From: Methanococcoides alaskense
Lineage (GTDB): Archaea; Halobacteriota; Methanosarcinia; Methanosarcinales; Methanosarcinaceae
Assembly: GCF_027594145.1 (NCBI RefSeq)
Contig: NZ_JAQFFK010000005.1
Location: 1 to 64,000 of the forward strand
DNA: 64,000 bases
Direction of reading: 5' to 3'
Positions 1-64,000 of the stretch are shown one piece after another. Numbering within the stretch: the first letter of the stretch is position 1; every line of letters begins with the position of its first letter. Position numbers and translations under genes: made by a program. The notes beneath the pieces were generated by a model. That model ran no database searches, was not told where the DNA came from, and saw only the letters and a program-made list of their open reading frames with translations.

Positions 1-26
1 AATTCATATTCAGGAACGGATGAACA

Positions 27-497
27 ATGCCAGGCGGAAAAACACATGACACGATAAACATTGCAGTGCTGATAGTTTTACTGGCAGGCATTTTCTATCT
101 TACTATCTGGAATGTAAATGAGCTGGCTGTCCAATATCTGGATATTTACACGATAGCGGTCCTTTCTCTATCTTATCTGTTCGCAACATTCTTCCTTAGT
201 CCGGACCTCGATATAGAAAGCAAACCCTACAAGAGATGGAAGATGTTCAGGATACTCTGGTGGCCTTACAAGGTTATATTCAAACACAGAGGTCTCTCCC
301 ATAATCCCATCATTGGACCCCTGTCCATCATGATCAACCTTGCATTGATAGTGGCCGTATTGCTGCTGCTTTTGGGCGTTGAGTTGCACCAGGGACACTT
401 AAGGTTCATTGTAGCAGTCACGATAGGGATGGTTCTGTCAATGGAGGTCCATATAATATCGGACTTCTTGGTCTCAAAAATGAAAAGTTTTTTTTGA
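27..497 (+). CDS. DUF2227-type membrane metal-binding protein
   Basis: A 156-residue membrane protein. The N-terminus MPGGKTHD, the SPDLD motif, the HRGLSHNP motif and a late EVHIISDF motif match the layout of the DUF2227 family, whose His/Asp residues are thought to bind metal. Three hydrophobic segments lie at about residues 12-30, 42-60 and 102-145. The family has no firmly known reaction. It stands alone on the plus strand, and the next genes run on the opposite strand. The start is the first ATG after the window edge, so upstream neighbours are not visible. Confidence 0.8.
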   Translation: MPGGKTHDTINIAVLIVLLAGIFYLTIWNVNELAVQYLDIYTIAVLSLSYLFATFFLSPDLDIESKPYKRWKMFRILWWPYKVIFKHRGLSHNPIIGPLSIMINLALIVAVLLLLLGVELHQGHLRFIVAVTIGMVLSMEVHIISDFLVSKMKSFF

Positions 498-577
498 GAA
501 TTAGAAGATTTAAATGTGTGTGGCATTTAGGCAATTGCTATTCGCCATCTTTAAATTCATTTTTTTGGTCATGGTGA

Positions 578-1036
578 TTAATATTTCTCAAAGTATTCTC
601 GATTTGCCCACAAGCCAATAATCCCTAAAAGTGAAGGTATGGTCCATAGAACAATAGCTATGATCACTGTTTCCGGGTAAGTTGTCCATCTCTGAAATGC
701 AAAAACGAGTGGAAAATAGACGCCTATGGAAAGCTCCATCAATCCCGCAGCAAAACCAAAGAATCTTTTTCTTAAGATCCCGATGAAAGCCACAATTCCT
801 AAGGGCATTGCCCATAGCATATCGGCTACTGCTACGCTCCAGCTCTCATGAGCCCAAGCACGTTCTACAGCATCACCAGTGAAACGCTCATTCTGGAATC
901 CAATATCCACAGCAATATCCCAATTGAGGAGTGAATAGGCTTGCATGAACCAAGCCAAAAACAGAGATATGAGAGCAATGATGGCAATCCAGACACCCAA
1001 TGGAAATCTACCGATGCTTTTTTTTAGGATGTTCAT
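578..1036 (-). CDS. four-helix membrane protein of unknown function
   Basis: A 152-residue protein with four predicted transmembrane segments, at about residues 13-33, 68-86, 96-114 and 122-142. I recognise no family and no catalytic motif. The start ATG follows a short AT-rich stretch with a possible AAGGTGA ribosome-binding site. It lies 69 bases downstream of another four-helix membrane gene in the same direction (1106-1561). The two are probably co-transcribed, and similar size and topology suggest related roles, although clear sequence similarity is not obvious by eye. Confidence 0.6.
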   Translation of the reverse strand: MNILKKSIGRFPLGVWIAIIALISLFLAWFMQAYSLLNWDIAVDIGFQNERFTGDAVERAWAHESWSVAVADMLWAMPLGIVAFIGILRKRFFGFAAGLMELSIGVYFPLVFAFQRWTTYPETVIIAIVLWTIPSLLGIIGLWANREYFEKY

Positions 1037-1105
1037 TGTTTTTTCACCTTTCGTTCTTCAAAGTTTTTAATGTTTGTTTGTTTGTTGGATGTAGTGTTCT
1101 TTTTT

Positions 1106-1561
1106 TCAGAATTGTATGTTAGCTAATCGTAGCAAACTATAGGTAACGACAGCTATTCCCCAATACACGAAAAAACCCCAAACATATGTATAATATGCCA
1201 GTGGTCCGCACGATGGATATACATACTCACGCTCAGAAAACCACAGCACAATACTGATATAAACCGAAACGATTCCCGATCCTGCCCATAAAACGTAGCC
1301 CCATATCTGGCTTTGTAGTACGCCGATACTCCCAGCTGCTAAAAGTGGTAACCAGATCATCAGATCAGCCCAGGCAAGTCCATTGGCCGTACGAAAGTGT
1401 GTCTTATCGCGCCAATCCTCTCCTTTTCCGATAATTATGTCCTTTGATCTCTGGCTATGGGGGCGAAATGCCATCTGGATCTGGGCGTATAGTATGGGTA
1501 GAAAGATAAAGAACACTCCGAAGATCACGAGTACCCATGTGATGAGCGTTGGTTCAAGCAT
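1106..1561 (-). CDS. four-helix membrane protein of unknown function
   Basis: A 151-residue membrane protein with hydrophobic segments at about residues 6-27, 68-84, 88-108 and 122-145. A short charged stretch (HSQRSKDIIIGKGEDW) sits between the first and second helices. I do not recognise the family. A GGAAAA stretch just before the ATG gives a modest ribosome-binding site. It is the first gene of a probable two-gene minus-strand unit with 578-1036. The 260 bases upstream are AT-rich and probably hold divergent promoters for this pair and for the plus-strand gene at 1830. Confidence 0.6.
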   Translation of the reverse strand: MLEPTLITWVLVIFGVFFIFLPILYAQIQMAFRPHSQRSKDIIIGKGEDWRDKTHFRTANGLAWADLMIWLPLLAAGSIGVLQSQIWGYVLWAGSGIVSVYISIVLWFSEREYVYPSCGPLAYYTYVWGFFVYWGIAVVTYSLLRLANIQF

Positions 1562-1829
1562 TTGGAATTTTCCTTTAATTAGATCATTATTTTCAAAATT
1601 TTGTTCTTGCTAGTTATTACTTTTGTGCGGAATAGCAATTAATTTTATTATCAAATTTCTAGTTTGGTCACAATCTTTATTGATAGTTAAACCATAAATC
1701 TAACTGCTGATAAATATGGTCCATGTTCATTTTGTCCTTTAATTATTATTTTTACGGTTTGTGGGGAATGTTGTAGTTGTGTAAATATAGAAATGAATTA
1801 GTAAACTGAATTTAAAGTGGGTGGTAAAA

Positions 1830-2465
1830 ATGTTCATAGGACACTATGCAGTTGGATTCTTACTAAAAAAGAAATTTAATGCAATTCCTTTATGGGTGTT
1901 CTTTATTACAGTTCAGTTTGTCGATATTCTGGCATTTATGTTGGTGTTGCTTGGTGTGGAAAAAATGAGCTATAATCCCACCTCTAACCCTTTCCTGAGA
2001 ACATCGATGGACTATATTCCGCTGACTCACTCTTTATCAAATAGTTTGGTTATTGCTCTTATTGTTTTCCTGGTCGTTTGGAAACTAAAGGACAGGACAT
2101 GGGGAATTGCACTCTCGATGGGGGTATTATCACACTGGTTTATTGATTTCATAGCTCACACACCGGATATGCCCCTTATTTTCAATAGCTATAAAGTTGG
2201 TCTGGGACTGTGAAAATATCCGTGGATAGCTTTTTTACTTGAAGTTGGTTTTTTCATTGGAGCCGGGTACTATTTTTACAAAAATTCTGAGAACCTTAAA
2301 CGACCGATCATTCTAATGGCTCTTTTAGTTCTTTTTTATGTTCCAACAATGTTCGCACCCGAAGGAAAAGTTCTTGTGGCAGTGATGAGTATTTTAAGTT
2401 TGAGTTTCTATATAGTATTCGCAGCCTTGGTTTGGTGGGTTGAAAGAAAGAGTACTAAAAATTAA
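1830..2465 (+). pseudogene. YdjM/DUF457-like membrane metal-dependent hydrolase, interrupted by in-frame TGA
   Basis: The reading frame starts at an ATG preceded by GGTGGT, giving IGHYAVGF, QFVDI, PLTHS and LSHWFIDFIAHTPDMP. These His/Asp motifs are those of membrane-bound metal-dependent hydrolase-like proteins. The frame meets TGA at 2211-2213 after VGLGL. It then stays open for 83 more codons with two further hydrophobic helices, to a TAA at 2463-2465. Relatives often have Trp at this point (GLGLW), so a TGG-to-TGA change is the simplest reading. The product is either a truncated 127-residue protein or one made by read-through. The downstream part keeps a normal membrane-protein composition, so the break looks recent. 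Confidence 0.75.
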
Positions 2466-2617
2466 AATCTGATAACATGTGGGCAAATTTTACCTATAAA
2501 AAAATTATAAAATATCTTTATCGCAATATTGAAATTAAAGATCAACAATGAGTGCCATCTGATGTGTTATCCTCTTTGCTCATAACAGACAGATGAATTT
2601 TGATATCAGGTGGTAGT

Positions 2618-3157
2618 ATGAACGATCGGCTTGATGTATTACAAGCAAATTTATCACATGTAATCTTTCTTTCCGAGTTCGGAAAGGAATCCTTTATAGA
2701 TGCATATAAGGTAACTCTTCCTATAGATGAACTTAAAACTTATGTGGAAGAAGCCTTCTCGGAAGATTGGATCAAGCATGAGATCGAAAGCTCTGAGTCC
2801 ATCTATCTGATCTGTAAAAATGCAAAGGGTGTAATATGTGGCTACGCAAAATATGTAGATTCTGATATGCCAGATGGCTTAGTACATGATAGAGTAATAG
2901 AGTTGCAACGTCTTTATGTTCAGAATAATTGTAGGGGAAAAGGAGTCGGAAGGCTTCTATCCCGTTATGGGGAGTCGATCTCTCACCAAAAAGGATTCAA
3001 AGTTGTGTGGTTACGTGTATGGGATGGCAACACTGCTGCTCAACAAATTTATTTGAAATGGGGATTCACATTTTGCAGTGAAGAAGCATACCACGTAGGA
3101 AGGGAAAAACGAAAAGTATTGATCATGATGAAGCACATTCAAGCAAGTTCCGATTGA
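2618..3157 (+). CDS. GNAT family N-acetyltransferase
   Basis: About 179 residues with the GNAT layout: an N-terminal substrate half, then LQRLYVQNNCRGKGVGRLL, which carries the acetyl-CoA pyrophosphate-binding Arg/Gln-x-x-Gly-x-Gly/Ala loop (CRGKGVG). The family's conserved C-terminal piece follows (VWLRVWDGNTAAQQIYLKWGF). It resembles spermidine/spermine-type and RimI-like acetyltransferases, but the acceptor cannot be told from sequence. The ATG at 2618 is chosen over an in-frame TTG at 2600 because AGGTGG sits just before it. The gene is monocistronic, facing the convergent histidine kinase at 3303-4871. Confidence 0.85.
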   Translation: MNDRLDVLQANLSHVIFLSEFGKESFIDAYKVTLPIDELKTYVEEAFSEDWIKHEIESSESIYLICKNAKGVICGYAKYVDSDMPDGLVHDRVIELQRLYVQNNCRGKGVGRLLSRYGESISHQKGFKVVWLRVWDGNTAAQQIYLKWGFTFCSEEAYHVGREKRKVLIMMKHIQASSD

Positions 3158-3302
3158 CATGATCTGTCAGTTCATCATCTTATAGGTACTTTCCATTTGT
3201 TCTGATGATGGTGGGGTCATTGTATTGAACAAGTATGTCGGAGAAAATCAAATAAAATATAAATGCTGTCTAATAAAGCACTAACATTTGAGATAAAATC
3301 AA

Positions 3303-4871
3303 TTAAAAAGATGTGTTTTCAGAATCCTCTGGAATTGTAAATGTAAACGTACTTCCTTTTCCAACTTCACTTTCAACCCAGATCTCGCCACCATGCATCT
3401 CAACAAATTTTTTAACAAGTGCAAGTCCCAGCCCGGTTCCATTATATTCGCGGTTAGGGGCTGAATTGACTTGCATAAAAGGCTTAAATATTGTCATTTG
3501 TTCATCTTTAGAAATGCCAATGCCGTTGTCAGATACATGCACATGGAGTTTTTTATCAATGGTTTTGGTATTGATGCATACGTTTCCATTCATTTGTGTA
3601 AATTTAATTGCATTGCTAAGAAGATTGTACATAATTTGGTTGAATTTAATTATGTCAACATATATCTCCAGATTATCAGATTCGATTTTAAGGTTAATAT
3701 CAATGAATTTACTTCTTGCCAGAGGTTCAATTGATTCTTTAATTCCATTAATTATTTGTGGAATCTTTATTTTTTCGGGGTTATATTTCATGTTGCCTGA
3801 TTCAATTTTTGAAATATCAAGTATATTATTGATTAACATCAGTAAATGATTCCCATTTTTTTGTATATTGGAAATATATTTGTGTTGATTTTCATTAATA
3901 GGTCCTGCAATATTTTCAAGTAGCAGGTCTGAAAAGCCAATAACTGAATTTAGTGGTGTACGCAATTCATGACTCATATTTGCAAGGAAGTCCGATTTGG
4001 TATGATTCGCTTCCTCAGCAAGGAGCTTTGCCTCAATCATATTTTTCTCTAGAAGCTTACGGTTAGTTATGTCTTCTCCAATACTGGCGACATTGATGTT
4101 CATGCCATTTTCATCTTTAAAAACGGTATTATTCCATGCAATAAGTTTACGAGTGCCTATTTTAGTGACAATCTCATTTTCATGATATGTTGGCATCTCT
4201 CCACCATTGATCGCATTGACGAACATGTCCTTAATTTCAAAGGTAATTTTGGAAGGTTGGAACACTTCAAACCAATTTTTATTAATTACTTCTTCTCGCT
4301 TCCAGCCAACCAGATCAAGGAAAAAATCATTACAGAAAATAAGGGTCCCATTTCCATCTAGCATAATTCCTACAAGCTGTATATTTTCGAGAATGCATCT
4401 AAAACGTTTTTCAGATAAGGCCAATTTCGTCTCAATTTCTTTGCGGCTTGTGATGTCTCGACCAATTCCTAACACTCCAATTAAGTTCCCATTAGAATCA
4501 TACATGGGGCTTTTAATTGTCTCAAGAACTTCTCGGTGACCATCGTCTGCATACACAACTTCTTCTTCGTTAATGACAGCTTTGTCAGCATCTATGACAG
4601 CTTTGTCTTTCTGTCGGAAAAAATCAGCCAGATCTTTATTTACAAAATCGTAATCTGTTTTACCAATTATCTCTTCTTCTTTTGCACCAAAGAAACGTTC
4701 AAACTTCGAATTGCAATTAAGGTAAACCCCATCTCGATCTTTCAACCAGACCAGATCGGGGAGAGTATCCACTACGGTACGAAGTTTTGTTTCACTTTTC
4801 TGCAACATAACTTCTGTTCTCTTGCTTACTTCCTCTTCAGGTTTTGGCCTTGGTTTATGGATACTCTGCAT
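3303..4871 (-). CDS. PAS-PAS sensor histidine kinase
   Basis: A 522-residue soluble kinase without membrane helices. Two PAS domains lie at about residues 28-150 and 155-275, each followed by a typical PAC ending (GIGRDITSRKE and SIGEDITNRKL). The HisKA phospho-acceptor follows (HELRTPLNSVIGF). The HATPase_c domain shows the N box (NLLSNAIKF), G1 (DNGIGIS) and G2 (GTGLGLALVKKF). No response regulator is adjacent, as is common for methanogen orphan kinases. PAS domains suggest sensing of redox, light or a small ligand. The first PAS starts VVDTLPDLVWLKDRDG, a common ligand-sensing form. Confidence 0.92.
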   Translation of the reverse strand: MQSIHKPRPKPEEEVSKRTEVMLQKSETKLRTVVDTLPDLVWLKDRDGVYLNCNSKFERFFGAKEEEIIGKTDYDFVNKDLADFFRQKDKAVIDADKAVINEEEVVYADDGHREVLETIKSPMYDSNGNLIGVLGIGRDITSRKEIETKLALSEKRFRCILENIQLVGIMLDGNGTLIFCNDFFLDLVGWKREEVINKNWFEVFQPSKITFEIKDMFVNAINGGEMPTYHENEIVTKIGTRKLIAWNNTVFKDENGMNINVASIGEDITNRKLLEKNMIEAKLLAEEANHTKSDFLANMSHELRTPLNSVIGFSDLLLENIAGPINENQHKYISNIQKNGNHLLMLINNILDISKIESGNMKYNPEKIKIPQIINGIKESIEPLARSKFIDINLKIESDNLEIYVDIIKFNQIMYNLLSNAIKFTQMNGNVCINTKTIDKKLHVHVSDNGIGISKDEQMTIFKPFMQVNSAPNREYNGTGLGLALVKKFVEMHGGEIWVESEVGKGSTFTFTIPEDSENTSF

Positions 4872-5000
4872 GCAATAATTATAATTATGGTTATCATCAT
4901 TATATAGCTATCGATAAAAGATATGTCAGTTGTTTTTCCTAACAATTGCATTGTATTTTGTCGTGGCAAGGTGGAGTTAATAATAAATGAGAAAATGAAT

Positions 5001-5141
5001 TTAATTTCTTAACAAATAACCTGCAGTAAAAACAATAAAACCAATTACTCCAAGCCCAAGTAAAAACAGAAAGGGCTTTATTTTTAATTCCTCTTCTTCT
5101 TTTGTCAGATGTCTCAATTCATCCTCATGTTTCTTTCCCAT
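5001..5141 (-). CDS. 46-residue single-helix membrane protein overlapping its upstream neighbour
   Basis: A short reading frame starting MGKKHEDELRHLTKEEEE. A basic/acidic charged N-terminus is followed by one hydrophobic helix (residues 23-40) and a short LLRN tail. The ATG lies 26 bases inside the end of the 5114-5383 gene, in another frame. This is the usual arrangement for translational coupling. The amphipathic charged head plus single helix is typical of real small membrane proteins rather than chance. No family is recognised. Confidence 0.55.
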   Translation of the reverse strand: MGKKHEDELRHLTKEEEELKIKPFLFLLGLGVIGFIVFTAGYLLRN

Positions 5142-5383
5142 GCAGAACCAATAACAAATCCTATTGCAACTCTGATGAGGATGCTTATGGAAGCGTTATC
5201 CATAATAATTCCGAAGGGGATTCCGAGTGGGATACCTATTGCTAAACCCTTGTTCAAGTAATATCTTTTTGGATGCTTACCTGTCGTGTTGTAGATGTCC
5301 TGTTGAACTTTCATCGATATGTAAGCAATAAAGCCTCCTAATATGATCATGACAAAAATAACCAGCATCATCCAGGGAACCAT
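5114..5383 (-). CDS. small two- to three-helix membrane protein
   Basis: An 89-residue protein with hydrophobic segments at residues 5-24, 48-62 and 67-80. The sequence between helices (KVQQDIYNTTGKHPKRYYLNK) carries positive charge. The open frame extends 30 codons further upstream, but AAGGA lies 10 bases before the ATG at 5383 and the extension has unlike composition, so 5383 is preferred. It overlaps a 46-residue membrane gene (5001-5141). Function is unknown; the GIPLGIPFGII run suggests a glycine-rich packed helix as in small stress-type membrane proteins. Confidence 0.5.
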   Translation of the reverse strand: MVPWMMLVIFVMIILGGFIAYISMKVQQDIYNTTGKHPKRYYLNKGLAIGIPLGIPFGIIMDNASISILIRVAIGFVIGSAWERNMRMN

Positions 5384-5553
5384 GTGAACACATTCCTTAT
5401 CATATGAATATAATATCATTGCTTCATTAACAAAGTGAAAACATGAAGCATAATGCTGAGTGTGATAAGTCATTCACTCTCAATATTCATGTGAATGAGA
5501 AATTTGGGATGTGGGGAACAAAGCTTTTAATTTGATATAACTAACTTAATGAT

Positions 5554-6006
5554 ATGAATTACAAACACACTCAAACAGGATATTTAATAATAGTTGTCTT
5601 ATTTGCAGTTGTTTCACTTTTTGGATTTATTTTATCAACAACAGATTTTGAACCAATCGTTTTTGCCATTATGTTGCTCAGTGTGCTGATCTTAATTTCG
5701 TTTGCAACACTTAAAGTAATGATCGATGAAAAATACCTAAGAATAAAATATGGTTATGGAATATTTTGGAAGAAGTTTCCACTTAATGAAATCGTTTCAG
5801 CAAGAACTGTAAAAAATCATTGGTATTATGGCTGGGGGATAAGATTATGGCTATGGCCTAAAATGGTGATCTTCAATGTTTCTGGTCTTGATGCAGTTGA
5901 GATAAAGATGAAAAACGGTAAAATATACAGGATAGGCACAGATGAACCCAAACAACTGGAAAGTGCAATCTTACAAGCAATTAAATTAAAATTCGCGGGA
6001 TTCTGA
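5554..6006 (+). CDS. bacterial-type PH-domain membrane protein
   Basis: 150 residues: two transmembrane helices at about residues 9-30 and 36-54, then a soluble domain of about 95 residues. Features such as LRIKYGYGIFWKKFPLNEI, a YGWGIR turn and KMKNGKIYRIGTDEPKQL are characteristic of short bacterial PH-like domain proteins (bPH, YdbS-like). These are integral membrane proteins with unclear roles. The gene stands alone between convergent and divergent neighbours. A leader of only about 10 bases lies after a weak AT-rich promoter. Confidence 0.7.
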   Translation: MNYKHTQTGYLIIVVLFAVVSLFGFILSTTDFEPIVFAIMLLSVLILISFATLKVMIDEKYLRIKYGYGIFWKKFPLNEIVSARTVKNHWYYGWGIRLWLWPKMVIFNVSGLDAVEIKMKNGKIYRIGTDEPKQLESAILQAIKLKFAGF

Positions 6007-6139
6007 ACTCAAACCACGCTGTGCTCTCACTACACTTCTTTTCGTTCGGGTCATATAACAAGGGATAGAAGGAAAATTACTTGGCTCACAATTTTCCCAA
6101 ATTGTCTTCCACTTCGATGTTCTCGATCATATCACTAAT

Positions 6140-7201
6140 TCAATAAAGCTCCTCATCGATCTGCTGCATGTCAAACACAGGAATTTCCACATCAGGATAC
6201 CATTGCTGCAGGAATGTGACCATGTGATATTTCATGAAGACACTTGCAGGCAGGGTAATAAATGCAAGCAAAAATATGAAGATGATCACCTGGATCAAAA
6301 TTATTGGTGCAAGGATCATCCAGATAATGGTATCTGATCCTGGTAGAATTGCTGAAAGTGCAAAATAAAGAAGCATGTCTACGAGCAAGATGAAAAGACC
6401 CGCTGCAATAATTACTATCAACAAAACGATGGCCACTACAATTCCAACAGCAATGCCAAGCACTATCCTTCCAAACCAATAGCCGATTATTTGCTTCCAG
6501 TCTTTCCTGAACTGTCTGAATACATTGGAAAATGCGCGGAAAATGCCGGACTCTGTGTAAATGGCTACAGGTATTGACAGGTTGATGAATGAACTGATGA
6601 TACCACCAATTATTGCTGTTACCAGAAGTATGCTAATTAACAGGAATATTAAGGGAATAATATTACTCGCCATAACATCTACATAATTTTCACTCGAAGA
6701 ACCTATCAACGGTAGCACAAAGGGAAGGGCTATAATTGCAATGATGGCAAGCAAAAGAATGCCTGTCAATATCCTGAATACGAACAGTCCCAAACCTTTC
6801 CTCAGGTATCTGCGGGAGTATTCCCAGAACCTGACATCATTGCTTACGAGGGATTCAACAAATACGAATTCCATGACACTGGAAACGTAGGAGAAGAACA
6901 AGATCAGGACAAATATGAGAACTATTATCCCAATGATCAATCCCATGCCCGGGTCAGTAGGGATCTGATCAACAAAACCTGTGAAAACATCGGTGAAGCT
7001 GTCAGTTGTACCTGACTCAGGAAGGTTGTAACCATCAGATGAATAATTATTTCCACCACTATTGAAATTGCTTCCAACACCACCGATAAGCATAACGATG
7101 ATGACAAGTTTCATCCACTTCCAGAAATCAAAGGGCTCAAAAAGGCATTTTTTAGTTCGTCCAAATGCCTTGTCCAGAGCGTCTACTACATACCATGTCA
7201 T
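6140..7201 (-). CDS. multi-pass membrane protein (DUF7544-like)
   Basis: A 353-residue membrane protein. It opens with a soluble amphipathic stretch (VDALDKAFGRTKKCLFEPFDFWKWMKLV) and a first helix. A Gly/Asn/Ser-rich outer loop follows, then about six long helices to residue 335 and a short acidic tail. The opening and the repeated-helix layout resemble archaeal DUF7544 and glycerophosphodiesterase membrane-domain proteins common in methanogens. No active-site residues are visible. It is monocistronic with an AT-rich upstream region (7202-7240) holding a TATA-like ATAAATAAATAAAG. Confidence 0.6.
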   Translation of the reverse strand: MTWYVVDALDKAFGRTKKCLFEPFDFWKWMKLVIIVMLIGGVGSNFNSGGNNYSSDGYNLPESGTTDSFTDVFTGFVDQIPTDPGMGLIIGIIVLIFVLILFFSYVSSVMEFVFVESLVSNDVRFWEYSRRYLRKGLGLFVFRILTGILLLAIIAIIALPFVLPLIGSSSENYVDVMASNIIPLIFLLISILLVTAIIGGIISSFINLSIPVAIYTESGIFRAFSNVFRQFRKDWKQIIGYWFGRIVLGIAVGIVVAIVLLIVIIAAGLFILLVDMLLYFALSAILPGSDTIIWMILAPIILIQVIIFIFLLAFITLPASVFMKYHMVTFLQQWYPDVEIPVFDMQQIDEELY

Positions 7202-7249
7202 ATAAATAAATAAAGATTGATATGATAAATAATTTATGATGTATTATTC

Positions 7250-7305
7250 TACAAAATACAAATGCTGCCTGTCGGAACAACACATGTCCAATTCAATTTT
7301 CATTT
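7250..7305 (-). pseudogene. degenerate 3' tail of the 11082-11417 zinc-ribbon gene family
   Basis: Read on the minus strand this stretch gives MKIELDM followed by a diverged HLYFVE and a stop. That matches the last 20 or so residues of the zinc-ribbon protein at 11082-11417 (IELDMYCPDHEHLYFVEA). There is no upstream reading frame, so it is a fragment. Similar tails lie at 9036-9096 and, more weakly, near 7734. Confidence 0.6.
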
Positions 7306-7356
7306 ACTCCCCGTTGTTCTCTTCAGGAATATGTTTTACTCGACTAGTCCCTCATG

Positions 7357-7569
7357 TTAAAGGGAATAGTCACAAGCTACTGCAATGGGTTGATCCTGAA
7401 CTGATCGAACTTGCACGATCTCGTCAGATAATTCAACTTCCGAAGCTGTACTAGTGTCTGCACTGGACACTTCATTTATTGGCGCATCGGCTGCAACGTC
7501 TGTGCATCCAATTGCAGTCATAGATGCTAATATTAGCAAAAGTGTAATTATTTTATAAATTGCTTTCAT
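7357..7569 (-). CDS. short putative lipoprotein, paralogue of 11453-11884 at its N-terminus
   Basis: A 70-residue protein with a lipoprotein-like signal: MKAIYK, a hydrophobic core, and a lipobox-like TAIGC with Cys at residue 22. A Ser/Thr/Asp-rich mature part follows. Residues 1-28 and the 120 bases upstream nearly duplicate those of the gene at 11453-11884, including the AAGGGG ribosome-binding site. The mature part is unrelated beyond that point, so this copy may be truncated or rearranged. Function unknown. Confidence 0.5.
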   Translation of the reverse strand: MKAIYKIITLLLILASMTAIGCTDVAADAPINEVSSADTSTASEVELSDEIVQVRSVQDQPIAVACDYSL

Positions 7570-7831
7570 GTTGTACCCCTTTTATTATAATCCGTAATTT
7601 GATATACGGAATGCTGTACTATAAAATAGAATTCTAACTATATATAAAAATTCTGTTTTGAACTTGTAGTTTAATGATGAAAGATTTAAACAGATGATTT
7701 TCAATATTCAATAATCTGCTTCACAGACTGACAAAATACAAATGCTTTCTGTAACATTTTGCATTACAATACGCAAAATACCAAGAATCATTTACTTTGA
7801 ATGTTATAATACAAAAAGGAGAGTATTTACA

Positions 7832-8296
7832 ATGGATCCTACAATTGATGAAAATACGACATTACTAATCGTTGGAACATTTCCTTCACAAATTTCCCGG
7901 GATACAAATCAGTACTATGGAAATCCTAGAAATCAGTTCTGGAAACTAATGGGTGAAATACTTGCCATCGATTTGCAAGATTCAAATTACGATGACAGAA
8001 TTAGAGTTTTGCATGATCGTCAAATCGGATTGTGGGATACTTTGAAAGCTTGTGACATAACTGGAAGTTCAGATAGCAGTATCCGCAATGAAGAGTACAA
8101 TGACTTTTCTCAATTAACATCTATCAAGAAAATCATTTGCAATGGGAAAAAGGCAGAAAAATACATTAAGCACTGTAATGTACCAACCAATGTTAATATT
8201 TTAGTTGTTCCATCTTCAAGTCCAGCAAGAGCTATGAAAATTTCGGATAAATCTGAAATGTGGAAAGAAGTAATTGGTACAGTAGAAAAACGTTGA
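7832..8296 (+). CDS. hypoxanthine (deoxyinosine) DNA glycosylase, UDG superfamily
   Basis: About 154 residues. The motif GTFPSQISRDTNQYYGNPRN matches the UDG-superfamily catalytic loop, in the form found in the hypoxanthine-DNA glycosylase group described from Methanosarcina. NQFWKLMGEIL follows, and a late VPSSSPAR motif corresponds to the UDG HPSPLS-like loop. The enzyme would excise hypoxanthine arising from adenine deamination. The ATG at 7832 is chosen over an upstream frame start because AAGGAG lies 10 bases before it. The gene sits just outside the tRNA-Ser repeat-bounded segment. Confidence 0.8.
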   Translation: MDPTIDENTTLLIVGTFPSQISRDTNQYYGNPRNQFWKLMGEILAIDLQDSNYDDRIRVLHDRQIGLWDTLKACDITGSSDSSIRNEEYNDFSQLTSIKKIICNGKKAEKYIKHCNVPTNVNILVVPSSSPARAMKISDKSEMWKEVIGTVEKR

Positions 8297-8346
8297 TGTT
8301 TAGGGAATATTTAAGCTAAACAATCGCATGGTCAAAATGTAATTTT

Positions 8347-8375
8347 AAAAGAAGTGTGGACGCTGAGGAAGAGAT
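8347..8375. repeat. 29-bp direct repeat copy of the tRNA-Ser 3' end (left copy)
   Basis: These 29 bases are identical, in the same orientation, to 12127-12155. The latter covers the last 15 bases of the tRNA-Ser gene and 14 bases beyond it. The identity stops abruptly on both sides. This is the pattern of an attachment-site duplication left by integration into a tRNA gene, although a segmental duplication would look similar. The stretch from here to 8540 holds no convincing gene; a 32-codon frame at 8445-8543 (ending KPRDKREI) may be a remnant. Confidence 0.7.
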
Positions 8376-8539
8376 ATGTACCAGTGGTACAACGCTTAAA
8401 CGTACTTTTCGCCCAAATTATGTGTGTATAAAATGTTTAATTTGATGTTATATAGTTGTGTTGGGGATGGTATTTACTTTGCAGTTGCCAGGGAAGTTGA
8501 GAAGATTATGAAAAGTAAGCCCCGCGATAAAAGAGAAAT

Positions 8540-8890
8540 TTAAGAAAAGCGTTTGAGTTTCTCAAGACTATCCAACATCGTCTGATTGTCATCCAATATT
8601 CGTTTCTCAAAGGTATCAATGATTTCATTAACCGGAGCAATAAGGGTATACTTTTTTATTGGCCTACCTTTACCCTGTTTCTTTTTTACTTCTTCGACCT
8701 CAACCCAATTACTATCTTTTAGGCAGTTCATAGCAATGCTAACTTCCGGCTGTCTCAGGTGAGTTATTTTCTCGACTTCGTAGGAAGTAGCTTTGCCTGT
8801 AAGAAATAAACATGCAAGAGCTTTTGAACTAGGTTTTGATACATTCAGTTTCTGAAGAAGTGTTACGATTTCATAATCTATATCATCCAT
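8540..8890 (-). CDS. winged-helix transcriptional regulator (TrmB/ArsR-like)
   Basis: A 116-residue cytoplasmic protein. Residues 20-90 form a winged helix: LFLTGKATSYEVEKITHLRQ is the helix-turn-helix, and KKKQGKGRPIKKYTL is a basic wing ending in the GRPxKxY pattern common in archaeal regulators. The C-terminal helix (IDTFEKRILDDNQTMLDSLEK) looks like a dimerisation coiled coil. GAGGAC precedes the ATG. It lies inside the segment bounded by tRNA-Ser repeats and is divergent from the large surface protein at 9174, which it may control. Confidence 0.75.
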   Translation of the reverse strand: MDDIDYEIVTLLQKLNVSKPSSKALACLFLTGKATSYEVEKITHLRQPEVSIAMNCLKDSNWVEVEEVKKKQGKGRPIKKYTLIAPVNEIIDTFEKRILDDNQTMLDSLEKLKRFS

Positions 8891-9035
8891 ATAAAGTCCT
8901 CTTTCGTTTATGGTATTTGAGGTTTTAAGAGTATTATAACTGATATAATATTATTGGCACCTATATAATACATTGATTGTATTTCATATTGTATGGTTTA
9001 TGATTAATTGAATGTATAACATTTGAATCTCAAGC

Positions 9036-9096
9036 TTCCACGAAATACAGATGCTCATGATCAGGACAATACATGTTAAGCTCGATCTTCATGTGT
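9036..9096 (-). pseudogene. 3' tail fragment of the zinc-ribbon gene family
   Basis: The minus strand reads MKIELNMYCPDHEHLYFVEA and a stop. It differs from the C-terminus of the gene at 11082-11417 at only two positions, and the DNA match runs slightly past the stop codon. No upstream coding part is present. The rest of the 8891-9173 intergenic region is AT-rich promoter sequence for the divergent genes at 8890 and 9174. Confidence 0.7.
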
Positions 9097-9173
9097 TGAA
9101 CAAATATATTTTTACCATTAATTTATAAGCATTAGTAACTATATTTTTGTTTAGCTTTTTAAACGGTGATCAT

Positions 9174-11003
9174 ATGAATTTAAGCTATACATATTTGAAA
9201 AAATGTAGGGTATTGATAATTCTAATTCTTTCCATAACATTTATTGCTTCGATGACCTCTACTGCTTCGGCAGCTACAACCATTGATCTTCAAGATCCCG
9301 AAGGGAAATATACTTTCAAGATTACTTTCCAAAATGGGGAGAAAATTGAGTACGACCCCGGCTATTATGTTGAAGGTCGAGGGGGATATGTCAACATATC
9401 CTTTGAAGACTCTTGGGATCATCAGAATACAGTTGATGTTAAAATTGAAGTTGAAGGAGCGGATATAAAAGAATGGGAGCTCCTCAAAAAGGGCTTTCCT
9501 ATAAAAAGATCTTATGAAACTACTGATGAATTCGCGTTGCCTTTTAGTTCGGGTTGTACTCAACTTAAATATTGTGGCTCATTTTACACCGTGCACGTAA
9601 CGAGTAAAGGATCCAAAGGTTCTGCAAATCTTCCTTTTATTTTAGTTGCTACAGCAGATGAAACGGATGACTTTTTTATCACTCCTACTTATCAAGAGAT
9701 CGAATACGGTAAAACTATCGATTTCACTCTGAAAAATGAAAGAAATGGCATATATTCAGAGATAGATCACAATGAAGTTAAATGGATTGTTGGGCAATCC
9801 AAATCACTTAGTGAGTATAGGGATAATGTAATTATAGGAACAATTGATAAGAGTGGTGTTTTCACATCACAAGAGATCGGTACTTGCACTGTTTTTGCCA
9901 GAATGGATGGGAAAATTGTAGACCAGGCTGAAGTGGTTGTAACATGTCCTTCTGACAAGAAAGCAGATCTTCAGGAGGTTATCCGTCTCTACCAGCTTCG
10001 CATTCCTGAAGGCCCATATCACAGGGACCTAAAAGCCGGAGATGTATGGCCACCTTTTAGCAGCATGAATCCGGGCTATGCTACAAATCTGTATTCTATT
10101 GCAAATGATAAATACGGAGAATTCACCTGTGGGGGATATCAACATCAAGTATTGGTATTTCTGAGTAAAATACAGTCAACTCCCGGAGAATGCCACCTTT
10201 TGGATGGATATGATTTTGGCCCCATAGAAGGTTCATACAGCGCTCACCATGCGGTCGTTGTATATCCTAAAGGAACTGACTGGAAGAGGACTGGAATGGT
10301 TTTTGATCCATGGTATCACCAGAAGCCTGAGGCAATGACTATCAGTGTATGGGAAGATGTTTTTTCACCGATAGCAGGTGACACCTCTCCAGGATATAGA
10401 AATGAATTCAATAGTACCAAAGACCCAAATGATTACCAATACGCTGCATGGACTGTAGCCGGTGACCTTGTTTCCGAATCAGTTGAACTTATTGGGGATG
10501 CGGGTGCATTAGTGGGCTTTGGTCAATGTCCGGTAAACATTTTAATCACTGACAGCAATGGTCGTCAACTTGGTGCTGTTGATGATAGCAACATGGTCTT
10601 TGATATTCCAGATGCTTTCATTACGAAGATGGCCGATGGAGAAGGTGGATATTCGTGGTATTTCATTCTCCAAAACACAGATGAATATGATGTTGATATT
10701 ACAGGATTTGATGATGGTAATTTTGAGTTTTTTGTCATGAACACCAATACAGGACAATTGCAAGATTATGGTGAACAGGTCATAAGGGATGGAGAGACTG
10801 CAGAGGTTGAACTGGACCCACAGGATTCGGCAACACCTATGAGAATGCCCGATGGATCTGAAGTTATCCCGACAGTTGAAGAACTAGTCATTCCAGAGAT
10901 ATCTGGTTCCACGATGACACTAGAAGATATAGAACTTCCAGGTTTTGATATTTTGCTGAGCATTTTTGCTGTTTTCCTGGTTATGCTGTTCAGAAGGAGA
11001 TAA
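9174..11003 (+). CDS. secreted PGF-CTERM surface protein with Cys-His-Asp (transglutaminase/papain-like) core
   Basis: About 609 residues. An N-terminal signal peptide (basic KKCR, hydrophobic core, TASAA cleavage region) is followed by a beta-rich region with a bacterial Ig-like piece (WIVGQ to TCTVFARMDGK). A central domain has TCGGYQ (Cys about 319), SAHHAVVVYP (His about 358-359) and VFDPW (Asp about 378), the order of a transglutaminase-like or papain-like thiol enzyme. The C-terminus ELPGF, a hydrophobic helix and FRRR is a PGF-CTERM sorting signal recognised by archaeosortase. The start is set by GGTGAT before the ATG at 9174. The catalytic assignment is inference from residue order. 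Confidence 0.7.
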   Translation: MNLSYTYLKKCRVLIILILSITFIASMTSTASAATTIDLQDPEGKYTFKITFQNGEKIEYDPGYYVEGRGGYVNISFEDSWDHQNTVDVKIEVEGADIKEWELLKKGFPIKRSYETTDEFALPFSSGCTQLKYCGSFYTVHVTSKGSKGSANLPFILVATADETDDFFITPTYQEIEYGKTIDFTLKNERNGIYSEIDHNEVKWIVGQSKSLSEYRDNVIIGTIDKSGVFTSQEIGTCTVFARMDGKIVDQAEVVVTCPSDKKADLQEVIRLYQLRIPEGPYHRDLKAGDVWPPFSSMNPGYATNLYSIANDKYGEFTCGGYQHQVLVFLSKIQSTPGECHLLDGYDFGPIEGSYSAHHAVVVYPKGTDWKRTGMVFDPWYHQKPEAMTISVWEDVFSPIAGDTSPGYRNEFNSTKDPNDYQYAAWTVAGDLVSESVELIGDAGALVGFGQCPVNILITDSNGRQLGAVDDSNMVFDIPDAFITKMADGEGGYSWYFILQNTDEYDVDITGFDDGNFEFFVMNTNTGQLQDYGEQVIRDGETAEVELDPQDSATPMRMPDGSEVIPTVEELVIPEISGSTMTLEDIELPGFDILLSIFAVFLVMLFRRR

Positions 11004-11081
11004 TCTTTAAACTTCTCGTGTGGCTTTTCTTTTCCAAGCCACCAACTTTTTTTTCATTTTTTTTGCAATTATATCTGAACC

Positions 11082-11417
11082 TCAAGCTTCCACAAAATAC
11101 AAATGCTCATGATCAGGACAATACATGTCCAGTTCGATCATCATTCTCTGAATTAGATCACAACAATATCGTGATGCTACTCCGAAGTACTTCTTGAGTA
11201 GTTTGCAGAATTCATCGGTAGTCATGCCATCGTCCATGAAGGGGCGGAGTTCTTGGATGACTGATTGCGCGAGTTGTTCAGCAGTCACAGAATCTTCGGC
11301 ATATACCTCATCCACGTGGGCAGATGGTTTGCCTGCTTTTATTTCTTGAATAATCCAAAAACTAAGATCATGATAATTTTCTGATCCACATTCTGGGCAC
11401 GGGAGTTTTGTGTACAT
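11082..11417 (-). CDS. small zinc-ribbon protein of unknown function
   Basis: 111 residues. The N-terminus has LPCPECGSENYHD, one half of a zinc ribbon. A helical middle (EQLAQSVIQELRPFMDDGMTT) leads to a second Cys group (YCCDLIQ and MYCPDHEH) that could complete the metal site. GGTGAT lies before the ATG. Near-identical copies of only the last 20 residues lie at 9036-9096 and 7250-7305, so this family has been duplicated and eroded locally. No known family is recognised. Confidence 0.55.
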   Translation of the reverse strand: MYTKLPCPECGSENYHDLSFWIIQEIKAGKPSAHVDEVYAEDSVTAEQLAQSVIQELRPFMDDGMTTDEFCKLLKKYFGVASRYCCDLIQRMMIELDMYCPDHEHLYFVEA

Positions 11418-11452
11418 ATTATCACCAATTATAGATTATACATTCATAATAC

Positions 11453-11884
11453 TCACATTATAGGCTGTGCATCCACCCGATTGATGTATTCTTCCTCTGT
11501 TATTGTTCCTGAGAAATACCCGCCCAAAGTTTCTCGCGTGGAAGAAAATGACCAAGCGGATTGTAATTCATAATCCGCGATACCCACCAGATAATAATCT
11601 GCAACCCCGTGGTCATACATCACGGTGTATGCATCTAGCACTTCTTTATCATAATTTCCTTTGGTTTCGACCATTAATGAAAGAACATAATATCCATTAG
11701 TGTTCTTTACAAATTCTACAGAATGTACGCTGTATCCATCGGAAATTAGTTGAGATTTAATCACGGCAGTGTCTGCGTGGTAATCCAATTTGGTTGGTTT
11801 ATCGGCTGCGACATCAGTGCAATCTATTGCAGTCATTGATTCTAAAAATATCAGAAGTGTAATTATTTTATAAATTGCTTTCAT
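11453..11884 (-). CDS. putative secreted/lipoprotein with duplicated leader cassette
   Basis: 143 residues. The signal peptide (MKAIYKIITLL) ends in TAIDCTDVAAD; the Gly before the Cys of the paralogue at 7357-7569 is Asp here, which may abolish lipidation. The mature domain has VIKSQLISDGYSVHSVEFV and YYVLSLMVETKGNYDKEV, looking like a small alpha/beta sensor-like fold. It ends in SSTRETLGGYFSGTITEEEY. The leader and upstream region duplicate those at 7357-7690. AAGGGG is the ribosome-binding site. It is close to the tRNA-Ser gene, at the right edge of the repeat-bounded segment. Confidence 0.5.
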   Translation of the reverse strand: MKAIYKIITLLIFLESMTAIDCTDVAADKPTKLDYHADTAVIKSQLISDGYSVHSVEFVKNTNGYYVLSLMVETKGNYDKEVLDAYTVMYDHGVADYYLVGIADYELQSAWSFSSTRETLGGYFSGTITEEEYINRVDAQPIM

Positions 11885-12010
11885 GTTGTACCCCTTTTAT
11901 TATAATCCGTAATTTGGTATTTGGAATGGTATACTATAAAATAGAATTATAAATATATATAAAAATTCTGTTTTGAGATTGTAGTTTAATGCTGGAAGAT
12001 TAAAACAGAT
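11885..12010 (-). repeat. duplicated promoter/leader cassette (second copy of 7570-7695)
   Basis: About 120 bases upstream of the gene at 11453-11884 match the 120 bases upstream of 7357-7569 with few differences. The match continues into the first 28 codons. The shared stretch contains an AT-rich TATATATAAA-like promoter and the AAGGGG ribosome-binding site, so both genes should share transcription signals. Confidence 0.75.
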
Positions 12011-12126
12011 GATTTTCTCATGCTCTATAAAATCGTTGCATGTGTCACAAGATTGACATTCACACTATAGTATGATATAGCAAAAGAAATTATGATTTTA
12101 GAAAACGTAGTAAAATATCAACTTCG

Positions 12127-12155
12127 AAAAGAAGTGTGGACGCTGAGGAAGAGAT
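12127..12155. repeat. 29-bp direct repeat at the tRNA-Ser 3' end (right copy)
   Basis: Identical to 8347-8375. It spans the 3' terminal 15 bases of the tRNA-Ser gene plus 14 bases of its downstream flank, the usual position of an integrase attachment core. No integrase gene lies between the copies. Confidence 0.7.
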
Positions 12156-12226
12156 TCGAACTCTTGCAGCGCGTTAGCACTACCGGTTTTCAAGACCGGC
12201 GCCGTAGTCCACTTGGCTACCTCAGC
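12141..12226 (-). tRNA. tRNA-Ser (anticodon TGA)
   Basis: The minus strand folds as a class II tRNA. The acceptor stem is GCTGAGG with CCTCAGC, followed by a G discriminator. The anticodon stem is CCGGT/ACCGG around the loop CTTGAAA, giving anticodon TGA, which reads UCA. A long variable arm (about AGTGCTAACGCGCT) is present, as expected for serine. The T arm carries GTTCGAATC. CCA is not encoded. Confidence 0.95.
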
Positions 12227-12315
12227 AAATGAATGGTTCCTAAATAGTCTTTTCAGCTATAAGGCTTTTGCTTTGAAATGAATACAAAAGTTTTAAAGAA
12301 AGGATGTGAAGAGGA

Positions 12316-13047
12316 TTATTCTTCACTTTCTGTAACTTCTTCTTCGGTTGCTGTCTCTACAACAGGTTCCGGCATCTGAACTGGGTATGATTCTATGTAG
12401 CTTACTTTTTCGAGACCAATGTACTCTATAAGTTCACTTGCTACTCTTCCCTTTGCCATTAACCAGCGCTGGTTGAATGAAAGCATTGCAGGGACCTCAA
12501 TGGATACTTTGTTGTCCTCGATAGCAACCTCTAGGTCAGGAACACCTGTATAGAGTGCAAGGAGACCTTTTACTTTCTCGACAGGCTCTTCGATCTTCTC
12601 GTCAATGGAGTATTCGTAGTGGATGTCCTTTCCTGCGAGAGGGTGGTTGAAATCGACGCGTACTCTGCGACCGATGACCTTTACAACAGTACCTCTTTTG
12701 TCGTCAAGCTCAACGTTCATACCAGGGTATGCCTTCTGGTCCTTGAACTTTGTCAGGGAAAGGTTCTCCACAAGTTTCGGGTCATGTTCGCCAAAACCTT
12801 TCTCAGGTGTAATAATGACTGTGCCTGAGTAGCCGACCTCTTTACCTGGAAAGTCTTCATCAAGACCTACAATGGTGTGTCCTGCGCCTACGATAACAAC
12901 ATCTCCACCGTACATACCGCGTGGGTTGTGGATCTCGTTTGTCTTTGCAAGCTCTTCGTCGGTCGTATCAAAGATCTGGTCTCCACCGAACTTTCCGGTG
13001 TATGATACTTTAATGATATCTCCTTTTTCTATTGCCAAGATGATCAA
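12316..13047 (-). CDS. SlyD-like FKBP-type peptidyl-prolyl cis-trans isomerase
   Basis: About 243 residues. The FKBP core (IEKGDIIKVSYTGKF, VIVGAGHTIVGLDEDFPGKE, GYSGTVIITPEKGFGEHDP) is interrupted by the IF insert-in-flap domain (KAYPGMNVELDDKRGTVVKV to FNHPLAGKDIHYEY). This is the usual layout of long archaeal FKBPs that act as proline isomerase and chaperone. A C-terminal extension of about 90 residues ends in an acidic Glu-rich tail. The ATG at 13047 has a poor ribosome-binding site; a TTG at 13038 preceded by GTTGATC is an alternative start. Confidence 0.92.
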   Translation of the reverse strand: MIILAIEKGDIIKVSYTGKFGGDQIFDTTDEELAKTNEIHNPRGMYGGDVVIVGAGHTIVGLDEDFPGKEVGYSGTVIITPEKGFGEHDPKLVENLSLTKFKDQKAYPGMNVELDDKRGTVVKVIGRRVRVDFNHPLAGKDIHYEYSIDEKIEEPVEKVKGLLALYTGVPDLEVAIEDNKVSIEVPAMLSFNQRWLMAKGRVASELIEYIGLEKVSYIESYPVQMPEPVVETATEEEVTESEE

Positions 13048-13071
13048 CTCGATTGGATTTTATTAATTCAA

Positions 13072-13226
13072 TTAATATCTATAGGGAATGCCTTCTCTGT
13101 ATACTCTTTTGCCTTTAATAAGTTTTTGGGACAAATCGATCATTATTGGATAATCGGTGATATGGTCCGTCAGGCTTCCGTGTTCTAAGTATCGGATCCA
13201 ATTATAAATGTCATTTCTAAATATGG
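13072..13226 (-). pseudogene. 3' remnant of a gene cut by the TnpB element
   Basis: The minus strand has an open frame of about 50 codons, with segments such as NDIYNWIRYLEHGSLTDHIT and KGKRVYREGIPYRY, ending in TAA at 13072-13074. It runs without a start directly into the right end of the IS200/IS605-type element. No matching 5' part is evident beyond the other end of the element, so the rest was lost. The family is not recognised. Confidence 0.45.
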
Positions 13227-13227
13227 C

Positions 13228-13345
13228 ATTAAGTGAACTACTCCACGCTTACGCATGGAGCTTCCTGATTCATAGCTAGTTTCATCGAACGCAACTCCAC
13301 AGGCTCTTCCCCTCATTCCGAAGGTGCTTCAAATTCCAATTAAGT
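13228..13345 (-). ncRNA. putative omega RNA (reRNA) region at the tnpB 3' end
   Basis: In TnpB elements the guide RNA is made from the tnpB 3' end through the right end, with its guide lying just outside. Here the stretch after the tnpB stop has GC-richer, foldable sequence and the CTCCA/TGGAG hairpin. Position and family knowledge support the call; the RNA itself is not proven from sequence. Confidence 0.4.
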
Positions 13346-14442
13346 TCTGTTTATCAAGTGCAAATTTCTTAATGTTGATAGCGGCGTTAATATCTCTATC
13401 ATGAATCGAATTGCATTCGGGACATTCCCATTCTCTAACCGCAAGTGTCATGTCATTTTTGTAGTGACCACAGACATTACAGATTTTAGTTGATGGTTCA
13501 AATTGTCCGATGCGGAGAACGGTCTTTCCACACCATTCTGCCTTTATATTCGAGCATGGATACAAAGGAACTCCACGAAGCATCTGCAATATGTTGAGCA
13601 AGGTTGTGATTTTTCATCATCCCTTCAACATTCAATGTTTCCAACGCTATAGCTTGGTTCTCGCTTAATAGTTTAGAAGAGAGTTTGTGTTGGAAATCAT
13701 TTCTCTGGTTTCTGACTTTCTCATGGAGTTTTGATAATGCAAGTTTAGCTTTTGTCCTATTCTTTGAACCTTTTTGTTTCTTGCTCATCCTTCGATGTAG
13801 CACATTCAGTCGTTGCATAGAGTTTTTAAGATACTTAGGATTCTCGACTTTTTCACCATTGGAGATAACAGCGAAATCCTTAATCCCCACATCAATGCCG
13901 ACAGTTGAATTTTCATCGAAAGAGGATTTAACAGGCACTTCTTTACCATCATCAACAAGAATGCTGATATAGTATTTTCCAGTAGATGTTCTGGAAACCG
14001 TAGTAGTCTTTCCGTTACCTGTAAATTTACGATGTAAAATAGTCTTGACAAACCCTATCTTTGGAAGATATACTTTATTATCATCAAAGTCCACCTTATA
14101 GAATTGTGGTACAGAAAACGATTGTACAGGGTTCTTCTTCGATTTAAATTTAGGAAATCCAGTCTTTTCCCTGAAAAACTTTGTATAAGCATTTTCAAGA
14201 TTAAGGGTAGCACCTTGTAGCGATTGAGAATTTACATCCTTCAACCATTCATGTTCTACCTTTAACTCGGTCAACATTTTGTTCAACGTGAACCTTGATG
14301 TTGACTTGCCCTCCGTTTGATAAGATTTAATCTTGTTATCCAAAGCCCAATTATAGATGAACCTGCATGAACCGAAATGTTGAAAAAACATCTCTTCCTG
14401 TTCTTTTGTAGGATATATTCTATACTTGAAAGCCTTTAACAT
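13329..14442 (-). pseudogene. tnpB: tnpB RNA-guided nuclease, frameshifted
   Basis: The first frame (13498-14442) starts MLKAFKYRIYPTKEQEE, the classic OrfB/TnpB N-terminus, and carries the RuvC Asp (TVGIDVGIKDF) and Glu (IALETLNVEG). The second frame (ending 13329) carries the zinc finger (CNVCG and CPEC) and the last RuvC Asp (HDRDINAAINI). The switch is at about 13547, where TATAAAGGC replaces the expected TATAAGGC, a one-base insertion in an A run. All catalytic residues are otherwise kept. The total of about 370 residues is normal for the family, so inactivation looks recent. The product would need a +1 frameshift to be whole. Confidence 0.85.
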
Positions 14443-14741
14443 ACTTGTCCCTATACGACTTAACCGTACTTATGCTTTGGGTTAAATAACAGTTATCATC
14501 ATGTCAGTACGCATTCATCCCCTAGCTTACGCAAGGGGTGTTCTGCTTATTATGGTAAAATTTTTATCATCATTAGCCTTTTATATTTAACATCTCATAC
14601 ATACACAAGATGTAACTTTATAATAATATATTATAATATTCTTAAAAACACATTGTATAATATAAAACATATATACATTTATATATGTGTAATCATATTC
14701 TTTATGCACTGTCTGGTTTCTGGCTAAGGGGATGGCATCGT

Positions 14742-16412
14742 ATGAATGATGAACACGAAATATTTAAGGGAACAAATGGCGGTCTTGAATCGGAATTGCG
14801 TCAATCCCTTAAAGAAATAAAGCTATCCGCCGAAACGAAAATACGGTTAGAATCTGTAATTAACAAGAGCCCTGCCATTGTATTTTTCTGGAGTTCGGAG
14901 GAGGGTCGCCCGGTCGAATTCGTGAGCGAGAACATTGAAAGGTTCGGCTACTCAAAAGAAGACCTTGTTTCCGGCACATTACTTTACGACAGTATCATAC
15001 ACCCAGATGATCGTGATGGTGTAAATGGCATAATCTCTGAGGCTGTCAATACTGGACTGGATGAGTTCAGTTGTGAATACCGGGTCGTAACAGAATCCAA
15101 TGATGTAAAATGGGTATATGAAACGACAGTGGTCCATCGAAAAAATGATTCAATTGTCGACCATTTCTATGGGATAATTTTTGATATAACCGGTCGAAAA
15201 CGTGCTGAACAATCCGTCGTGGACCATGAACGTGATATTTCTGTCCTTTATTCTGCTGTAACACTTGCATCTGGATCATTGGATATCGATGAAATGCTCT
15301 CTGAGGTATTGATGGAGCTTGGTAATCTTTTCGAGATCGAAGCCGGTGGCATCTACATAATAGATCATGACCTGCATGAAGCAAAGCTCAGGACGAACAT
15401 AGGCATTGGTAATGTGCTTGCATCTACAATCCACTATTCTCAGGATGAGGATATGTTCAAGAACGTGACGAACCTGCCTAAAAACACTATTGTTTCGGAT
15501 GAGCTCATACGTCAGGATTCCCGCTTTATAACAAAAACAAATCTAACTTTCTATCTTTATTCGAGGGACAAGGTTGTAGGGTTTGTCCTTCTGGTACTTC
15601 CAGGTGGTTATCCTCTCTCTGAGAAGAACCTTCAGGTCCTTGAGCATGTGGGTAAACATATTGGTATCGCTATTGAGAATGCCCAATTATTCGAAAAGAC
15701 GCAAAAAGCATATGATGAGCTAAGGTCACTTGAAAATCTCAAGAACGAGTTCTTTGCGAACCTAAGCCATGAGCTTAAAACGCCCATGATATCCATCAAA
15801 GGCTTCAGCGAGCTTCTGGGTGATGGGAAATTCGGTCCTCTGAACCCCGAACAAAGCAAAGCGAACGATGCTGTTGTACGCAATGCGGAACAATTGAAAG
15901 ACCTCATCGATTCACTACTATATATGTGCATGGAAAGAGAGGGTAAATACAAGTATGAGTTCACAGCCCTTCCTGTCAAGAGACTAATTATCAATTCCAT
16001 CGAAAAGGCACGTGCTCAGGTCAGCAGCAACAACATCCTCTTCAGAGGGGATATTCCTGACAATATGCCGGATATATATGGCGATGAAGAAAGGCTGACG
16101 ACTGCATTGAACAATATTATGGACAATTCTGTCAAATTCATGTCTGAGGGAGAAGTCATTGTCTCTGTACAGGATGAGGGTGACTATATTCATCTTCGGA
16201 TCAAGGACAATGGCATCGGAATTCCCAGGGACAAGGTCGATAAGGTCTTTGACAGCTTCTATCAGGTGGATGGTTCCCTTACTCGAATGTACGGCGGAAC
16301 GGGTATTGGTTTGAACGTCTCAAAAAGGATAATTGATGTACACAATGGTAAGATCTGGTTGAAGAGTCTGGAAGGGTTTGGCACGACGGTTCATATACTG
16401 TTGCCAAAATAA
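14742..16412 (+). CDS. PAS-GAF sensor histidine kinase
   Basis: About 556 residues, soluble. A PAS domain lies at about residues 40-160 (FVSENIERFGYSKEDLVSG, ending GIIFDITGRKRAEQ). A GAF-like domain lies at about 175-335. HisKA has NLSHELKTPMISIKGFSELL. HATPase_c has the N box (NIMDNSVKFM), DNGIGIP and GTGIGLNVSKRIIDVHNG. The ATG at 14742 is preceded by AGGGGA at 8 bases and preferred over a longer frame from 14685. The upstream 14546-14741 is very AT-rich with several TATATA stretches serving as promoter. No adjacent response regulator is present. Confidence 0.9.
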   Translation: MNDEHEIFKGTNGGLESELRQSLKEIKLSAETKIRLESVINKSPAIVFFWSSEEGRPVEFVSENIERFGYSKEDLVSGTLLYDSIIHPDDRDGVNGIISEAVNTGLDEFSCEYRVVTESNDVKWVYETTVVHRKNDSIVDHFYGIIFDITGRKRAEQSVVDHERDISVLYSAVTLASGSLDIDEMLSEVLMELGNLFEIEAGGIYIIDHDLHEAKLRTNIGIGNVLASTIHYSQDEDMFKNVTNLPKNTIVSDELIRQDSRFITKTNLTFYLYSRDKVVGFVLLVLPGGYPLSEKNLQVLEHVGKHIGIAIENAQLFEKTQKAYDELRSLENLKNEFFANLSHELKTPMISIKGFSELLGDGKFGPLNPEQSKANDAVVRNAEQLKDLIDSLLYMCMEREGKYKYEFTALPVKRLIINSIEKARAQVSSNNILFRGDIPDNMPDIYGDEERLTTALNNIMDNSVKFMSEGEVIVSVQDEGDYIHLRIKDNGIGIPRDKVDKVFDSFYQVDGSLTRMYGGTGIGLNVSKRIIDVHNGKIWLKSLEGFGTTVHILLPK

Positions 16413-16664
16413 TTATCTTCTTTTTGCTACTCTTTGTTTTTTAGTTTTCGATTTGAATAATTTTTGTATCGACCTCTCTTTCTGTTTTTACTCCCCTTTA
16501 TTTTATGTATATCTTCTTTTCACTTTTCTACTATATTTACCTCCTTTCATCTTTCCTTTTCTTTTTTGTAAGCCATTATTTTAGCCTCATTTATATGTCT
16601 GAAATAACCGGAAGTAATATATGCACAGTTGATTATTACTCGTTAGCAGGCAGAGGTAGTAGAT

Positions 16665-18167
16665 ATGGTCAAAAAAACAATACATGAGATCAATGGCAGG
16701 ATTCGTGACGGTAGTGTCAATGTAGTGACTGCTGAAGAAATGGTAGATATCGTGGGCGAGTTAGGTGCAGAAGGTGCAGCAAAGGAAGTTGATGTTGTAA
16801 CTACTGGTACTTTCGGAGCCATGTGTTCTTCCGGTGTATGGCTGAATTTTGGTCATTCGGAACCTCCTATCAGAATAAGCAAGCTCTGGCTCAACGATGT
16901 TGAGGCTTATTCAGGTGTTGCCGCGGTCGATGCATACATAGGGGCCACTCAGGCATCCCGTTCCAAAGGTATGGAATACGGCGGCGCTCATGTCATAGAA
17001 GATCTAATTCGTGGCAGGTCCATCGATGTCCATGGAACTTCTCCTGGGACGGACTGTTATCCACGAAAGGTTATCGATACCACCATTAACATCTATGATC
17101 TGAATCAGGCTATCATGCTGAATCCTCGTAACGCATACCAGAAATACAACGCTGCTACTAACAGTACTAATCATACTCTGAATACCTATATGGGTACTCT
17201 ACTGCCAAATCATGGCAATGTGACCTACTCTGGTGCCGGGGTGCTCTCTCCAATGCACAATGACCCGAACTATGAGACCATAGGCACAGGCACACGAATC
17301 TTCCTTGGTGGTGCTCAGGGCTACATCGTAGGCGAAGGTACACAACACTCTCCTGAATCAGGTTTTGGAACACTAATGCTTAAAGGTGATCTTAAGGAAA
17401 TGAGCTCAGAATACATCCGTGCTGCCAGTTTTGAAGGATATGGAACTTCCCTTTATGTTGGAATGGGTATTCCAATACCGGTGCTTAATGAGGATATTGC
17501 AAAAGCCACTGCTGTTACAGATGACGATATCGTTACAAATCTTCTTGATTATGGTATTCCAAGCAGCGATCGTCCTGCTATCAGAACTGTTACTTATGGT
17601 GAATTGCGTTCCGGTTCAATCGATGTCAATGGTAAGGAAGTCACGACCTCATCTCTCTCAAGTTTCAAGAAGTCCCGACAGATCGCCAATGAACTTAAAG
17701 ATTGGATAAAAGGCGGTGAGTTCTTTGTCAGCATGCCGGTGGAACGTCTTTCAAGGGACACTGCATGCAACTCGATGAAATTATCCAGTGTAAATCCTCT
17801 CGTGGGGGATATCATGACTTCGGACGTTAGTATCATTCAGGCAGAAGCAAGCTTCAACGACGCTGCAAAAACCATCATGGATAAACAGTTCAGCCACCTT
17901 CCTGTGGTCGATAAGGATAATTCTCTTGTGGGTATATTGACCGCATGGGACATTTCCAAAGCTGTTGCAAAAGCAGAATATGATCTTGTTAAAGATATCA
18001 TGACAAAAGACGTGGTTACCACAAGCCCTGATGAAGCAATAGACATTGCGGCTTTCAAACTTGACAGCAACAATGTTTCTGCACTTCCTGTCATCGATTC
18101 AAAGAAAAAAGTGGTTGGTATAATCACAAGCGATGATATCAGCAAATTGCTCGCAAGGAGGCAATAA
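16665..18167 (+). CDS. homocysteine biosynthesis protein, DUF39 with CBS pair
   Basis: 500 residues. The DUF39/HcyBio domain spans about residues 1-360, followed by two CBS domains (PLVGDIMTSDVSIIQAEAS and LVKDIMTKDVVTTSPDEA). It is the orthologue of the Methanosarcina acetivorans protein needed to make homocysteine from aspartate semialdehyde and sulfide. The conserved cysteines Cys54 (GAMCSSG) and Cys131 (GTDCYPRK), implicated in persulfide chemistry, are both present. The CBS pair may sense adenosyl ligands. AGAGGT precedes the ATG, and a TTTATATG promoter lies in the T-rich region upstream (16413-16664), which holds nothing else seen. First gene of a tight three-gene operon. Confidence 0.93.
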   Translation: MVKKTIHEINGRIRDGSVNVVTAEEMVDIVGELGAEGAAKEVDVVTTGTFGAMCSSGVWLNFGHSEPPIRISKLWLNDVEAYSGVAAVDAYIGATQASRSKGMEYGGAHVIEDLIRGRSIDVHGTSPGTDCYPRKVIDTTINIYDLNQAIMLNPRNAYQKYNAATNSTNHTLNTYMGTLLPNHGNVTYSGAGVLSPMHNDPNYETIGTGTRIFLGGAQGYIVGEGTQHSPESGFGTLMLKGDLKEMSSEYIRAASFEGYGTSLYVGMGIPIPVLNEDIAKATAVTDDDIVTNLLDYGIPSSDRPAIRTVTYGELRSGSIDVNGKEVTTSSLSSFKKSRQIANELKDWIKGGEFFVSMPVERLSRDTACNSMKLSSVNPLVGDIMTSDVSIIQAEASFNDAAKTIMDKQFSHLPVVDKDNSLVGILTAWDISKAVAKAEYDLVKDIMTKDVVTTSPDEAIDIAAFKLDSNNVSALPVIDSKKKVVGIITSDDISKLLARRQ

Positions 18168-18169
18168 AG

Positions 18170-18556
18170 ATGAAGATAAAGATAAGCATTGAATCTTCCA
18201 TTGTTACAAAACCGATATTAGCGGAGGCTATTGTCGAAACAGGTGCTCTTCTGAACATTTCACAGGCACACTTTGATAATACTCATGGTGAGGTCGTAGC
18301 TGATATTCCTTCTGAACAGTTCGGGAAGATCCGGGATTCTCTTGTGAAGAAAGGTGCCGAAGTCGTAGTTCTTGACACTCCTATCAGCAGGGATGAGGAA
18401 GAATGTGTGGAATGTGGTGCATGTGTATCTGTTTGTCCTGTGGGGGTATTTTCCCTTGCTGACGATTGGAGTCTGGAGGTAGATCCTGACAAGTGCATAC
18501 AGTGTGGTGCCTGTCTGACCATGTGTCCGCACAATGCTCTGTTTCTTGGGCAGTGA
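18170..18556 (+). CDS. NIL-domain two-cluster ferredoxin, homocysteine synthesis partner
   Basis: 128 residues. An N-terminal NIL domain (residues 1-75) is followed by two [4Fe-4S] motifs, CVECGACVSVCP and CIQCGACLTMCP. It starts 3 bases after the DUF39-CBS stop, with the ribosome-binding site AAGGAGGC inside the upstream gene's end. The orthologue in Methanosarcina acts with the DUF39 protein in homocysteine formation, probably supplying electrons or handling sulfide. The same operon order here supports the same role. Confidence 0.93.
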   Translation: MKIKISIESSIVTKPILAEAIVETGALLNISQAHFDNTHGEVVADIPSEQFGKIRDSLVKKGAEVVVLDTPISRDEEECVECGACVSVCPVGVFSLADDWSLEVDPDKCIQCGACLTMCPHNALFLGQ

Positions 18557-18565
18557 TAGTTGAAC

Positions 18566-19279
18566 ATGAAAGAACATTTCCAGTTAAAGGAAACTATCGT
18601 AACGATAGTTGCGGATGATCAGTCTTATATCGAGGTGGCGAAGGATGCCATAGCCGTACACCGGCTAGAACTTGAGGACTACATCTGCTCTGATCCTTAT
18701 TTTAAAGTAACTCTTGAACCCTACGAATGTTCAAGTGATGCACCTGAAGTTGTCAAAAGGCTCGTTGCTGCTAGTAATTCCGTGGGCATCGGTCCCATGT
18801 CCGCAGTTGCGGGTACGATAGCGGCACTTGCAGTCGGATCAATGGTCGATGTTGGTGCGACTTCTGCAATTGTCGATAATGGGGGAGATATTGCGGTTAT
18901 CAACGACAGGTCTATAATTATAGGGATATATGCCGGTCAGTCCTCTATAAGGAACATTGGGTTCACACTCGAGCCTTCTGACCACATTCGTGGTATATGC
19001 ACATCATCCGGCACAGTTGGTCCCTCTATTAACTTTGGGTGTGCAGATGCTGCCGTGGTCTTTTCAGATGATGTCGCTTTGGCGGATTCAGCAGCTACCG
19101 AACTGTCCAATTCAACATGCATAGGGCATGATGGCGTAGAAAGGGCGTTCGATGCTATAAGTTCTATTCCTGGTGTCGATGGTGCGGTCGTTATACAGGG
19201 TGATCACATGGGTATGTGGGGTACAATTCCGCAGATCACACGTGCTGATGTGCAGTATGAGTGTATCACAAAAGGCTGA
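18566..19279 (+). CDS. UPF0280 (COG2122) ApbE-like protein, cysteine/homocysteine persulfide pathway
   Basis: About 237 residues. The sequence [18 protein letters not shown] and a Gly/Ala/Ser-rich core fit the UPF0280 family, distantly related to ApbE flavin transferases. A COG2122 protein has been linked genetically to persulfide-dependent cysteine and homocysteine synthesis in Methanosarcina acetivorans. Here it is the third gene of the homocysteine operon, starting 9 bases after the ferredoxin. GTGAT lies just before the ATG at 18566; an in-frame TTG at 18560 is less likely. Its substrate is not established. Confidence 0.88.
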
Positions 19280-19347
19280 ATCTAAATAATATTTTTGAAA
19301 AAATGTTTGGCAGTACCTTTTGGCCTGCCATTTTAAAAATAATATGT

Positions 19348-20043
19348 TTAAGCTACTGGCTGCTGGAAAGGTATCTCTTCATAAGGCTGGATCACAACGA
19401 ATCCTTCTCCTTTGAAGGCCATCTGTATACTTTCACCACTTGAACGTCCGATAAATGATTTTAGTGATATATCTGTTTTGAGGTCGGGGTTAAGGTTGCC
19501 AGACCATGCAACTGTGGCGTTAGGATCGGTAAATACTGGTGTGTCCTTTGTAACTCTGAGTGTAACGGGGTCGTAATGTGTGGTTATGGCAACCATTCCG
19601 GTACCTTCAAGCTTTACATTAAAAAGTCCGCCTGCCATTATACCGGTTACCTTTTTCATAAGCTTGATATCCCATGCTATGCTTTCCTCGAATGCCAGAA
19701 GATCGTTACCGTTAACGAATATTGCTTCATTATCAAGGTTGATTATGGATATCTTCTTTCCTGCATCTGCAAGATATACTTTACCTTGTCCTTCTGCTTT
19801 TGTGAGGCTGATACCTTCTCCTGTGACAGCTTTCTTCAAAAGTTTGCCGACACCGTGTTCCAGTACACCTTCTCTTGTGAATTTCACATTACCTAGGTAT
19901 GCTACCATTGAACCTCTTTTGGTCCAGACGCGGCCATTAAGGTTCAGTTCGAGCATCCTGTCGCGCTCAAGTTCGAATAAACCTTCTCCTTTGTCCTTCT
20001 GTCCGGTTTCACTTATGAATTCTTCTATTGAATATCTTGGCAT
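19348..20043 (-). CDS. AIM24 family protein
   Basis: 231 residues of beta-helix-like repeats with few charged motifs. [35 protein letters not shown] and the [18 protein letters not shown] segment match the AIM24/TIGR00266 family. The domain is found in mitochondria and in archaea; its function is unclear. It converges on the homocysteine operon and diverges from ftsZ across a 530-base region. Confidence 0.85.
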
Positions 20044-20154
20044 TTTATCATGTCCTCTAAAATATAAAATGTAGTTAATTTCTAGTATTCTTCTCTATGT
20101 TTAATAAAGTTTCTTGGTGCATATTTATCAATAAATATTATTATATATCAAGGG

Positions 20155-20280
20155 CTTATATATCGACAATCCCATAACTTGAATATGGGGTAATTTGGTA
20201 AATCGATTGCAGTACTGTCCAAGTGCTTTCCGACAATTGTCGATAAGCTTATATATTAACATATATGAATACTATATTTG
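20155..20280 (+). promoter_or_regulatory. ftsZ promoter region with perfect 12-bp palindrome next to the TATA box
   Basis: CGACAATTGTCG at 20231-20242 is a perfect palindrome. It ends six bases before a good archaeal TATA box, TTATATATT, at 20249-20257. A half-site, CGACAAT, follows another TATATAT at 20157-20164. The repeated association of the same motif with TATA sequences suggests an operator controlling ftsZ. Transcription would start near 20280. Confidence 0.55.
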
Positions 20281-20383
20281 AAGACAATTCAATGAGGGCA
20301 GTTCGGGCGGACATAGGTCTGTCAGATATATTTCTATATTGGATGAGATCTGAAAATAAGAGAAGGCGATGATCGTAGAATAA

Positions 20384-20559
20384 TACCGGTTGATCCGGTA
20401 GTATTTGAGCTGTTCGATCCAATTACAGCCTGATCTAACCATCTGCTTACAACACGGATGGTGCCAGGAAAACCTGGCAAGAGAGTATAAAAATCAATTC
20501 ATATTAATTTAATTAGGTCAATGCGTAGTAAAGCGCATAATTTGCACTAGAATGCAAAT
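20384..20559 (+). ncRNA. hairpin-rich leader upstream of ftsZ, possible structured RNA
   Basis: Six simple hairpins can be drawn in about 175 bases: TACCGG/CCGGTA at 20384-20400, GCTGT/ACAGC at 20409-20429, ACCATC/GATGGT at 20438-20462, TGCCAGG/CCTGGCA with an AAAA loop at 20462-20479, ATGCG/CGCAT at 20521-20538, and ATTTGCA/TGCAAAT at 20540-20559. No reading frame occupies the region. It may be a regulatory leader or an independent small RNA. I do not recognise a known class. Confidence 0.5.
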
Positions 20560-20577
20560 CCAAGAGAGGGGATGAAC

Positions 20578-21762
20578 ATGCAGTCTATAGTACAGGAAGC
20601 ACTAAAACACACAGAGAAAGAGAAAGAGTACAGGCAGTCAGTTACAGAAGACGACAAATTCGAAGGCTTCGGTATGCCTAGGATCACCATAGTTGGTTGC
20701 GGTGGTGCAGGGAACAACACTATCAATCGCTTATACAATATCGGCATTGAAGGTGCAGAGACTATTGCTATCAATACTGACAAGCAACATCTGGACCACA
20801 TTCGTGCTGACAAGAAGATCCTCGTCGGTAAGACTCTCACAAGGGGTCTTGGAGCAGGTGGCTATCCTGAAGTTGGTGCCAAGGCTGCAGAACTCGCACG
20901 TGGTACTCTTGAAGAGATATTCAAAGAGAGCGATCTTGTTTTCATCACTGCTGGAATGGGTGGTGGAACCGGTACTGGTGTTGCACCAGTTGTTGCAGAG
21001 ATCGCAAAGGAGCAGGGAGCTATCGTTGTTGGTATGGTATCCAGTCCTTTCAGGGTAGAGCGTGCACGTACCGTCAAGGCTGAAGAAGGTCTCGATGCAT
21101 TCCGCAGTGCAGCTGACACAGTGATCGTTCTTGATAATAACAGGCTTCTGGACTATGTTCCAAACCTTCCTATAGAGCAGGCATTCTCTGTAATGGACCA
21201 GCTTATCGCTGAGACCGTTAAGGGTATTACTGAAACTATCACTCAGCCATCCCTCATCAATCTCGATTACGCTGATATCAGGGCCATCATGGGCTGTGGC
21301 GGCGTTGCGGTCATGCTCGTTGGCGACAGCAAGAACCAGGACAAGAGCACTGATGTTGTTCGCACAGCACTTAACCACCCACTTCTCGATGTTGATTACA
21401 GAGGCGCTACAGGGAGTCTTGTGCACATCACAGGTGGTCCTGACCTCAGCCTGAAGGAAGCAGAAGAGATCGCAGCATCCCTTACATATGAACTTTCACC
21501 AGATGCAAACGTTATCTGGGGAGCACGTATAAGGGACGACTATGAAGGAAAGGTGCGTGTCATGGCTATTATGACAGGTGTTCAGTCCCCTCAGGTTCTC
21601 GGCTCACAGTCCCAGAGCGGTATGGTCGAGAACGTTGCTACGAATACAAGCTCACACTCAAAGCCAAACTTTACTCGTGCAGAGCGAGGTCGCCGCTCAG
21701 TTGTCGAACCTATGGGTTCAAAGGCATCCTTTGGCGGTTCAATTATAGATATAATACAGTAA
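20578..21762 (+). CDS. ftsZ: cell division GTPase FtsZ
   Basis: About 394 residues. The tubulin signature is GMGGGTGTG and the nucleotide loop [14 protein letters not shown]. The catalytic T7 loop has [15 protein letters not shown]. The protein polymerises at midcell to drive division. The N-terminal extension ([20 protein letters not shown]) and a short C-terminal tail ending SIIDIIQ are archaeal in style. GAGGGGATGA before the ATG at 20578 favours it over the ATG at 20572. The gene is expressed from its own promoter behind a long hairpin-rich leader. Confidence 0.97.
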
Positions 21763-21867
21763 TGTCATGCGTTGGTCGGAATGGATATTTCCGATCAACA
21801 TATACTTTTTTAATCTTCAGTCAAGTTCTATGGATATTCTTTTTTACGATGCAGGGAATCTAAGTCC

Positions 21868-23334
21868 ATGAAAGTTCTGATCGCTACGGGCAGGCTTGCG
21901 GAAAGGACTGTAAGGCATTCAGTAGGTGATAATGCTGATGTTCTAGTACTCGATGTTGACGTTGCTGCATTTATAACTCCTCATAGATTGCTTTCTGTTA
22001 CTAAAGGACAAAAGGAAAAATATGACGTTATATTAGTCCCAGGGCTTGCATCCGGTGATTTTTCCATGGTGGCAAAAGAACTTGAGTGCAAGGTATTTCT
22101 TGGTCCCAAACATGCTTATGATCTTGGTAGTGTGCTCAGGCTCGCTGATGGTATGGATCTCTCACTCGAGGTGCCTGCATGTGAACTTCTTTCTGATGTC
22201 TGGAGGGAACTTGCTCTTGAAACACTTGTGGAACTGGAAAACAATGCAGATATGCTTGCAATGATCGGTGACGTGAAGCTTGGTGGCGGTTCTCGAATGA
22301 AGGTCATGGCAGAGATAGTTGATGCAACTGGATTTGAGGAAGATGCTTTATCTTTAAAAGTTATTGAATTTATCAGAAAGGGTGCGGATATCATTGACCT
22401 GGGAGCTTCGCTGACGTCATCTGTCGAAGATGTCAGGAAAGCAGTCCGTGTAGCTCGTAAGGTTTCAACAGTTCCTGTTAGCATTGATACTCTGGAACCC
22501 GGTCTATTAAAAGCTGCGATTGACGAGGGTGTCGATCTGGTGCTTAGTCTTAATTCCAGCAATATCGATATTGTGGGGAAGGATGTGGCTAAAGCAGGAG
22601 TCACTGCGGTGGTAATTCCTGATGCCGGAAATAGTTTTGAAAGCCTTGTGCATAACATCCAGGCAGCAAGGGATGCTGGTATTGAGAGTATAATTGCCGA
22701 CCCCGTGCTTGATCCCATCGGACATGGGTTCGTCGATTCGATTGTCAGGTATGCACGTTTTCATGAGGAATATCCGGAGATCCCGGTCTTCTTCGGTGCT
22801 GGCAATGTGACCGAACTCATAGATGCCGATTCTGTTGGTGTGAATGCCACTCTTTGCGGACTGGCAGCAGATGTGGGTTCCTGCATCTTGTTCACTCCGG
22901 AGTTCAGCGAGAAGACGAAAGGTTCTATTGCTGAGCTTAATACCGGTGCCAGGATGATGGCACTTGCTTTGACGAGGGGCAGTTCTCCTAAGGACCTCGG
23001 TCTTGACCTTTTGGTGCTTAAGGAGAAAAGGCGGCGGCCGGATGTTGCTATTCCTGAGGACTCTCTTCCTGCTAAAAGATTTGCAGGTTGGGAACTTGAT
23101 CCGCTCGGGCCGTTCCGCATTGGTATAGTTTCCGATGATTGCGGTGGTATGATAGTTGCACAGCATGAAAATGCGTCCATCACGGGCAGAACTGCAAAGG
23201 AAGTTCTCGAAACGATAATTAAAATGGGTCTTATATCAAAGCTCGATCATGCTGGTTATCTTGGATGTGAAATTCAAAAGGCTGAAATAGCCTTACGCCT
23301 TGGTAGGAGTTATTCACAGGACGATGATCTTTGA
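21868..23334 (+). CDS. dihydropteroate synthase-related protein (TIGR00284 type)
   Basis: 488 residues. The N-terminal about 140 residues are specific to the archaeal family. The central TIM barrel (about 150-370) resembles dihydropteroate synthase, with KGADIIDLGASLTS and VSIDTLEPGLLKAAIDEG, including the pterin-binding Asp/Asn positions. A C-terminal domain of about 100 residues ends the protein. Such proteins occur in methanogens that make methanopterin and are suspected to take part in its synthesis, but the reaction is unproven. It is followed after 13 bases by the 23347 gene. Confidence 0.85.
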   Translation: MKVLIATGRLAERTVRHSVGDNADVLVLDVDVAAFITPHRLLSVTKGQKEKYDVILVPGLASGDFSMVAKELECKVFLGPKHAYDLGSVLRLADGMDLSLEVPACELLSDVWRELALETLVELENNADMLAMIGDVKLGGGSRMKVMAEIVDATGFEEDALSLKVIEFIRKGADIIDLGASLTSSVEDVRKAVRVARKVSTVPVSIDTLEPGLLKAAIDEGVDLVLSLNSSNIDIVGKDVAKAGVTAVVIPDAGNSFESLVHNIQAARDAGIESIIADPVLDPIGHGFVDSIVRYARFHEEYPEIPVFFGAGNVTELIDADSVGVNATLCGLAADVGSCILFTPEFSEKTKGSIAELNTGARMMALALTRGSSPKDLGLDLLVLKEKRRRPDVAIPEDSLPAKRFAGWELDPLGPFRIGIVSDDCGGMIVAQHENASITGRTAKEVLETIIKMGLISKLDHAGYLGCEIQKAEIALRLGRSYSQDDDL

Positions 23335-23346
23335 TCTTTAGGTGTT

Positions 23347-23808
23347 ATGATGAAATTGCAAAATGATGATAAGGAACTGATCGTTGAGATCATGGCTGCA
23401 AGCTATTTTGTTCAACAGGGCTGGAAATGGATCAACCTGAAACGCGATGCTGGCAAGCTATACAAGATATATGATGAGCTTGTTGACCAGTACAATGCAT
23501 ATCCCTATATGAGCAAAGACTGGTATGTGGAAAACTCAGCTTCAAAAAGTATCCACATGTGCAGTAAATGGGAGGAGCTTAAAACGCTTGTGGATTTCCT
23601 CAAAGTTCATTCCGATGATCTTGATTTCCTTGTGAACAACAATGGTAAAAAGATGTTCTGCATAAAAACCACAGATGGCGATATCACTGATTCTCAGAGA
23701 CGTGCCATCGCAGAGGCAAGGGATCTGAGATGTAATGTCTTTGTCTTCAAAGCTGAGGTTCCTGATGAGATGGACTTTGAAATATTGCAGGTAGGTGGCG
23801 GTTACTGA
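23347..23808 (+). CDS. conserved hypothetical, possible degenerate PD-(D/E)xK fold
   Basis: 153 residues, no known family recognised. The N-terminal helix ELIVEIMAASYFVQQGW, the strand LDFLVNNNGKKMFCIKTTDG and the helix SQRRAIAEARDL are arranged as in restriction-endonuclease-like folds (helix, Asp strand, x-x-K strand, helix). The usual acidic residue before the Lys is replaced by Cys-Ile, so nuclease activity is doubtful. AGGTG precedes the ATG pair at 23347/23350. Probably co-transcribed with the dihydropteroate synthase-like gene. Confidence 0.55.
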   Translation: MMKLQNDDKELIVEIMAASYFVQQGWKWINLKRDAGKLYKIYDELVDQYNAYPYMSKDWYVENSASKSIHMCSKWEELKTLVDFLKVHSDDLDFLVNNNGKKMFCIKTTDGDITDSQRRAIAEARDLRCNVFVFKAEVPDEMDFEILQVGGGY

Positions 23809-24007
23809 TCTCACCTCCTTCTTCTATTTTTATTTGTTACCAATATGTTTATATTTCAGTTATACCTATTTAGATTTGCTTCAAAGTATAACTTTCTACT
23901 TCAAACGTAAGGTATTAAATAGTATTTACTCATGTATTTGCTGCTTTCTTCCATTATGTTCCGGTTTAGTTAGTTCTTTTTAGCATTAATAAAAGGACGT
24001 GAAAAGT

Positions 24008-24214
24008 TTGTTTAATGACATGGAATCCACTGCACCAGTAGAAGCTGGCGAGACTTACGAAGTGACAATTGAAGATATCGCAAGGGAAGGAGACGGCATC
24101 GCAAGAGTAAGCGGTTTTGTAGTCTTTGTACCTAGCACCTCCGTCGGTGACGAAGTTACCATCAAGGTAACAAAAGTAATGCGCAAGTTCGCATTCGGCG
24201 AAGTCGCTGAGTAA
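24008..24214 (+). CDS. single TRAM-domain RNA-binding protein
   Basis: About 68 residues, one TRAM domain: GETYEVTIEDIAREGDGIAR, GFVVFVPSTSVGDEV and FAFGEV. Free-standing TRAM proteins of cold-adapted Methanococcoides act as RNA chaperones, and this one is close to that group. There is no ATG. TTG at 24008, with AGGA ten bases upstream, is preferred over GTG at 23999, which lies too near the ribosome-binding site. Monocistronic, with a T-rich upstream region (23809-24007). Confidence 0.9.
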   Translation: MFNDMESTAPVEAGETYEVTIEDIAREGDGIARVSGFVVFVPSTSVGDEVTIKVTKVMRKFAFGEVAE

Positions 24215-24420
24215 TTTCTCAGTGTTCATATCTGGTGTGAAAGAAAGAGTTATCTTTCTTCATACCATTTACTGACAATCTTTTGATTCTTGTAGTTTTG
24301 TTCTAATTTTCTTCTTATATCATCTTGTTTCGTTGATTTTATTCTATCTATTCTAATTGTTCCCTTATATTTCCTGTTGAAACACATTTATAATATATCG
24401 CTACTATAGAACACATTCTC

Positions 24421-25611
24421 ATGATGCCTGAAGATCTATATGATATTATTATTGTCGGAGCAGGACCTGCAGGTTCAACTGCTGCAGCTTATGCTGCACA
24501 GGCAGGTGCATCCGTACTTCTCATTGAAAAGAAAAAGGATGTAGGAGTACCACTTCAATGTGGAGGTTTCCTCCCCCATCTTGATACTTTACAGGAGCTT
24601 GTGCCAAATGCACAACTTCCCTATATGCTTGAGGAGATCCCTGCGGAGTGCATTCACACTACAAGCAGTGTACAGCGTTTTATCGCTCCGAATGGATATT
24701 CCAAGGAATTTGAGGTGGATGCTGATGCCATCGACAGACGCAGGTTCGACAAATATCTTGCAAAAGAGGCAGGACGCTGCGGTGTGGATATGATGGTAGG
24801 CACAAATGTTCTTGAGGTCAACGGTACTTCCGTTAATGTGGATGGTGTTTTTGGAGCACATACAATTGGTGCTAAAGTGCTTATTGGGGCAGACGGTCCA
24901 AATTCCATTGTCGGAAGGGCAAAGGGTCTGGTAAGGGATCTCGATCCCATGGGTACCGGTACTGCTTTCGAGTATGAGATAAGTGGTGTGGATATTGACC
25001 GTGAAGCCGTTGAGATGTATTTTGGAAAGGATTACGTGCCTGGTGGTTATGCGTGGATAATCTCCCAGGGTGGGGATACTGCGAATATCGGTGTCGGTAT
25101 AAGGGAAGTATTGTTCAGGAACGGGTTATCTGCAAGGGATTATCTTGAAAGGTTCATGTATAAGCATCCTATAGCGAGTCCGAAACTTGCCGGTGCTTCC
25201 ATTGTTTCAGTCGTATCCGGTCTTGTGCCGGTAGGTGGTGCACCTAAAGTAACTGCCACGAAGGATACTCTTGTGGCCGGGGATGCAGCAGGTCATATAA
25301 TAGCCACCAACGGTGGCGGGATCTCCACTGCAATGGTTGGGGGTAAGATCGCTGGGCAGACCGCAGCTGAATTCCTCGATGGTAAGTGTGCTTTACAGGA
25401 TTATGATGAGCGCTGGAGGCGGGAGATGGGGCTTGAGATAAAAACGGCGGTCTATGTGCGAAAGCTTATGGATAATCTCATGCGTTCTGATTCCATGATG
25501 TCGACTGCCATCAGGATGATCGCCCCTGAGCAGATGAAGGCATTGCAGTGTGGGCAGTTGCCGGATGCTGTGCGTAAAGGCCTCATCAAGATGAACTTTG
25601 GGATAAAATGA
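24421..25611 (+). CDS. geranylgeranyl reductase family FAD enzyme (archaeal lipid saturation)
   Basis: 396 residues. The FAD-binding Rossmann motif is at the N-terminus (DIIIVGAGPAGSTAAAYAAQ). CGGFLPH and IGADGPNSIVGRA follow, then a late FAD motif (DTLVAGDAAGHIIATNGGGI), all typical of archaeal geranylgeranyl reductases. It would reduce the isoprenoid double bonds of ether lipids or of a quinone-type tail. No ribosome-binding site is seen. A TATA box (TTTATAATATAT) lies about 30 bases before the ATG, so the mRNA is probably leaderless or nearly so. First gene of a cluster with 25608 and 25973. Confidence 0.9.
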   Translation: MMPEDLYDIIIVGAGPAGSTAAAYAAQAGASVLLIEKKKDVGVPLQCGGFLPHLDTLQELVPNAQLPYMLEEIPAECIHTTSSVQRFIAPNGYSKEFEVDADAIDRRRFDKYLAKEAGRCGVDMMVGTNVLEVNGTSVNVDGVFGAHTIGAKVLIGADGPNSIVGRAKGLVRDLDPMGTGTAFEYEISGVDIDREAVEMYFGKDYVPGGYAWIISQGGDTANIGVGIREVLFRNGLSARDYLERFMYKHPIASPKLAGASIVSVVSGLVPVGGAPKVTATKDTLVAGDAAGHIIATNGGGISTAMVGGKIAGQTAAEFLDGKCALQDYDERWRREMGLEIKTAVYVRKLMDNLMRSDSMMSTAIRMIAPEQMKALQCGQLPDAVRKGLIKMNFGIK

Positions 25612-25958
25612 ATTTCCTTTTTGCCTATGGTACTTTGAAAAAAGGACATATGAACCATCATCTTCTTGCTGGATCTTCATTTGTTTCGGAAAATTGTACT
25701 GAAGATAAATTTCAGATGCTCGATATGGGTGATTTCCCGGCAGTCGTGAAAGATGATCCCGTATCGTCTATCGTTGGTGAGTTGTTCAGTGTCGATGACA
25801 GTACATTGTCCGCTATAGATGGATTTGAGGGGAAATGGTTTTGCAGGGAGGAAGTCCTCCTACAAGATAGTTGTGTTGTATGGATGTATTTTCTATCGAA
25901 CAATGTATCTTATGAAGGATGTTCATCTATCGTTCCGGGAATATGGCTAAAGGATTAA
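25608..25958 (+). CDS. gamma-glutamylcyclotransferase (AIG2/GGCT-like) family protein
   Basis: 116 residues. FLFAYGTLKKGHMNHHLL is the family's YGTL substrate loop. The conserved acidic residue occurs in IDGFEG. GELFSVDD and the FCREEVLLQD strand complete the small GGCT barrel. The ATG overlaps the stop of the reductase gene by four bases (ATGA), indicating translational coupling. Family members degrade gamma-glutamyl peptides or amines; the substrate here is unknown. Confidence 0.85.
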   Translation: MNFLFAYGTLKKGHMNHHLLAGSSFVSENCTEDKFQMLDMGDFPAVVKDDPVSSIVGELFSVDDSTLSAIDGFEGKWFCREEVLLQDSCVVWMYFLSNNVSYEGCSSIVPGIWLKD

Positions 25959-25972
25959 GGAGGCAGTTACAA

Positions 25973-26593
25973 ATGATCGAAGAGGAAGTCAATGGGGATA
26001 TTGCAGGTGTTGGAACTCTCTATTACGAAGGACATGACAATCTTTATCTTAACATTACTAACAGATGCAGTGCAAACTGTATCTTTTGTATCCGTGATAT
26101 CTCGGATGGCATTTATGGATATGACCTTCGCCTTAAGAAAGAACCATCCATTGATGAGATCCTGGATAAACTCGGTTCTCTTGATCTTAATAAATACCGC
26201 GAGGTCGTTTTCACCGGTTTTGGTGAACCTACCATAAGGTTCGATGTTGTGCTTGAGGTGACTAACTGGCTAAAAGAGCGCGGTATGAAAGTGAGGCTCG
26301 ATACCAACGGTCATGCTCAATTACTTCATCCTGAAAGAAATGTTATCTCTGAGCTTAAGGAAGCCGGCCTTGATGAAGTTTCAGTAAGTCTTAATGCCGA
26401 ATCGAAAGAAATATATGACAAACTATGCCAGCCTGCTCTTAAAAATGCATATGAGGCAATGCTCGAGTTCACAAAAGAAGCAGTAAAAGCCGGAATAGAA
26501 TCTCGTATGACCGTAGTAGGGTTCAATGATGTCGATATTCTGAAATGTGAAAAGATAGCACATGATATGGGTGCCGCTTTTCACGTAAGATAA
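25973..26593 (+). CDS. TatD-associated-type radical SAM protein
   Basis: About 206 residues. The radical SAM cluster motif is NRCSANCIFCIR (Cys-x3-Cys-x2-Cys). The GFGEPTIR motif and LDTNGHAQLLHP match the short radical SAM family usually linked to TatD nucleases. A strong AAGGAGG lies nine bases before the ATG at 25973, so the longer frame from 25919 is not used. The protein is short for radical SAM enzymes and lacks a visible auxiliary cluster domain. The reaction is unknown. Confidence 0.85.
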   Translation: MIEEEVNGDIAGVGTLYYEGHDNLYLNITNRCSANCIFCIRDISDGIYGYDLRLKKEPSIDEILDKLGSLDLNKYREVVFTGFGEPTIRFDVVLEVTNWLKERGMKVRLDTNGHAQLLHPERNVISELKEAGLDEVSVSLNAESKEIYDKLCQPALKNAYEAMLEFTKEAVKAGIESRMTVVGFNDVDILKCEKIAHDMGAAFHVR

Positions 26594-26608
26594 TATCTTT
26601 TTTTAATT

Positions 26609-27232
26609 TCAGATATACTTGAAAAGGTCATCTCTTTTTTCTTCGTGGAGACGTTTTCTAAGAAGGCCTTTAAGGCTTTTTATATCTCCCTTTTTAGCAC
26701 TGGTGGGTGCAACGATATAGTTCCACTGTTTCCATGGTGCTGACAAACCGAACTTTTCAACGATAGCATCAAGCCTTTCATCATGTTCCACATCCTTTAT
26801 GCGGTCCATCTTGTTGACGGCTATGATGGTGTCGAATCCAAGCTCATTGAAAAAGTCGAATATCTCAATGTCGATAGGTATCTCATTCCGGCTTTCCCAG
26901 CGTTCAACTACATCGACGAATGAAACGGGATCAGCAACTATCACTGCGATCTTTATCCTGTCAGCATTTGTCTCTATGTAGCGGACGATCTGGTCTTTAA
27001 CAATGTCCTGCTTTCTGTCCTTTACACCGCTCATGAACCCAAAACCAGGCAGGTCTGTTATCAGCATATCGGAAAGAAGGATCTGTGTCGGTTTTAGTGT
27101 AACTCCAGGGCGTTTTCCCACCTTTACTTGCTTGCCGGTGAGCTCTCTTATTATGGAAGATTTACCAACGTTCGATCTTCCTGAGATGATTATCTCAAAT
27201 TTGACTTTATCTAGATTCTGCTCATATTTCAT
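26609..27232 (-). CDS. engB: EngB-family ribosome-assembly GTPase
   Basis: 207 residues. G1 is GRSNVGKSS, G3 is DLPGFGFMSG, and G4 is NKMDRI. It belongs to the EngB/YihA group that helps large-subunit ribosome maturation in bacteria; the archaeal members are assigned by similarity. It converges on the radical SAM gene with 15 bases between stops. It lies 69 bases downstream of the surface-protein gene 27301-28557 in the same direction. Confidence 0.93.
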   Translation of the reverse strand: MKYEQNLDKVKFEIIISGRSNVGKSSIIRELTGKQVKVGKRPGVTLKPTQILLSDMLITDLPGFGFMSGVKDRKQDIVKDQIVRYIETNADRIKIAVIVADPVSFVDVVERWESRNEIPIDIEIFDFFNELGFDTIIAVNKMDRIKDVEHDERLDAIVEKFGLSAPWKQWNYIVAPTSAKKGDIKSLKGLLRKRLHEEKRDDLFKYI

Positions 27233-27300
27233 GTCATGCTCCCGCTGTCCAAACTCCTGAAAGGGCTAAATAGGTTTCGTTCAGTAAATTCCAATATCTA

Positions 27301-28557
27301 TCAGAATGATAGGGCTTCGTTGATTATTTCCAGTGTGGTGTCCACAAGGTCTCTGACCGATCTGATATTTCCATACCTGGGTATATCAGCTTCTACTATC
27401 CTATCTTTAGAATTGCTATTGGAAGTGTTCATCTGAGCCCTTGTATCGTCATCATACTCTTCGATGAAGTCTAATTCTCCATTTTCAAAGACATCATTAA
27501 GATAATATCTATTTGTTCTTACTGTGCCGGAATAACCCTTTGCATCAGTAAATTCAATGACTGCTGAAGGCACGATCATATAGGCATGGATCGAGTTCAT
27601 GTGGACGCTGTATGATAAAATAGTGGTGTTCTCCGGGAAAAGCACAAGGTTTGCCGAGGTCTTGCCTTCAATAAATTTGGAATCGGTGATCATCTCATCG
27701 TGAGCTCTGATATGCGCTGCCCTATCGCCTTCGTTCTTGACATTCACTGTAAAGTCGAGTGCTTCCGGATCAGTTTCATTTATTTTAATGGTCTTTGTAG
27801 CGTTGATGTAAGGGCCATGAACTATCAGGTTGGTCGAATTGCTGTATTGGAAATAGGTGATCCCTTTATTGACAAACCGTATCTCTGTGGGAGGTATGGT
27901 ATAATTTCCCGGATACAAGGCTTTTACCGAATACTGGATCACTTCCTTTGAGTAGGGGCTAAGGTCCGTAATATGGATATCTTCTATTTCCGGGTCAAGG
28001 ATAAGGTTTTCTGGAAGGGTTTCATTGATAGAGATATCTTCTATATTGCTACCTCTAAGGTTGTGTAACTGAATGGTGATGTATGCACGCTCATCAATAT
28101 TTGCATTCTTTAATTTTGTCTTCGAGACCTGAAGCGTTTTGTTGACCCAGCTATCAGCTTCGGTTTCTGTGACATTGAAAATTGAAACCCCTATTTTCGC
28201 ATAAGAGATAGGTATGTCATCCCCGGTCACTACTTCCAGAGCAGTTATGTTCAACCTTCCCTCGATTATCTTGCTGTCAGGTAGATCACTATTATTTATC
28301 GAGAGCATAGCATTCCATTCTTCTGAACTTTCAGAAAGGATCGTGAGCATAACATAGTCTGTATCAATATCAAATGGCTTTGCCTTTGAAAAATCATGTG
28401 CTGTTATCAATGATCCATTTACATCGATACTGTCGCCCCAGTATAGTGTATAGTTAATACATTCTTCCCAGTCCCCATTCTCCTCTGCTGCTATGGGCGC
28501 ATTCGCTAAGGCCAGGATAAATATAGCTAGTATAATGCAAATGTATGCTTTCATCAT
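27301..28557 (-). CDS. secreted COG1361-type S-layer-related protein without C-terminal anchor
   Basis: 418 residues. The signal peptide (MMKAYICIILAIFILALANA) precedes NYTLYWGDSIDVNGSLIT, a match to the start of the neighbouring larger protein (STLHWGDTMTSGEGSDRYII). Repeated beta-sandwich domains carry many N-glycosylation sequons (NIT, NVT, NES). No PGF-CTERM or C-terminal helix is visible, so the protein may be bound by its partner. It follows the longer paralogue after nine bases, forming a minus-strand operon. Confidence 0.75.
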   Translation of the reverse strand: MMKAYICIILAIFILALANAPIAAEENGDWEECINYTLYWGDSIDVNGSLITAHDFSKAKPFDIDTDYVMLTILSESSEEWNAMLSINNSDLPDSKIIEGRLNITALEVVTGDDIPISYAKIGVSIFNVTETEADSWVNKTLQVSKTKLKNANIDERAYITIQLHNLRGSNIEDISINETLPENLILDPEIEDIHITDLSPYSKEVIQYSVKALYPGNYTIPPTEIRFVNKGITYFQYSNSTNLIVHGPYINATKTIKINETDPEALDFTVNVKNEGDRAAHIRAHDEMITDSKFIEGKTSANLVLFPENTTILSYSVHMNSIHAYMIVPSAVIEFTDAKGYSGTVRTNRYYLNDVFENGELDFIEEYDDDTRAQMNTSNSNSKDRIVEADIPRYGNIRSVRDLVDTTLEIINEALSF

Positions 28558-28566
28558 ATGACCCTT

Positions 28567-30210
28567 TTAATTTTTCCTTCTCAGCAGGTATACGCCTGCA
28601 ATACTGGCGATAGCGAAAAGGAAACCAAATCCGGGTTGAACCTTTTCTTCACTTGTTTGTTCCAGGTTGGCTCCATCATTTCCAGAAGCTGAATGCGAAG
28701 CTGCCCAAGTGTCTGAACTATCTGTATTATCTGATGTGCCTGAAGTTTCAGTATCTACTGTTTCAGGTGGGATCTCTACTTTTATGCTGGGCATGTTCGA
28801 TATCTTTTCACCTTTGAAACCTTCCATATCGATGAACGTTGCAGTTGCAGGAGGAATTTTAAATATGCCAAGCTCGTTCATTTTCAAGATATATGTATAA
28901 CTACTGGATTGATCTTTACCAAGAACCATGTCGAGGATCGTATCCCCACTAATGAATGTTGTACCTTCCGGGAACTGGGTTGAAATGACCCTAGTACTGG
29001 CGTCCCTGTTACCTTCATTCTTCGTCGTAACTGTTACCTTCACTTCATTTTTGGGCTGTATGATCGACTTATCCAATGTCTGGGTTATTACGATATCCGG
29101 TCCATTGATGGTTACCTGCGGGCCATTTGACTCGTAGGTATACTCTTTGTCATTGGAAGCTACAAACGATGCAGTTGCTTTAGGGGCGGTAAACGTACCT
29201 CCTTTAAGTGGTTTCAATGAATATGAAAATACTTCTTTTGTTTCGCCTGGTGCGAATGAGAGGGTCTTTTCAAGGGTTATACTATCTTTCAATTCAACAC
29301 CCTCGATCATGTAATCCCTTATGGTGACTGAATTAACATTGTAGTTACCCGAATTGCGGACAGATACAAGAACGTGTGCAGTTTCATCCATGTAGATCTC
29401 TTTTGTCATGGATTTTGTAAGTATGAATTCTACCTTCGGCTCAATTGTAATGGTCTTTGATTCGCTGTCCTCATACAGATCGTTGTTGATGTCTTTGGCT
29501 TCAACGATGGCATTTATGTCAATTTTAGTTTTATCCCATGGATGAGGTACTTTAAATTTGACCGTTATGGGTTCAGCCACCTCGTTCTTTTCAAGACTAT
29601 AAATGTCGTGTTTGAGCTTTCCATCCACGATCTCCAGTCCCTCTGGCTCGATATTGAGTTCAATATTCTTGCCTTGTGCGGCTCCTGTGTTCTTTACGGA
29701 AAATGTCGCAGTGATCATCTGGTGTGAACTCATGGTCTTCGGATCGTATGTGTCCTTGTCTGTACTGATCGTAATATCAAATTCCGGCAATCCTCTTCTG
29801 TATATCTCTATCACGGCGGTAGGATCTTCCATATTGCCGGTCCATTCATCAATGTTCACTGTTACTGCCTTTGCATAGACCTTTATGTCCTGTCCATCTG
29901 CCTCATCCCTGTACTCAAGGCTCTGACCGACATGTATGAAACTGAAATCTTTAATTTCATTGTTCCTTGTCACTGAAATATGTACATATCCATCTTTGGT
30001 GAAATCTTCCGCTTTTATTATGTACCTATCACTACCTTCCCCTGAAGTCATCGTATCTCCCCAGTGTAATGTGGAAGTGGCAGTTGATTCCCATTCAACA
30101 TCCTCGATAGAGTATGCAGACGCGGTTATTGGGAGCAAGCAAAGGAATATCAATAGTGCAGAGATAACGAGTATTGATATTGAGTGTGGAGATACAGCTT
30201 TCCGGAGCAT
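28567..30210 (-). CDS. PGF-CTERM S-layer-related surface protein (COG1361 type)
   Basis: 547 residues. Signal peptide to about residue 32, an N-terminal domain shared with the downstream paralogue, and three or more CARDB/DUF11-like beta-sandwiches (for example TFSVKNTGAAQGKNIELNIE, VSVRNSGNYNVNSVTI, VTTKNEGNRDAST). A Ser/Thr/Asp-rich stalk follows, then QPGFGFLFAIASIAGVYLLR, a clear PGF-CTERM archaeosortase signal. It is probably glycosylated and anchored to lipid at the cell surface. First gene of the two-gene unit. Confidence 0.85.
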   Translation of the reverse strand: MLRKAVSPHSISILVISALLIFLCLLPITASAYSIEDVEWESTATSTLHWGDTMTSGEGSDRYIIKAEDFTKDGYVHISVTRNNEIKDFSFIHVGQSLEYRDEADGQDIKVYAKAVTVNIDEWTGNMEDPTAVIEIYRRGLPEFDITISTDKDTYDPKTMSSHQMITATFSVKNTGAAQGKNIELNIEPEGLEIVDGKLKHDIYSLEKNEVAEPITVKFKVPHPWDKTKIDINAIVEAKDINNDLYEDSESKTITIEPKVEFILTKSMTKEIYMDETAHVLVSVRNSGNYNVNSVTIRDYMIEGVELKDSITLEKTLSFAPGETKEVFSYSLKPLKGGTFTAPKATASFVASNDKEYTYESNGPQVTINGPDIVITQTLDKSIIQPKNEVKVTVTTKNEGNRDASTRVISTQFPEGTTFISGDTILDMVLGKDQSSSYTYILKMNELGIFKIPPATATFIDMEGFKGEKISNMPSIKVEIPPETVDTETSGTSDNTDSSDTWAASHSASGNDGANLEQTSEEKVQPGFGFLFAIASIAGVYLLRRKN

Positions 30211-30376
30211 AGGATACCTTCTTTGAATTGTTGATCTTGATCAGGGTATATTTATAATCTTATCATATGACTTCTGATCAACTTTTAAACTGATCTAATA
30301 TTTTCATGTATTATATTTATGTATTTATTACTTGGTATTATATATTATTGTATTTTATTTAACTTTATAGTTTAAA

Positions 30377-30506
30377 GGCTCTGTAGAAATCCTCAATATT
30401 CGGACAATAATCAAATAAAAATATTGTTGGATGTGTTGCACAATATTGGATTATAATCTCAATTCCAGTATGGGGGTGTTGGGTTTGATGAGTTTTCTAC
30501 AGAGCC
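30377..30506. mobile_element. 130-bp MITE with GGCTCTGTAGAAA inverted ends
   Basis: The ends are exact inverted repeats, GGCTCTGTAGAAA and TTTCTACAGAGCC. There is no coding capacity. The inside is AT-rich with GGATGTGTTGCACAATATTG. The reverse complement aligns along its length with 54584-54714, which proves a dispersed family. Flanking AAA on both sides may be part of a target duplication. Confidence 0.8.
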
Positions 30507-30585
30507 AAACAAAACACAATCATCCTCTTTGTGTTTTCAATGATACGGAATACTCAGGGGATAATCCTTTTTAAAATTTTATGTG

Positions 30586-30619
30586 AAAATCAAATGGAAA
30601 ATAGGTTTTCTACAGGGCC
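30586..30619. repeat. single terminus of a related element
   Basis: TTTTCTACAGGGCC ends this stretch. Its reverse complement matches 55778-55812 (GGCTCTGTAAAAAACC followed by TATTTTC and ATTTT), so the two are ends of the same larger element, distinct inside from the 130-bp MITE. Confidence 0.6.
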
Positions 30620-30940
30620 GATTTTTTATTAGTTGATTAGGAGAAAGTGGGAATGATGGTAAATATACACTATAGAATATTGTCATAGTTTTGTTTTTAG
30701 TTCAAAATGTATTGTCCCCCACATGGGCATTGAGTGTGAAAGGCTTGTCTTTTTTAGCATTCTGTTTCATGTATATAAAGTACCTTTCGAAAATCCCATC
30801 TTCTTCCATCTTCGTCTCTTGGAATTTCTACCGAATCAGAAAATAAGAATATCAGAGCTTGAAATAATCCATTACATAGCAAATATTTTGCATATATTTA
30901 TATAATTGTTTTAGATATTACACTTATAACTTTTTGCAAG

Positions 30941-31597
30941 GTGATATCCATCATAGAAATAATCAAAGCTTTTTTTCTAGGAATTACAGTGGCAATATCT
31001 GCTGCTCTCATCCCTGGCCCTATGATGTTTGCAACGATTGGCATATCCCTTAAGAAAGGTTGTAGAGCAGGAGAATCAGTATTCATTGGGCATGCCCTGG
31101 TCGAATTGACAATATTTCTGCTCATCTTAGTAGGAGTTTCATCCTCCATCAGTGAAACCATGATGTTATATCTGACCATAATAGGTGGCTTGATGATGGT
31201 ACTTTTGGGAGTGATGCTAATAAAAAGTGCAAAAGAAGTTTCTACAATGGATATTTTAGCATCAGAAAGTAGATTGAACCTCTCTTTTAATCCAATATAT
31301 GCTGGGATTTTAACTTCTGCATTGAACCCTTATTTTGTTATCTGGTGGTTAGCAGCAGGTACTGCGATTATCCTGCATGAATATATGATAAGTATCTTTG
31401 CAGTGGTTGCATTTATCGTTGGTCACTGGATAGCAGATCTCGGGTTTATTGTAGCTGTCTCATCCTCCTCTTCAAAGGGAAAGGAGCTGATATCACAGAG
31501 TACATACAAAAATATGTTGTACTTCTGTGGGGGATTACTGATGATCTTTGGACTGTGGTTCCTAATCAATTATAATAATTTTTCTGCAATGGTTTGA
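30941..31597 (+). CDS. LysE/RhtB-family exporter
   Basis: 218 residues with six hydrophobic segments. ISAALIPGPMMFATIGISLK carries the conserved GPx(M/N) motif of LysE-type amino-acid exporters near the N-terminus, and TSALNPYFVIWW is the family's second motif. It likely exports amino acids or related small solutes. No ATG is near. GTG at 30941 lies inside an AGGTGAT that would itself be a ribosome-binding site, so initiation could instead be at a nearby non-standard codon. Confidence 0.85.
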   Translation: MISIIEIIKAFFLGITVAISAALIPGPMMFATIGISLKKGCRAGESVFIGHALVELTIFLLILVGVSSSISETMMLYLTIIGGLMMVLLGVMLIKSAKEVSTMDILASESRLNLSFNPIYAGILTSALNPYFVIWWLAAGTAIILHEYMISIFAVVAFIVGHWIADLGFIVAVSSSSSKGKELISQSTYKNMLYFCGGLLMIFGLWFLINYNNFSAMV

Positions 31598-32040
31598 ATT
31601 GGTTTAAATTATTTGAGATAGTGTCGTTTCATATTCGAATGGGTTGTGCAAATTAGCTACAATACCTCGTTGCCATATTTTTCTTTGTATATTCCTTAAT
31701 CTATAACCTCATCGGTTAACTTATATACTAACTGTTAAGGTATGTTGGACCACTAAACAAAAGGTTCGAATCTCTCCTCCCACATAGAAAGTTGCTGAAA
31801 GCTGGTCTGAATCGGGCTAAAAGAGGCGGGAAGGATTTTGAGAAAGGAGGAAGCGATCCTCAATTTTTTATTGGGATGAAGGATCTAGGGATGTATTGGG
31901 GACGGCTTATGGGAGAAAGTGGGGACAAGAAGGGTGGTTAGAAGTAGGTGTAGGAGCATGCAACGAGGCATGACTGAATGAACGTGAATGTGGTTGATGA
32001 TCGTTAAAATGAATATATGAATTTTGGAAAGGTGAAAAAG
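31598..32040. other. gene-poor region with tRNA T-arm-like fragment
   Basis: About 440 bases without a gene. TTATATA at about 31720 is a promoter-like sequence. At 31765-31786 the sequence GGTTCGAATCTCTCCTCCC looks like the T arm and 3' acceptor strand of a tRNA, but no 5' part folds with it. It is probably a fragment or chance. Confidence 0.35.
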
Positions 32041-32523
32041 ATGTCTGTGGATAACGAATTTCTAGAATATAAAGAAGATATAATGAAACTGTTGGAATAT
32101 TTTGAATGTCCAGATGGATGTGAGAAGTGCAAAAATATGGGTGAGAAGAACGGTGTCACGGTGGACATGTTCCCATTATGGATTCAGAATAAAGAGTATT
32201 CTGATAAAATAGCAATAGCCCCTTGTGATAAGGGTGTAGATATTGTGAAGGCTCTTGCAGAACAGAAGAAATCATTGTTTGCTCATATTGTTGATGCTGG
32301 ACAAATGGATGAGCAAGAGGCTGTAGGATTGTATGCGTCTTTACTTAGCAATGTTGAATTGTTGGAGGAACAAAATAAGACATTTACTGGAACAGAAGAA
32401 GGCTGTGGCAATTTGATAATTGATATAAAGGATGTCTTTCTGCTTTTGTCATATATGAGTTATGATGAGGACAATCCAGAAGAATCCCATAAATATTTTA
32501 ATAAGGGTTTAGGCTTGAACTAA
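32041..32523 (+). CDS. hypothetical protein with Cys-rich N-terminus
   Basis: About 160 residues. ECPDGCEKCKNMG near residue 25 is a tight Cys cluster that could bind zinc or an iron-sulfur cluster. The rest is helical and acidic (ILVEL-type helices such as AVGLYASLLSNVELLEEQ). The ATG at 32041 follows GGAAAGGTGA, so the longer frame from 32017 is not used. No family is recognised. It is an orphan flanked on both sides by long gene-poor stretches. Confidence 0.55.
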   Translation: MSVDNEFLEYKEDIMKLLEYFECPDGCEKCKNMGEKNGVTVDMFPLWIQNKEYSDKIAIAPCDKGVDIVKALAEQKKSLFAHIVDAGQMDEQEAVGLYASLLSNVELLEEQNKTFTGTEEGCGNLIIDIKDVFLLLSYMSYDEDNPEESHKYFNKGLGLN

Positions 32524-32913
32524 TCCTCGCATAGAAAGTTGGGGTATAAGGGGGATTGAGAAAAGGCAATTCCTTAAACTTTCTAATGATAAATTACTAG
32601 TAAAGGATCGTTTACTTATCTGTATTTTAAGGAAGTATTGCCAAGATCTCTCCTTAAGTCTCCGATTAGAAAATATAGATAACTAAGAAAAATGTAACTT
32701 ATTTAATAAAATTATAAGTTTGCAAATTTATGTGATCATGGAGGTTCAAATCTCATCCCTCGCGCAATACTTCAGGGATATAGTTAAGTTGAGAAAACCG
32801 AACTCCCATCGTTTTTTGGGTTGGTTCGCGATGACCAATACAATTTTAAAAATAATATGAATTTTGAATAATCCAATAATATTTTTATAATAAACAGTCC
32901 TTTAGATAGTCAC
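32524..32913. other. intergenic region, no gene seen
   Basis: About 390 bases. GGTTCAAATCTCATCCC at 32744-32760 again resembles a tRNA T arm without a partner. AACCGAACTCCCATCGTTTTTTGGGTTGGTT at 32796-32826 could form a weak stem. Upstream of the 32914 gene the sequence is AT-rich. Confidence 0.35.
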
Positions 32914-34422
32914 ATGGAACATAGCTGTGAAATATGTGGGACTAAACTTATTTTTGATCCCCCTGACCTTAAATGTCCAGAATGTGACAACATGTGTTTG
33001 TTATCAAAAAAAGATGCTTTACAAATTTGGTCAAAACAAAACACATGGTTTTCAGAAAAATTTAACGAAATTATTTCTGAATCTAACAAGAAAGAACTTA
33101 TTTCGTGGTTACTTGAAGAAAGAGAAATTTTAGCGTCTGATTTTATTACAAATACTCCATCTTTAAAGTTGGGTAATTTTTTAGCAACGAGTCTTCTAAT
33201 TAAAGCTGTCTTTGAAAAGTATGATACAGTTGGAACAGTGTCTCCAAATGCAGATTCTGTCGAGAAGTTAATTGATTATTTTGGTTTTTTTGTAGGCGTA
33301 CAAGCAAGAGAAGATTTGCTAAAAGATGAATTCGCCTATTATGTTGCAAAAGAACCTTTTGACATAAAAACAATTGATGAATCAAAGTTGATGTCGAATT
33401 TCAAATTTATTTATAATCAACAGTGGAGAGGCATTGTCCAGACATTTGAAGACAATCTTATTTTAACAGAGGACTCAGCTAAATCGTATGTAGATACGCA
33501 TAGAAAAGAGTATGATGATATAATAGCCAATCCATCTCCAAAGAAGCATTCATCTATGGAGCAAACAATTCAAGACCTTTATCCTACTTTTAAGTCTTTC
33601 AAAGTTGGACTGACAAAAAATGCAATTTTTGCACGTTTTTTTGATCTTACTTATTTAGAAGAGAAACAAATATCTCCAGAGACTCTTAATAAGATCATTA
33701 ATGAATTCGTTCCAAAAAAACCAAATTCAATAGCTCTAACAAACGTGCCATCTAAACTTTTCTTAAAATTCATTCGACGTAAACTAAAAGAATTAGATAA
33801 ACATGAGGCTTACAACGCATTGGTTTTTAGTAAAGGAAATAAAGATATTTTTCCATTTTGTGTTGAACTTGATGGATTCGTCTGGGTATCTACCAATTTT
33901 TTAGTTTTAATGAATACTTTTTACATTCCTTTTTTCCATAAAAAATTATATAATAAAGAGACTCTAAAGCATTCTACGATTTTTGAGAATCGAGATGTGC
34001 CAGATAAATTGAGAATAAATGGCTTCAAAGTAAAACAAAATGTTAAGGATCGAAAAAAAAACCCAAGTTTACAAATCGACTCAATTGCATGGAAAAATGA
34101 AGTACTCTACGTAATTGAAACAAAAATATGGGATATAGGTTGTGTTTTTGAAAGTAAAAAAACACATCATAACAGATCAAGAGATTTGTGTGGAATTGTT
34201 GACGGAATAAAATACACAAGTGGAAAACCTACACAAATTCCTAGTTTAATTAAAAAGATCGATTTTGTTAATACTAATATTGAAAGTCTTTGTCCAGACT
34301 ATGAAATAATAAACGAAATTAAGGGCTTAATTATTACAAAAAGTTACCCGCCCATAGATTCGTATAAGGGAGTTATTATAATGGGTTTTAATGATATAGG
34401 CTACTTGGATGCAAATGTATGA
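32914..34422 (+). CDS. zinc-ribbon protein with C-terminal PD-(D/E)xK nuclease-like motif
   Basis: 502 residues. The N-terminus has CEICGTKLIF and LKCPECDNMC, a zinc ribbon. A helical middle of about 330 residues follows. Near residues 385-405, LQIDSIAWKNEVLYVIETKI has the Asp...Glu-x-Lys spacing of PD-(D/E)xK nucleases, followed by SRDLCGIVDGIKY. The gene is visibly richer in A and T than its neighbours and Lys/Asn-heavy, which points to recent acquisition. It could be a solitary defence or DNA-processing nuclease. No partner gene is adjacent and the family is not recognised. Confidence 0.6.
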   Translation: MEHSCEICGTKLIFDPPDLKCPECDNMCLLSKKDALQIWSKQNTWFSEKFNEIISESNKKELISWLLEEREILASDFITNTPSLKLGNFLATSLLIKAVFEKYDTVGTVSPNADSVEKLIDYFGFFVGVQAREDLLKDEFAYYVAKEPFDIKTIDESKLMSNFKFIYNQQWRGIVQTFEDNLILTEDSAKSYVDTHRKEYDDIIANPSPKKHSSMEQTIQDLYPTFKSFKVGLTKNAIFARFFDLTYLEEKQISPETLNKIINEFVPKKPNSIALTNVPSKLFLKFIRRKLKELDKHEAYNALVFSKGNKDIFPFCVELDGFVWVSTNFLVLMNTFYIPFFHKKLYNKETLKHSTIFENRDVPDKLRINGFKVKQNVKDRKKNPSLQIDSIAWKNEVLYVIETKIWDIGCVFESKKTHHNRSRDLCGIVDGIKYTSGKPTQIPSLIKKIDFVNTNIESLCPDYEIINEIKGLIITKSYPPIDSYKGVIIMGFNDIGYLDANV

Positions 34423-34648
34423 TAATTATTGATAAATCACTTTTTTCAATTGCACTCCCCATCCTTCTAACCTCTCCTTCACATGAACATTCAATGTAAA
34501 CGGTCTATCACACATAGCATTCTGTTCTTGCTCCAGTAGGTCTAAGCCTTAATGCAAAGCTTTCAACTTTCAAAAACTTCACGATAGTGAATAGCTATAT
34601 AAGATACGACAAACTATAAGTCATTGTGAAGTGTCCGAAGGTATTATC

Positions 34649-34978
34649 ATGAAAATGGAGACTCCTTGTCAGACAATAGTATGGGATGTCCTTCCTGCGA
34701 TACGTGCAGCGCTTGCGGTTGAGCTTGTGAATAATGGTATTGCTCAAAAGGAAGTTGCAAGGCTATTTGGTATGGCGCCTTCCGCTGTTTCTCAGTACCT
34801 GACCAAAAAAAGAGGTTATCGTATCGAATTCGATGATGATATACAAGAGGAGATATCCCGTCTGGCTGTTGAGATACAGGAAGGCAAGATCGAGAACGTT
34901 TCTGCAAAGATATGTGATATATGCAGAAATCTGAGGACCGGGGAAGATGCCTGTCCTGTGGGACCTACTGAATTATAA
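34649..34978 (+). CDS. helix-turn-helix regulator with C-terminal Cys motif (COG2522 type)
   Basis: About 109 residues. The HTH is ELVNNGIAQKEVARLFGMAP followed by SAVSQYLTKKRGYR. A C-terminal motif ICDICRNLRTGEDACPVG has three cysteines plus one upstream, suited to bind an iron-sulfur cluster or zinc. A TATA box (CTATATAAG) lies near 34592. It is upstream of the IscS/IscU genes in the same direction, so an Fe-S or sulfur-responsive role is plausible. GTG at 34631 is an alternative start. Confidence 0.75.
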   Translation: MKMETPCQTIVWDVLPAIRAALAVELVNNGIAQKEVARLFGMAPSAVSQYLTKKRGYRIEFDDDIQEEISRLAVEIQEGKIENVSAKICDICRNLRTGEDACPVGPTEL

Positions 34979-35006
34979 ATATCTCGCATTTTATTTGATC
35001 ATTTTG

Positions 35007-35111
35007 TCCTACTGTTTTGGTCTTTCCAGAATGGGTCCGACCTTTGGTGGTATGTTGGAGTCCGGTGTAAAAGCTGCAAAGATCGCTGAAGCTATTGTGA
35101 AATCCGTATAA
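35007..35111 (+). pseudogene. 3' remnant of a Thi4-type thiazole synthase gene
   Basis: A frame without start reads FGLSRMGPTFGGMLESGVKA and continues to AEAIVKSV and TAA. RMGPTFG-M-x-SG-KAA is the conserved C-terminus of archaeal Thi4/ribose-1,5-bisphosphate-derived thiazole synthases. Only about 35 codons remain, so the gene was deleted except for its tail. Confidence 0.7.
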
Positions 35112-35299
35112 TATTTGTTAATACAGGTAGTTTATCTGCCTGTTCTTCTTTTGATGGCAGATAGTTAACGATTTATACCGTTGCCGATATAACTTTGTAT
35201 ATATCACCGATATCTGCCCTAAATTGCCTTTATCAATACATTTATTTAGGCAGGTCAGTTAATATCTTATTCCATTTAATTTAAGGAGTGTATTGCCAG

Positions 35300-36469
35300 A
35301 TGTTCAATGAGACAACCTATCTTGATAACGCTGCAAGTACAAGGCTTGATGAAGCAGTACTTGAAGCGATGAAACCGTATTTCTTTGATGCCTATGCAGT
35401 TGCTACGTCTGAATTCGGTTATTCCATGGGTATTGATGCCAAGGAAGGGCTTGAAAGGTCCCGTAAGGTCATTGCATCAAGACTTGGTGCGCAAGCTGGC
35501 GAGATCGTGTTCACTTCAGGAAGCACCGAATCGAGCAACATGGCAATAAAAGGAGTGCTTTCAGCTCTGAAAGGGAAGAAGGACGACCATCTGATCGTAT
35601 CCCGTCTGGAAGATTTCCCTGTGCTGAATACCGCAAAGAAACTTGATAAGCAGGGCTACAAGGTAGACTTCATAAATGTCGATGGGGAAGGTATCCTCGA
35701 CCTCGATATGTTCAGCGATGCCATCACTTCGCAAACAGCACTGGTGTCCATTCAGCAGGCAAATCAGGAGATCGGCACTTTGCAGGACCTTAAAGCTATC
35801 TCTGATATCTGTCAGGATAAGGATGTCCTGTTGCATACTGATGCCACTCATAGTTTTACGAGGATTCCTCTGGATGTTAGCAAGCTTCCTGTGGACCTTG
35901 TAACATTGTCAGCCCATACGATCCATGGCCCCAGAGGTATCGGCGCACTGTATATACGTGAAGGAACTCCGATAGACAAATGGATGGATGGGGGATTCCA
36001 GGAATCCGATAGGCGTGCCGGTGTAGAGAACATTCCTGCTGCGGTGGGATTTTCAAAGGCTGTGGAACTTGTGACCCCTGAGGAGAATGAACGCCTTGCA
36101 GCGATGAGGGACCGTGTTATCGAAAGGGCAATGGCTGATATTCCTCATGTGACCCTTAATGGAAGTGCTACTAGCAGGTTGCCACAGAATGCCAATATGA
36201 CTTTCCATTATGTGGAGGGTGAATCCATTACATTGCATCTCGATATGCTGGGCTTTGCAGTGAGCACAGGTTCTGCATGTTTTAGTCGTTCTCTTGAAGC
36301 AAGCCATGTGATACTCGGTATCGGTGGCGATCATGAGAGGGCACATGGGTCACTGCGTTTCAGTTTCGGACGCTTTAATACCATTGAGGATTCGGATGCT
36401 ATTATCGATGCATTGAAAGATGTTGTTACGAATCTGCGGGCTATCAGTCCTCTGACAGAAGATAATTGA
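35300..36469 (+). CDS. IscS/NifS-like protein lacking the PLP lysine
   Basis: About 389 residues of the class V aminotransferase fold: TYLDNAAST, FTSGSTESSN, HTDATHS and the catalytic-Cys loop STGSACFSRSLEASHV are all present. The PLP Schiff-base site, normally SxHK, reads LSAHTIHGPRGIG with Thr at about 207. The PLP-stacking His (EHKAVL in E. coli IscS) is Asp in LEDFPVL. The protein therefore probably cannot act as a normal desulfurase. A. fulgidus IscS is also known to lack this lysine. AAGGAG at 35283 supports the ATG at 35300. The gene lies 33 bases before iscU. Confidence 0.9.
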   Translation: MFNETTYLDNAASTRLDEAVLEAMKPYFFDAYAVATSEFGYSMGIDAKEGLERSRKVIASRLGAQAGEIVFTSGSTESSNMAIKGVLSALKGKKDDHLIVSRLEDFPVLNTAKKLDKQGYKVDFINVDGEGILDLDMFSDAITSQTALVSIQQANQEIGTLQDLKAISDICQDKDVLLHTDATHSFTRIPLDVSKLPVDLVTLSAHTIHGPRGIGALYIREGTPIDKWMDGGFQESDRRAGVENIPAAVGFSKAVELVTPEENERLAAMRDRVIERAMADIPHVTLNGSATSRLPQNANMTFHYVEGESITLHLDMLGFAVSTGSACFSRSLEASHVILGIGGDHERAHGSLRFSFGRFNTIEDSDAIIDALKDVVTNLRAISPLTEDN

Positions 36470-36502
36470 ACTTATTGCGAGATAAATAAAAGAGGTGTTT
36501 CT

Positions 36503-37138
36503 ATGACTTTCCCATACACAAAAGAGGTACTTGAGCATTTCAGAAATCCACAGAATGTTGGAAAGATGGAGGACCCTGATGGAAAGGGTCTTGAAGGCAG
36601 TCCTGCGTGTGGTGATATGGTTGCCGTTTATCTGAAAGTTGATCCTGATACTCTGGTTATCGAGGATATCTCTTTCGAGTCCTATGGCTGTGCATCCAAT
36701 ATCGCAACAGCATCTATGATCACTGAGATGGCAAAGGGCAAGACGCTTGAAGAAGCCAAGACGATCACGTGGAAGGAAGCAGCTCATGCTCTTGGTGGAC
36801 TTCCACCTGTCAAGGCGCATTGTTCCGTGCTTGCGGTCGAAGGGCTTCGGTCTGCTATTCGTGATTATGAAGAGAAGCATGGCATGGTCGTGGAGAAAGA
36901 GGCCACTACGGTAGAGATTGTCAGTAAGCGTTTGAAGCATGTGATGAATCCGATGGCAGGTCTTGATATCATCAGGACCGAACTTGTGCTAAAGGTAATG
37001 GTCGAGGAAGGAACTGTTCGTATAGTGCTTGATATACCTTCGACACATCAGTTTGCAGCTGCCATAAAGGAAGATATTGTCGATAAGCTGGAATCATTGT
37101 GGGATGTTGAGAGTGTCACGGTTGATTACATCTCCTGA
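36503..37138 (+). CDS. iscU: IscU-type scaffold fused to a DUF59/MIP18-like domain
   Basis: 211 residues. Residues 1-130 are IscU, with cluster ligands Cys36 (PACGD), Cys63 (YGCAS) and Cys107 (AHCSV), and Asp38. Residues 140-211 (KHVMNPMAGLDIIRTELVLK to VESVTVDYIS) resemble the DUF59 Fe-S carrier domain. It would assemble [2Fe-2S] or [4Fe-4S] clusters with the adjacent IscS. AGAGGTG precedes the ATG. The canonical LPPVK chaperone-binding motif is kept as GLPPVKAHC. Confidence 0.88.
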   Translation: MTFPYTKEVLEHFRNPQNVGKMEDPDGKGLEGSPACGDMVAVYLKVDPDTLVIEDISFESYGCASNIATASMITEMAKGKTLEEAKTITWKEAAHALGGLPPVKAHCSVLAVEGLRSAIRDYEEKHGMVVEKEATTVEIVSKRLKHVMNPMAGLDIIRTELVLKVMVEEGTVRIVLDIPSTHQFAAAIKEDIVDKLESLWDVESVTVDYIS

Positions 37139-37188
37139 TACTCCTCTATTTTCTTTTTGTATTAACATTTGATCAGGTTCTGGTAAAT

Positions 37189-37476
37189 ATGGAAATTCGT
37201 TCGATCGCTCCCTGTACAAGCAAGCCTTCTATATTTCATGTGGAGGCACAGCTTGAAAATGAGATAGATATTCCAAAGGCATGTGAAGCTTTATCCGTTG
37301 AGGAAGGCGTGACCATAAAGTTCCTCAGGTGCTCTGAAGAGCTTGGGGCTATCCGGTTCACTTCAGGTGCTATGATGGTGCTTATCTATGAAAGTGGCAA
37401 GATCACTGTAAGGCATGCTCCGGATGACGGTACTGCCAGAGAATTGCTCGAAAGGGTTGCTGAGCTGGTGGAGTGA
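37189..37476 (+). CDS. small conserved protein of the Fe-S cluster locus
   Basis: 95 residues, compact alpha/beta, with two Cys (PCTSKP and FLRCSEELG). LVE-type helices and ITVRHAPDDGTARELLERVA suggest a TATA-binding-like or ferredoxin-like fold. No family is recognised. It follows iscU by 50 bases and may take part in cluster assembly; this rests on position only. Confidence 0.6.
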   Translation: MEIRSIAPCTSKPSIFHVEAQLENEIDIPKACEALSVEEGVTIKFLRCSEELGAIRFTSGAMMVLIYESGKITVRHAPDDGTARELLERVAELVE

Positions 37477-37735
37477 ATTTGATGGGCTAAAGGGGCTGTC
37501 AATATTTTATGCTTAAAATATGGTCTTTCTTTTTTTATTTACCGTTTTATATGTCCCTTATGTGGAAAGGAATTCCAGTGGCTATTTAAACTTCCTGCTG
37601 ATATTCGACCGGCAATGATAAACTATATATAATTTTCACCGGTATGTTCCTTACCATTAGAGGTTATGCTATCAGGCAAAGCCTTAAGGATCTGGCCGAT
37701 TCGATGTGTTATTTCATAAATTAAGAGGTCTTCAT
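37477..37735 (+). promoter_or_regulatory. fmd operon promoter region
   Basis: A TATA box (AACTATATATAATT) lies at about 37621-37634, preceded by a C-rich BRE-like stretch. A long leader of about 75-80 bases reaches the ATG of fmdE, with AAGAGGTC as ribosome-binding site. No clear molybdate-type operator is visible. Confidence 0.55.
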
Positions 37736-38326
37736 ATGGACGACATGGATACTATTATCAACAGGATAAAAGAGCAAGATCCAGAACTATTTTTACAGAT
37801 CGAGAAGATAATTCCTTTCCACGGGTACTTGAGCTCGGGAGCAATGATAGGATTACAGATGCTCACGATGTCGAAGAGATTACTTGATGTTAAGGAAGGG
37901 GAACGCATCTATGTTACAGCGGAGACATCCAACTGTGTTCCAGATCCATTCCAGATACTCGAGGGAGCTACCACCGGGAACAAGGGAATGAAGGTCAAGG
38001 ACTACGGCAAGATGGCTGTTACCGTGAACAAACGTGGTGCACCGGGCGAGACCAGGATGCCTGCTGTCAGGATATATCTTGACGCAGAAAAGACTGCGGC
38101 TTACCCGAGATTGCACGCATGGTTCATGAACCTTGAAAAAGTGCGTCATGAAGAGATCCTGCCGATCTTACTCGAGGCAGGCGAGAACATTTATTCTTAC
38201 ACTTTTACAGAGATCGAAGTTCCGGTCAAGAAAAGCAAGCAAGTAAGGCTGTGCGAGAAATGTGGAGAGAGCTTCATTCATTATGAAGGCGAAGCACTTT
38301 GTGAAGCATGCAGGCATGAGCAGTAA
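37736..38326 (+). CDS. fmdE: formylmethanofuran dehydrogenase subunit E (FmdE-domain protein)
   Basis: About 196 residues. FHGYLSSGAMIGLQML and TAETSNCVPDPFQILEGATT match the FmdE domain, with His and Cys that bind zinc or redox metal. The C-terminus has a zinc ribbon (CEKCGESF and CEACRHEQ). In Methanosarcina barkeri fmdE begins the fmdEFACDB operon, and the same order is found here. Its role is accessory. It precedes fmdF by 16 bases. Confidence 0.9.
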   Translation: MDDMDTIINRIKEQDPELFLQIEKIIPFHGYLSSGAMIGLQMLTMSKRLLDVKEGERIYVTAETSNCVPDPFQILEGATTGNKGMKVKDYGKMAVTVNKRGAPGETRMPAVRIYLDAEKTAAYPRLHAWFMNLEKVRHEEILPILLEAGENIYSYTFTEIEVPVKKSKQVRLCEKCGESFIHYEGEALCEACRHEQ

Positions 38327-38342
38327 TTACGGAGTAGATGAG

Positions 38343-39365
38343 ATGAACGAAATATTAGTTCAGACAAAAGATAACAAGCAAGTGGTGTATTTACCAGAAA
38401 AGTGCATTGGTTGCGGGACCTGTACAATGGTCTGTCCTAAGGGCACATTGATCATAGGTTCAGTAGGACCTGTTGCCAGGGGACTCATAAATAAGGAGTA
38501 CCTGGATATTGGAGATAACTGTATCACATGTGGAATGTGTACTAAGATCTGTCCAACAGGCGCCCTTGAGATGAGAGAAGATGGAAAACCTGTATGCGAT
38601 GAGAACTTCCTGTGCAGCTCGCTCGCACCAACAACGGTGAACGATAATTGTGTACACTGTGGTGTATGTGAGCAGATCTGTCCGCAGGGTGCTATCGAGA
38701 CCAAGCAGTGGCTCGCAAACGATGGCAGTGCACGCATAGATGGTGAGACCATCATCGATCAGGAAACCTGTGTACACTGTGGATGGTGTAGCGAGGTATG
38801 TCCAACTAATGCTATCACTGTGCAGAAACCTTTCGAGGGTACATGGGAACGAGCAGAGGATGTCTGTCAGGCATGCCGTACCTGTGTGGATGTATGTCCA
38901 TGCAATGCACTGTTCAATCCGGAATGGGCTCCAGGAGAAAGAGTTGACAAGGTCGCTCAGCGTCCTGATGCATGTATCTACTGTGGTGCATGTGCTGTTT
39001 CCTGTCCTGTCAATGCTATCGATGTCCAGAAGACAGCGATCGTTCCTGACATGAACAAGAAAGCTTTATTTGAGAAGAAACTTCTCAACAAGCCATCAGC
39101 AACTCCTGCATTGACCTCTGTACTGGTTACAGATGAAGATGCATGTCTTGGCTGTGGTAACTGTGTCATTATATGTCCTGTCAATGCAAACTCCTCGAAG
39201 GAACTAGCAGCAGGTTCACTAAATGAGCTTGATGAGAAAGCACTCCTTGAGGTAAGGAACGGTACTGTCAAGGTGATCGATCAGGAAGTATGTGGCTCAT
39301 GTGGTGCATGTGCTCTTATTTGCCCTGTTTCTGCGATCTGGCTTGAGAAGAGGGAGGTTGAATAA
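38343..39365 (+). CDS. fmdF: formylmethanofuran dehydrogenase polyferredoxin subunit F
   Basis: About 340 residues with eight [4Fe-4S] motifs, among them CIGCGTCTMVCP, CITCGMCTKICP, CVHCGVCEQICP, CVHCGWCSEVCP, CQACRTCVDVCP, CIYCGACAVSCP, CLGCGNCVIICP and CGSCGACALICP. It carries electrons between the catalytic subunits and external donors. ATG at 38343 follows GGAG and fits the spacing after fmdE. It overlaps fmdA by one base. Confidence 0.95.
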   Translation: MNEILVQTKDNKQVVYLPEKCIGCGTCTMVCPKGTLIIGSVGPVARGLINKEYLDIGDNCITCGMCTKICPTGALEMREDGKPVCDENFLCSSLAPTTVNDNCVHCGVCEQICPQGAIETKQWLANDGSARIDGETIIDQETCVHCGWCSEVCPTNAITVQKPFEGTWERAEDVCQACRTCVDVCPCNALFNPEWAPGERVDKVAQRPDACIYCGACAVSCPVNAIDVQKTAIVPDMNKKALFEKKLLNKPSATPALTSVLVTDEDACLGCGNCVIICPVNANSSKELAAGSLNELDEKALLEVRNGTVKVIDQEVCGSCGACALICPVSAIWLEKREVE

Positions 39366-41119
39366 TGGCTGGGACTATTGTAATTAAGAACGGATATGTT
39401 TATGATCCGCTCAATGAAGTGAACGGTGAACAGCAGGACATCTTCATCAAGGACGGCGTGGTAGTTTCCGAACTTTCCGCAGCTGACATGAAGGATGCTA
39501 AGATAATTGATGCAACAGGCAAGACAGTAATGCCTGGTGGTGTCGATTCTCACACACACATTGCTGGTGCTAAGGTCAATACCGGTAGGATGATGCGTCC
39601 TGAAGATAGTTACAAGACAACAAGGACAAAGACCGCTATCACCCACTCAGGTTCAGGAGAGACCGTACCATCCGTCTACATGGAAGGTTACGAATATTCC
39701 AAGCTAGGATACACCACTGCTTTTGAAGCAGCTGTTCCTCCAATGGAAGCACGTCACACACACGAAGAGATGCGTTCCATTCCAATGCTCGATATGGGTG
39801 GCTACCTTGTTCTCGGTAACAACTGGTTCATGATGCGCTACCTGAAGGAAGGCGACATGGACAAGGCAGCAGCATATGTTGCATGGATGATGAAAACCCA
39901 CAAGACATATGGTATCAAATGTGTCAATCCTGGTGGAGTCGAGAACTGGGGCTGGGGTGAGAACGTTTCTTCCCTTGATGAGCAAAATATACACTTCGAG
40001 ATATCCTCCAGGGAGATCATCGATGGGCTGACCGAAGTAAACGAAATGCTCGGTATGCCAATGTCAATGCACCTTCACGCAAACAACCTTGGTCATCCGG
40101 GAAACTACAAGACAACAAAGGACTCTCTTGGTATTTCCAGCAAAACAAAGGCAAAGCAGAACATGAGTGTTAACTGGGCTGAGACAAAGATCGATGCAAG
40201 CAGAGATCAGTCAGTGTACCTCACACACATGATGTTCAATGCATTTGCCGGCACATCCTGGCGTGATTTCGAGTCTGGTGTCAAGCCTCTTGCAGATTAT
40301 ATCAACAACGCTGACCATGTTGTCATTGACAGTGGTTGCGTACCATTCGGTGAAGCAACATGTATGACCGGTGATGGACCTTCCATCCACGATCTCTCAG
40401 TGCTTACTGGTGGCAAATGGTCTAACACCGATGTTGAGCTTGAATGTGGTTCAGGTGTCTGTCCATTTACATATCTAAAGAGCAACCCTGTTCACAGTAC
40501 TCAGTGGGCAATGGGGCTTGAGTGCCTGCTCCTCATCGACGATCCATGGAAAACCATCATGACAACCGACAGTCCAAATGGCGGACCGTTCACCAAGTAT
40601 CCACTTGTTATGAGCTGGCTCATGTCCGAGAAGTTCAGGGAACAGACATTCAGTGAATGTCACAAATGGGCTAACGACAGAAGTACACTCGGTGGCGTTG
40701 ACAGGGAAATGTCCCTTTATGACCTTGCGATCCTTACCCGTGCTAACACGGCAAAGACCATTGGTATGGCACACAGGAAGGGTAGCTTCGGTATCGGTGC
40801 AGATGGTGATGTTACAATTTACGACATCGACCCAACAAAGATCGACACCAGGGAATATTCTGACCTGATCAACAAGTTCAGCACTGCTGAATACACTATC
40901 AAGGGCGGAGAGGTTGTCTGCCACGATGGTGAGATCACTATGATCCCTGATAAGAGGACCTATTACACCGACGCGAGCGTCCCTGATGCTAACGAGAAAG
41001 AAATGCTTAAGGATGTTCAGGAATGGTTCAGATACTATTCACACGGTTTCAACCACTATCCAACACCTGAGAAATACCTTGTAAACCCAACAGCGATCAA
41101 GGCAAACATGGAGCAGTGA
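39365..41119 (+). CDS. fmdA: formylmethanofuran dehydrogenase subunit A
   Basis: 584 residues, amidohydrolase fold with a dinuclear metal site: HTHIAGAKVN, a KCVNPGG lysine region, MHLHANNLGHPGN and TDSPNGGPF. It hydrolyses or forms formyl-methanofuran from formate reached through an internal tunnel from the FmdB site, as shown structurally for the tungsten enzyme. GGGAGGTTGAATAATG is the ribosome-binding site. The length is normal. Confidence 0.96.
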   Translation: MAGTIVIKNGYVYDPLNEVNGEQQDIFIKDGVVVSELSAADMKDAKIIDATGKTVMPGGVDSHTHIAGAKVNTGRMMRPEDSYKTTRTKTAITHSGSGETVPSVYMEGYEYSKLGYTTAFEAAVPPMEARHTHEEMRSIPMLDMGGYLVLGNNWFMMRYLKEGDMDKAAAYVAWMMKTHKTYGIKCVNPGGVENWGWGENVSSLDEQNIHFEISSREIIDGLTEVNEMLGMPMSMHLHANNLGHPGNYKTTKDSLGISSKTKAKQNMSVNWAETKIDASRDQSVYLTHMMFNAFAGTSWRDFESGVKPLADYINNADHVVIDSGCVPFGEATCMTGDGPSIHDLSVLTGGKWSNTDVELECGSGVCPFTYLKSNPVHSTQWAMGLECLLLIDDPWKTIMTTDSPNGGPFTKYPLVMSWLMSEKFREQTFSECHKWANDRSTLGGVDREMSLYDLAILTRANTAKTIGMAHRKGSFGIGADGDVTIYDIDPTKIDTREYSDLINKFSTAEYTIKGGEVVCHDGEITMIPDKRTYYTDASVPDANEKEMLKDVQEWFRYYSHGFNHYPTPEKYLVNPTAIKANMEQ

Positions 41120-41123
41120 GATC

Positions 41124-41933
41124 ATGGCAGAAGTCATTCTTACAGTTAATACTGAAATTGGATTAAAAGTAGAGGCAGATGTTATCACTCCTGATACATT
41201 TGCTGGCAAGAACAAGAGCGAGATCGAGGCTCTGCTGGTTTGGCAGGGTCCAAAACAGTTCCCTATCTCCGCATTCTTTGATGTGGAGGGCGATGCTGGT
41301 GCTTCCGCAGAAGATACATCCATTGTCATCAAAGGCGATGCTGCGAGAGTAAAGCGCATCGGTGAAAAGATGACAGCTGGAAAGATCACTGTTGAAGGAT
41401 CTGTCAGCATGCATTTAGGTTCCCAGATGGTCGGCGGCGAGATCCTTGTAAAAGGTGATGCTGATTCATGGGCAGGCATGGAGATGGTCGGCGGCCTCCT
41501 CCACATCGAAGGTAATGCAAATGACCACGTAGGTTGCGCATACCGTGGTAAGTGGGTAGGAATGTCCGGCGGACGCATCGTTATCGATGGTAATGCTAAC
41601 AATAACCTTGGTGGCGGTATCAGCGGTGGGGAGATCATCGTTGGTGGAAATGTCGGTCACTACACTGGCATTCGCCAGAACGGCGGTCTTATCGCTGTAA
41701 AAGGAAATGCTATTCGTGCAGTTGCTGCTGAAATGACAGCAGGTACAATGGTTGTTAACGGAACCATCGAAAGGTTCTCTCCCGGCTTTGAATATGTGAC
41801 AAACGAAAGCGACCTTAAGTTCGATGATATAGAATGCCCAGGTGAGTTCATGAAGTTCCTCGGTGACAATGCGATCACAAAGAGGCCAAAGGGCACACTC
41901 TATGTCAATCAGGGCGCAAACATGAATCTGTGA
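41124..41933 (+). CDS. fmdC: formylmethanofuran dehydrogenase subunit C
   Basis: 269 residues. Repeated right-handed beta-helix units of the type GGxIxVxGxA (for example GGEILVKGDADSWAGMEMVGG, MSGGRIVIDGNANNNLGGGI, SGGEIIVGGNVGHYTG) resemble the C-terminal domain of glutamate synthase. It contributes to the heterohexamer core around FmdA/FmdB. It starts four bases after fmdA. Confidence 0.95.
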   Translation: MAEVILTVNTEIGLKVEADVITPDTFAGKNKSEIEALLVWQGPKQFPISAFFDVEGDAGASAEDTSIVIKGDAARVKRIGEKMTAGKITVEGSVSMHLGSQMVGGEILVKGDADSWAGMEMVGGLLHIEGNANDHVGCAYRGKWVGMSGGRIVIDGNANNNLGGGISGGEIIVGGNVGHYTGIRQNGGLIAVKGNAIRAVAAEMTAGTMVVNGTIERFSPGFEYVTNESDLKFDDIECPGEFMKFLGDNAITKRPKGTLYVNQGANMNL

Positions 41934-41942
41934 GGTGTGATA

Positions 41943-42332
41943 ATGAAAGTATTACTTAACACAGGAAGTACCATTGATGAGGGCAGACTTGCTAAAGGTG
42001 GCAACAAATATTCAGAGGAATATAGGCTTGAGTGCGCAGTGTGCTGGCTCTCCCCCTCTAATTTTGAATCCCTTGGATGCCCGGAAAAAGTAAAAGTAAC
42101 AAGTAAGGACGAAAAACATTCCATCATAGTATACACAAAATGTACAGATGCTATGATGGATGGCGATGTGTTCATGCCAAGGGCTATCTGGTCCAACGTG
42201 ATCATTGACCCATATACATTCTCAACAGGTTCCCCTCTCTATAAAGGCAGTCCCGTAACTGTCGAAGCAGCAGAAGGTGAGGTATTGAGCGCAGAGGATG
42301 TTGTCCTTAATCTCTATATGGGAGGTAAATGA
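41943..42332 (+). CDS. fmdD: formylmethanofuran dehydrogenase subunit D
   Basis: About 129 residues, the small beta-barrel domain (molydop_binding) that binds the molybdopterin guanine dinucleotide in cooperation with FmdB: LNTGSTIDEGRLAKGG, FMPRAIWSNVI and GSPLYKGSPVTVE. GAGGTGTGAT lies before the ATG at 41943. It runs to the stop at 42332, one base before fmdB. Confidence 0.93.
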   Translation: MKVLLNTGSTIDEGRLAKGGNKYSEEYRLECAVCWLSPSNFESLGCPEKVKVTSKDEKHSIIVYTKCTDAMMDGDVFMPRAIWSNVIIDPYTFSTGSPLYKGSPVTVEAAEGEVLSAEDVVLNLYMGGK

Positions 42333-42333
42333 T

Positions 42334-43641
42334 ATGGTTTTTAAGAACATTATGTGTCCGGTATGCGGAGCTTCATGTGACGATATCCAGGTAGAGCTTG
42401 GAGATAACGAGATCACTGTCAAGAACGCATGCAAGATGGGTAATGCAAAGTTCCAGGAAGTCGTAAGCTCACACCGTCTTAAGGACCCACTTGTCAAAAA
42501 GAACGGTAAGCTTGAGAAAGCTGCATGGGACGAAGCACTTACAAAGGCTGCAGAGATGCTTGTGAACGCAAAGAAACCTCTTTTATTCCTCGGAAGTGAG
42601 ACCTCATGCGAAGCACAGGAAGTCGGTCTTCACATCGCTGAGTACCTTGGTGGTGTAGCAGATTCTAATGCAACTATCTGCCACGGTCCTACTGTTATGG
42701 GTATTCAGGAAAGCGGATGTGCAGGCTCAACAGCAGGTCAGGTCAAGAACAGGGCTGACGTGAACATCTACTGGGGAACCAACCCTCTGGCATCCATGCC
42801 AAGACACATGTCTAAGTATGCTGTCTTCCCAAGAGGATACTGGTCCAAGAGAGGAAGGTTTGACCGCAAGGTCATCACCGTTGATCCAAGAAAGACCGAT
42901 ACAGCAGCAGCATCAGATCTTCACATACAGCTCAAACCAAACTCTGACTATGAGCTTTTGAGCGCACTGTTGACCATCCTTAACGGAAAGCGTCCACATC
43001 CATCCGTAGAGGAGATCACAGGTGTGCCAATTTCTGCAATGGATGAGATGATCGATGTAATGGTGAATGCAAACTTCGGTAGCATCTCAGTCGGTCTTGG
43101 CCTTGGTTCTTCAATGGGTAAGCACAGGAACGTTGAGCTTGGTCTCAACCTCGTGAAAGAGCTCAACAACAACCACGGTACAAAGTTCGCACTCGGTGCA
43201 CTCAGAGGTCACTGTAATGTGGCAGGCTTCAACCAGATCGCATCATATCTGTACGGATATCCATTCGGTATCGATTTCTCAAGAGGCTATCCAAGGTACA
43301 ACCCTGGGGAGACCACAACTGTCGATCTGCTGAGGGATAAGGACGTAGACGCTGCATTCGTTATGTGTGCTGACCTTGTCAACCACATTCCTGCAGATGC
43401 TGCATCCTATCTTGCAGAGATCCCAATGACCTGTCTGGATATTGCTCCATGTCCAACAACAACAGCTTCAGATGTTGTTCTTCCTGGTGTCATCGATGCA
43501 ATGGAGAATGACGGTACATTCTACAGGCTCGACAACGTGCCAATGTACTTCAAGCCGTTCACAACGTCTCCATTCGAGTTCACACAGAGCAATGAAGACA
43601 CACTCAAGCAGTTGTTCGCAAAGATAAAGGAAATTGCTTGA
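42334..43641 (+). CDS. fmdB: formylmethanofuran dehydrogenase subunit B, molybdopterin catalytic subunit
   Basis: About 435 residues. The N-terminal [4Fe-4S] site uses CPVCGASC (Cys8, 11, 15) and Cys33. The metal ligand is a Cys in ICHGP (Cys116), not selenocysteine. GRFDRKVITVDPRKTDTA and GALRGHCNV bind the dinucleotide. It reduces CO2 to formate in the first half of the reaction. The start at 42334 is set by GGAGG at 42321. The length is usual. Confidence 0.95.
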   Translation: MVFKNIMCPVCGASCDDIQVELGDNEITVKNACKMGNAKFQEVVSSHRLKDPLVKKNGKLEKAAWDEALTKAAEMLVNAKKPLLFLGSETSCEAQEVGLHIAEYLGGVADSNATICHGPTVMGIQESGCAGSTAGQVKNRADVNIYWGTNPLASMPRHMSKYAVFPRGYWSKRGRFDRKVITVDPRKTDTAAASDLHIQLKPNSDYELLSALLTILNGKRPHPSVEEITGVPISAMDEMIDVMVNANFGSISVGLGLGSSMGKHRNVELGLNLVKELNNNHGTKFALGALRGHCNVAGFNQIASYLYGYPFGIDFSRGYPRYNPGETTTVDLLRDKDVDAAFVMCADLVNHIPADAASYLAEIPMTCLDIAPCPTTTASDVVLPGVIDAMENDGTFYRLDNVPMYFKPFTTSPFEFTQSNEDTLKQLFAKIKEIA

Positions 43642-43643
43642 TC

Positions 43644-44492
43644 ATGCCGTTGGATTGGCACGTTGAAAGAAAGAACGCTCAGAATAACTTCTGGCGTGAT
43701 GAGGAACGGGATTCTTCCGCTCCTTATCTTTCTTATAAGGGTGTCGAGCTTACGGAAGACAGCAGCAATGAAATAGATGTGGATGTCATCGTTGAGAAAG
43801 AATTCCATCTTTCTCTCAATGGTGTCCCACTTGCTTCTTTTTTTGCTACCCCTCAAGAGTTCGAGGAACTCGCAGTGGGTTTTTTGATATGTGAAGGTTT
43901 TATCGATCACGCTATTGACATTATCTCGGTCGAGGTCAAAGATGACCTCCTGATATGCGAAGCGGACATCTGTCCGGATCGTATCGGAAAGACCAAACGT
44001 AACATAGATCCTGATTCAAGATTCGATTTTTGTAGTTGTGCCATTGGCTCAAGACCCTGCAAGAAAAAGGTCGGGAATGCTTCTGACATAAGATTTGACC
44101 GCAAGGTCCTCTTCAATGCAGTGGAACACCTCAAGACCGATGCAAAGACATGGAGACGCACCGGCGGTACTCATTCGGTGATCATAACTGATAGCAACAG
44201 AAATATCCTGGCATTCTGTGAAGATGTGAGCAGGGCTTCCGCTGTTGACAAAGCAGTTGGTAAAGCAGCTCTTGAAGGTGTGGATATGTCAAAATGTGCA
44301 ATTGTCGCTACTGGCAGACTTTCAGTCACAATGGTCTCAAAGGCTGTCAATGCAGGGGTTTCCGTACTTGCCAGCAAAGCAGGTCCTATCAACGAAGGTA
44401 TCGACCTTGCAAGGGCGGTAGGTCTGACACTGGTGGGCTTTGTTCGCCCGCCTCATCTGTATGTGTATAACGGCATTGAGAGAATTATTTAA
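43644..44492 (+). CDS. fdhD: FdhD-like molybdopterin sulfurtransferase
   Basis: About 282 residues. TGGTHSVIITDSN, EDVSRASAVDKAVGKAAL, TGRLSVTMVSKAVNAGVSVL and GLTLVGFVRPPHLYVYN follow the FdhD pattern. The usual Cys-x-x-Cys of FdhD reads FCSCAIGSRPC, so the sulfur-relay cysteines are rearranged. The gene starts two bases after fmdB and is best read as the last gene of the fmd operon, sulfurating its molybdenum cofactor. An in-frame TTG at 43638 is an alternative start. Confidence 0.88.
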   Translation: MPLDWHVERKNAQNNFWRDEERDSSAPYLSYKGVELTEDSSNEIDVDVIVEKEFHLSLNGVPLASFFATPQEFEELAVGFLICEGFIDHAIDIISVEVKDDLLICEADICPDRIGKTKRNIDPDSRFDFCSCAIGSRPCKKKVGNASDIRFDRKVLFNAVEHLKTDAKTWRRTGGTHSVIITDSNRNILAFCEDVSRASAVDKAVGKAALEGVDMSKCAIVATGRLSVTMVSKAVNAGVSVLASKAGPINEGIDLARAVGLTLVGFVRPPHLYVYNGIERII

Positions 44493-44651
44493 AGGGCTTT
44501 TGCAATATTCTTTTTACTTACAGTTCAATTTCGTTTCTCAAATTTCTCTTAAATTCTTTTCAATTTCCAAGGAAGCTGTAATAATTTATCTTAATATTAC
44601 TCAATTAAATTTATTTAGTTGGGTTGTCTACTTTACAGTGGACTTGATATC

Positions 44652-45344
44652 ATGAAATTAATATTCAAAATTTTGATGATCCTTTTAATTTTATCTACAT
44701 TTACCTCAAGTGCATGTGCAGATGTGTTATTTCCCGGAACACGTGGTCTGGACAGATGTGTTAAAATAGTGAATCTGGATGAGTTCCCGGAAATTGTGCT
44801 GGTCGGACACATCACCGGTCCAGTTATACAGTGTGAAAATCCGTATATCATCAGCCCAGATAAATGCTTGACTAAGTTTTATAAAGCCAATGAACTGACG
44901 ATCTATGCTATCGATAAAGCTTATCTGGAAGCCAAAGGGCTTGAGAATATTGATCTGGAATCCGATCCAAACCTTTGTTCCTATGAAGTTGAGATCGATC
45001 CTGATTGGTATGTTGTGAATGAGGAAAATCCGTTTATCAGGGAAGATATCGAATATTCGATTGCCGGTTTTTCAGAGGACAAGCTAATAATCTATACATC
45101 AAGAAAAGTTTCAGAGTACAAGGCTGGCATTCCGGACAGGACCGAAACATTTGAAGAACCGGTCATACCGGGAATCAGGCTGACGATAAAAGAAAATGTG
45201 TCTTCTGTAGAAGAGAACATTTCTTCCATAGAAGAAGACGTATCAAAAGATGTGAAGCCAGTTCCGGATGAGGGCGAAGCAAACGATGAAGGGGTCTTAA
45301 ATTCCATTATTCGTTTTCTTAAAGGCCTTTTTAACGCTAAGTGA
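44652..45344 (+). CDS. secreted protein with acidic stalk
   Basis: About 230 residues. The signal peptide (MKLIFKILMILLILSTFTS, cleavage near CADV) is followed by a domain of about 130 residues with four conserved-looking Cys (RCVKIV, QCENPY, DKCLTK, LCSYEVEID), perhaps two disulfides. The C-terminus is Glu/Ser-rich, with NVS and NIS sequons, and ends in IIRFLKGLFNAK, an amphipathic helix. It precedes a membrane gene at 45350 and may form a pair with it. The family is not recognised. Confidence 0.6.
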   Translation: MKLIFKILMILLILSTFTSSACADVLFPGTRGLDRCVKIVNLDEFPEIVLVGHITGPVIQCENPYIISPDKCLTKFYKANELTIYAIDKAYLEAKGLENIDLESDPNLCSYEVEIDPDWYVVNEENPFIREDIEYSIAGFSEDKLIIYTSRKVSEYKAGIPDRTETFEEPVIPGIRLTIKENVSSVEENISSIEEDVSKDVKPVPDEGEANDEGVLNSIIRFLKGLFNAK

Positions 45345-45349
45345 TAAGG

Positions 45350-45715
45350 ATGATTTATGAATACAACTTTTTGCTTGCATTGCTCGTTACTTTGATAGTG
45401 GAGACAACAATCCTATTCGCAACTGTTCGTTATCTCTTCAAAACAGATCGGGCATCAATCCCTGATCCCTTGTTGATATTTGCAGGAACCTTTTCTTCCT
45501 TCTCAACACTTCCATACCTCTGGTTCGTACTGCCAATGTTCATTAGATCATATTCTAATTTGGTTTTGATCGGGGAATTTTCAGTGGTTCTTGTGGAAGC
45601 TGTGATCTACTGCTTTGTGTTGAAAGTGAGCATGAATAAAGCACTCTTCCTGTCTTTCATCTGTAACCTTACTTCCTTTTTAATAGGATTGGTATTACGT
45701 CCGATATTTCTGTGA
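45350..45715 (+). CDS. three- to four-helix membrane protein, partner of 44652
   Basis: About 121 residues, almost all hydrophobic: helices at about 4-24, 38-60, 66-84 and 92-115. A short charged loop FKTDRASIPD follows the first helix. It starts six bases after the secreted gene's stop, with GTGATAAGG as ribosome-binding site, suggesting co-expression. Function unknown. Confidence 0.6.
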   Translation: MIYEYNFLLALLVTLIVETTILFATVRYLFKTDRASIPDPLLIFAGTFSSFSTLPYLWFVLPMFIRSYSNLVLIGEFSVVLVEAVIYCFVLKVSMNKALFLSFICNLTSFLIGLVLRPIFL

Positions 45716-45890
45716 CTATATTTCGTATTCTGAAGTCTACACTTTGGTATGGTGGTAAAAAAGAATATTTATGATTGAATATTTCAATAGAATTTACATA
45801 AATGCTTTATACTAAATAAATCTTAATTAAAAGTAAAAAAATAATTTAGAATTAAATATTTATACTTATGTGATGGGGGTATTATGATAT

Positions 45891-46394
45891 ATGAATAAAC
45901 TAACCGACAAGCAACAATCGATCATGTTCTTTTGTCTTGGCATATTCACATTTCTTCTGAGCGGCTATCTTCTCAGAGGCATACATCCGCCACAATCGAT
46001 CTTTCTGATGTTTCTTGTCTACTTTTTATTAGTTGGTACCGGGATACTGATCTGCAAAGACAGATCGAGTGATCTTGTGGCAAAGGCGTTTGTCATATCA
46101 TTTGTAGCATTATTCTTTATCTCTGCGGGTTTTTTTGCATATAGTGGACACAAACACATGAATGCTAAATGGATAGATGCCGAGCAATTGCAGACCATTC
46201 CCGAGGAGTTTGCTGTTGTGACAGAAGAGGAATTAAACGACTATCCCGCACTCAAAGAAGCGATGGAAACTCCGGGCTATGTGAAAGCAGATCCTGATGA
46301 ATGGATGCGAACGATCGAGTTCCTTGATGAGAAGGGATCTTACGTTATCAAGGTGGGGGATGAATATTATGGGGTCGGGTTTGCAACTGCGTGA
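45891..46394 (+). CDS. three-helix membrane protein with C-terminal cytoplasmic or external domain
   Basis: 167 residues. Helices lie at about 12-30, 38-56 and 66-86. A soluble domain of about 75 residues follows (TIPEEFAVVTEEELNDYPAL, WMRTIEFLDEKGSYVIKVGD), similar to small archaeal regulatory or stress domains. The upstream 45716-45890 is AT-rich promoter sequence. No family is recognised. Confidence 0.55.
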   Translation: MNKLTDKQQSIMFFCLGIFTFLLSGYLLRGIHPPQSIFLMFLVYFLLVGTGILICKDRSSDLVAKAFVISFVALFFISAGFFAYSGHKHMNAKWIDAEQLQTIPEEFAVVTEEELNDYPALKEAMETPGYVKADPDEWMRTIEFLDEKGSYVIKVGDEYYGVGFATA

Positions 46395-46452
46395 AAAAGT
46401 GTAATTGGAATTATAATTCCATTTTAAATTTCACACCCAACAGCCATTACTA

Positions 46453-47193
46453 TTAATCCAGCTTTTCCAGACTCAGCCTGAAAACTTCAATACCTGCACC
46501 ACGACATGCTGTCATTCTGCTACTGTCAATATCTGCACAGACGATGCCCAGGCGTATATCTTCGACATTCACTCCGTACTTTTCAGCATAGGGGAGCTTG
46601 AACCTCTGTACCTGTCCGATGGCATTATCCCTTGCGTTTATCTCGATCTCTATCAGGAAATGCTTGTCCTGTGAGTCTGTAAAAACAGCATCTATCCTGC
46701 CACCTTCAACCTCTACTTCCACTTCGTGGAATGTTAGTCCGGGTTCGATAAGTTCAGGGATACTGGATATCATCCTTGAAATGTCATCTTCGGAAATATG
46801 TTTGGACTCAAGGGCATCCTCTACATTTGGTGACCTCATTATCAGATTCAGGTATTGAATAGCAGTCGTCATCTTGTTGTTTTTCACATTAGGATAGACT
46901 GCAATGTCCTTTCCATCTCTGGAATGAACGAGTATTCCCACATTGCTGAGATTCTTCTTGCGTGAGATCGGAAGAGAACCTCTGCCCTTGCTAACAACAC
47001 CGATCGTATTCCTTCGGCTCAATATGCGTATGTTCTCCAGAACATCTTCCTGTTCGTTTTCTGAAAGGTCCTCTATCTTAATGATCGTATAATCACAATC
47101 ATGTTCTTCCTTGACAGCCTGAAGGGTCCTCAATACCGATTCTGCTACTTCCACCGGAGTGTCATCTCTTACATAATACCTGAAATTATCCAT
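46453..47193 (-). CDS. NucS/DUF91-like nuclease-fold protein with altered active site
   Basis: 246 residues. The C-terminal part GGRIDAVFTDSQDKHFLIEI followed by EINARDNAIGQVQRFKLPYA has the layout of NucS-type PD-(D/E)xK nucleases (GRIDxL...xxIExK...AIGQLxRY). The Lys of ExK is replaced (IEIEINA), so catalysis is doubtful. The N-terminal 100 residues are unlike NucS and include a basic loop RGSLPISRKKNLS. It could bind DNA without cutting. The gene is monocistronic. Confidence 0.6.
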   Translation of the reverse strand: MDNFRYYVRDDTPVEVAESVLRTLQAVKEEHDCDYTIIKIEDLSENEQEDVLENIRILSRRNTIGVVSKGRGSLPISRKKNLSNVGILVHSRDGKDIAVYPNVKNNKMTTAIQYLNLIMRSPNVEDALESKHISEDDISRMISSIPELIEPGLTFHEVEVEVEGGRIDAVFTDSQDKHFLIEIEINARDNAIGQVQRFKLPYAEKYGVNVEDIRLGIVCADIDSSRMTACRGAGIEVFRLSLEKLD

Positions 47194-47399
47194 ACTATCA
47201 CACTTACAACCTCTCTATATAATAATGAGAACTATTTACGTAGGAGTGTTTTGTAATTCTAAAATGACTTTCAAAAATTTAATTGTTCGATCTATCCATC
47301 ATTATATTCAAAGATGCTTGTACTCTTCTTTGAAAGCAAAGTTCGTTAAAGGGCATAATACTAAATTATTGTAATTGATTCTAAATATTGTCCTTTTTT

Positions 47400-47606
47400 G
47401 GCTTTGTAGAAATCCTTTTGATCAAGGAGGTTTGGATCACGGTTTCACTCAGCTGTTATGCAGCTGAGTGCCTTCTTATCTATCGATCAGAAGGTGCGTT
47501 GGAGTAAACGGATACAAACATATGCCTGTTTTCACCTGTTGATAGACAACTCTTGAATTTCATCAACTCATATATTTCATTATTTTTGAGGATATCTACA
47601 GAGTCC
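47400..47606. mobile_element. MITE-like element with internal 10-bp perfect hairpin
   Basis: The ends are GGCTTTGTAGAAATCC and GAGGATATCTACAGAGTCC, matching the inverted ends of the 30377-30506 family. The 207-bp body differs and contains CACTCAGCTG TTATG CAGCTGAGTG at about 47448-47472. No protein is encoded inside. Confidence 0.6.
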
Positions 47607-47828
47607 ATATATTCGCTTTTGCAAAGGTCTCATGATGTGATAAGTGATCTGAAAATCATAATATCATTTAGACTTCCCACCGTATTCCGTTTATTTGGTT
47701 ATGAAAAAACTAATACAGTAACAATTATGGATGTTAAATACAAGAAAGAATCATTTATACCAGAAAATAGCATTGTTATTGGGGCTGTGAAATATCTTCA
47801 GGTTAATTTACAGAACCACTCCAAATGA
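47553..47828 (+). CDS. questionable 91-residue open reading frame
   Basis: The frame lies mostly after the MITE-like element. The right half reads like protein (TVTIMDVKYKKESFIPENSI and AVKYLQVNLQ), the left half does not. No ribosome-binding site or homologue is recognised. It may be the end of an older gene disrupted by the element. Confidence 0.25.
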   Translation: MNFINSYISLFLRISTESIYSLLQRSHDVISDLKIIISFRLPTVFRLFGYEKTNTVTIMDVKYKKESFIPENSIVIGAVKYLQVNLQNHSK

Positions 47829-47891
47829 TAATTTTAAATAGATGTGCATAGATTTTACTATCGATATATAAAATAATTGGGTTGAAAGATA

Positions 47892-49484
47892 ATGGGGACA
47901 AATTTAAAGATCGGGATGTTCTCTTGGGAGAGTTTACATTCGATCAAAGTGGGTGGTATAGCTCCGCATGTTTCCGAACTTGCTGAAGCTCTTGCGAAGA
48001 CAGGACATTCAGTCCACATATTTACCAGAAATAATGGACTGGAGCCATATGGAGTGGTCAATGGAGTTCACTACCATCGGGTGGAACATTCTCTCTCAGG
48101 AGGCATTGTCCAGCAAATGGATAGCATGTGTGATTCAATGTACTCGAGATTCCTTGATGTTACGAAGGAATATGGCAAGTTCGATATATTGCATGCACAT
48201 GACTGGCATCCTTTTAATGCGGTCTCAAGGATCAAATATGAATTTGGTATACCTTTTATGTTCACATATCACAGTACCGAATGGGGGCGGAATGGTAACA
48301 AACATGGAAACTGGTGGGAAGCCGGGGAAATATCCCACAGGGAATGGAAAGCTGGATATGAATCCGTGAAGGTCATATCTACATCACAGCAACTTACAGA
48401 TGAGATCAAGTTCCTGTACCAGATACCCGATGAGAAGATCTCGATAATTCCAAATGGTATCTTTCATGGAAAAATAAAAAAGGATGTTGATGCGGGTGAA
48501 GTGAAAGAAAGATTAGGTGTCCATCCTCTCGCACCGGTTGTTCTGTTCATAGGACGTATGAGCTACCAAAAAGGTCCGGATCTGCTTGTTGAAGCTATCC
48601 CTGAAGTGCTGGATCATCGCTGGGACACGGAATTTGTTTTCATCGGTGAAGGTGAAATGCGTCCTCCCTGTGAAGCTCTTGCAAATGCCGAAAAAGTTTC
48701 ATATAATTGTCATTTCCTGGGATATGTGGATGATGAAACGGCCAGGGACTGGATCAATGCATGTGATATTCTCTGTATTCCAAGCAGGAACGAACCTTTT
48801 GGTATCGTTGTTCTTGAAGGGTGGGATGCCGAAAGGACCATTGTTGCAACAGATGCTGTCCAAATAATCAATAATTTCGTTGATGGTATCCTTGTCTACA
48901 AAAATCCGGATTCTATTGCATGGGGCATAAATTACGTACTTGATGACCTCTCCAATGATAGCATGAGAAAGGCTGGTAGAGAACTTATTGAGACCAGGTA
49001 CAACTGGCTCAATATCGCAGAAAATACAATTGAAGCATACAATTTGGATGATCAAAATGATTGGATAGATGGGACTACACTTGGGCAAACAAAAAATTTT
49101 TGGTGGAAAATTGATGATGATCTCAACCTTTCCATAAGTAGGGAATTTAATTCGTTAAATGGCGAGCTCAAGGTTGATAAGCTCATAATGAAGGATGAAT
49201 TGGGTAAATTGGATGATTATATGGCAGATGAACACTGGAAAGGTCTGTCAAATAACGTAGCTAAATTAAGAAACGGGACCGAAAAAGAAGGTATTGGAAA
49301 ATTCCTTTATAATGATCTCCATTGGACAAATACAGAAGCTCAGCTATCAAGTCACATCGGATCAATATTCTATCGGGCTGGGGTGTGGGAGTACAATGGA
49401 AAAAAGAGAGGAATTCAATTTAGAAAAATAACAGGTGATTGGTACAAGTTGATGAAAAGCTACTATGATGGGTGCATTAAATAA
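47892..49484 (+). CDS. glycosyltransferase family 4 (glycogen-synthase-like) with C-terminal extension
   Basis: 530 residues. GT-B fold: the N-terminal lobe has KVGGIAPHVSELAEALAKTG and HAHDWHPFNA. The C-terminal lobe has VLFIGRMSYQKGPDLLVEAI, and IPSRNEPFGIVVLEGWDAE carries the conserved E-x7-E for the sugar nucleotide. A further about 130 residues (from about 395) rich in Trp and Asn form an unusual extension not typical of the family. It would transfer a sugar from a nucleotide donor, possibly to a glucan or surface glycan. Monocistronic. Confidence 0.88.
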   Translation: MGTNLKIGMFSWESLHSIKVGGIAPHVSELAEALAKTGHSVHIFTRNNGLEPYGVVNGVHYHRVEHSLSGGIVQQMDSMCDSMYSRFLDVTKEYGKFDILHAHDWHPFNAVSRIKYEFGIPFMFTYHSTEWGRNGNKHGNWWEAGEISHREWKAGYESVKVISTSQQLTDEIKFLYQIPDEKISIIPNGIFHGKIKKDVDAGEVKERLGVHPLAPVVLFIGRMSYQKGPDLLVEAIPEVLDHRWDTEFVFIGEGEMRPPCEALANAEKVSYNCHFLGYVDDETARDWINACDILCIPSRNEPFGIVVLEGWDAERTIVATDAVQIINNFVDGILVYKNPDSIAWGINYVLDDLSNDSMRKAGRELIETRYNWLNIAENTIEAYNLDDQNDWIDGTTLGQTKNFWWKIDDDLNLSISREFNSLNGELKVDKLIMKDELGKLDDYMADEHWKGLSNNVAKLRNGTEKEGIGKFLYNDLHWTNTEAQLSSHIGSIFYRAGVWEYNGKKRGIQFRKITGDWYKLMKSYYDGCIK

Positions 49485-49894
49485 CTTGATCTTGAGCAAT
49501 TATAATATCATTGACCTTAAGTGATGGACCTTAAGGATATATGGGGAAATATGAATAAATAAGCATACTGGAAGCAGTGAATCTGCCATCCTTTATGTGT
49601 AGTTTATTCTATCAACATGCATATTGACCCCATGGCCTATGAATTTCCTAAAGCAAATTCTGTCAAGAGCTTTCTTTTCAAGTTAGTGGGGTCAGATAAA
49701 CCCTAAAATTGTCGCAATACTAACATCTTGAGCATGACGATCTCATCAAGGTTTGATCTGCAACCTTACTCTGTTTTGCTTATACATTTCTGCTATAATT
49801 GAAAAAAATGGTTTCCAATCTCTGACATATTATATTTCTGAGATTTGTCTCCGGGATTTTCTAGAATACTTTTCCCGTATGGTGCTTACAATCT
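49485..49894. other. intergenic region, no gene seen
   Basis: About 410 bases between the glycosyltransferase and the operator cluster. No reading frame has recognisable features, and no strong repeat or RNA fold was found. Confidence 0.5.
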
Positions 49895-49895
49895 A

Positions 49896-49976
49896 TTTCA
49901 ACTTAATTTGAAACCGCCATCTATAAATATGTATTTCAACATTCTTTGAAATAGCAAGTTTCAATATTATTTGAAA
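49896..49976 (+). promoter_or_regulatory. three copies of TTTCAA-N6-TTGAAA operator around a TATA box
   Basis: Dyads lie at 49896-49913, 49932-49953 and 49959-49976; all share TTTCAA, six bases, TTGAAA. A TATA box (CTATAAATATG) lies at 49921-49931 between the first and second. The second and third overlap the expected start of transcription, so a dimeric winged-helix repressor (ArsR type would fit) is likely. No such regulator gene is adjacent. Confidence 0.75.
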
Positions 49977-50035
49977 TGCCTTGAAGCTGCTCAATTGACA
50001 AAAATTACTGTATGATAAAGACAGGATGAGATCGT

Positions 50036-50269
50036 ATGAAAATAGAAATATTAGGTACGGGATGTGCAAAGTGCGTTAAGACAAAAGAGATAGTTGAAAA
50101 AGCTCTTCAGGAAAGTGGGCTCCATGCGGATGTTGTCAAGGTTGAAGATTATGAGACCATTCTTTCCTATGGAGTAATGATCACTCCCGGGCTTGTCATT
50201 GACGGTGAGGTAATGATCGCCGGCAGAGTTCCCAGTGTGGACAATGTCAAAAAATGGATCACCGGATAA
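50036..50269 (+). CDS. small thioredoxin-like redox protein
   Basis: 77 residues. LGTGCAKCVKTKEIVEKALQ carries the redox-active Cys-x-x-Cys of the redox-active disulfide protein 2 family, and MITPGLVIDGE supplies the cis-proline. Such proteins accompany ArsP-like permeases and DGC proteins. It is the first gene of an operon controlled by three identical operators. It probably reduces or delivers a thiol-bound substrate. Confidence 0.9.
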   Translation: MKIEILGTGCAKCVKTKEIVEKALQESGLHADVVKVEDYETILSYGVMITPGLVIDGEVMIAGRVPSVDNVKKWITG

Positions 50270-50330
50270 TGATACAGTCCAATTTCCATGATACAGTATT
50301 ATAATTATAAAATTAGAAAAGGTATTAAAA

Positions 50331-50711
50331 ATGACTGAAAATATGAAATGTGGCTGTGAATGTGATTCAGAGATCGTTGGTATCTATCCATGTTCAGGTT
50401 CAGCGAATGTAGGTATCATCTCTAACCAGCTGGCAATAGGACTGACAAAAGCTGGGAAGGGCAAGATGTTGTGTACCGCCGGAATCGGTGCAATTATCCC
50501 CGGTCAGTTGAGGTCTGCAGAGGGTTGTGACAGGGTAGTTGTGATAGATGGCTGTCCAATGAACTGTGCCTCTAAAATTTTCGAGAACGCCGGGATGGCA
50601 GTGGATGAACATATAATTGTCACCGAACTTGGCGTGAAGAAGACAAAGGATATGGAGATCGAGGATTCGGTGATCTCAGAGAGCCTGGAAAAGTGTGTCA
50701 AGCTTTTCTGA
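50331..50711 (+). CDS. DGC-domain putative zinc-binding protein
   Basis: 126 residues. CGCECDSEIVGIYPCSGSAN, MLCTAGIGA and VVIDGCPMNCASKI carry the cysteines and the D-G-C motif of the DGC family (PF08859). The family is often found beside metal or arsenic permeases. It lies 60 bases after the thioredoxin-like gene, with AGAAAAGG before the ATG. It could bind a metal or sulfur species taken over from the thioredoxin. Confidence 0.85.
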   Translation: MTENMKCGCECDSEIVGIYPCSGSANVGIISNQLAIGLTKAGKGKMLCTAGIGAIIPGQLRSAEGCDRVVVIDGCPMNCASKIFENAGMAVDEHIIVTELGVKKTKDMEIEDSVISESLEKCVKLF

Positions 50712-50864
50712 TCGCTTTTTATGATCTTTATGAAAACGAAAAGGATGCTAAAATATAACGTATCTACTAAAACAGTGATGTTATAAGATACATGACAGGT
50801 GTGAGCCAGCCTTATAATTCAAAGATGCTGTCCCCTGTCAATTAACTCTGGAGGAAATGATACT

Positions 50865-51830
50865 ATGGTTGACGTGTTCTATCCCATGCAGTGGATAGCA
50901 GATAAGGTCACCTACGATCTACTTGGGATCGAAGCCACCACAGGTCTTGCAAAAAGCCTGAATTTTATTATCTACGATGTACTGAAGATATTCGTACTTC
51001 TTTCTGTAATGATTTTCCTTATAGCTTACATGAGGTCCTATATTACTCCTGAGAAATCCAGAAGGATACTTGGGGGCAAAAAAGGACCGGTATACAATGT
51101 AGCTGCATCACTTGTGGGTACTGTTACCCCATTCTGTTCATGTTCATCTGTTCCGATCTTCATCGGTTTCATTGAAGCAGGCGTACCCCTTGGTGTGACA
51201 TTTTCGTTCCTCATCACCTCGCCTCTTGTTAATGAAGCAGCCATTGCCGTGCTCTGGGCTACATTGGGATTCAAGGCTACCGCACTCTACGTTGTTTCAG
51301 GTGTTGTCATCGGTGTTGTCGGAGGTTATATAATAGGCCTGCTCAAGCTTGAGAGACACGTTGCAGGCTTTGTCTATGATGTCCACTCCCTACCTTTTAA
51401 GGAAGCTGAGATGGGCTCCAGACAGAGGTTAGATTATGCGGTTGAAGAGGTCAAAAGCATTGTAGGTAAGGTCTGGTTCTATGTTATCATAGGTGTAACT
51501 CTTGGGGGTATATTCCACGGATTTGCTCCAGAAGGAATACTTGCACAGTATGCAGGAAAAGATAATATCTTCGCTGTCCCTGTTGCAGTACTGATAGGTG
51601 TACCACTCTATTCCAATGTCATGGGTCTGATCCCTGTGGTTGAAAGTCTTATTGGAAAAGGGCTCCCCATCGGTACATCCCTGGCATTCCTGATGTCTGT
51701 CACTGCAGTATCACTGCCTGAGATGATCATATTGAAAAAGGTGCTTAGCAATGAACTGATCGCCCTGTTCGTGGCGATAGTGGCAGTAGCTGTGATATTC
51801 ACAGGATATATGTTCAATGCGGTTCTGTAA
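50865..51830 (+). CDS. DUF318/ArsP-type permease
   Basis: 321 residues, about eight helices in two halves. GTVTPFCSCSSVPIFIGFIE carries the conserved CSCSSVP motif of the permease family (PF03773, COG0701), and NVMGLIPVVE is the repeated second-half motif. Family members export organoarsenicals or other thiol-reactive metalloids. GGAGG lies 12 bases before the ATG. The gene ends the thioredoxin/DGC/permease operon. The inverted repeat TGACAGG...CCTGTCA upstream at about 50790-50842 might be a further control element. Confidence 0.9.
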   Translation: MVDVFYPMQWIADKVTYDLLGIEATTGLAKSLNFIIYDVLKIFVLLSVMIFLIAYMRSYITPEKSRRILGGKKGPVYNVAASLVGTVTPFCSCSSVPIFIGFIEAGVPLGVTFSFLITSPLVNEAAIAVLWATLGFKATALYVVSGVVIGVVGGYIIGLLKLERHVAGFVYDVHSLPFKEAEMGSRQRLDYAVEEVKSIVGKVWFYVIIGVTLGGIFHGFAPEGILAQYAGKDNIFAVPVAVLIGVPLYSNVMGLIPVVESLIGKGLPIGTSLAFLMSVTAVSLPEMIILKKVLSNELIALFVAIVAVAVIFTGYMFNAVL

Positions 51831-51889
51831 AAAAGGATGCCTGATGAGCAAGATATTTGATCTTGCTCCTCTTGCTTTTTCCAAAAAAA

Positions 51890-51955
51890 TCAATAGAGAT
51901 CTTCCACTCCAATAGTTCCGTTGTGCAGTTCAGTGATCTTCTCTTTAATCTTCTT
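51890..51955 (-). pseudogene. 3' remnant of a histidine kinase
   Basis: The minus strand reads KKIKEKITELHNGTIGVEDL then Tyr and TGA. It matches the C-terminus of the kinase at 52837-54405 (KKITELHGGHIGVED). The fragment starts inside the end of the CBS gene. Nothing of the rest of a kinase is left. Confidence 0.65.
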
Positions 51956-52538
51956 CATCTCTGCAGCTCTCGCACAATATTCTCCCATCTACTGTTGCAA
52001 GATCAACTAAATAGTAACCACATCTCTGGCATATTCCCCCCTGATATTCTTCTTCCGCCATAACATTTTGTTCGTGGTTCATTTCTATGAGATCTGCCAG
52101 TATCGTAGTCAATCCGGGTGCTATCGTAAGTAGGTCCCTGACTGTGATGATGCCCAAAATCTTCCCATTCTGCATTACAGCAAGTCTGCGAATATTGGTC
52201 TTAGACATTATTTTAGAAGCATCTATGACATTCGTGGATGGTTTGATCATTATCAAGGGAGATGACATGAGCATGGAAGCAGAGACATTTTCAGGTTTCT
52301 TGTTCTTTGCTACTATTTCTCTTATCATGTCTCTTTCAGTTATGATCCCCACTGCCTTATCGTTCTTTGTTACGATTATGCTGCCCACATTGTGCTCTAT
52401 CATCTCCTTTCCGACTTTTAGAGCACTTTCCTCGATATCTGTGGTAATCACTTTTTCTGTCATTACTTCCTTGACCGAGATATATTTCTCGATCTCTTTA
52501 ATAGATTCGTTTGTCTCCTGATCATTTGTAGTATCCAT
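51945..52538 (-). CDS. CBS-pair protein with C-terminal zinc ribbon
   Basis: 197 residues. Two CBS domains (VKEVMTEKVITTDIEESALK and SSPLIMIKPSTNVIDASKIM) are followed by a zinc ribbon, ICQRCGYYLVD and LCESCRDEED. CBS pairs bind adenine nucleotides; the ribbon may contact nucleic acid or another protein. It is a regulator-type architecture common in methanogens. Monocistronic, with the kinase gene 300 bases upstream in the same orientation. Confidence 0.88.
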   Translation of the reverse strand: MDTTNDQETNESIKEIEKYISVKEVMTEKVITTDIEESALKVGKEMIEHNVGSIIVTKNDKAVGIITERDMIREIVAKNKKPENVSASMLMSSPLIMIKPSTNVIDASKIMSKTNIRRLAVMQNGKILGIITVRDLLTIAPGLTTILADLIEMNHEQNVMAEEEYQGGICQRCGYYLVDLATVDGRILCESCRDEED

Positions 52539-52836
52539 AACTATAGTTCCCCCATCCTATTTTAGCAATGGAATGTTAATCCCACTGTACTAATAATTTC
52601 CCACTATTTAGAAAGTTTGTTTTTGATCATATATATGTGCTTGCGTGGAGGAGGGGTTGGGGAAATGGGCCTGAATGTCTTTGGGTTCAGAAAGAGTGTC
52701 TTTTCGCAGTAGCTGCAAATGGTTTTAAGGTAGGACTCTAACGTATGTGTTACGAATTAAGAACCTCTGCAAAGTTCCCAGTTTCCTCTATGCAAGCCGA
52801 AGAACTTTTTTTGTATATTATCTGAAAAAATGAGCC

Positions 52837-54405
52837 TTATGCCTTCTTTATTGTTACCCAGAAAACACTGCCCTTTGCATCAGGATTGTCTTCCACTCCA
52901 ATGTGTCCGCCGTGCAGCTCGGTTATCTTCTTTGCTATAGCAAGCCCGAGCCCTGTACCCTTGACACCACTTTTGTCCACTCGCTTGAAACGCTCGAACA
53001 ACTTTGGCTTGTCTTCATCTGCAATACCGGGCCCAAAGTCTGTGACAGTTACTTTCCACTCGTCACCGGAATCCAGTATATCTATGATAACTCTTTCTTT
53101 TTCAGGACTATATTTTATGGCGTTTGATAGAAGATTGACAAAGACCTCTTCTATCATGGGATTTACCTTTGCCATATATGCACTATCAGGCATTACTTCG
53201 ATGTCCATCCCTCTTTCATCGATCTGGAGTTTAAGACTTTCCACGTTCTTCCTTAGCATCAGGGCAATATCCATGTCCTTGAACTCTATATTCTCAATGG
53301 TGTCCAGTTTTGCAAAGCTGGCTGCACTCCTTATCATCTCGATAAGTTTTTCGTTGTTCCTGTCGATGGTCTGCAGGATCTTCATCCTTTCCTCATCTTC
53401 CTCTCTCTCGAGCAGGATGTCGGTATATCCTTTGACGACCCCTGCAGGATTGAGTAGGTCATGGCGCAAAATATCTGTAAAGAGGTCTTTCATCTCATTA
53501 GACTTTTTTAACTGATCTGTATGGTCCCTGAGTTTTTCGATACCTTCTCTGCGTTGCATGAGATTCCATAATCCCTGCATCAGCAATGTTAACTGTCGCA
53601 CGTCTGATCTATCATAATCCCCATCCTTGTTGCCCACTCCTACGGTGGCAACTATTCTTTCCCCTTCGAACACAGGTATGGTCAGGTAGTTAAACATCTC
53701 CACATGACCGGGTGGAAATCCTTTCTTGAGGGAGTCGGGAGCAAGGTAATCATTGACTATAATTGGCTTCCTTTGTCGTATAGGCTCTCCCCAGAGTCCG
53801 ATATTTTTCACAGGGTATACGAATTTCTTATCCGGGATAGTACATTCCTGCATCACACTGTTGGACCATGTGTGCATTGTGAGGAGGCTCTCATCCTCGC
53901 TGAGAAATGCAATGTAGCCGATCGTGCTCTGTGTAAGCCTGACAGCCTGTTCATGCACAAAATCAGCTATCTGCTGCATTGGAGCGTCTGTCATTTGTTC
54001 AAGCTCCAGTAGTGCTTCAAGACGATACTCGTCAAGCTTCAGGGCATTTTCCAGTTCTACCCTTGAAGTGACATCTTCCAGGATACAAACCACTCCATGA
54101 GGGGAACCCTGGTCTGAGATGCCAGGACTGCAGTATATCTCTATCTCTATTGCATCATCCTTTTCAGGGGGGTGGAAATTAACCTGATAATGTGCAGACT
54201 CTCCCGAAATGGTCGTTCCGATAATATTTTGCATGTCTTCATCTGTGAAAATATCGGCCATGTTCGAACTGACAATGTCATTTTTGTGCATATTGAGAAT
54301 ACTGGTGAGTTTTTCATTGCAGAAGGTGATCATCCCAGTCTCATCAAAGTAAATGATACCCAATGGGGAACTTTCAAAGATCATGCGATAGTCATTATCA
54401 GACAT
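52837..54405 (-). CDS. PAS-GAF sensor histidine kinase
   Basis: 522 residues, soluble. PAS at about 1-125 (IFESSPLGIIYFDETGMITF, ending VVCILEDVTSRVELE), GAF at about 140-290 (YLTIPVFEGERIVATVGVGN), and a HisKA-like dimerisation helix with ILRHDLLNPAGVVKGYTDIL, in which the phospho-acceptor His is followed by Asp-Leu. HATPase_c has NLLSNAIKYSP, DFGPGIADEDK and GTGLGLAIAKKITELHGG. The G1 box differs slightly (FGPGI). No receiver gene is adjacent. The intergenic 52539-52836 shows nothing else. Confidence 0.92.
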   Translation of the reverse strand: MSDNDYRMIFESSPLGIIYFDETGMITFCNEKLTSILNMHKNDIVSSNMADIFTDEDMQNIIGTTISGESAHYQVNFHPPEKDDAIEIEIYCSPGISDQGSPHGVVCILEDVTSRVELENALKLDEYRLEALLELEQMTDAPMQQIADFVHEQAVRLTQSTIGYIAFLSEDESLLTMHTWSNSVMQECTIPDKKFVYPVKNIGLWGEPIRQRKPIIVNDYLAPDSLKKGFPPGHVEMFNYLTIPVFEGERIVATVGVGNKDGDYDRSDVRQLTLLMQGLWNLMQRREGIEKLRDHTDQLKKSNEMKDLFTDILRHDLLNPAGVVKGYTDILLEREEDEERMKILQTIDRNNEKLIEMIRSAASFAKLDTIENIEFKDMDIALMLRKNVESLKLQIDERGMDIEVMPDSAYMAKVNPMIEEVFVNLLSNAIKYSPEKERVIIDILDSGDEWKVTVTDFGPGIADEDKPKLFERFKRVDKSGVKGTGLGLAIAKKITELHGGHIGVEDNPDAKGSVFWVTIKKA

Positions 54406-54829
54406 TTAATACCCCCAATTACCTTATACTAATTTTGTGATTACTTATTATTTACTTATTTTGCTGGCAGAATGCATATGGCATAAATGGTACGTAAAAG
54501 TATTATCAATAATTTATAGGGGTTCAGGGTTTAACAGAGAAAGCTAAATACTTCATTTCTCAGTGAAAAATTGATATTTTTCAGGCTCTGTAGAAACTTA
54601 TTAAAATCAACATCTATGGGCTGAAATTTGGATTATATTCCAACATCGTGTAACACATTCCATAATATTTTCAAATTTGATTTTTGTCCGAACATTGAGG
54701 AGTCTCATACAGTCATAATTTATTTATTGCATTATTGAATTATATAGTATGATACTTAAACTGAATTTGTAAAGTAAAATTAAAACTCAGAATGCAAAAA
54801 GGCAAGGTTATTGCTGGAGTTGAGAAATA
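54406..54829. other. intergenic region with MITE
   Basis: About 420 bases. Promoter sequence for the kinase lies on the left, a degenerate MITE at 54584-54714 in the middle, and AT-rich TATATAGTATG promoter sequence at about 54740 before the surface-protein gene. Confidence 0.6.
54584..54714. mobile_element. degenerate copy of the GGCTCTGTAGAAA MITE
   Basis: Starts GGCTCTGTAGAAAC. The body aligns with the reverse complement of 30377-30506, including ATTATA-TCCAA, TGT-ACACAT-CC, and GTCCGAA-ATTGAGGA. The right end has decayed to TCTCATACAGTC. It has no coding capacity. Confidence 0.7.
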
Positions 54830-55762
54830 ATGAAAAGTAGAACGCTAAGATCATCTATTGTTATAATATTATGCCTATGTCTGATACCATCAGCAATGGC
54901 ATCTATGGAAGGGGTGCAAAAAGATGCTGCTCAATTAAAGATTGAGGAGTTGGAAGCTGAGTTGGGTGAAGAAGGAATGCAGGAAGTTGATGATTACCTA
55001 ACATTACAGGCTTCTTTGCCAGATGTTGTGAAAAGCATGCCGTTTAGTGGACTTGCATTTGCTGCTACAAACACTGAGAGTCAGAAGATCAAGATGGGAT
55101 ATATTGATAATTTCGATGTTTCTGAAAAAGAGAAGGATGGGTATAAAACTGGGCTTCAGGATGTTTGGGACAGATATCCTTTCAATATTACTAAAGATGA
55201 TTATCCGTTTATGGCTGAACTGGGTCCTATGATCGAAGCTGAAGCTTTTAGTGTATATAGTCCAGAGGAACTGGAAGCAATTTGAACGGTAGACCGGCCC
55301 CCTGAGCCCTCCGAACTCAAGACTAATTTATTCAGACTACATGAAAATGAGGATTACTTGGCACTGGAAGATTCTTTGCCAGATGTAGTGATTAATATGC
55401 CATGTGGTGGACTTGCTTTTGCTGCTAATGTTCCTGAAAATCAAGTTGAAGTAATGAGATATATTGATAACTCTCCTGTTCCTGAGGAGCTGAAGGAGAA
55501 ATACAAAACGAAAATACAGGATATCTGGGATAGGTATCCTGATAAAATCACTGAGGATGATTATCAATTTATGCATGAACTTGGTCGTATGATTTTTTCT
55601 AGTGCACTTGACGAAGAGGAGAGAGCAGCAGGAACGATAGACAACAGCAACTCCATATTTGTCGATAATGAGAGTGAGCAGAAGATAGGATCCGTATTTA
55701 CTGGGATGATGGCTATTGCTGTTGTATTGCTTTGTTTCTATCTTATAAGAAAATGGAAATAA
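54830..55762 (+). pseudogene. two-repeat secreted protein with C-terminal anchor, split by in-frame TGA
   Basis: The frame 54830-55285 encodes a signal peptide (MKSRTLRSSIVIILCLCLIP) and one repeat: SLPDVVKSMPFSGLAFAATN, YIDNFDV, DVWDRYPFNITKDDYPFMAE. After TGA at 55283-55285 the same frame is open to 55762 and encodes a second repeat (SLPDVVINMPCGGLAFAANV, DIWDRYPDKITEDDYQFMHE) and a C-terminal helix with RKWK. Together they make a plausible 310-residue anchored surface protein. As written, the first part would be secreted without anchor. Internal start at TTG 55358 could give only the second part, without signal peptide. Confidence 0.7.
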
Positions 55763-55777
55763 GAAAAGAGCCAAATG

Positions 55778-55812
55778 GGCTCTGTAAAAAACCTATTTTC
55801 TATTTCATTTTT
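55778..55812. repeat. terminus of an element related to 30586-30619
   Basis: GGCTCTGTAAAAAACC and the following TATTTTC and ATTTTTC match the reverse complement of 30586-30619. The rest of the element, up to the ModD-like stop at 55885, is AT-rich without a gene. Confidence 0.55.
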
Positions 55813-55884
55813 CAGGCTTTTAGTTGTTTAGATCCTGCTATTCTTCTTACTGATCGGGAATATTGGGATCTTGAAACTCCCCGT

Positions 55885-56676
55885 TCACAACCTTTCTATG
55901 TTAGTTGTAAGGTCAAAAGGACTTGCATAAAATGGTGCCGTGGTAACGACAAAATCCACTGAAGCTGCATATTTCGGGATGTCCTCGAATGAAATACCGC
56001 CTACAGCAAGTTCGAGCTTTGGATTTATCTCTCTAAGTTTTGGTGCCACTTCTTTTAGCTCTTCAGGGCTGTAATGGTCAAGTAGCAGGATATCCGCTAT
56101 GGGGGCGTACTTAAAAACCTCTTCTTTTGTGCGTGGTTCTATCTCTATCTTCCTCATGGCCCTGAGCTTTTCAAAAGAACCGACCACGTTAAAGTGATTC
56201 TGTGTTATCAGTATGGAATCACTAAGGGAATTTCGATGATGGTCACCGCCACCGACATGCACGGACCTTAATTCGTATTTACGAAAGCCGGGATGTGCCT
56301 TCCTGCTTGTGGCTATCATGATATCAGGGTTCACTTGTCTTGCACTGTCCACCATTTTCCTTGTCTTTGTGGCAATGGCGCAGGTCATTGAAAGAAATGT
56401 CTGTGAGATCCTCCAGAACTTGAAAAGCTTACGCAGGTCACCTTCTGCTTCGAAAAGTACCGCATTCTCTACAAACTCTTTCCCGTTTTCGAGATGCATG
56501 TTCACTTTCAAGCCTTTCTTCTCATAAAATTCTGCCAGATCATCTGCACAGGAGGCAATACCAGGGTCTCTTGACCTGATCGTCAGCCTTCCGTCTCCTT
56601 CTATACCGAGCAGTTCTGTGGTTTCATCTCCGTAGGGGCAATCCTCAAGCAGATAATGTTCGAATTCTTCGATCAT
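55885..56676 (-). CDS. ModD/nicotinate phosphoribosyltransferase-like protein
   Basis: About 263 residues. Family features include SRDPGIASCADDLAEFYEKK, the hinge IATKTRKMVDSARQ, TSRKAHPGFRKYELRSVHVG and GGDHHRNSLSDSILITQNHF; the latter two are the substrate-phosphate loops of quinolinate phosphoribosyltransferase relatives. It belongs to the ModD group, often linked to molybdate transport, and its reaction is unproven. AGGTGA before the ATG at 56676 sets the start. A palindrome lies 62 bases upstream. Confidence 0.8.
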   Translation of the reverse strand: MIEEFEHYLLEDCPYGDETTELLGIEGDGRLTIRSRDPGIASCADDLAEFYEKKGLKVNMHLENGKEFVENAVLFEAEGDLRKLFKFWRISQTFLSMTCAIATKTRKMVDSARQVNPDIMIATSRKAHPGFRKYELRSVHVGGGDHHRNSLSDSILITQNHFNVVGSFEKLRAMRKIEIEPRTKEEVFKYAPIADILLLDHYSPEELKEVAPKLREINPKLELAVGGISFEDIPKYAASVDFVVTTAPFYASPFDLTTNIERL

Positions 56677-56715
56677 GGTTTCACCTATTGTTTCATAATT
56701 TAGATTTAACATCAT

Positions 56716-57042
56716 ATCTGTTAAAAATACGATCGTATGACCACTGTGGTCAATAACTGCTGCTGTTCTAACGGAGTAGATGAACGGGCAATGTGGCAGT
56801 TCTAATGGATGGCTTAGTGGAAATCAGCTATCCAAATGTGCCGTTTTGCATCCTTTAGCGGTCATACATTCGAATTTAACATAGTCTAAGCAAGCGTTAT
56901 GTATGAATGAACATAACGGTTATAAATGTATCGATTTGATCAGGATCTTATTGTTTTATCATTTTAAAATTAACATATTTTAATCTTACTTACTCTTGTT
57001 TTTCCGATAACTTGATATTTCCAAGAATTTTATTGATATAAC
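56716..57042. other. intergenic region between divergent genes
   Basis: About 330 bases. It holds a palindrome at 56738-56752 and weak repeats on the left, and AT-rich promoter sequence for the Nif3-like gene on the right. No gene is seen. Confidence 0.5.
56738..56752. promoter_or_regulatory. 15-bp palindrome TGACCAC T GTGGTCA upstream of the ModD-like gene
   Basis: A perfect dyad of seven base pairs around one base, 62 bases before the ModD-like start and near its expected promoter. It looks like a dimeric regulator's operator; the regulator is unknown. Confidence 0.5.
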
Positions 57043-57783
57043 ATGGAGCTATCAAAAGTAGTCGAAACACTTGAGGAGATCGCCCCTCCTGAACTTGCAG
57101 AGGATTTCGATATTGGTCGTATAGGTCTCACACTTGACCTTGACAACGATATCAAAAGAATCGCAGTTGCACTTGACCCCACTTATTATGTCCTGGGACG
57201 TGCAGCACAGATAGGTGCAGACCTGCTCATCACCCATCACACATTGATATTCCATTCTGTGAACCTTATCTCAAAAGAGCTTGCTTGCTTGTTGAAAATT
57301 GCATTTGACAATGAAATATCCCTTTATTCGATGCATACGAACTATGACAGTGCAAAGGGTGGTGTGAACGATGTGCTCGCTCAACGTCTGGGTCTTAACG
57401 ACGTATATGAGGTGGGTATGGGACGGATAGGTACTATTGATGAATGTCCTCTGGATGTGTTCATCGACCATGTGGCAAAAAGTCTGAACACTCATCTTCA
57501 GTATGTTGGGGAAAAGGATACCATTAAAAAAGTAATGGTCTTTGGTGGCAGTGGTTTCAAGGACGAATATCTCGATATCGCAAGGGACAACGATGTGGAT
57601 GCCTATGTTTCTGCTGAACTGAAACACGATGTTCTCCGTAGCTATGATGACCTGCTCCTAGTAGATGCGACCCATTATGCAACAGAGAACCCTGCAATGG
57701 AAACTCTCTGTGAACGTTTGAAGGACTTATTAAAGATCGATGTTGAATTCATTGCGAACGATCCTTTCATCAAGGTGAGATGA
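57043..57783 (+). CDS. Nif3-like dinuclear metal centre protein
   Basis: 246 residues. Metal ligands occur in LITHHTLIFHS, MHTNYDSAKGGVND and VDATHYATENPAME, the usual His/Asp/Glu set of the NIF3/GTP cyclohydrolase-like family. Biological function is not settled. The ATG follows a TATA-like TTGATATAAC directly, so the message is probably leaderless. It overlaps the next small gene by one base. Confidence 0.9.
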   Translation: MELSKVVETLEEIAPPELAEDFDIGRIGLTLDLDNDIKRIAVALDPTYYVLGRAAQIGADLLITHHTLIFHSVNLISKELACLLKIAFDNEISLYSMHTNYDSAKGGVNDVLAQRLGLNDVYEVGMGRIGTIDECPLDVFIDHVAKSLNTHLQYVGEKDTIKKVMVFGGSGFKDEYLDIARDNDVDAYVSAELKHDVLRSYDDLLLVDATHYATENPAMETLCERLKDLLKIDVEFIANDPFIKVR

Positions 57784-57971
57784 TGGCAGAAAAGGAACAT
57801 GAAGAACTTTCGGATGAAGAACTGGACGAACTGATGATGGAGCAGTCAAAAGCACCTGGCTGCAAAAAACACCGTGGGTATGGGAAGTTCGATAAACCAC
57901 CGGTCAATAGGGGGGTTGCGGTCGCTTCTTCTGAAAAAGATGATGATGAGTGCAATGAAAAAGTAAAGTAA
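57783..57971 (+). CDS. small acidic protein with Cys/His motif
   Basis: 62 residues. Glu/Asp-rich N-terminus (KEHEELSDEELDELMMEQSK), a central PGCKKHRGYGKF with Cys and His, and a charged tail. The ATG shares one base with the Nif3-like gene's stop, with AAGGTGAG as ribosome-binding site, so it is translationally coupled. Function unknown; coupling suggests a partner role to the metal-binding Nif3 protein. Confidence 0.6.
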   Translation: MAEKEHEELSDEELDELMMEQSKAPGCKKHRGYGKFDKPPVNRGVAVASSEKDDDECNEKVK

Positions 57972-58067
57972 AGTAAGGTTAAAATGGAAGGCTGAATACA
58001 AAATATTGAATGAATGCCAGCAGCCCTTTTGAACTAGAAATATCAAAAAGAGTGGACCAAATTGGTC

Positions 58068-58604
58068 TCACTCTTCTTTCACATTGTTAATAACTCGTTT
58101 TCCGCGTTCCATTGGAACGATGGTGAGTTCCGCATTTCCAAATTCACGTTTGAGCGGCTCTTCCTGTGCTATCCTGTCCATTGTGAGGGCGACAGCGGCA
58201 ACTTCGGAATGTGGCTGATTCCCAATGGCAACATTCCAGTCGGCTAGGTTATATATCTCCGTGGGTACCTTTTCAGCACCGACCACTATCATGAGCTTAT
58301 CGCACAACTTGATCTCTCCGGCAGCATCAGGAAGATTGATCCCGTACATGGAAAGGTGGCATACTTTCCCGCCTTCCTCTTTCCATTTTTCGATCTCGCT
58401 CTTCCAGTTGACATCATTTTCAACATAAAAATCGCCACCCCAGCGCTCGGCTACATCTTCGATAACATTCTTAATTCCTTTATCATTGGATGCCAGGAGC
58501 ATGCCTTCAGCACCGAGGGCTCGGGCTGTAAGGCCTACGTGGGTGGTTATTCTCTTATCCCTCTCTGGACGATGTCCGAGTCGGAGGATCACTATTTTTT
58601 GCAT
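58068..58604 (-). CDS. trm56: tRNA (cytidine-56-2'-O)-methyltransferase Trm56
   Basis: 178 residues. SPOUT fold: VILRLGHRPERDKRITTHVG at the N-terminus, VCHLSMYGINLPDA and LMIVVGAEKVPTEIYNLADW forming the knotted SAM site, then VAIGNQPHSEVAAVALTMDR. It matches the archaeal Trm56 family, which methylates C56 in the T loop. It lies six bases downstream of the AMP phosphorylase gene in one operon. Confidence 0.95.
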   Translation of the reverse strand: MQKIVILRLGHRPERDKRITTHVGLTARALGAEGMLLASNDKGIKNVIEDVAERWGGDFYVENDVNWKSEIEKWKEEGGKVCHLSMYGINLPDAAGEIKLCDKLMIVVGAEKVPTEIYNLADWNVAIGNQPHSEVAAVALTMDRIAQEEPLKREFGNAELTIVPMERGKRVINNVKEE

Positions 58605-58609
58605 TGTAA

Positions 58610-60130
58610 TTATATCTCCTTGAAACTCTGGATGCGCTCCAGCATCATTCCCTCTACAATGAATGGAGTTCGTTCCTTTGCGCTCTTGGCCGCGGTTTCA
58701 AGTTTTGATTTCTTCTCTGCATAAATGGTCATCATAGTTTCTCCTTCTTTCAAAGGCTCTCCATGTTTCTTATGCAAAAGCAGTCCTGCACCTTTATCGT
58801 TAGGTGCTCCTGCAAGCCTGGCGATCTGAACAAGGCGCTTGTTGTCCATCTCAAGTATATATCCGTTATTAGGGGCAATGATATCTTCAGTGAACTCTCC
58901 TACAGAAATGTCCTTGTGGGTCACATCCGGATTTCCGCCCTGTATCTTGATGATCTCTTTGAACTTCGCCAGTGCCTTTCCGTTCTTGAGGGTCTCAATG
59001 GCAAGGTCATATCCCTTGTCTTTGCCAGCCACATTTCCCATCTCAAGAAGCATTCCTGCAAGTGACGCGCTCTTCTCTATCAGACTGTTCGGCCCCTCAA
59101 AGCTCTCAAGGACCTTCAATGCCTCGATCACTTCAAGTGCAGGTCCGATAGTGCGTCCCACGGGGGATGCACCATAGGTCAGAGCACAATCCACATCCAT
59201 ACCAAGCCTGTCTCCGAGATTGATCAGGTCCCTTGCAAGCTTTCTTCCTTCCTGTACGTTTTTTATCTTAGTACCGGGGCCTGTGGGTATGTCCATTACG
59301 ACATGGTCTGCACCAATGGCACCTTTCTTTGCCATGATGGATGCGAGCATCTGGCAATGCGGGTCAATTGAAAGCGGGTACTCGACCTTTATGAGCTTAT
59401 CATCCGCAGGTGCAATATTGGTAGCACCGCCCCAGACAAGTACGCCACCAACCTCTTCGGTCATCCTCTTAATTTCAGCAGCATCGAACTCAACAGGTGC
59501 AAGTATCTCCATCAGGTCTGCAGTCCCTCCTGCACCAGTGATTGCCCTTGAGCTGGTCTTTGGGATGAGTAATCCGTTTGCAGCTACTATGGGGACGATG
59601 AGCAATGAGATCTTATTTCCGGGAACTCCTCCGATGGAATGCTTGTCCATTATTGGATGGGTCTCGAAATCCAGTGTGTCACCAGAAGCGATCATGGCAC
59701 GTGTAAGCCATTCGGTTTCATCATCGGTCATGTCGTTTATATATGTGGCAGTAAGGAATGCAGCAATTTCTATCTCGGCAAGGTTTTCTTCGACAATATC
59801 CTTCACAAGTATGTCAATCTCTTCCTTTGTGAGCTTCTGTCCATCCATAGTCTTTCTTATAATATAGGTTGACTTTGGTTTTTCAGCAGGGAATACCTCG
59901 ACCGTCTCGGTCCATTCCTTATTCAGTGCCTCTTTTACTTCATGGTATAACCCTATCATGCCGGGTGATATCATATCTTCTGTGAAATCCACGATGGCTG
60001 TTAGGGTCTCGTGGTCCCTTATACGTACCCTATCTCCTTCATTGACACCTAGCTCCTTAGCATCAATTGTGTTCAGGATCACTTTATATTTGCCTACTTT
60101 GACATCAATGGGTTGTACTTTTAGTTGCAT
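58610..60130 (-). CDS. AMP phosphorylase (archaeal nucleotide salvage)
   Basis: 506 residues. The N-terminal extension of about 85 residues (LKVQPIDVKVGKYKVILN) is specific to AMP phosphorylase. The thymidine phosphorylase-like core has DKHSIGGVPGNKISLLIVPI, SSRAITGAGGTADLMEILAP and MASIMAKKGAIGADHVVMDI. It phosphorolyses AMP to ribose 1,5-bisphosphate, feeding archaeal type III RubisCO in the AMP pathway. First gene of a two-gene unit with trm56. Confidence 0.95.
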   Translation of the reverse strand: MQLKVQPIDVKVGKYKVILNTIDAKELGVNEGDRVRIRDHETLTAIVDFTEDMISPGMIGLYHEVKEALNKEWTETVEVFPAEKPKSTYIIRKTMDGQKLTKEEIDILVKDIVEENLAEIEIAAFLTATYINDMTDDETEWLTRAMIASGDTLDFETHPIMDKHSIGGVPGNKISLLIVPIVAANGLLIPKTSSRAITGAGGTADLMEILAPVEFDAAEIKRMTEEVGGVLVWGGATNIAPADDKLIKVEYPLSIDPHCQMLASIMAKKGAIGADHVVMDIPTGPGTKIKNVQEGRKLARDLINLGDRLGMDVDCALTYGASPVGRTIGPALEVIEALKVLESFEGPNSLIEKSASLAGMLLEMGNVAGKDKGYDLAIETLKNGKALAKFKEIIKIQGGNPDVTHKDISVGEFTEDIIAPNNGYILEMDNKRLVQIARLAGAPNDKGAGLLLHKKHGEPLKEGETMMTIYAEKKSKLETAAKSAKERTPFIVEGMMLERIQSFKEI

Positions 60131-60446
60131 TGTCTCACCTCTATCTCTTTAGTACTTTCATTTTTCTGGATATATAGGTTTACATTGGCTGACCTTTCTG
60201 AGTCGTGTTGATGCTAGTTTTACCTATTGTATAACCAATAATCTTTTATAAAACGGTACTATAATAATTATAATGATGATAATGCTATGCAACTTGCAGT
60301 AAGCGAATGTACTCGATCTGCACAATAATGAAGGCATATCATGGGGGAGTCCCTCTATTTTGGTCCATATAGCATATCGATCACAAAAGGTTTGGTAGAA
60401 TGATAGAAAGTTCTGATAATGAGTTCGATGCAAAAAAGACGAAAAT
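60131..60446. other. divergent promoter region, no gene seen
   Basis: About 315 bases between the AMP phosphorylase and pilus-type ATPase genes. AT-rich ACTATAATAATTATAATG at about 60249 is the clearest promoter-like stretch. No repeat or RNA is seen. Confidence 0.5.
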
Positions 60447-62366
60447 ATGTCTGCGGAGAATATTACAATGAATACAATAGATGTGGTAGAGGATGACTTG
60501 TCATCAAGTTCATCTTTAGGGGAAGTGGGTACGAGTAAATCCTCGGAAGATCAATTGTCAAATATTGTAGAGGTCGTTGAAGATGATTCTCAGACCGAGC
60601 TCCTTTCTAAAGAAGAGCTGGAGAGCGATATTGAGGTGTTGCTTGATCTTGCCGATGAAAATGTTGACGATTCCTCAAAGTTACCGGATGAGATCAATTC
60701 AGCATGGGAAAAGACCCTGAGAGGACTTGGTGCAGAGAAAAGAATTCCAGAGGTTATTCCACTTGAGATCAAACCGGATTCGTTTTTCAAGAAGTTCTTG
60801 AATATGATTAACCCAAAAGCTTTTGAGCTGGAAGATTATGATCTCGCAAAACACGGTCCTCTTGTAGAAATAACCCTTCCGGCAAATTCTGCCTATAAAG
60901 AAATGGAATTCTATAATGTGAATCCACCATATTCTTACATTAGAGTAGCTTATAATCCTGAAATTCATGAATACCTATACCAGGTACTTGAACCTGAACT
61001 TTCCAAAGAGGAAACAAGGCTTTTCAAGATGATAAAAGAACGTCTTGGTGAAGTTATGGATGCTCATCTGAAAAGTATGAACAGGCTTGATTCCGAAGAA
61101 TATCTGAGGTCAAATGTTAATTCATTCCTGATCGATTACAGGATCAGGATCACCACCATAACTCGCGAGAAGATCAATTATTACATTATTCGTGATTATC
61201 TTGGCTATGGTGAAGTAGATGCCATTATGCGTGATCTGGAGATCGAGGATATTTCAGGTGATGGTCCGAACACTCCTGTCTATGTTTATCATAAAAAGTA
61301 TGAATCCATACCTTCCAATATAATTTTTGATGATGAAGACGTATTAAATGCTTTGATCATAAGGCTAGCTCAAATTTGTGGCAAACATATTTCCATTGCG
61401 AATCCGATCTTGGATGCAACATTGCCTGATGGTTCCCGTATACAGATGACTCTTGGAAGGGAGATCACCACAAGGGGAAGTACTTTTACTATTCGTAGAT
61501 TCAATGAGAATCCAATTATGCCTGGTGATCTTGTAGGCTATCATACATTTTCTACTGCAATGCTGGCATATCTCTGGCTTGCTGTTGATTCAAGTAGGAG
61601 TCTTATTTTCGCAGGCGGCACTGCTTCAGGCAAGACCACTGCGATGAATGCTATTTCCACTTTTATTCAGCCTGAAATGAAAATTGTTTCCATTGAAGAT
61701 ACAAGGGAATTGAACCTTGCTCACCCAAATTGGATACCTGGTGTTACGCGTGAAGCTTTTGGAGGTGAAAATAGAGGTTCCATTGAGATGTATGAACTTT
61801 TGAAGGCTGCACTTCGTCAGCGTCCGGAATTTATCCTTGTGGGTGAAGTTAGGGGTGCCGAAGCATATGTGCTTTTCCAGGCAATGTCCACAGGGCACAC
61901 AACATTTTCCACTATGCATGCAGATTCCGTATCATCGATCGTACACAGGCTTGAGAATCCTCCCATCAATGTGCCCAGGATCATGATCCAAGCCCTTGAT
62001 ATTGTAGCAATTCAGGCACAGGTGAAAATTGGGGATGAGAGGGTAAGGAGATGTAAATCACTTACCGAGATCATAGGGGTTGATCCAAGGTCTGGTGAAC
62101 TTCTGACTAACGAGGTATTTGTATGGAATGCAGCAAAAGACCTGTTCCAATATTCCGGTCGTTCCTACGTCCTTGATGATCTAATGGAATCAAGAGGCTG
62201 GGATGATGCTAAGGTCAAGGAAGAATTGCAGGAGCGTCAAGACGTTCTCGAATGGTCACGCTTGAAGAATATCACATACTTCAGGGATTTCTCCAAGATA
62301 GTGGTTGCGCACAGGCGTGAGCCTGAAACATTAATGAAAGTTGTAAGGCAGGATCTGAATGGATAA
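60447..62366 (+). CDS. type II/IV secretion (pilus assembly) ATPase
   Basis: 639 residues. An acidic N-terminal about 120 residues precede the GspE/TadA-like core. Walker A is GGTASGKTTAMN at about 391-402, with IVSIEDTRELNLAHPNWIPG and RQRPEFILVGEVRGAEAYVL (Walker B and Asp box), then MSTGHTTFSTMHAD. It powers assembly of type IV pilus-like fibres. The gene overlaps the following TadC-like gene by eight bases. The ribosome-binding site is weak. Confidence 0.93.
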   Translation: MSAENITMNTIDVVEDDLSSSSSLGEVGTSKSSEDQLSNIVEVVEDDSQTELLSKEELESDIEVLLDLADENVDDSSKLPDEINSAWEKTLRGLGAEKRIPEVIPLEIKPDSFFKKFLNMINPKAFELEDYDLAKHGPLVEITLPANSAYKEMEFYNVNPPYSYIRVAYNPEIHEYLYQVLEPELSKEETRLFKMIKERLGEVMDAHLKSMNRLDSEEYLRSNVNSFLIDYRIRITTITREKINYYIIRDYLGYGEVDAIMRDLEIEDISGDGPNTPVYVYHKKYESIPSNIIFDDEDVLNALIIRLAQICGKHISIANPILDATLPDGSRIQMTLGREITTRGSTFTIRRFNENPIMPGDLVGYHTFSTAMLAYLWLAVDSSRSLIFAGGTASGKTTAMNAISTFIQPEMKIVSIEDTRELNLAHPNWIPGVTREAFGGENRGSIEMYELLKAALRQRPEFILVGEVRGAEAYVLFQAMSTGHTTFSTMHADSVSSIVHRLENPPINVPRIMIQALDIVAIQAQVKIGDERVRRCKSLTEIIGVDPRSGELLTNEVFVWNAAKDLFQYSGRSYVLDDLMESRGWDDAKVKEELQERQDVLEWSRLKNITYFRDFSKIVVAHRREPETLMKVVRQDLNG

Positions 62367-63279
62367 ATATCTCAATATAGCTTTTGCTCTTTTTGGTAAA
62401 TACTATATGGACAAACGTTCAAAGTATTTTTCCTTAAGACAAAATCTCCTCAGGTCCAGGATGAATCTGGGGTATGATCGATATCTTTCTGGTGCCCTCC
62501 TGATATCGATTCTCACCACATTAGGTATACTTCTCCTATTCTTTTTTGTTATAGCACTTATTGGTGTGCCAGTGATAGAGGCAAATAGGTTTGGTTTTCC
62601 AGCATGGACTGCTGCTTATCGTCCTTACCAGCCTATACTGATAGCGGTATTTGGAGGACTTACTTTTGCAGCTTTATGTTTTGGCAGTATTTATTCATTA
62701 CTGAAATATTATCCCGCTATGATCGCAGGTGATAGAAAACGCAGGATCGAACAGATGTTGCCTTATGCTATCAACTATATGTCTGCAATGTCTGGTGCAG
62801 GAGTTCTTCCAGTCGATCTCTTCCGTGCTCTTTCAAACAATGAGATCTATGGTGAAATGTGCGTTGAAGCAAAATATCTCGTACGTGATCTGGAAGTTCT
62901 TGGCAGTAACCTTGTGTCTGCAATGAAGAACCTTGCATCTGCAACACCATCTCCGATGTTACAGGAATTCCTTCAGGGTGCTATCACCGTTGTAACTTCT
63001 GGTGGTGAGCTTGAGCCATATTTCAAGATAAAGGCTGAACAGTATATCATTGATAACAGGCAGAGACAGAAAGAGTTTCTGGAAACTCTCGGTCTTCTTG
63101 GTGAGACATATGTTACTGCATTTGTCGCTGGTCCTTTGTTCCTTATTATCACAATAGCTATCGTATCACTCATGGGTGGTGCAGATGATATGTTCCTATA
63201 CATTCTTGTTTATGGCCTGATCCCAGTTGGAAGTGCGATGTTTCTTGTGATAATAAGTTTATTAACTCCGGAGGAATGA
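62359..63279 (+). CDS. TadC/FlaJ-like pilus membrane protein, first copy
   Basis: 306 residues. Helices lie at about 44-70, 90-112, 248-275 and 280-302. A central cytoplasmic T2SF domain has MLPYAINYMSAMSGAGVLPV and ALSNNEIYGEMCVEAKYLVR. It forms the membrane platform for the ATPase. It overlaps the ATPase gene by eight bases and is followed two bases later by a second, similar gene. Confidence 0.92.
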   Translation: MDKYLNIAFALFGKYYMDKRSKYFSLRQNLLRSRMNLGYDRYLSGALLISILTTLGILLLFFFVIALIGVPVIEANRFGFPAWTAAYRPYQPILIAVFGGLTFAALCFGSIYSLLKYYPAMIAGDRKRRIEQMLPYAINYMSAMSGAGVLPVDLFRALSNNEIYGEMCVEAKYLVRDLEVLGSNLVSAMKNLASATPSPMLQEFLQGAITVVTSGGELEPYFKIKAEQYIIDNRQRQKEFLETLGLLGETYVTAFVAGPLFLIITIAIVSLMGGADDMFLYILVYGLIPVGSAMFLVIISLLTPEE

Positions 63280-63281
63280 TC

Positions 63282-64000
63282 ATGAAGTTCAATAAAAAAA
63301 CCGGAAAAAATATTGTTGAAATTGATGAACTTGATGAGGATCAGCTCAGTGCCTATGAAGAACAGGTCATCCTAATGAAGCTTGATGATGTCAAGAAAGA
63401 TGATCGTTTAAGAGATTTCATGAAGGATCCCAAAGGTTCCTTTTCAACATATCCTTATTATGCCATGATCTTCAGTGTACCTGCAGCAATTCTATTCATG
63501 ATCGCTGGTTTGTACTTGACCTGGGGTACACCCGGCATTGATAATGTTCTAATTATTTCAAGCTGGATATTTATGCTCCCTCCTGCATTGACATACTATC
63601 GTAAAGCAAGTTACATCAACAAGGTAGAGGAATATCTTCCGAATTTTCTTCGTGATATTGCAGAGATGAGCAGAGCAGGTCTCACCCTTCCGTCTGCTGT
63701 AGGAACTGTTGCAAAAGGTGAATACGGTGAAATGACCGCGGAGATCCGTAAGATGGATGCTTCTCTTTCATGGGGTATCTCTTTTGAGGACACGCTTGAA
63801 ACTTTCGGAAAAAGGATGAACACCAGTCTTATTACTCGGTCAGTAGCACTTATCACACAGGCAAATCGTGCAGGAGGTCGTGTTTCTTTTGTCCTCGAGG
63901 CTGCTGCAAGGGATGCAAGTGAGATCAAGACCCTTGAACGGGAGCGCCGTGGTAACATGGCTGTTTATGTTGTGATCAGTTACATGTCATTCTTTGTATT
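63282..64000 (+). CDS. TadC/FlaJ-like pilus membrane protein, second copy (cut by window end)
   Basis: At least 239 residues to the window edge. A charged N-terminus (KTGKNIVEIDELDEDQLSAY) precedes two helices and the T2SF domain: YLPNFLRDIAEMSRAGLTLP, GEYGEMTAEIRKMDASLSWG and ANRAGGRVSFVLEAAARDA. Two consecutive TadC-like genes after one ATPase is the usual archaeal pilus arrangement. GGAGGAATGATC sets the ATG. The 3' end is missing. Confidence 0.92.
   Translation, partial: MKFNKKTGKNIVEIDELDEDQLSAYEEQVILMKLDDVKKDDRLRDFMKDPKGSFSTYPYYAMIFSVPAAILFMIAGLYLTWGTPGIDNVLIISSWIFMLPPALTYYRKASYINKVEEYLPNFLRDIAEMSRAGLTLPSAVGTVAKGEYGEMTAEIRKMDASLSWGISFEDTLETFGKRMNTSLITRSVALITQANRAGGRVSFVLEAAARDASEIKTLERERRGNMAVYVVISYMSFFV

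What the first reader, a model, noticed from the sequence alone, without database searches (positions are those of the whole stretch)
35300..37138. IscS without PLP lysine and stacking His, paired with IscU fused to a DUF59-like domain
Thr replaces the Schiff-base Lys and Asp replaces the His that stacks on PLP, while the mobile Cys loop is intact. The partner scaffold has an extra Fe-S carrier-like domain. This suggests cluster assembly from sulfide, with IscS giving a Cys ligand or acting as a structural partner. A. fulgidus IscS is a known precedent for the missing Lys.
Basis: partly seen in the sequence, partly recalled or inferred. Interest (0 to 1): 0.75.

Follow-up and report, generated by a model that had tools for sequence, protein, structure and literature searches.

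The report
Lysine-less IscS fed by sulfur carriers
A methanogen protein that looks like the enzyme taking sulfur from cysteine for iron-sulfur clusters has lost that enzyme's essential lysine and much of its cofactor pocket; across archaea and bacteria its gene is regularly found beside sulfur-carrier genes, which working archaeal versions are not, so it probably passes on sulfur it is handed instead of extracting it from cysteine.

Summary
Window IscS (35300-36469) has Thr207 for the Schiff-base Lys and Asp105 for the PLP-stacking His, with the Cys327 loop intact; its partner (36503-37138) is IscU fused to a DUF59 domain. This is neither local decay nor sequencing error: 72 IscS homologues from archaea and several bacterial phyla share the same rebuilt pocket, and all 68 adjacent IscUs carry the fusion. 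The PLP-phosphate Thr is lost too, so a PLP desulfurase is very unlikely.

The separate Lys-less type of Archaeoglobus fulgidus also has TusA/DsrE neighbours. Lys-containing relatives have none (0 of 35), and only 2 of 33 keep the hydrophobic TusA-docking residue seen in 72/72 and 22/24 Lys-less proteins.

Best explanation: a TusA/DsrE-fed persulfide relay onto IscS-Cys327 and IscU, independent of cysteine (inferred, untested). Rival: sulfide-fed scaffold with IscS as Cys ligand. The fused DUF59 lacks cysteine in 28 of 29 sequences, so docking is likelier than cluster carriage. Lys loss in M. acetivorans IscS1 was already published; I found no report of the sulfur-carrier link.

The parts
35300..36469 (+). 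Lys-less IscS homologue (389 aa), T-type: EDF motif at D105, Q156, H184, T207, C327-F328, R353
   Evidence: PF00266 E 3.3e-69; best solved relatives IscS; residue mapping
35612..35614 (+). codon for D105 in place of the PLP-stacking His (E. coli H104)
   Evidence: D in 72/72 of the clade, H in 33/33 Lys-containing relatives
35849..35851 (+). codon for H184 in place of Gln183 of E. coli (PLP ring contact)
   Evidence: H in 72/72 of the clade, Q in 33/33 Lys-containing relatives
35918..35920 (+). codon for T207 (ACG) in place of the Schiff-base Lys206 of E. coli
   Evidence: T 68, L 3, S 1 of 72 in the clade
36278..36280 (+). codon for loop Cys327 (E. coli Cys328)
   Evidence: invariant, followed by Phe328 in 72/72; AF2 loop 326-331 has low confidence, i.e. 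probably mobile
36503..37138 (+). IscU scaffold fused to a C-terminal DUF59 (PF01883) domain, 211 aa
   Evidence: fusion in 68/68 IscUs next to this IscS type, 0/21 next to Lys-containing IscS, 0/23 next to A. fulgidus-type IscS; AF2 pLDDT 89, IscU part matches 4eb5_C at 0.8 A
36920..37123 (+). DUF59/PF01883 domain without cysteine; conserved P-x-x-H-Q-F-A with H182 near the place of the DUF59 Cys
34631..34978 (+). HTH regulator with a C-terminal CxxC...C motif; homologues lie next to A. fulgidus iscSU and to Lys-containing archaeal iscSU; probable isc regulator (inferred)
   Evidence: weak HTH matches; neighbourhood homologues; conserved upstream in three Methanococcoides loci

Best explanation
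The pair is the IscS and IscU of an Fe-S cluster assembly system that no longer takes sulfur from cysteine. The IscS fold has lost the PLP Schiff-base Lys, the stacking His, the Gln on the ring and the phosphate-binding Thr, so it is not a PLP desulfurase (shown by sequence, not by assay). It keeps the mobile Cys327 loop and the IscU-docking surface, and it has an E. coli-like TusA-docking patch. In most genomes it is co-encoded with TusA and DsrE2, small Cys-persulfide carriers. Inferred mechanism: sulfane sulfur is loaded on DsrE2/TusA (from thiosulfate, polysulfide or another desulfurase), TusA docks on IscS and hands the sulfur to Cys327, the loop swings to IscU and delivers persulfide for cluster assembly on C36/C63/C107; that is, E. 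coli's IscS-to-TusA transfer run the other way. The Cys-free DUF59 domain of IscU then most likely docks acceptor proteins or transfer factors. In Methanococcoides the cassette is split: tusA-dsrE2 lies elsewhere on the chromosome.
For: Pocket residues fixed in 72 relatives, including loss of the PLP-phosphate Thr in 72/72 (E. coli mapping). Gene context: TusA adjacent in 23/26 full-flank T-type loci, 4/6 full-flank A. fulgidus-type loci, and 0/35 Lys-containing loci (Fisher p = 5e-14, not corrected for phylogeny). IscU-DUF59 fusion 68/68 versus 0/21. Active-site Cys of TusA (CPxP) kept in all but one cassette hit, and DsrE2 CxMTMEIMG Cys in most. At E. coli IscS Trp45, a mutational hot spot for TusA binding (PMC2854127), Lys-less proteins are hydrophobic (72/72 and 22/24), Lys-containing 2/33; position 49 is acidic in 72/72 T-type. 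IscU-contact residues E306, G307, E308, S309, E346 are invariant. Same cassette in M. acetivorans C2A (L211) and in A. fulgidus (TusA-DsrE-IscS-IscU, L191). In ten near-complete Methanococcoides genomes tusA and dsrE2 are present as a pair, and no Lys-containing IscS was found. Strong purifying selection.
Against: No biochemistry; direction of sulfur flow is inferred from gene content. The window's own genome (76.6% complete) shows no TusA or DsrE2, and in the genus the genes are not adjacent. Position 49 of the docking patch is acidic in only 5/24 of the A. fulgidus type. Lys-less types may share one origin (joint clade not rejected, p-AU 0.50), so the association may rest on few independent events. 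M. acetivorans IscS1 formed inclusion bodies when expressed alone (PMC7585200).
Confidence: 0.5

Rival explanations
1. Structural partner: IscS docks on IscU and lends Cys327 as a cluster ligand while free sulfide supplies the sulfur, as proposed for A. fulgidus IscS. TusA/DsrE2 would then serve another pathway or release sulfide locally.
For: Published model for A. fulgidus IscS and suggested for M. acetivorans IscS1 (PMC7585200); Cys loop and IscU-docking residues kept; methanogens live in sulfide and SMS uses sulfide (PMC12192291).
Against: Does not explain the exclusive neighbourhood with TusA/DsrE2 (23/26 versus 0/35) nor the TusA-docking residue.
Confidence: 0.25
2. The cassette is a sulfur-trafficking system for something other than general Fe-S clusters, such as tRNA thiolation or another thio-cofactor, with IscU-DUF59 as its acceptor.
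For: TusA and DsrE proteins serve tRNA thiolation and sulfur oxidation in other organisms (PMC3397948; PMC4175335); ThiI-like genes precede tusA in some A. fulgidus-type loci.
Against: IscU keeps all three cluster cysteines and Asp in an invariant setting and is always the fused partner.
Confidence: 0.13
3. The emptied pocket has been rebuilt into a new active or metal site (D105, H184, H206, H209 with Cys327), for example binding Fe(II) or an anionic sulfur species.
For: D105, Q156, D181, H184, H209 and R353 are invariant in 72/72 although PLP chemistry is gone, which is more than a passive scaffold would need.
Confidence: 0.08
4. Ordinary but weak PLP desulfurase, with PLP held non-covalently and another group as base.
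For: Asp181 (pyridine N), H206 and Arg353 are kept.
Against: Schiff-base Lys, stacking His, ring Gln and phosphate Thr are all gone.
Confidence: 0.04

Closest known systems
Methanosarcina acetivorans IscS1/IscU1 (MA0808/MA0807; PMC7585200)
   Same: Same clade: T for Lys, STGSACFS loop, IscU of 24.2 kDa; in L211 the IscU is a DUF59 fusion of 220 aa and tusA-dsrE2 lie directly upstream. Lack of Lys already reported there.
   Different: The paper calls the neighbours four genes of unknown function and does not mention the DUF59 fusion in its main text.
Archaeoglobus fulgidus IscS-IscU (PDB 4EB5, 4EB7, 4HVK)
   Same: Lys-less, IscU partner, Cys loop; TusA/DsrE neighbours.
   Different: Asp for Lys, His104 kept, Gln183 to Ala, Arg353 lost, phosphate Thr kept; IscU without DUF59.
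MIS/ISC-type MisSU or IscSU with active desulfurase (e.g. M. acetivorans IscS2U2)
   Same: Same fold and operon pair; AF2 model TM 0.95 to human NFS1 and 0.94 to E. coli IscS.
   Different: Those have Lys and PLP activity; no TusA/DsrE neighbours (0/35); IscU unfused.
E. coli IscS-TusA relay (PDB 3LVJ)
   Same: TusA-docking patch: hydrophobic at 45, acidic at 49 and 52.
   Different: In E. coli sulfur flows from IscS to TusA; here IscS cannot make persulfide from cysteine by PLP chemistry, so flow would have to be reversed (inferred).
dsrE-tusA sulfur-trafficking clusters of sulfur oxidisers (PMC4175335)
   Same: TusA with CPxP and DsrE2-family carriers.
   Different: There linked to Hdr-like sulfur oxidation, here to IscS-IscU.

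Membership tests
PLP-dependent cysteine desulfurase IscS/NifS (group I) | IscS fold and overall homology | tested here: met
   PF00266 E 3.3e-69; TIGR03402 420.7 bits but below its 530.75 cut-off; AF2/Foldseek TM 0.95
PLP-dependent cysteine desulfurase IscS/NifS (group I) | Schiff-base Lys | tested here: not met
   T207; T/L/S in 72/72 of the clade
PLP-dependent cysteine desulfurase IscS/NifS (group I) | PLP contacts His104, Gln183, Thr243 | tested here: not met
   D, H and V/L/I/P/A
PLP-dependent cysteine desulfurase IscS/NifS (group I) | Mobile loop with catalytic Cys | tested here: met
   C327 72/72
PLP-dependent cysteine desulfurase IscS/NifS (group I) | Desulfurase activity | not testable with these tools
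   needs purified protein
A. fulgidus-type Lys-less IscS | Asp for Lys with His104 kept, Gln183 to Ala, Arg353 lost | tested here: not met
   each type forms its own branch (100 and 99), although a joint clade of the two is not rejected
IscU scaffold | Three cluster Cys, Asp, LPPVK-like motif | tested here: met
   C36, D38, C63, C107, LPPVK
DUF59/MIP18 family | Profile match | tested here: met
   PF01883 43.2 bits over cut-off 23.5
DUF59/MIP18 family | Conserved Cys of the family (seen in TM0487 1UWD) | tested here: not met
   no Cys in the domain in 28/29 sequences; H182 near that place, weak alignment
TusA/DsrE2-linked Lys-less IscS cassette | tusA and dsrE2 adjacent | tested here: not met
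   absent next to the window genes and in this 76.6% complete genome; present as a separate pair in the 10 other Methanococcoides genomes

The most novel reading that the evidence does not exclude
Lys-less IscS proteins as a class (this type and the A. fulgidus type) are TusA/DsrE-fed persulfide acceptors, i.e. a cysteine-independent Isc pathway in which the IscS-TusA sulfur flow is reversed, and the vacated PLP pocket of this type has become a new conserved active or metal site.
Probability: 0.12. Interest if true: 0.88.

Novelty: new variant of a known kind. Interest (0 to 1): 0.72.

Why it matters
How anaerobic archaea bring sulfur to Fe-S clusters without cysteine is open: methanogens use sulfide, SufBC is dispensable in M. 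acetivorans (PMC10500019), and A. fulgidus IscS has a solved structure but no desulfurase activity. A consistent link between Lys-less IscS and TusA/DsrE carriers offers one explanation for both puzzles and can be tested in the genetically tractable M. acetivorans. It would also mean that a large group of proteins annotated as cysteine desulfurase in archaea and bacteria is misannotated.

Tried and rejected
Sequencing error or pseudogene: rejected, substitutions fixed in the clade and dN/dS low. Simple membership in the A. fulgidus type: rejected on residues; the tree cannot say whether Lys was lost once or twice. DUF59 as Fe-S carrier: doubtful, no Cys. Selenium role through YedF-like TusA: matches to the YedF models stay far below cut-off, not pursued. 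A first neighbourhood count with 1.1-1.5 kb flanks was unequal between groups, so it was repeated with larger flanks. The HTH regulator is not specific: it also flanks 12 of 35 Lys-containing loci. Geometry of the emptied pocket could not be measured because model coordinates are not exposed. Literature searches for a TusA/DsrE-IscU link in methanogens found nothing; the library is open-access only, so absence there is weak evidence.

Full report
Observation. The window encodes an IscS homologue (ATG 35300 to stop 36469, 389 aa) and, 33 bases downstream, an IscU of 211 aa. Alignment with solved desulfurases and mapping on E. coli IscS give T207 for Lys206, D105 for His104, H184 for Gln183, Q156 for Asn155 and V242 for Thr243, with Cys327 kept. 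The IscU has a NifU_N domain and a PF01883 (DUF59) domain above the curated cut-off.

Is it real. A search of 84,980 species genomes returned 61 loci. About 50 carry the same T-type IscS, at 61-99% identity, from Methanosarcinaceae, Methanothrix, and MAGs labelled Chloroflexi/Anaerolineae, Deltaproteobacteria, WOR-3, Thermodesulfovibrionales, Actinobacteria and Clostridia. In 72 non-redundant sequences D105, F106, N155, Q156, D181, H184, H209, R239, C327, F328 and R353 are invariant and position 207 is T 68, L 3, S 1. Within the genus dN/dS of IscS is 0.05-0.08. So the lost residues are an old, selected feature.

PLP. Lys-containing relatives have H, Q, K and T at the four positions in 33/33. 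Thr243 of E. coli, which by general knowledge binds the PLP phosphate from the other subunit, is V, L, I, P or A in 72/72. The A. fulgidus type keeps Thr/Ser in 24/24 at that position. From this I infer that T-type IscS does not use PLP; binding was not tested.

Two Lys-less types. The A. fulgidus type (24 sequences, including both A. fulgidus copies in G255) has H105, A184, N206, D207 and V/L at 353; the T-type has D105, H184, H206, T207 and R353. Each is one branch in the tree (support 100 and 99, pocket columns left out, quick method). A joint clade is not rejected (p-AU 0.50), so one or two losses of Lys are both possible.

Neighbourhood. T-type iscS-iscU lies next to tusA (PF01206) and dsrE2 (PF13686). 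With at least 2.5 kb upstream and 3 kb downstream, TusA is present in 23/26 T-type loci and 0/35 Lys-containing loci, and DsrE in 21/26 and 0/35. The three T-type exceptions are Methanococcoides. For the A. fulgidus type 4/6 full-flank loci have TusA and 7/8 of all have TusA and/or DsrE; in the larger set with shorter flanks 19/24 have TusA. The ORF list of those loci shows a divergent DsrE-like protein between TusA and IscS in many. Fisher's exact test for TusA, both Lys-less types against Lys-containing, gives p = 5e-14, without correction for shared descent. M. acetivorans C2A (identified by its 5,751,492-bp chromosome and the STGSACFS motif of IscS1) has HIT - tusA - dsrE2 - iscS1 - iscU1/DUF59.

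The window's own genus. Ten near-complete Methanococcoides genomes each have a tusA-dsrE2 pair away from iscS, for example about 185 kb away in G001. The window's MAG, 76.6% complete, shows neither. No Lys-containing group-I IscS was found in the genus; a SufS/CsdA-type desulfurase with intact Lys and SufB are present. Sulfane sulfur from cysteine could therefore still enter through that enzyme and TusA.

Docking surfaces. Shi and colleagues (PMC2854127) showed that E. [quoted passage not shown] Position 45 is hydrophobic in 72/72 T-type, 22/24 A. fulgidus-type and 2/33 Lys-containing sequences; position 49 is acidic in 72/72, 5/24 and 17/33. IscU-contact residues are kept. This is independent of gene order, though it too is subject to shared descent.

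IscU fusion. DUF59 is fused in 68/68 IscUs beside T-type IscS, 0/21 beside Lys-containing and 0/23 beside A. fulgidus-type IscS. The domain has no Cys in 28/29 sequences; an invariant His (H182) lies near the place of the Cys of TM0487, in a weak alignment. The AF2 model is confident (pLDDT 89) and its IscU part superposes on A. fulgidus IscU; the pTM of 0.64 leaves the mutual placement of the domains open. I infer a docking or target-selection role.

Mechanism. Shown: residue losses, conserved cassette, fusion, conserved docking residues. Inferred: no PLP use, TusA binding, direction of sulfur flow, delivery through Cys327, DUF59 role. The relay model explains why Lys-less IscS proteins sit with TusA/DsrE and Lys-containing ones do not; the Cys-ligand model of A. 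fulgidus does not explain that, but is not excluded. The pocket's invariant D105, H184, H209 and R353 suggest it still does something; what is unknown.

Known and new. Lys loss in A. fulgidus IscS and in M. acetivorans IscS1 is published (PMC7585200). I found no report of the TusA/DsrE2 linkage, the DUF59 fusion as a clade marker, the remodelled pocket or the bacterial distribution, within an open-access library.

Noticed in passing
window 35009-35112: Remnant of the C-terminus of a Thi4-like thiazole synthase (GLSRMGPTFGGMLESGVKAAKIAEAIVKSV). Three relatives (L012-L014) have the full gene, 266 aa in L014, between the HTH gene and iscS; about 0.95 kb is deleted in the window or its assembly.
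   Followed up: partly
window 34631-34978: HTH regulator with CxxC...C motif whose homologues flank archaeal iscSU of all three types, including A. fulgidus; candidate archaeal isc regulator.
   Followed up: partly
window 37189-37476: 95-aa protein after iscU with a sub-threshold match to the TBP profile (E 0.0022), conserved in Methanococcoides loci L012-L014.
   Followed up: no
window 37706-41119: FmdE-like protein, polyferredoxin and an amidohydrolase-family protein (probably FwdA) follow directly; a formylmethanofuran dehydrogenase operon, very rich in 4Fe-4S clusters, beside the cluster-assembly genes.
   Followed up: no
L124, L125, L128, L129 (A. fulgidus-type loci): tusA directly upstream of iscS; in L125, L128 and L129 a ThiI-like gene precedes tusA.
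   Followed up: no
L067 6001-7164: Endomicrobium IscS homologue with Val at the Lys position, His105 kept and no TusA/DsrE nearby: possibly a third Lys-less form or decay in an insect-gut symbiont.
   Followed up: no
L055 (Methanosarcina sp. ERenArc_MAG2): T-type iscS and its iscU are both split in this assembly, probably frameshifts.
   Followed up: no

Follow-up and report, generated by a model that had tools for sequence, protein, structure and literature searches.

Repressors of the ArsR/SmtB family act through inverted-repeat operators placed over promoters. Several operators at one promoter, as described here, are also found for MDR1 of Archaeoglobus fulgidus, an archaeal metal-dependent repressor that differs in belonging to the DtxR family and in repressing when metal-bound. 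In Thermus thermophilus HB27, the ArsR/SmtB protein TtSmtB acts over chromosomally scattered arsenic genes and has a 6-2-6 palindrome over the promoter, with one mapped site, according to the cited portion of PMC5658604. The arrangement proposed below resembles it in pairing ArsR/SmtB-type control of scattered arsenic genes with a palindrome over the promoter, whereas the TtSmtB system, in the same portion of PMC5658604, differs in its bacterial -35/-10 promoter, its single mapped site, the sequence of that site and a third Cys at the N-terminus. MsvR is a methanogen repressor that likewise has several boxes over BRE/TATA and autoregulation, and it differs in its V4R redox domain and in the box it uses, as described in the cited portion of PMC3729527. 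None of the loci read here linked MsvR to ArsP or Trx genes, and full-text searches of one literature library found no described operator for metalloid control in methanogens.

Exact dyads around a TATA box

The window, which is the whole 64-kb stretch of Methanococcoides alaskense DNA analysed here, is archaeal DNA from a family to which the methanogen genera searched also belong. It contains three exact copies of TTTCAA-N6-TTGAAA around the TATA box of a thioredoxin/DGC/permease operon, confirming both the dyads and the gene order reported in the earlier note:

49896..49913, no strand: predicted operator dyad 1 (TTTCAACTTAATTTGAAA), on the upstream side of the TATA box; eight aligned promoters are invariant at 16 of its 18 columns
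49922..49929, + strand: TATA box TATAAATA, flanked by dyads 1 and 2
49934..49951, no strand: predicted operator dyad 2 (TTTCAACATTCTTTGAAA), in the interval from the TATA box to the expected start; lost with 25 bp in the relative L033
49959..49976, no strand: predicted operator dyad 3 (TTTCAATATTATTTGAAA), immediately beyond the expected start; invariant at 14 of 18 columns, including every position of both arms
50036..50269, + strand: thioredoxin-like protein (Trx), MTH895/ArsE family, 77 aa (TIGR00412, PF13192, PDB 1ilo)
50331..50711, + strand: DGC-domain protein, 126 aa (PF08859, 111.3 bits, cut-off 27)
50865..51830, + strand: ArsP_1-type permease, 321 aa (PF03773, 230.1 bits, cut-off 32.3)

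The three operators had been called identical, which is true of the arms only, since the spacers, each of 6 bp, differ (CTTAAT, CATTCT and TATTAT). When spacers of 0 to 15 were scanned in 49781-50035, a TTTCAA/TTGAAA dyad was found with a 6-bp spacer only. The TATA box lies 8 nt downstream of the end of dyad 1, which by position adjoins the BRE region, and 4 nt upstream of the start of dyad 2. We assumed for the window the spacing of M. acetivorans msvR, whose start site is placed ~27 nt past the TATA centre in the cited portion of PMC3729527. The start so assumed is expected near 49952, where dyad 2 ends, and dyad 3 falls at about +7 to +24, so the earlier placement of two dyads over the expected start is roughly right.

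Trx belongs to the MTH895/ArsE thioredoxin-like family by TIGR00412 (104.3 bits, cut-off 62), also matched PF13192, and aligned with MTH895 (PDB 1ilo) at 4.2e-15. The permease fell under the equivalog cut-offs of SaoE (111.5 of 325 bits) and SO_0444 (93 of 300 bits). A gene for a CBS-domain protein with Cys pairs near its C-terminus (51945-52538) is convergent with the operon.

The triple dyad is far from chance. The window's genome (1.97 Mb, 76.6% complete) contains four exact dyads, three of them at this promoter, and no match to a reversed-pattern control, while a first-order model of the window predicts 0.03 exact dyads in 64 kb and 0.93 in the genome. Dinucleotide shuffling of the 200-nt promoter produced 19,993 sequences with no dyad, 7 with one and none with more in 20,000 trials. 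With two mismatches allowed, 16 dyads were found in the window vs 10.8 expected, which is near chance, and weight was therefore placed only on exact or clustered sites. A random scatter of the dyad across the genome without promoter association, the outcome that the earlier note had set against its own reading, was not seen.

Across the genus there are 47 exact dyads, 25 of them placed at metalloid operons (three, in G020, G021 C121 and G022 C21, solely by distance to the Trx gene) and 22 elsewhere, some intragenic. The fourth exact dyad of the window's genome (L001:1501-1518, G000 C3:673222) is single and lies within a long intergenic region, 246 nt ahead of a Flavodoxin_3 gene. An exact dyad before the ribosomal L3 gene is shared within the genus, with the exact string in four genomes and the gene read in L155 and L156; it is single and adjoins the ribosome-binding site, and it was not counted as an operator (L155:345-362, L156:1944-1961). 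In two genomes of one genus, an exact dyad pair 34 nt apart stands before another gene (L160:2869-2920, L161:2886-2937), which in L161 encodes an FmdE-like protein of 220 aa.

Conservation of the paired dyads

The operators, their geometry and their linkage to ArsP, Trx and ACR3 genes and to one clade of ArsR proteins, types C and D, are conserved. An exact pair bracketing the TATA box is present in 46 of 111 family genomes, compared to 0 of 111 for the reversed-pattern control. The exact pair was also found in 38 of 392 drawn phylum genomes, 5 of the 38 being outside the family, and all five outsiders, the fifth of which is G157, have it at ArsP2/Trx operons. The dyads of a pair are spaced 36-40 nt apart in each of 62 oriented readings, a set drawn from the loci available for this count in which some shared promoters are also read in reverse. 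In 36 of these 62, a TATA-like AT-rich octamer begins 17 nt from the upstream dyad centre.

In the eight aligned promoters (seven from the window's genus and that of G052), the invariant columns given above for dyads 1 and 3 compare with 7 of 90 upstream, where the other 83 vary; in L033, the loss of 25 bp merged dyads 2 and 3. Outside the genus, the window's operon is matched best by that of G052, where Trx identity is 80% and both the operon and the triple dyad are the same. A Trx homologue is present in 97 of 111 family genomes. Of the 30 best loci, 19 show a dyad with at most one mismatch less than 300 nt upstream of Trx and 11 do not; in some of these 11, Trx is internal, behind the ArsP2 permease, and the dyads are at the ArsP2 promoter. 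The operon of G016 (L165:3591-4402) looks degraded, with ArsP and DGC fragments and a stop in Trx, and its dyads are nearly intact.

A candidate regulator among ArsR proteins

One clade (support 97/95) unites ArsR types C and D, which have an LCVC metal motif and an LSYHL recognition helix. PF01022 (cut-off 22) was matched by type C of the genus member G022 (44.7 bits), type C of G068 (47.0) and type D of G157 (46.1), and NF033788 (cut-off 55) by the last two (65.8 and 72.8). A Cys-x-Cys motif (CVC or CAC) occurs in 27 of 28 distinct ArsR rows, the exception, L151, being outside the C/D clade, and most C/D proteins read have two Cys only, those of this motif. Like the repressors CadC, SmtB and CzrA (PDB 1u2w, 1r1t and 1r1u), which type D matches by sequence with E from 2.4e-7 to 1.3e-6, C/D ArsRs are small winged-helix proteins. 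Unlike them, the clade is archaeal, mostly has two Cys, and goes with TTTCAA-N6-TTGAAA in TATA-bracketing pairs, the window having three such dyads.

The linkage of this clade to the operator supports an ArsR-family regulator, as the earlier note had proposed. First, type C is present, among the matches listed, in at least 25 of 111 family genomes, presence beyond the genomes aligned being judged from alignment ranges: 7 in which it is divergent across the dyads, 8 of one genus and 10 of the window's genus. G052 is one of the seven, and there type C faces the triple-dyad operon across 168 nt. For the eight genomes of one genus, five loci were read, and no dyad within one mismatch was found before the gene. 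Second, outside the family, type D directly follows or adjoins ArsP2/Trx in 11 of 17 genomes, the 17 being hand-picked from the 392 phylum genomes as all five pair-bearing outsiders and relatives; G421, which has the pair and is outside the family, has no close type D. Third, eight of these 11 genomes, picked by ArsR-ArsP linkage, lack an exact pair, and the prediction that their ArsP2 promoters would carry the dyads was borne out: seven show a pair with up to two mismatches there, and the eighth has a single exact dyad, whereas 16,000 shuffles gave one pair. Of the tests made here this one carries most weight, since ArsR and not the dyad decided the choice of loci.

In the window's genus, type C was found in 10 of 10 other species among the matches listed, unlinked to the operon (locus read in five, L135-L139), which bears out the claim that the regulator is encoded elsewhere. 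The window's own genome, G000, has no C/D ArsR among the matches listed, just an L017-type match, and the 2.8-kb genus locus containing type C is missing from this 76.6%-complete genome, save one 66-bp match. We presume that the missing part contains the window's own type C gene. Two pair-bearing family genomes, G003 and G110, have no clear C/D ArsR among the matches listed. The expectation that the regulator's own promoter carries the dyad holds where the ArsR is in or across from the operon but fails for stand-alone C/D ArsR genes, whose 250 nt upstream contain a dyad within one mismatch in 0 of 17 and a two-mismatch match in 2 of 17. Other ArsRs of the window's genome were considered as the regulator and rejected, L016 and L017 with loci containing no dyad within one mismatch, and L018 and L019 with no Cys motif.

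Judging from sequence patterns, we consider it probable that an ArsR/SmtB homodimer of the C/D clade uses the three dyads as its operators, is released by an arsenical and controls the trx-DGC-ArsP_1 metalloid operon. It is unlikely that a different ArsR, either the L017 type or the in-operon type A of Methanosarcina, binds the dyads and that C/D is a mere passenger. The L017 type is widespread in the family, adjoins an ArsP_1 permease and is present both in the window's genome and in G003, yet the L017 gene of the window's genome (C4) has no dyad within two mismatches in its 3.1-kb locus. Type A is the ArsR found inside Methanosarcina-type operons, but it has no high-identity match in the window's genus or Methanolobus. 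Moreover, the recognition helices of the rival ArsRs (TQSAISHNL, TQSNTSMHL) are unlike those of C/D (SKLSYHL/SALSYHL), and outside the family the ArsR linked to the operator is type D.

Regulon and proposed mechanism

Among the genes led by the dyad are those for the ArsP2 permease, Trx, DGC, a YfcE phosphodiesterase and ACR3, together with a universal-stress/ACR3 operon and genes for an MFS transporter and a SAM methyltransferase. The first gene in the 62 readings is ArsP2 in 35, methyltransferase in 8, Trx in 7 and others in 12. In a dyad-led operon of the window's genus, ACR3 scored 398.9 bits with TIGR00832, over the equivalog cut-off of 282.8, so the metalloid reading no longer depends on ArsP_1 alone, a family that is broad. 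An arsenite or arsenical transporter under shared control, which marks an ars operon, is present as ArsP_1 in the window and as ACR3 in the genus. The earlier note had named metalloid or thiol stress as the inducer; the occurrence of ACR3 and ArsP under the dyads supports a metalloid regulon, whereas nothing was found to favour thiol stress as such.

Two other gene products were observed at the dyads. A Cys-containing DUF6951 protein (PF22263, 104 aa), a candidate for arsenic handling, is encoded just ahead of type C ArsR across the dyads (L112:1137-1451, L098:1130-1444). The SAM methyltransferase (L097:1625-2497 and relatives) is divergent from ArsP2 across the dyads and has an N-terminal part without a match; it is possibly an arsenite methyltransferase, with scores below the curated NCBIfam cut-offs shown.

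From these observations we infer binding, release, the identity of the inducer and a repressing, not an activating, role. Without metal, one ArsR dimer would sit upstream of the TATA box and another between the TATA box and the start site, shutting out TBP/TFB and RNA polymerase, and the third dyad would recruit one more dimer immediately beyond the start. The proposed inducer is a trivalent arsenical, either arsenite or methylarsenite, or possibly antimonite; on binding to the two Cys of LCVC it would release the dimers and turn on trx, DGC and the ArsP-type permease, and the metalloid would then be exported or handled. Two-Cys ArsRs can be methylarsenite-selective, and methylarsenite is exported by ArsP; because most C/D proteins have two Cys, a methylarsenite sensor fits as well as an arsenite sensor. 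By analogy with MsvR, as described in the cited portion of PMC3729527, dimers at BRE/TATA would block TBP/TFB and polymerase.

We regard as very improbable the alternative in which an activator, or a redox regulator like MsvR, binds the dyads and the operon responds to thiol or oxygen stress. A redox function is conceivable for the Trx and DGC proteins, but the operator is common to ACR3 and ArsP genes. Dyad 1, upstream of the TATA box, is in a position open to activators, but one or two dyads follow the TATA box, lying ahead of the expected start or past it, a placement suited to repression. MsvR was rejected on its box, which is TTCGTAN4TACGAA or TTCGN7-9CGAA in the cited portion of PMC3729527, unlike TTTCAAN6TTGAAA. 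That the dyads are chance palindromes of AT-rich promoter DNA kept by descent is scarcely credible, the near-chance two-mismatch matches in the window notwithstanding, being already contradicted by the pair counts, the shuffles, the dyads kept while upstream columns vary, and the pairs outside the family.

Returning to control by an arsenical-released C/D ArsR, the system may, more tentatively, be an archaeal one older than Methanosarcinaceae, in which a two-Cys ArsR, a possible sensor of methylated As(III), clamps the TATA box with two dimers over a scattered regulon of ArsP, Trx, DGC, ACR3, SAM methyltransferase, YfcE phosphodiesterase and Cys-containing DUF6951; we hold this wider proposal to be possible rather than probable. 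To the operator set seen in the earlier note, this analysis adds the conserved regulon, the dyad geometry and the likely ArsR clade; the regulon is well supported and of a known kind. For metalloid control in methanogens, the outcome is a concrete operator, regulator and set of genes that can be tested, and the conserved dyad can flag unstudied genes (DGC, DUF6951 and the methyltransferase) as likely to function in arsenic handling in anaerobic archaea.
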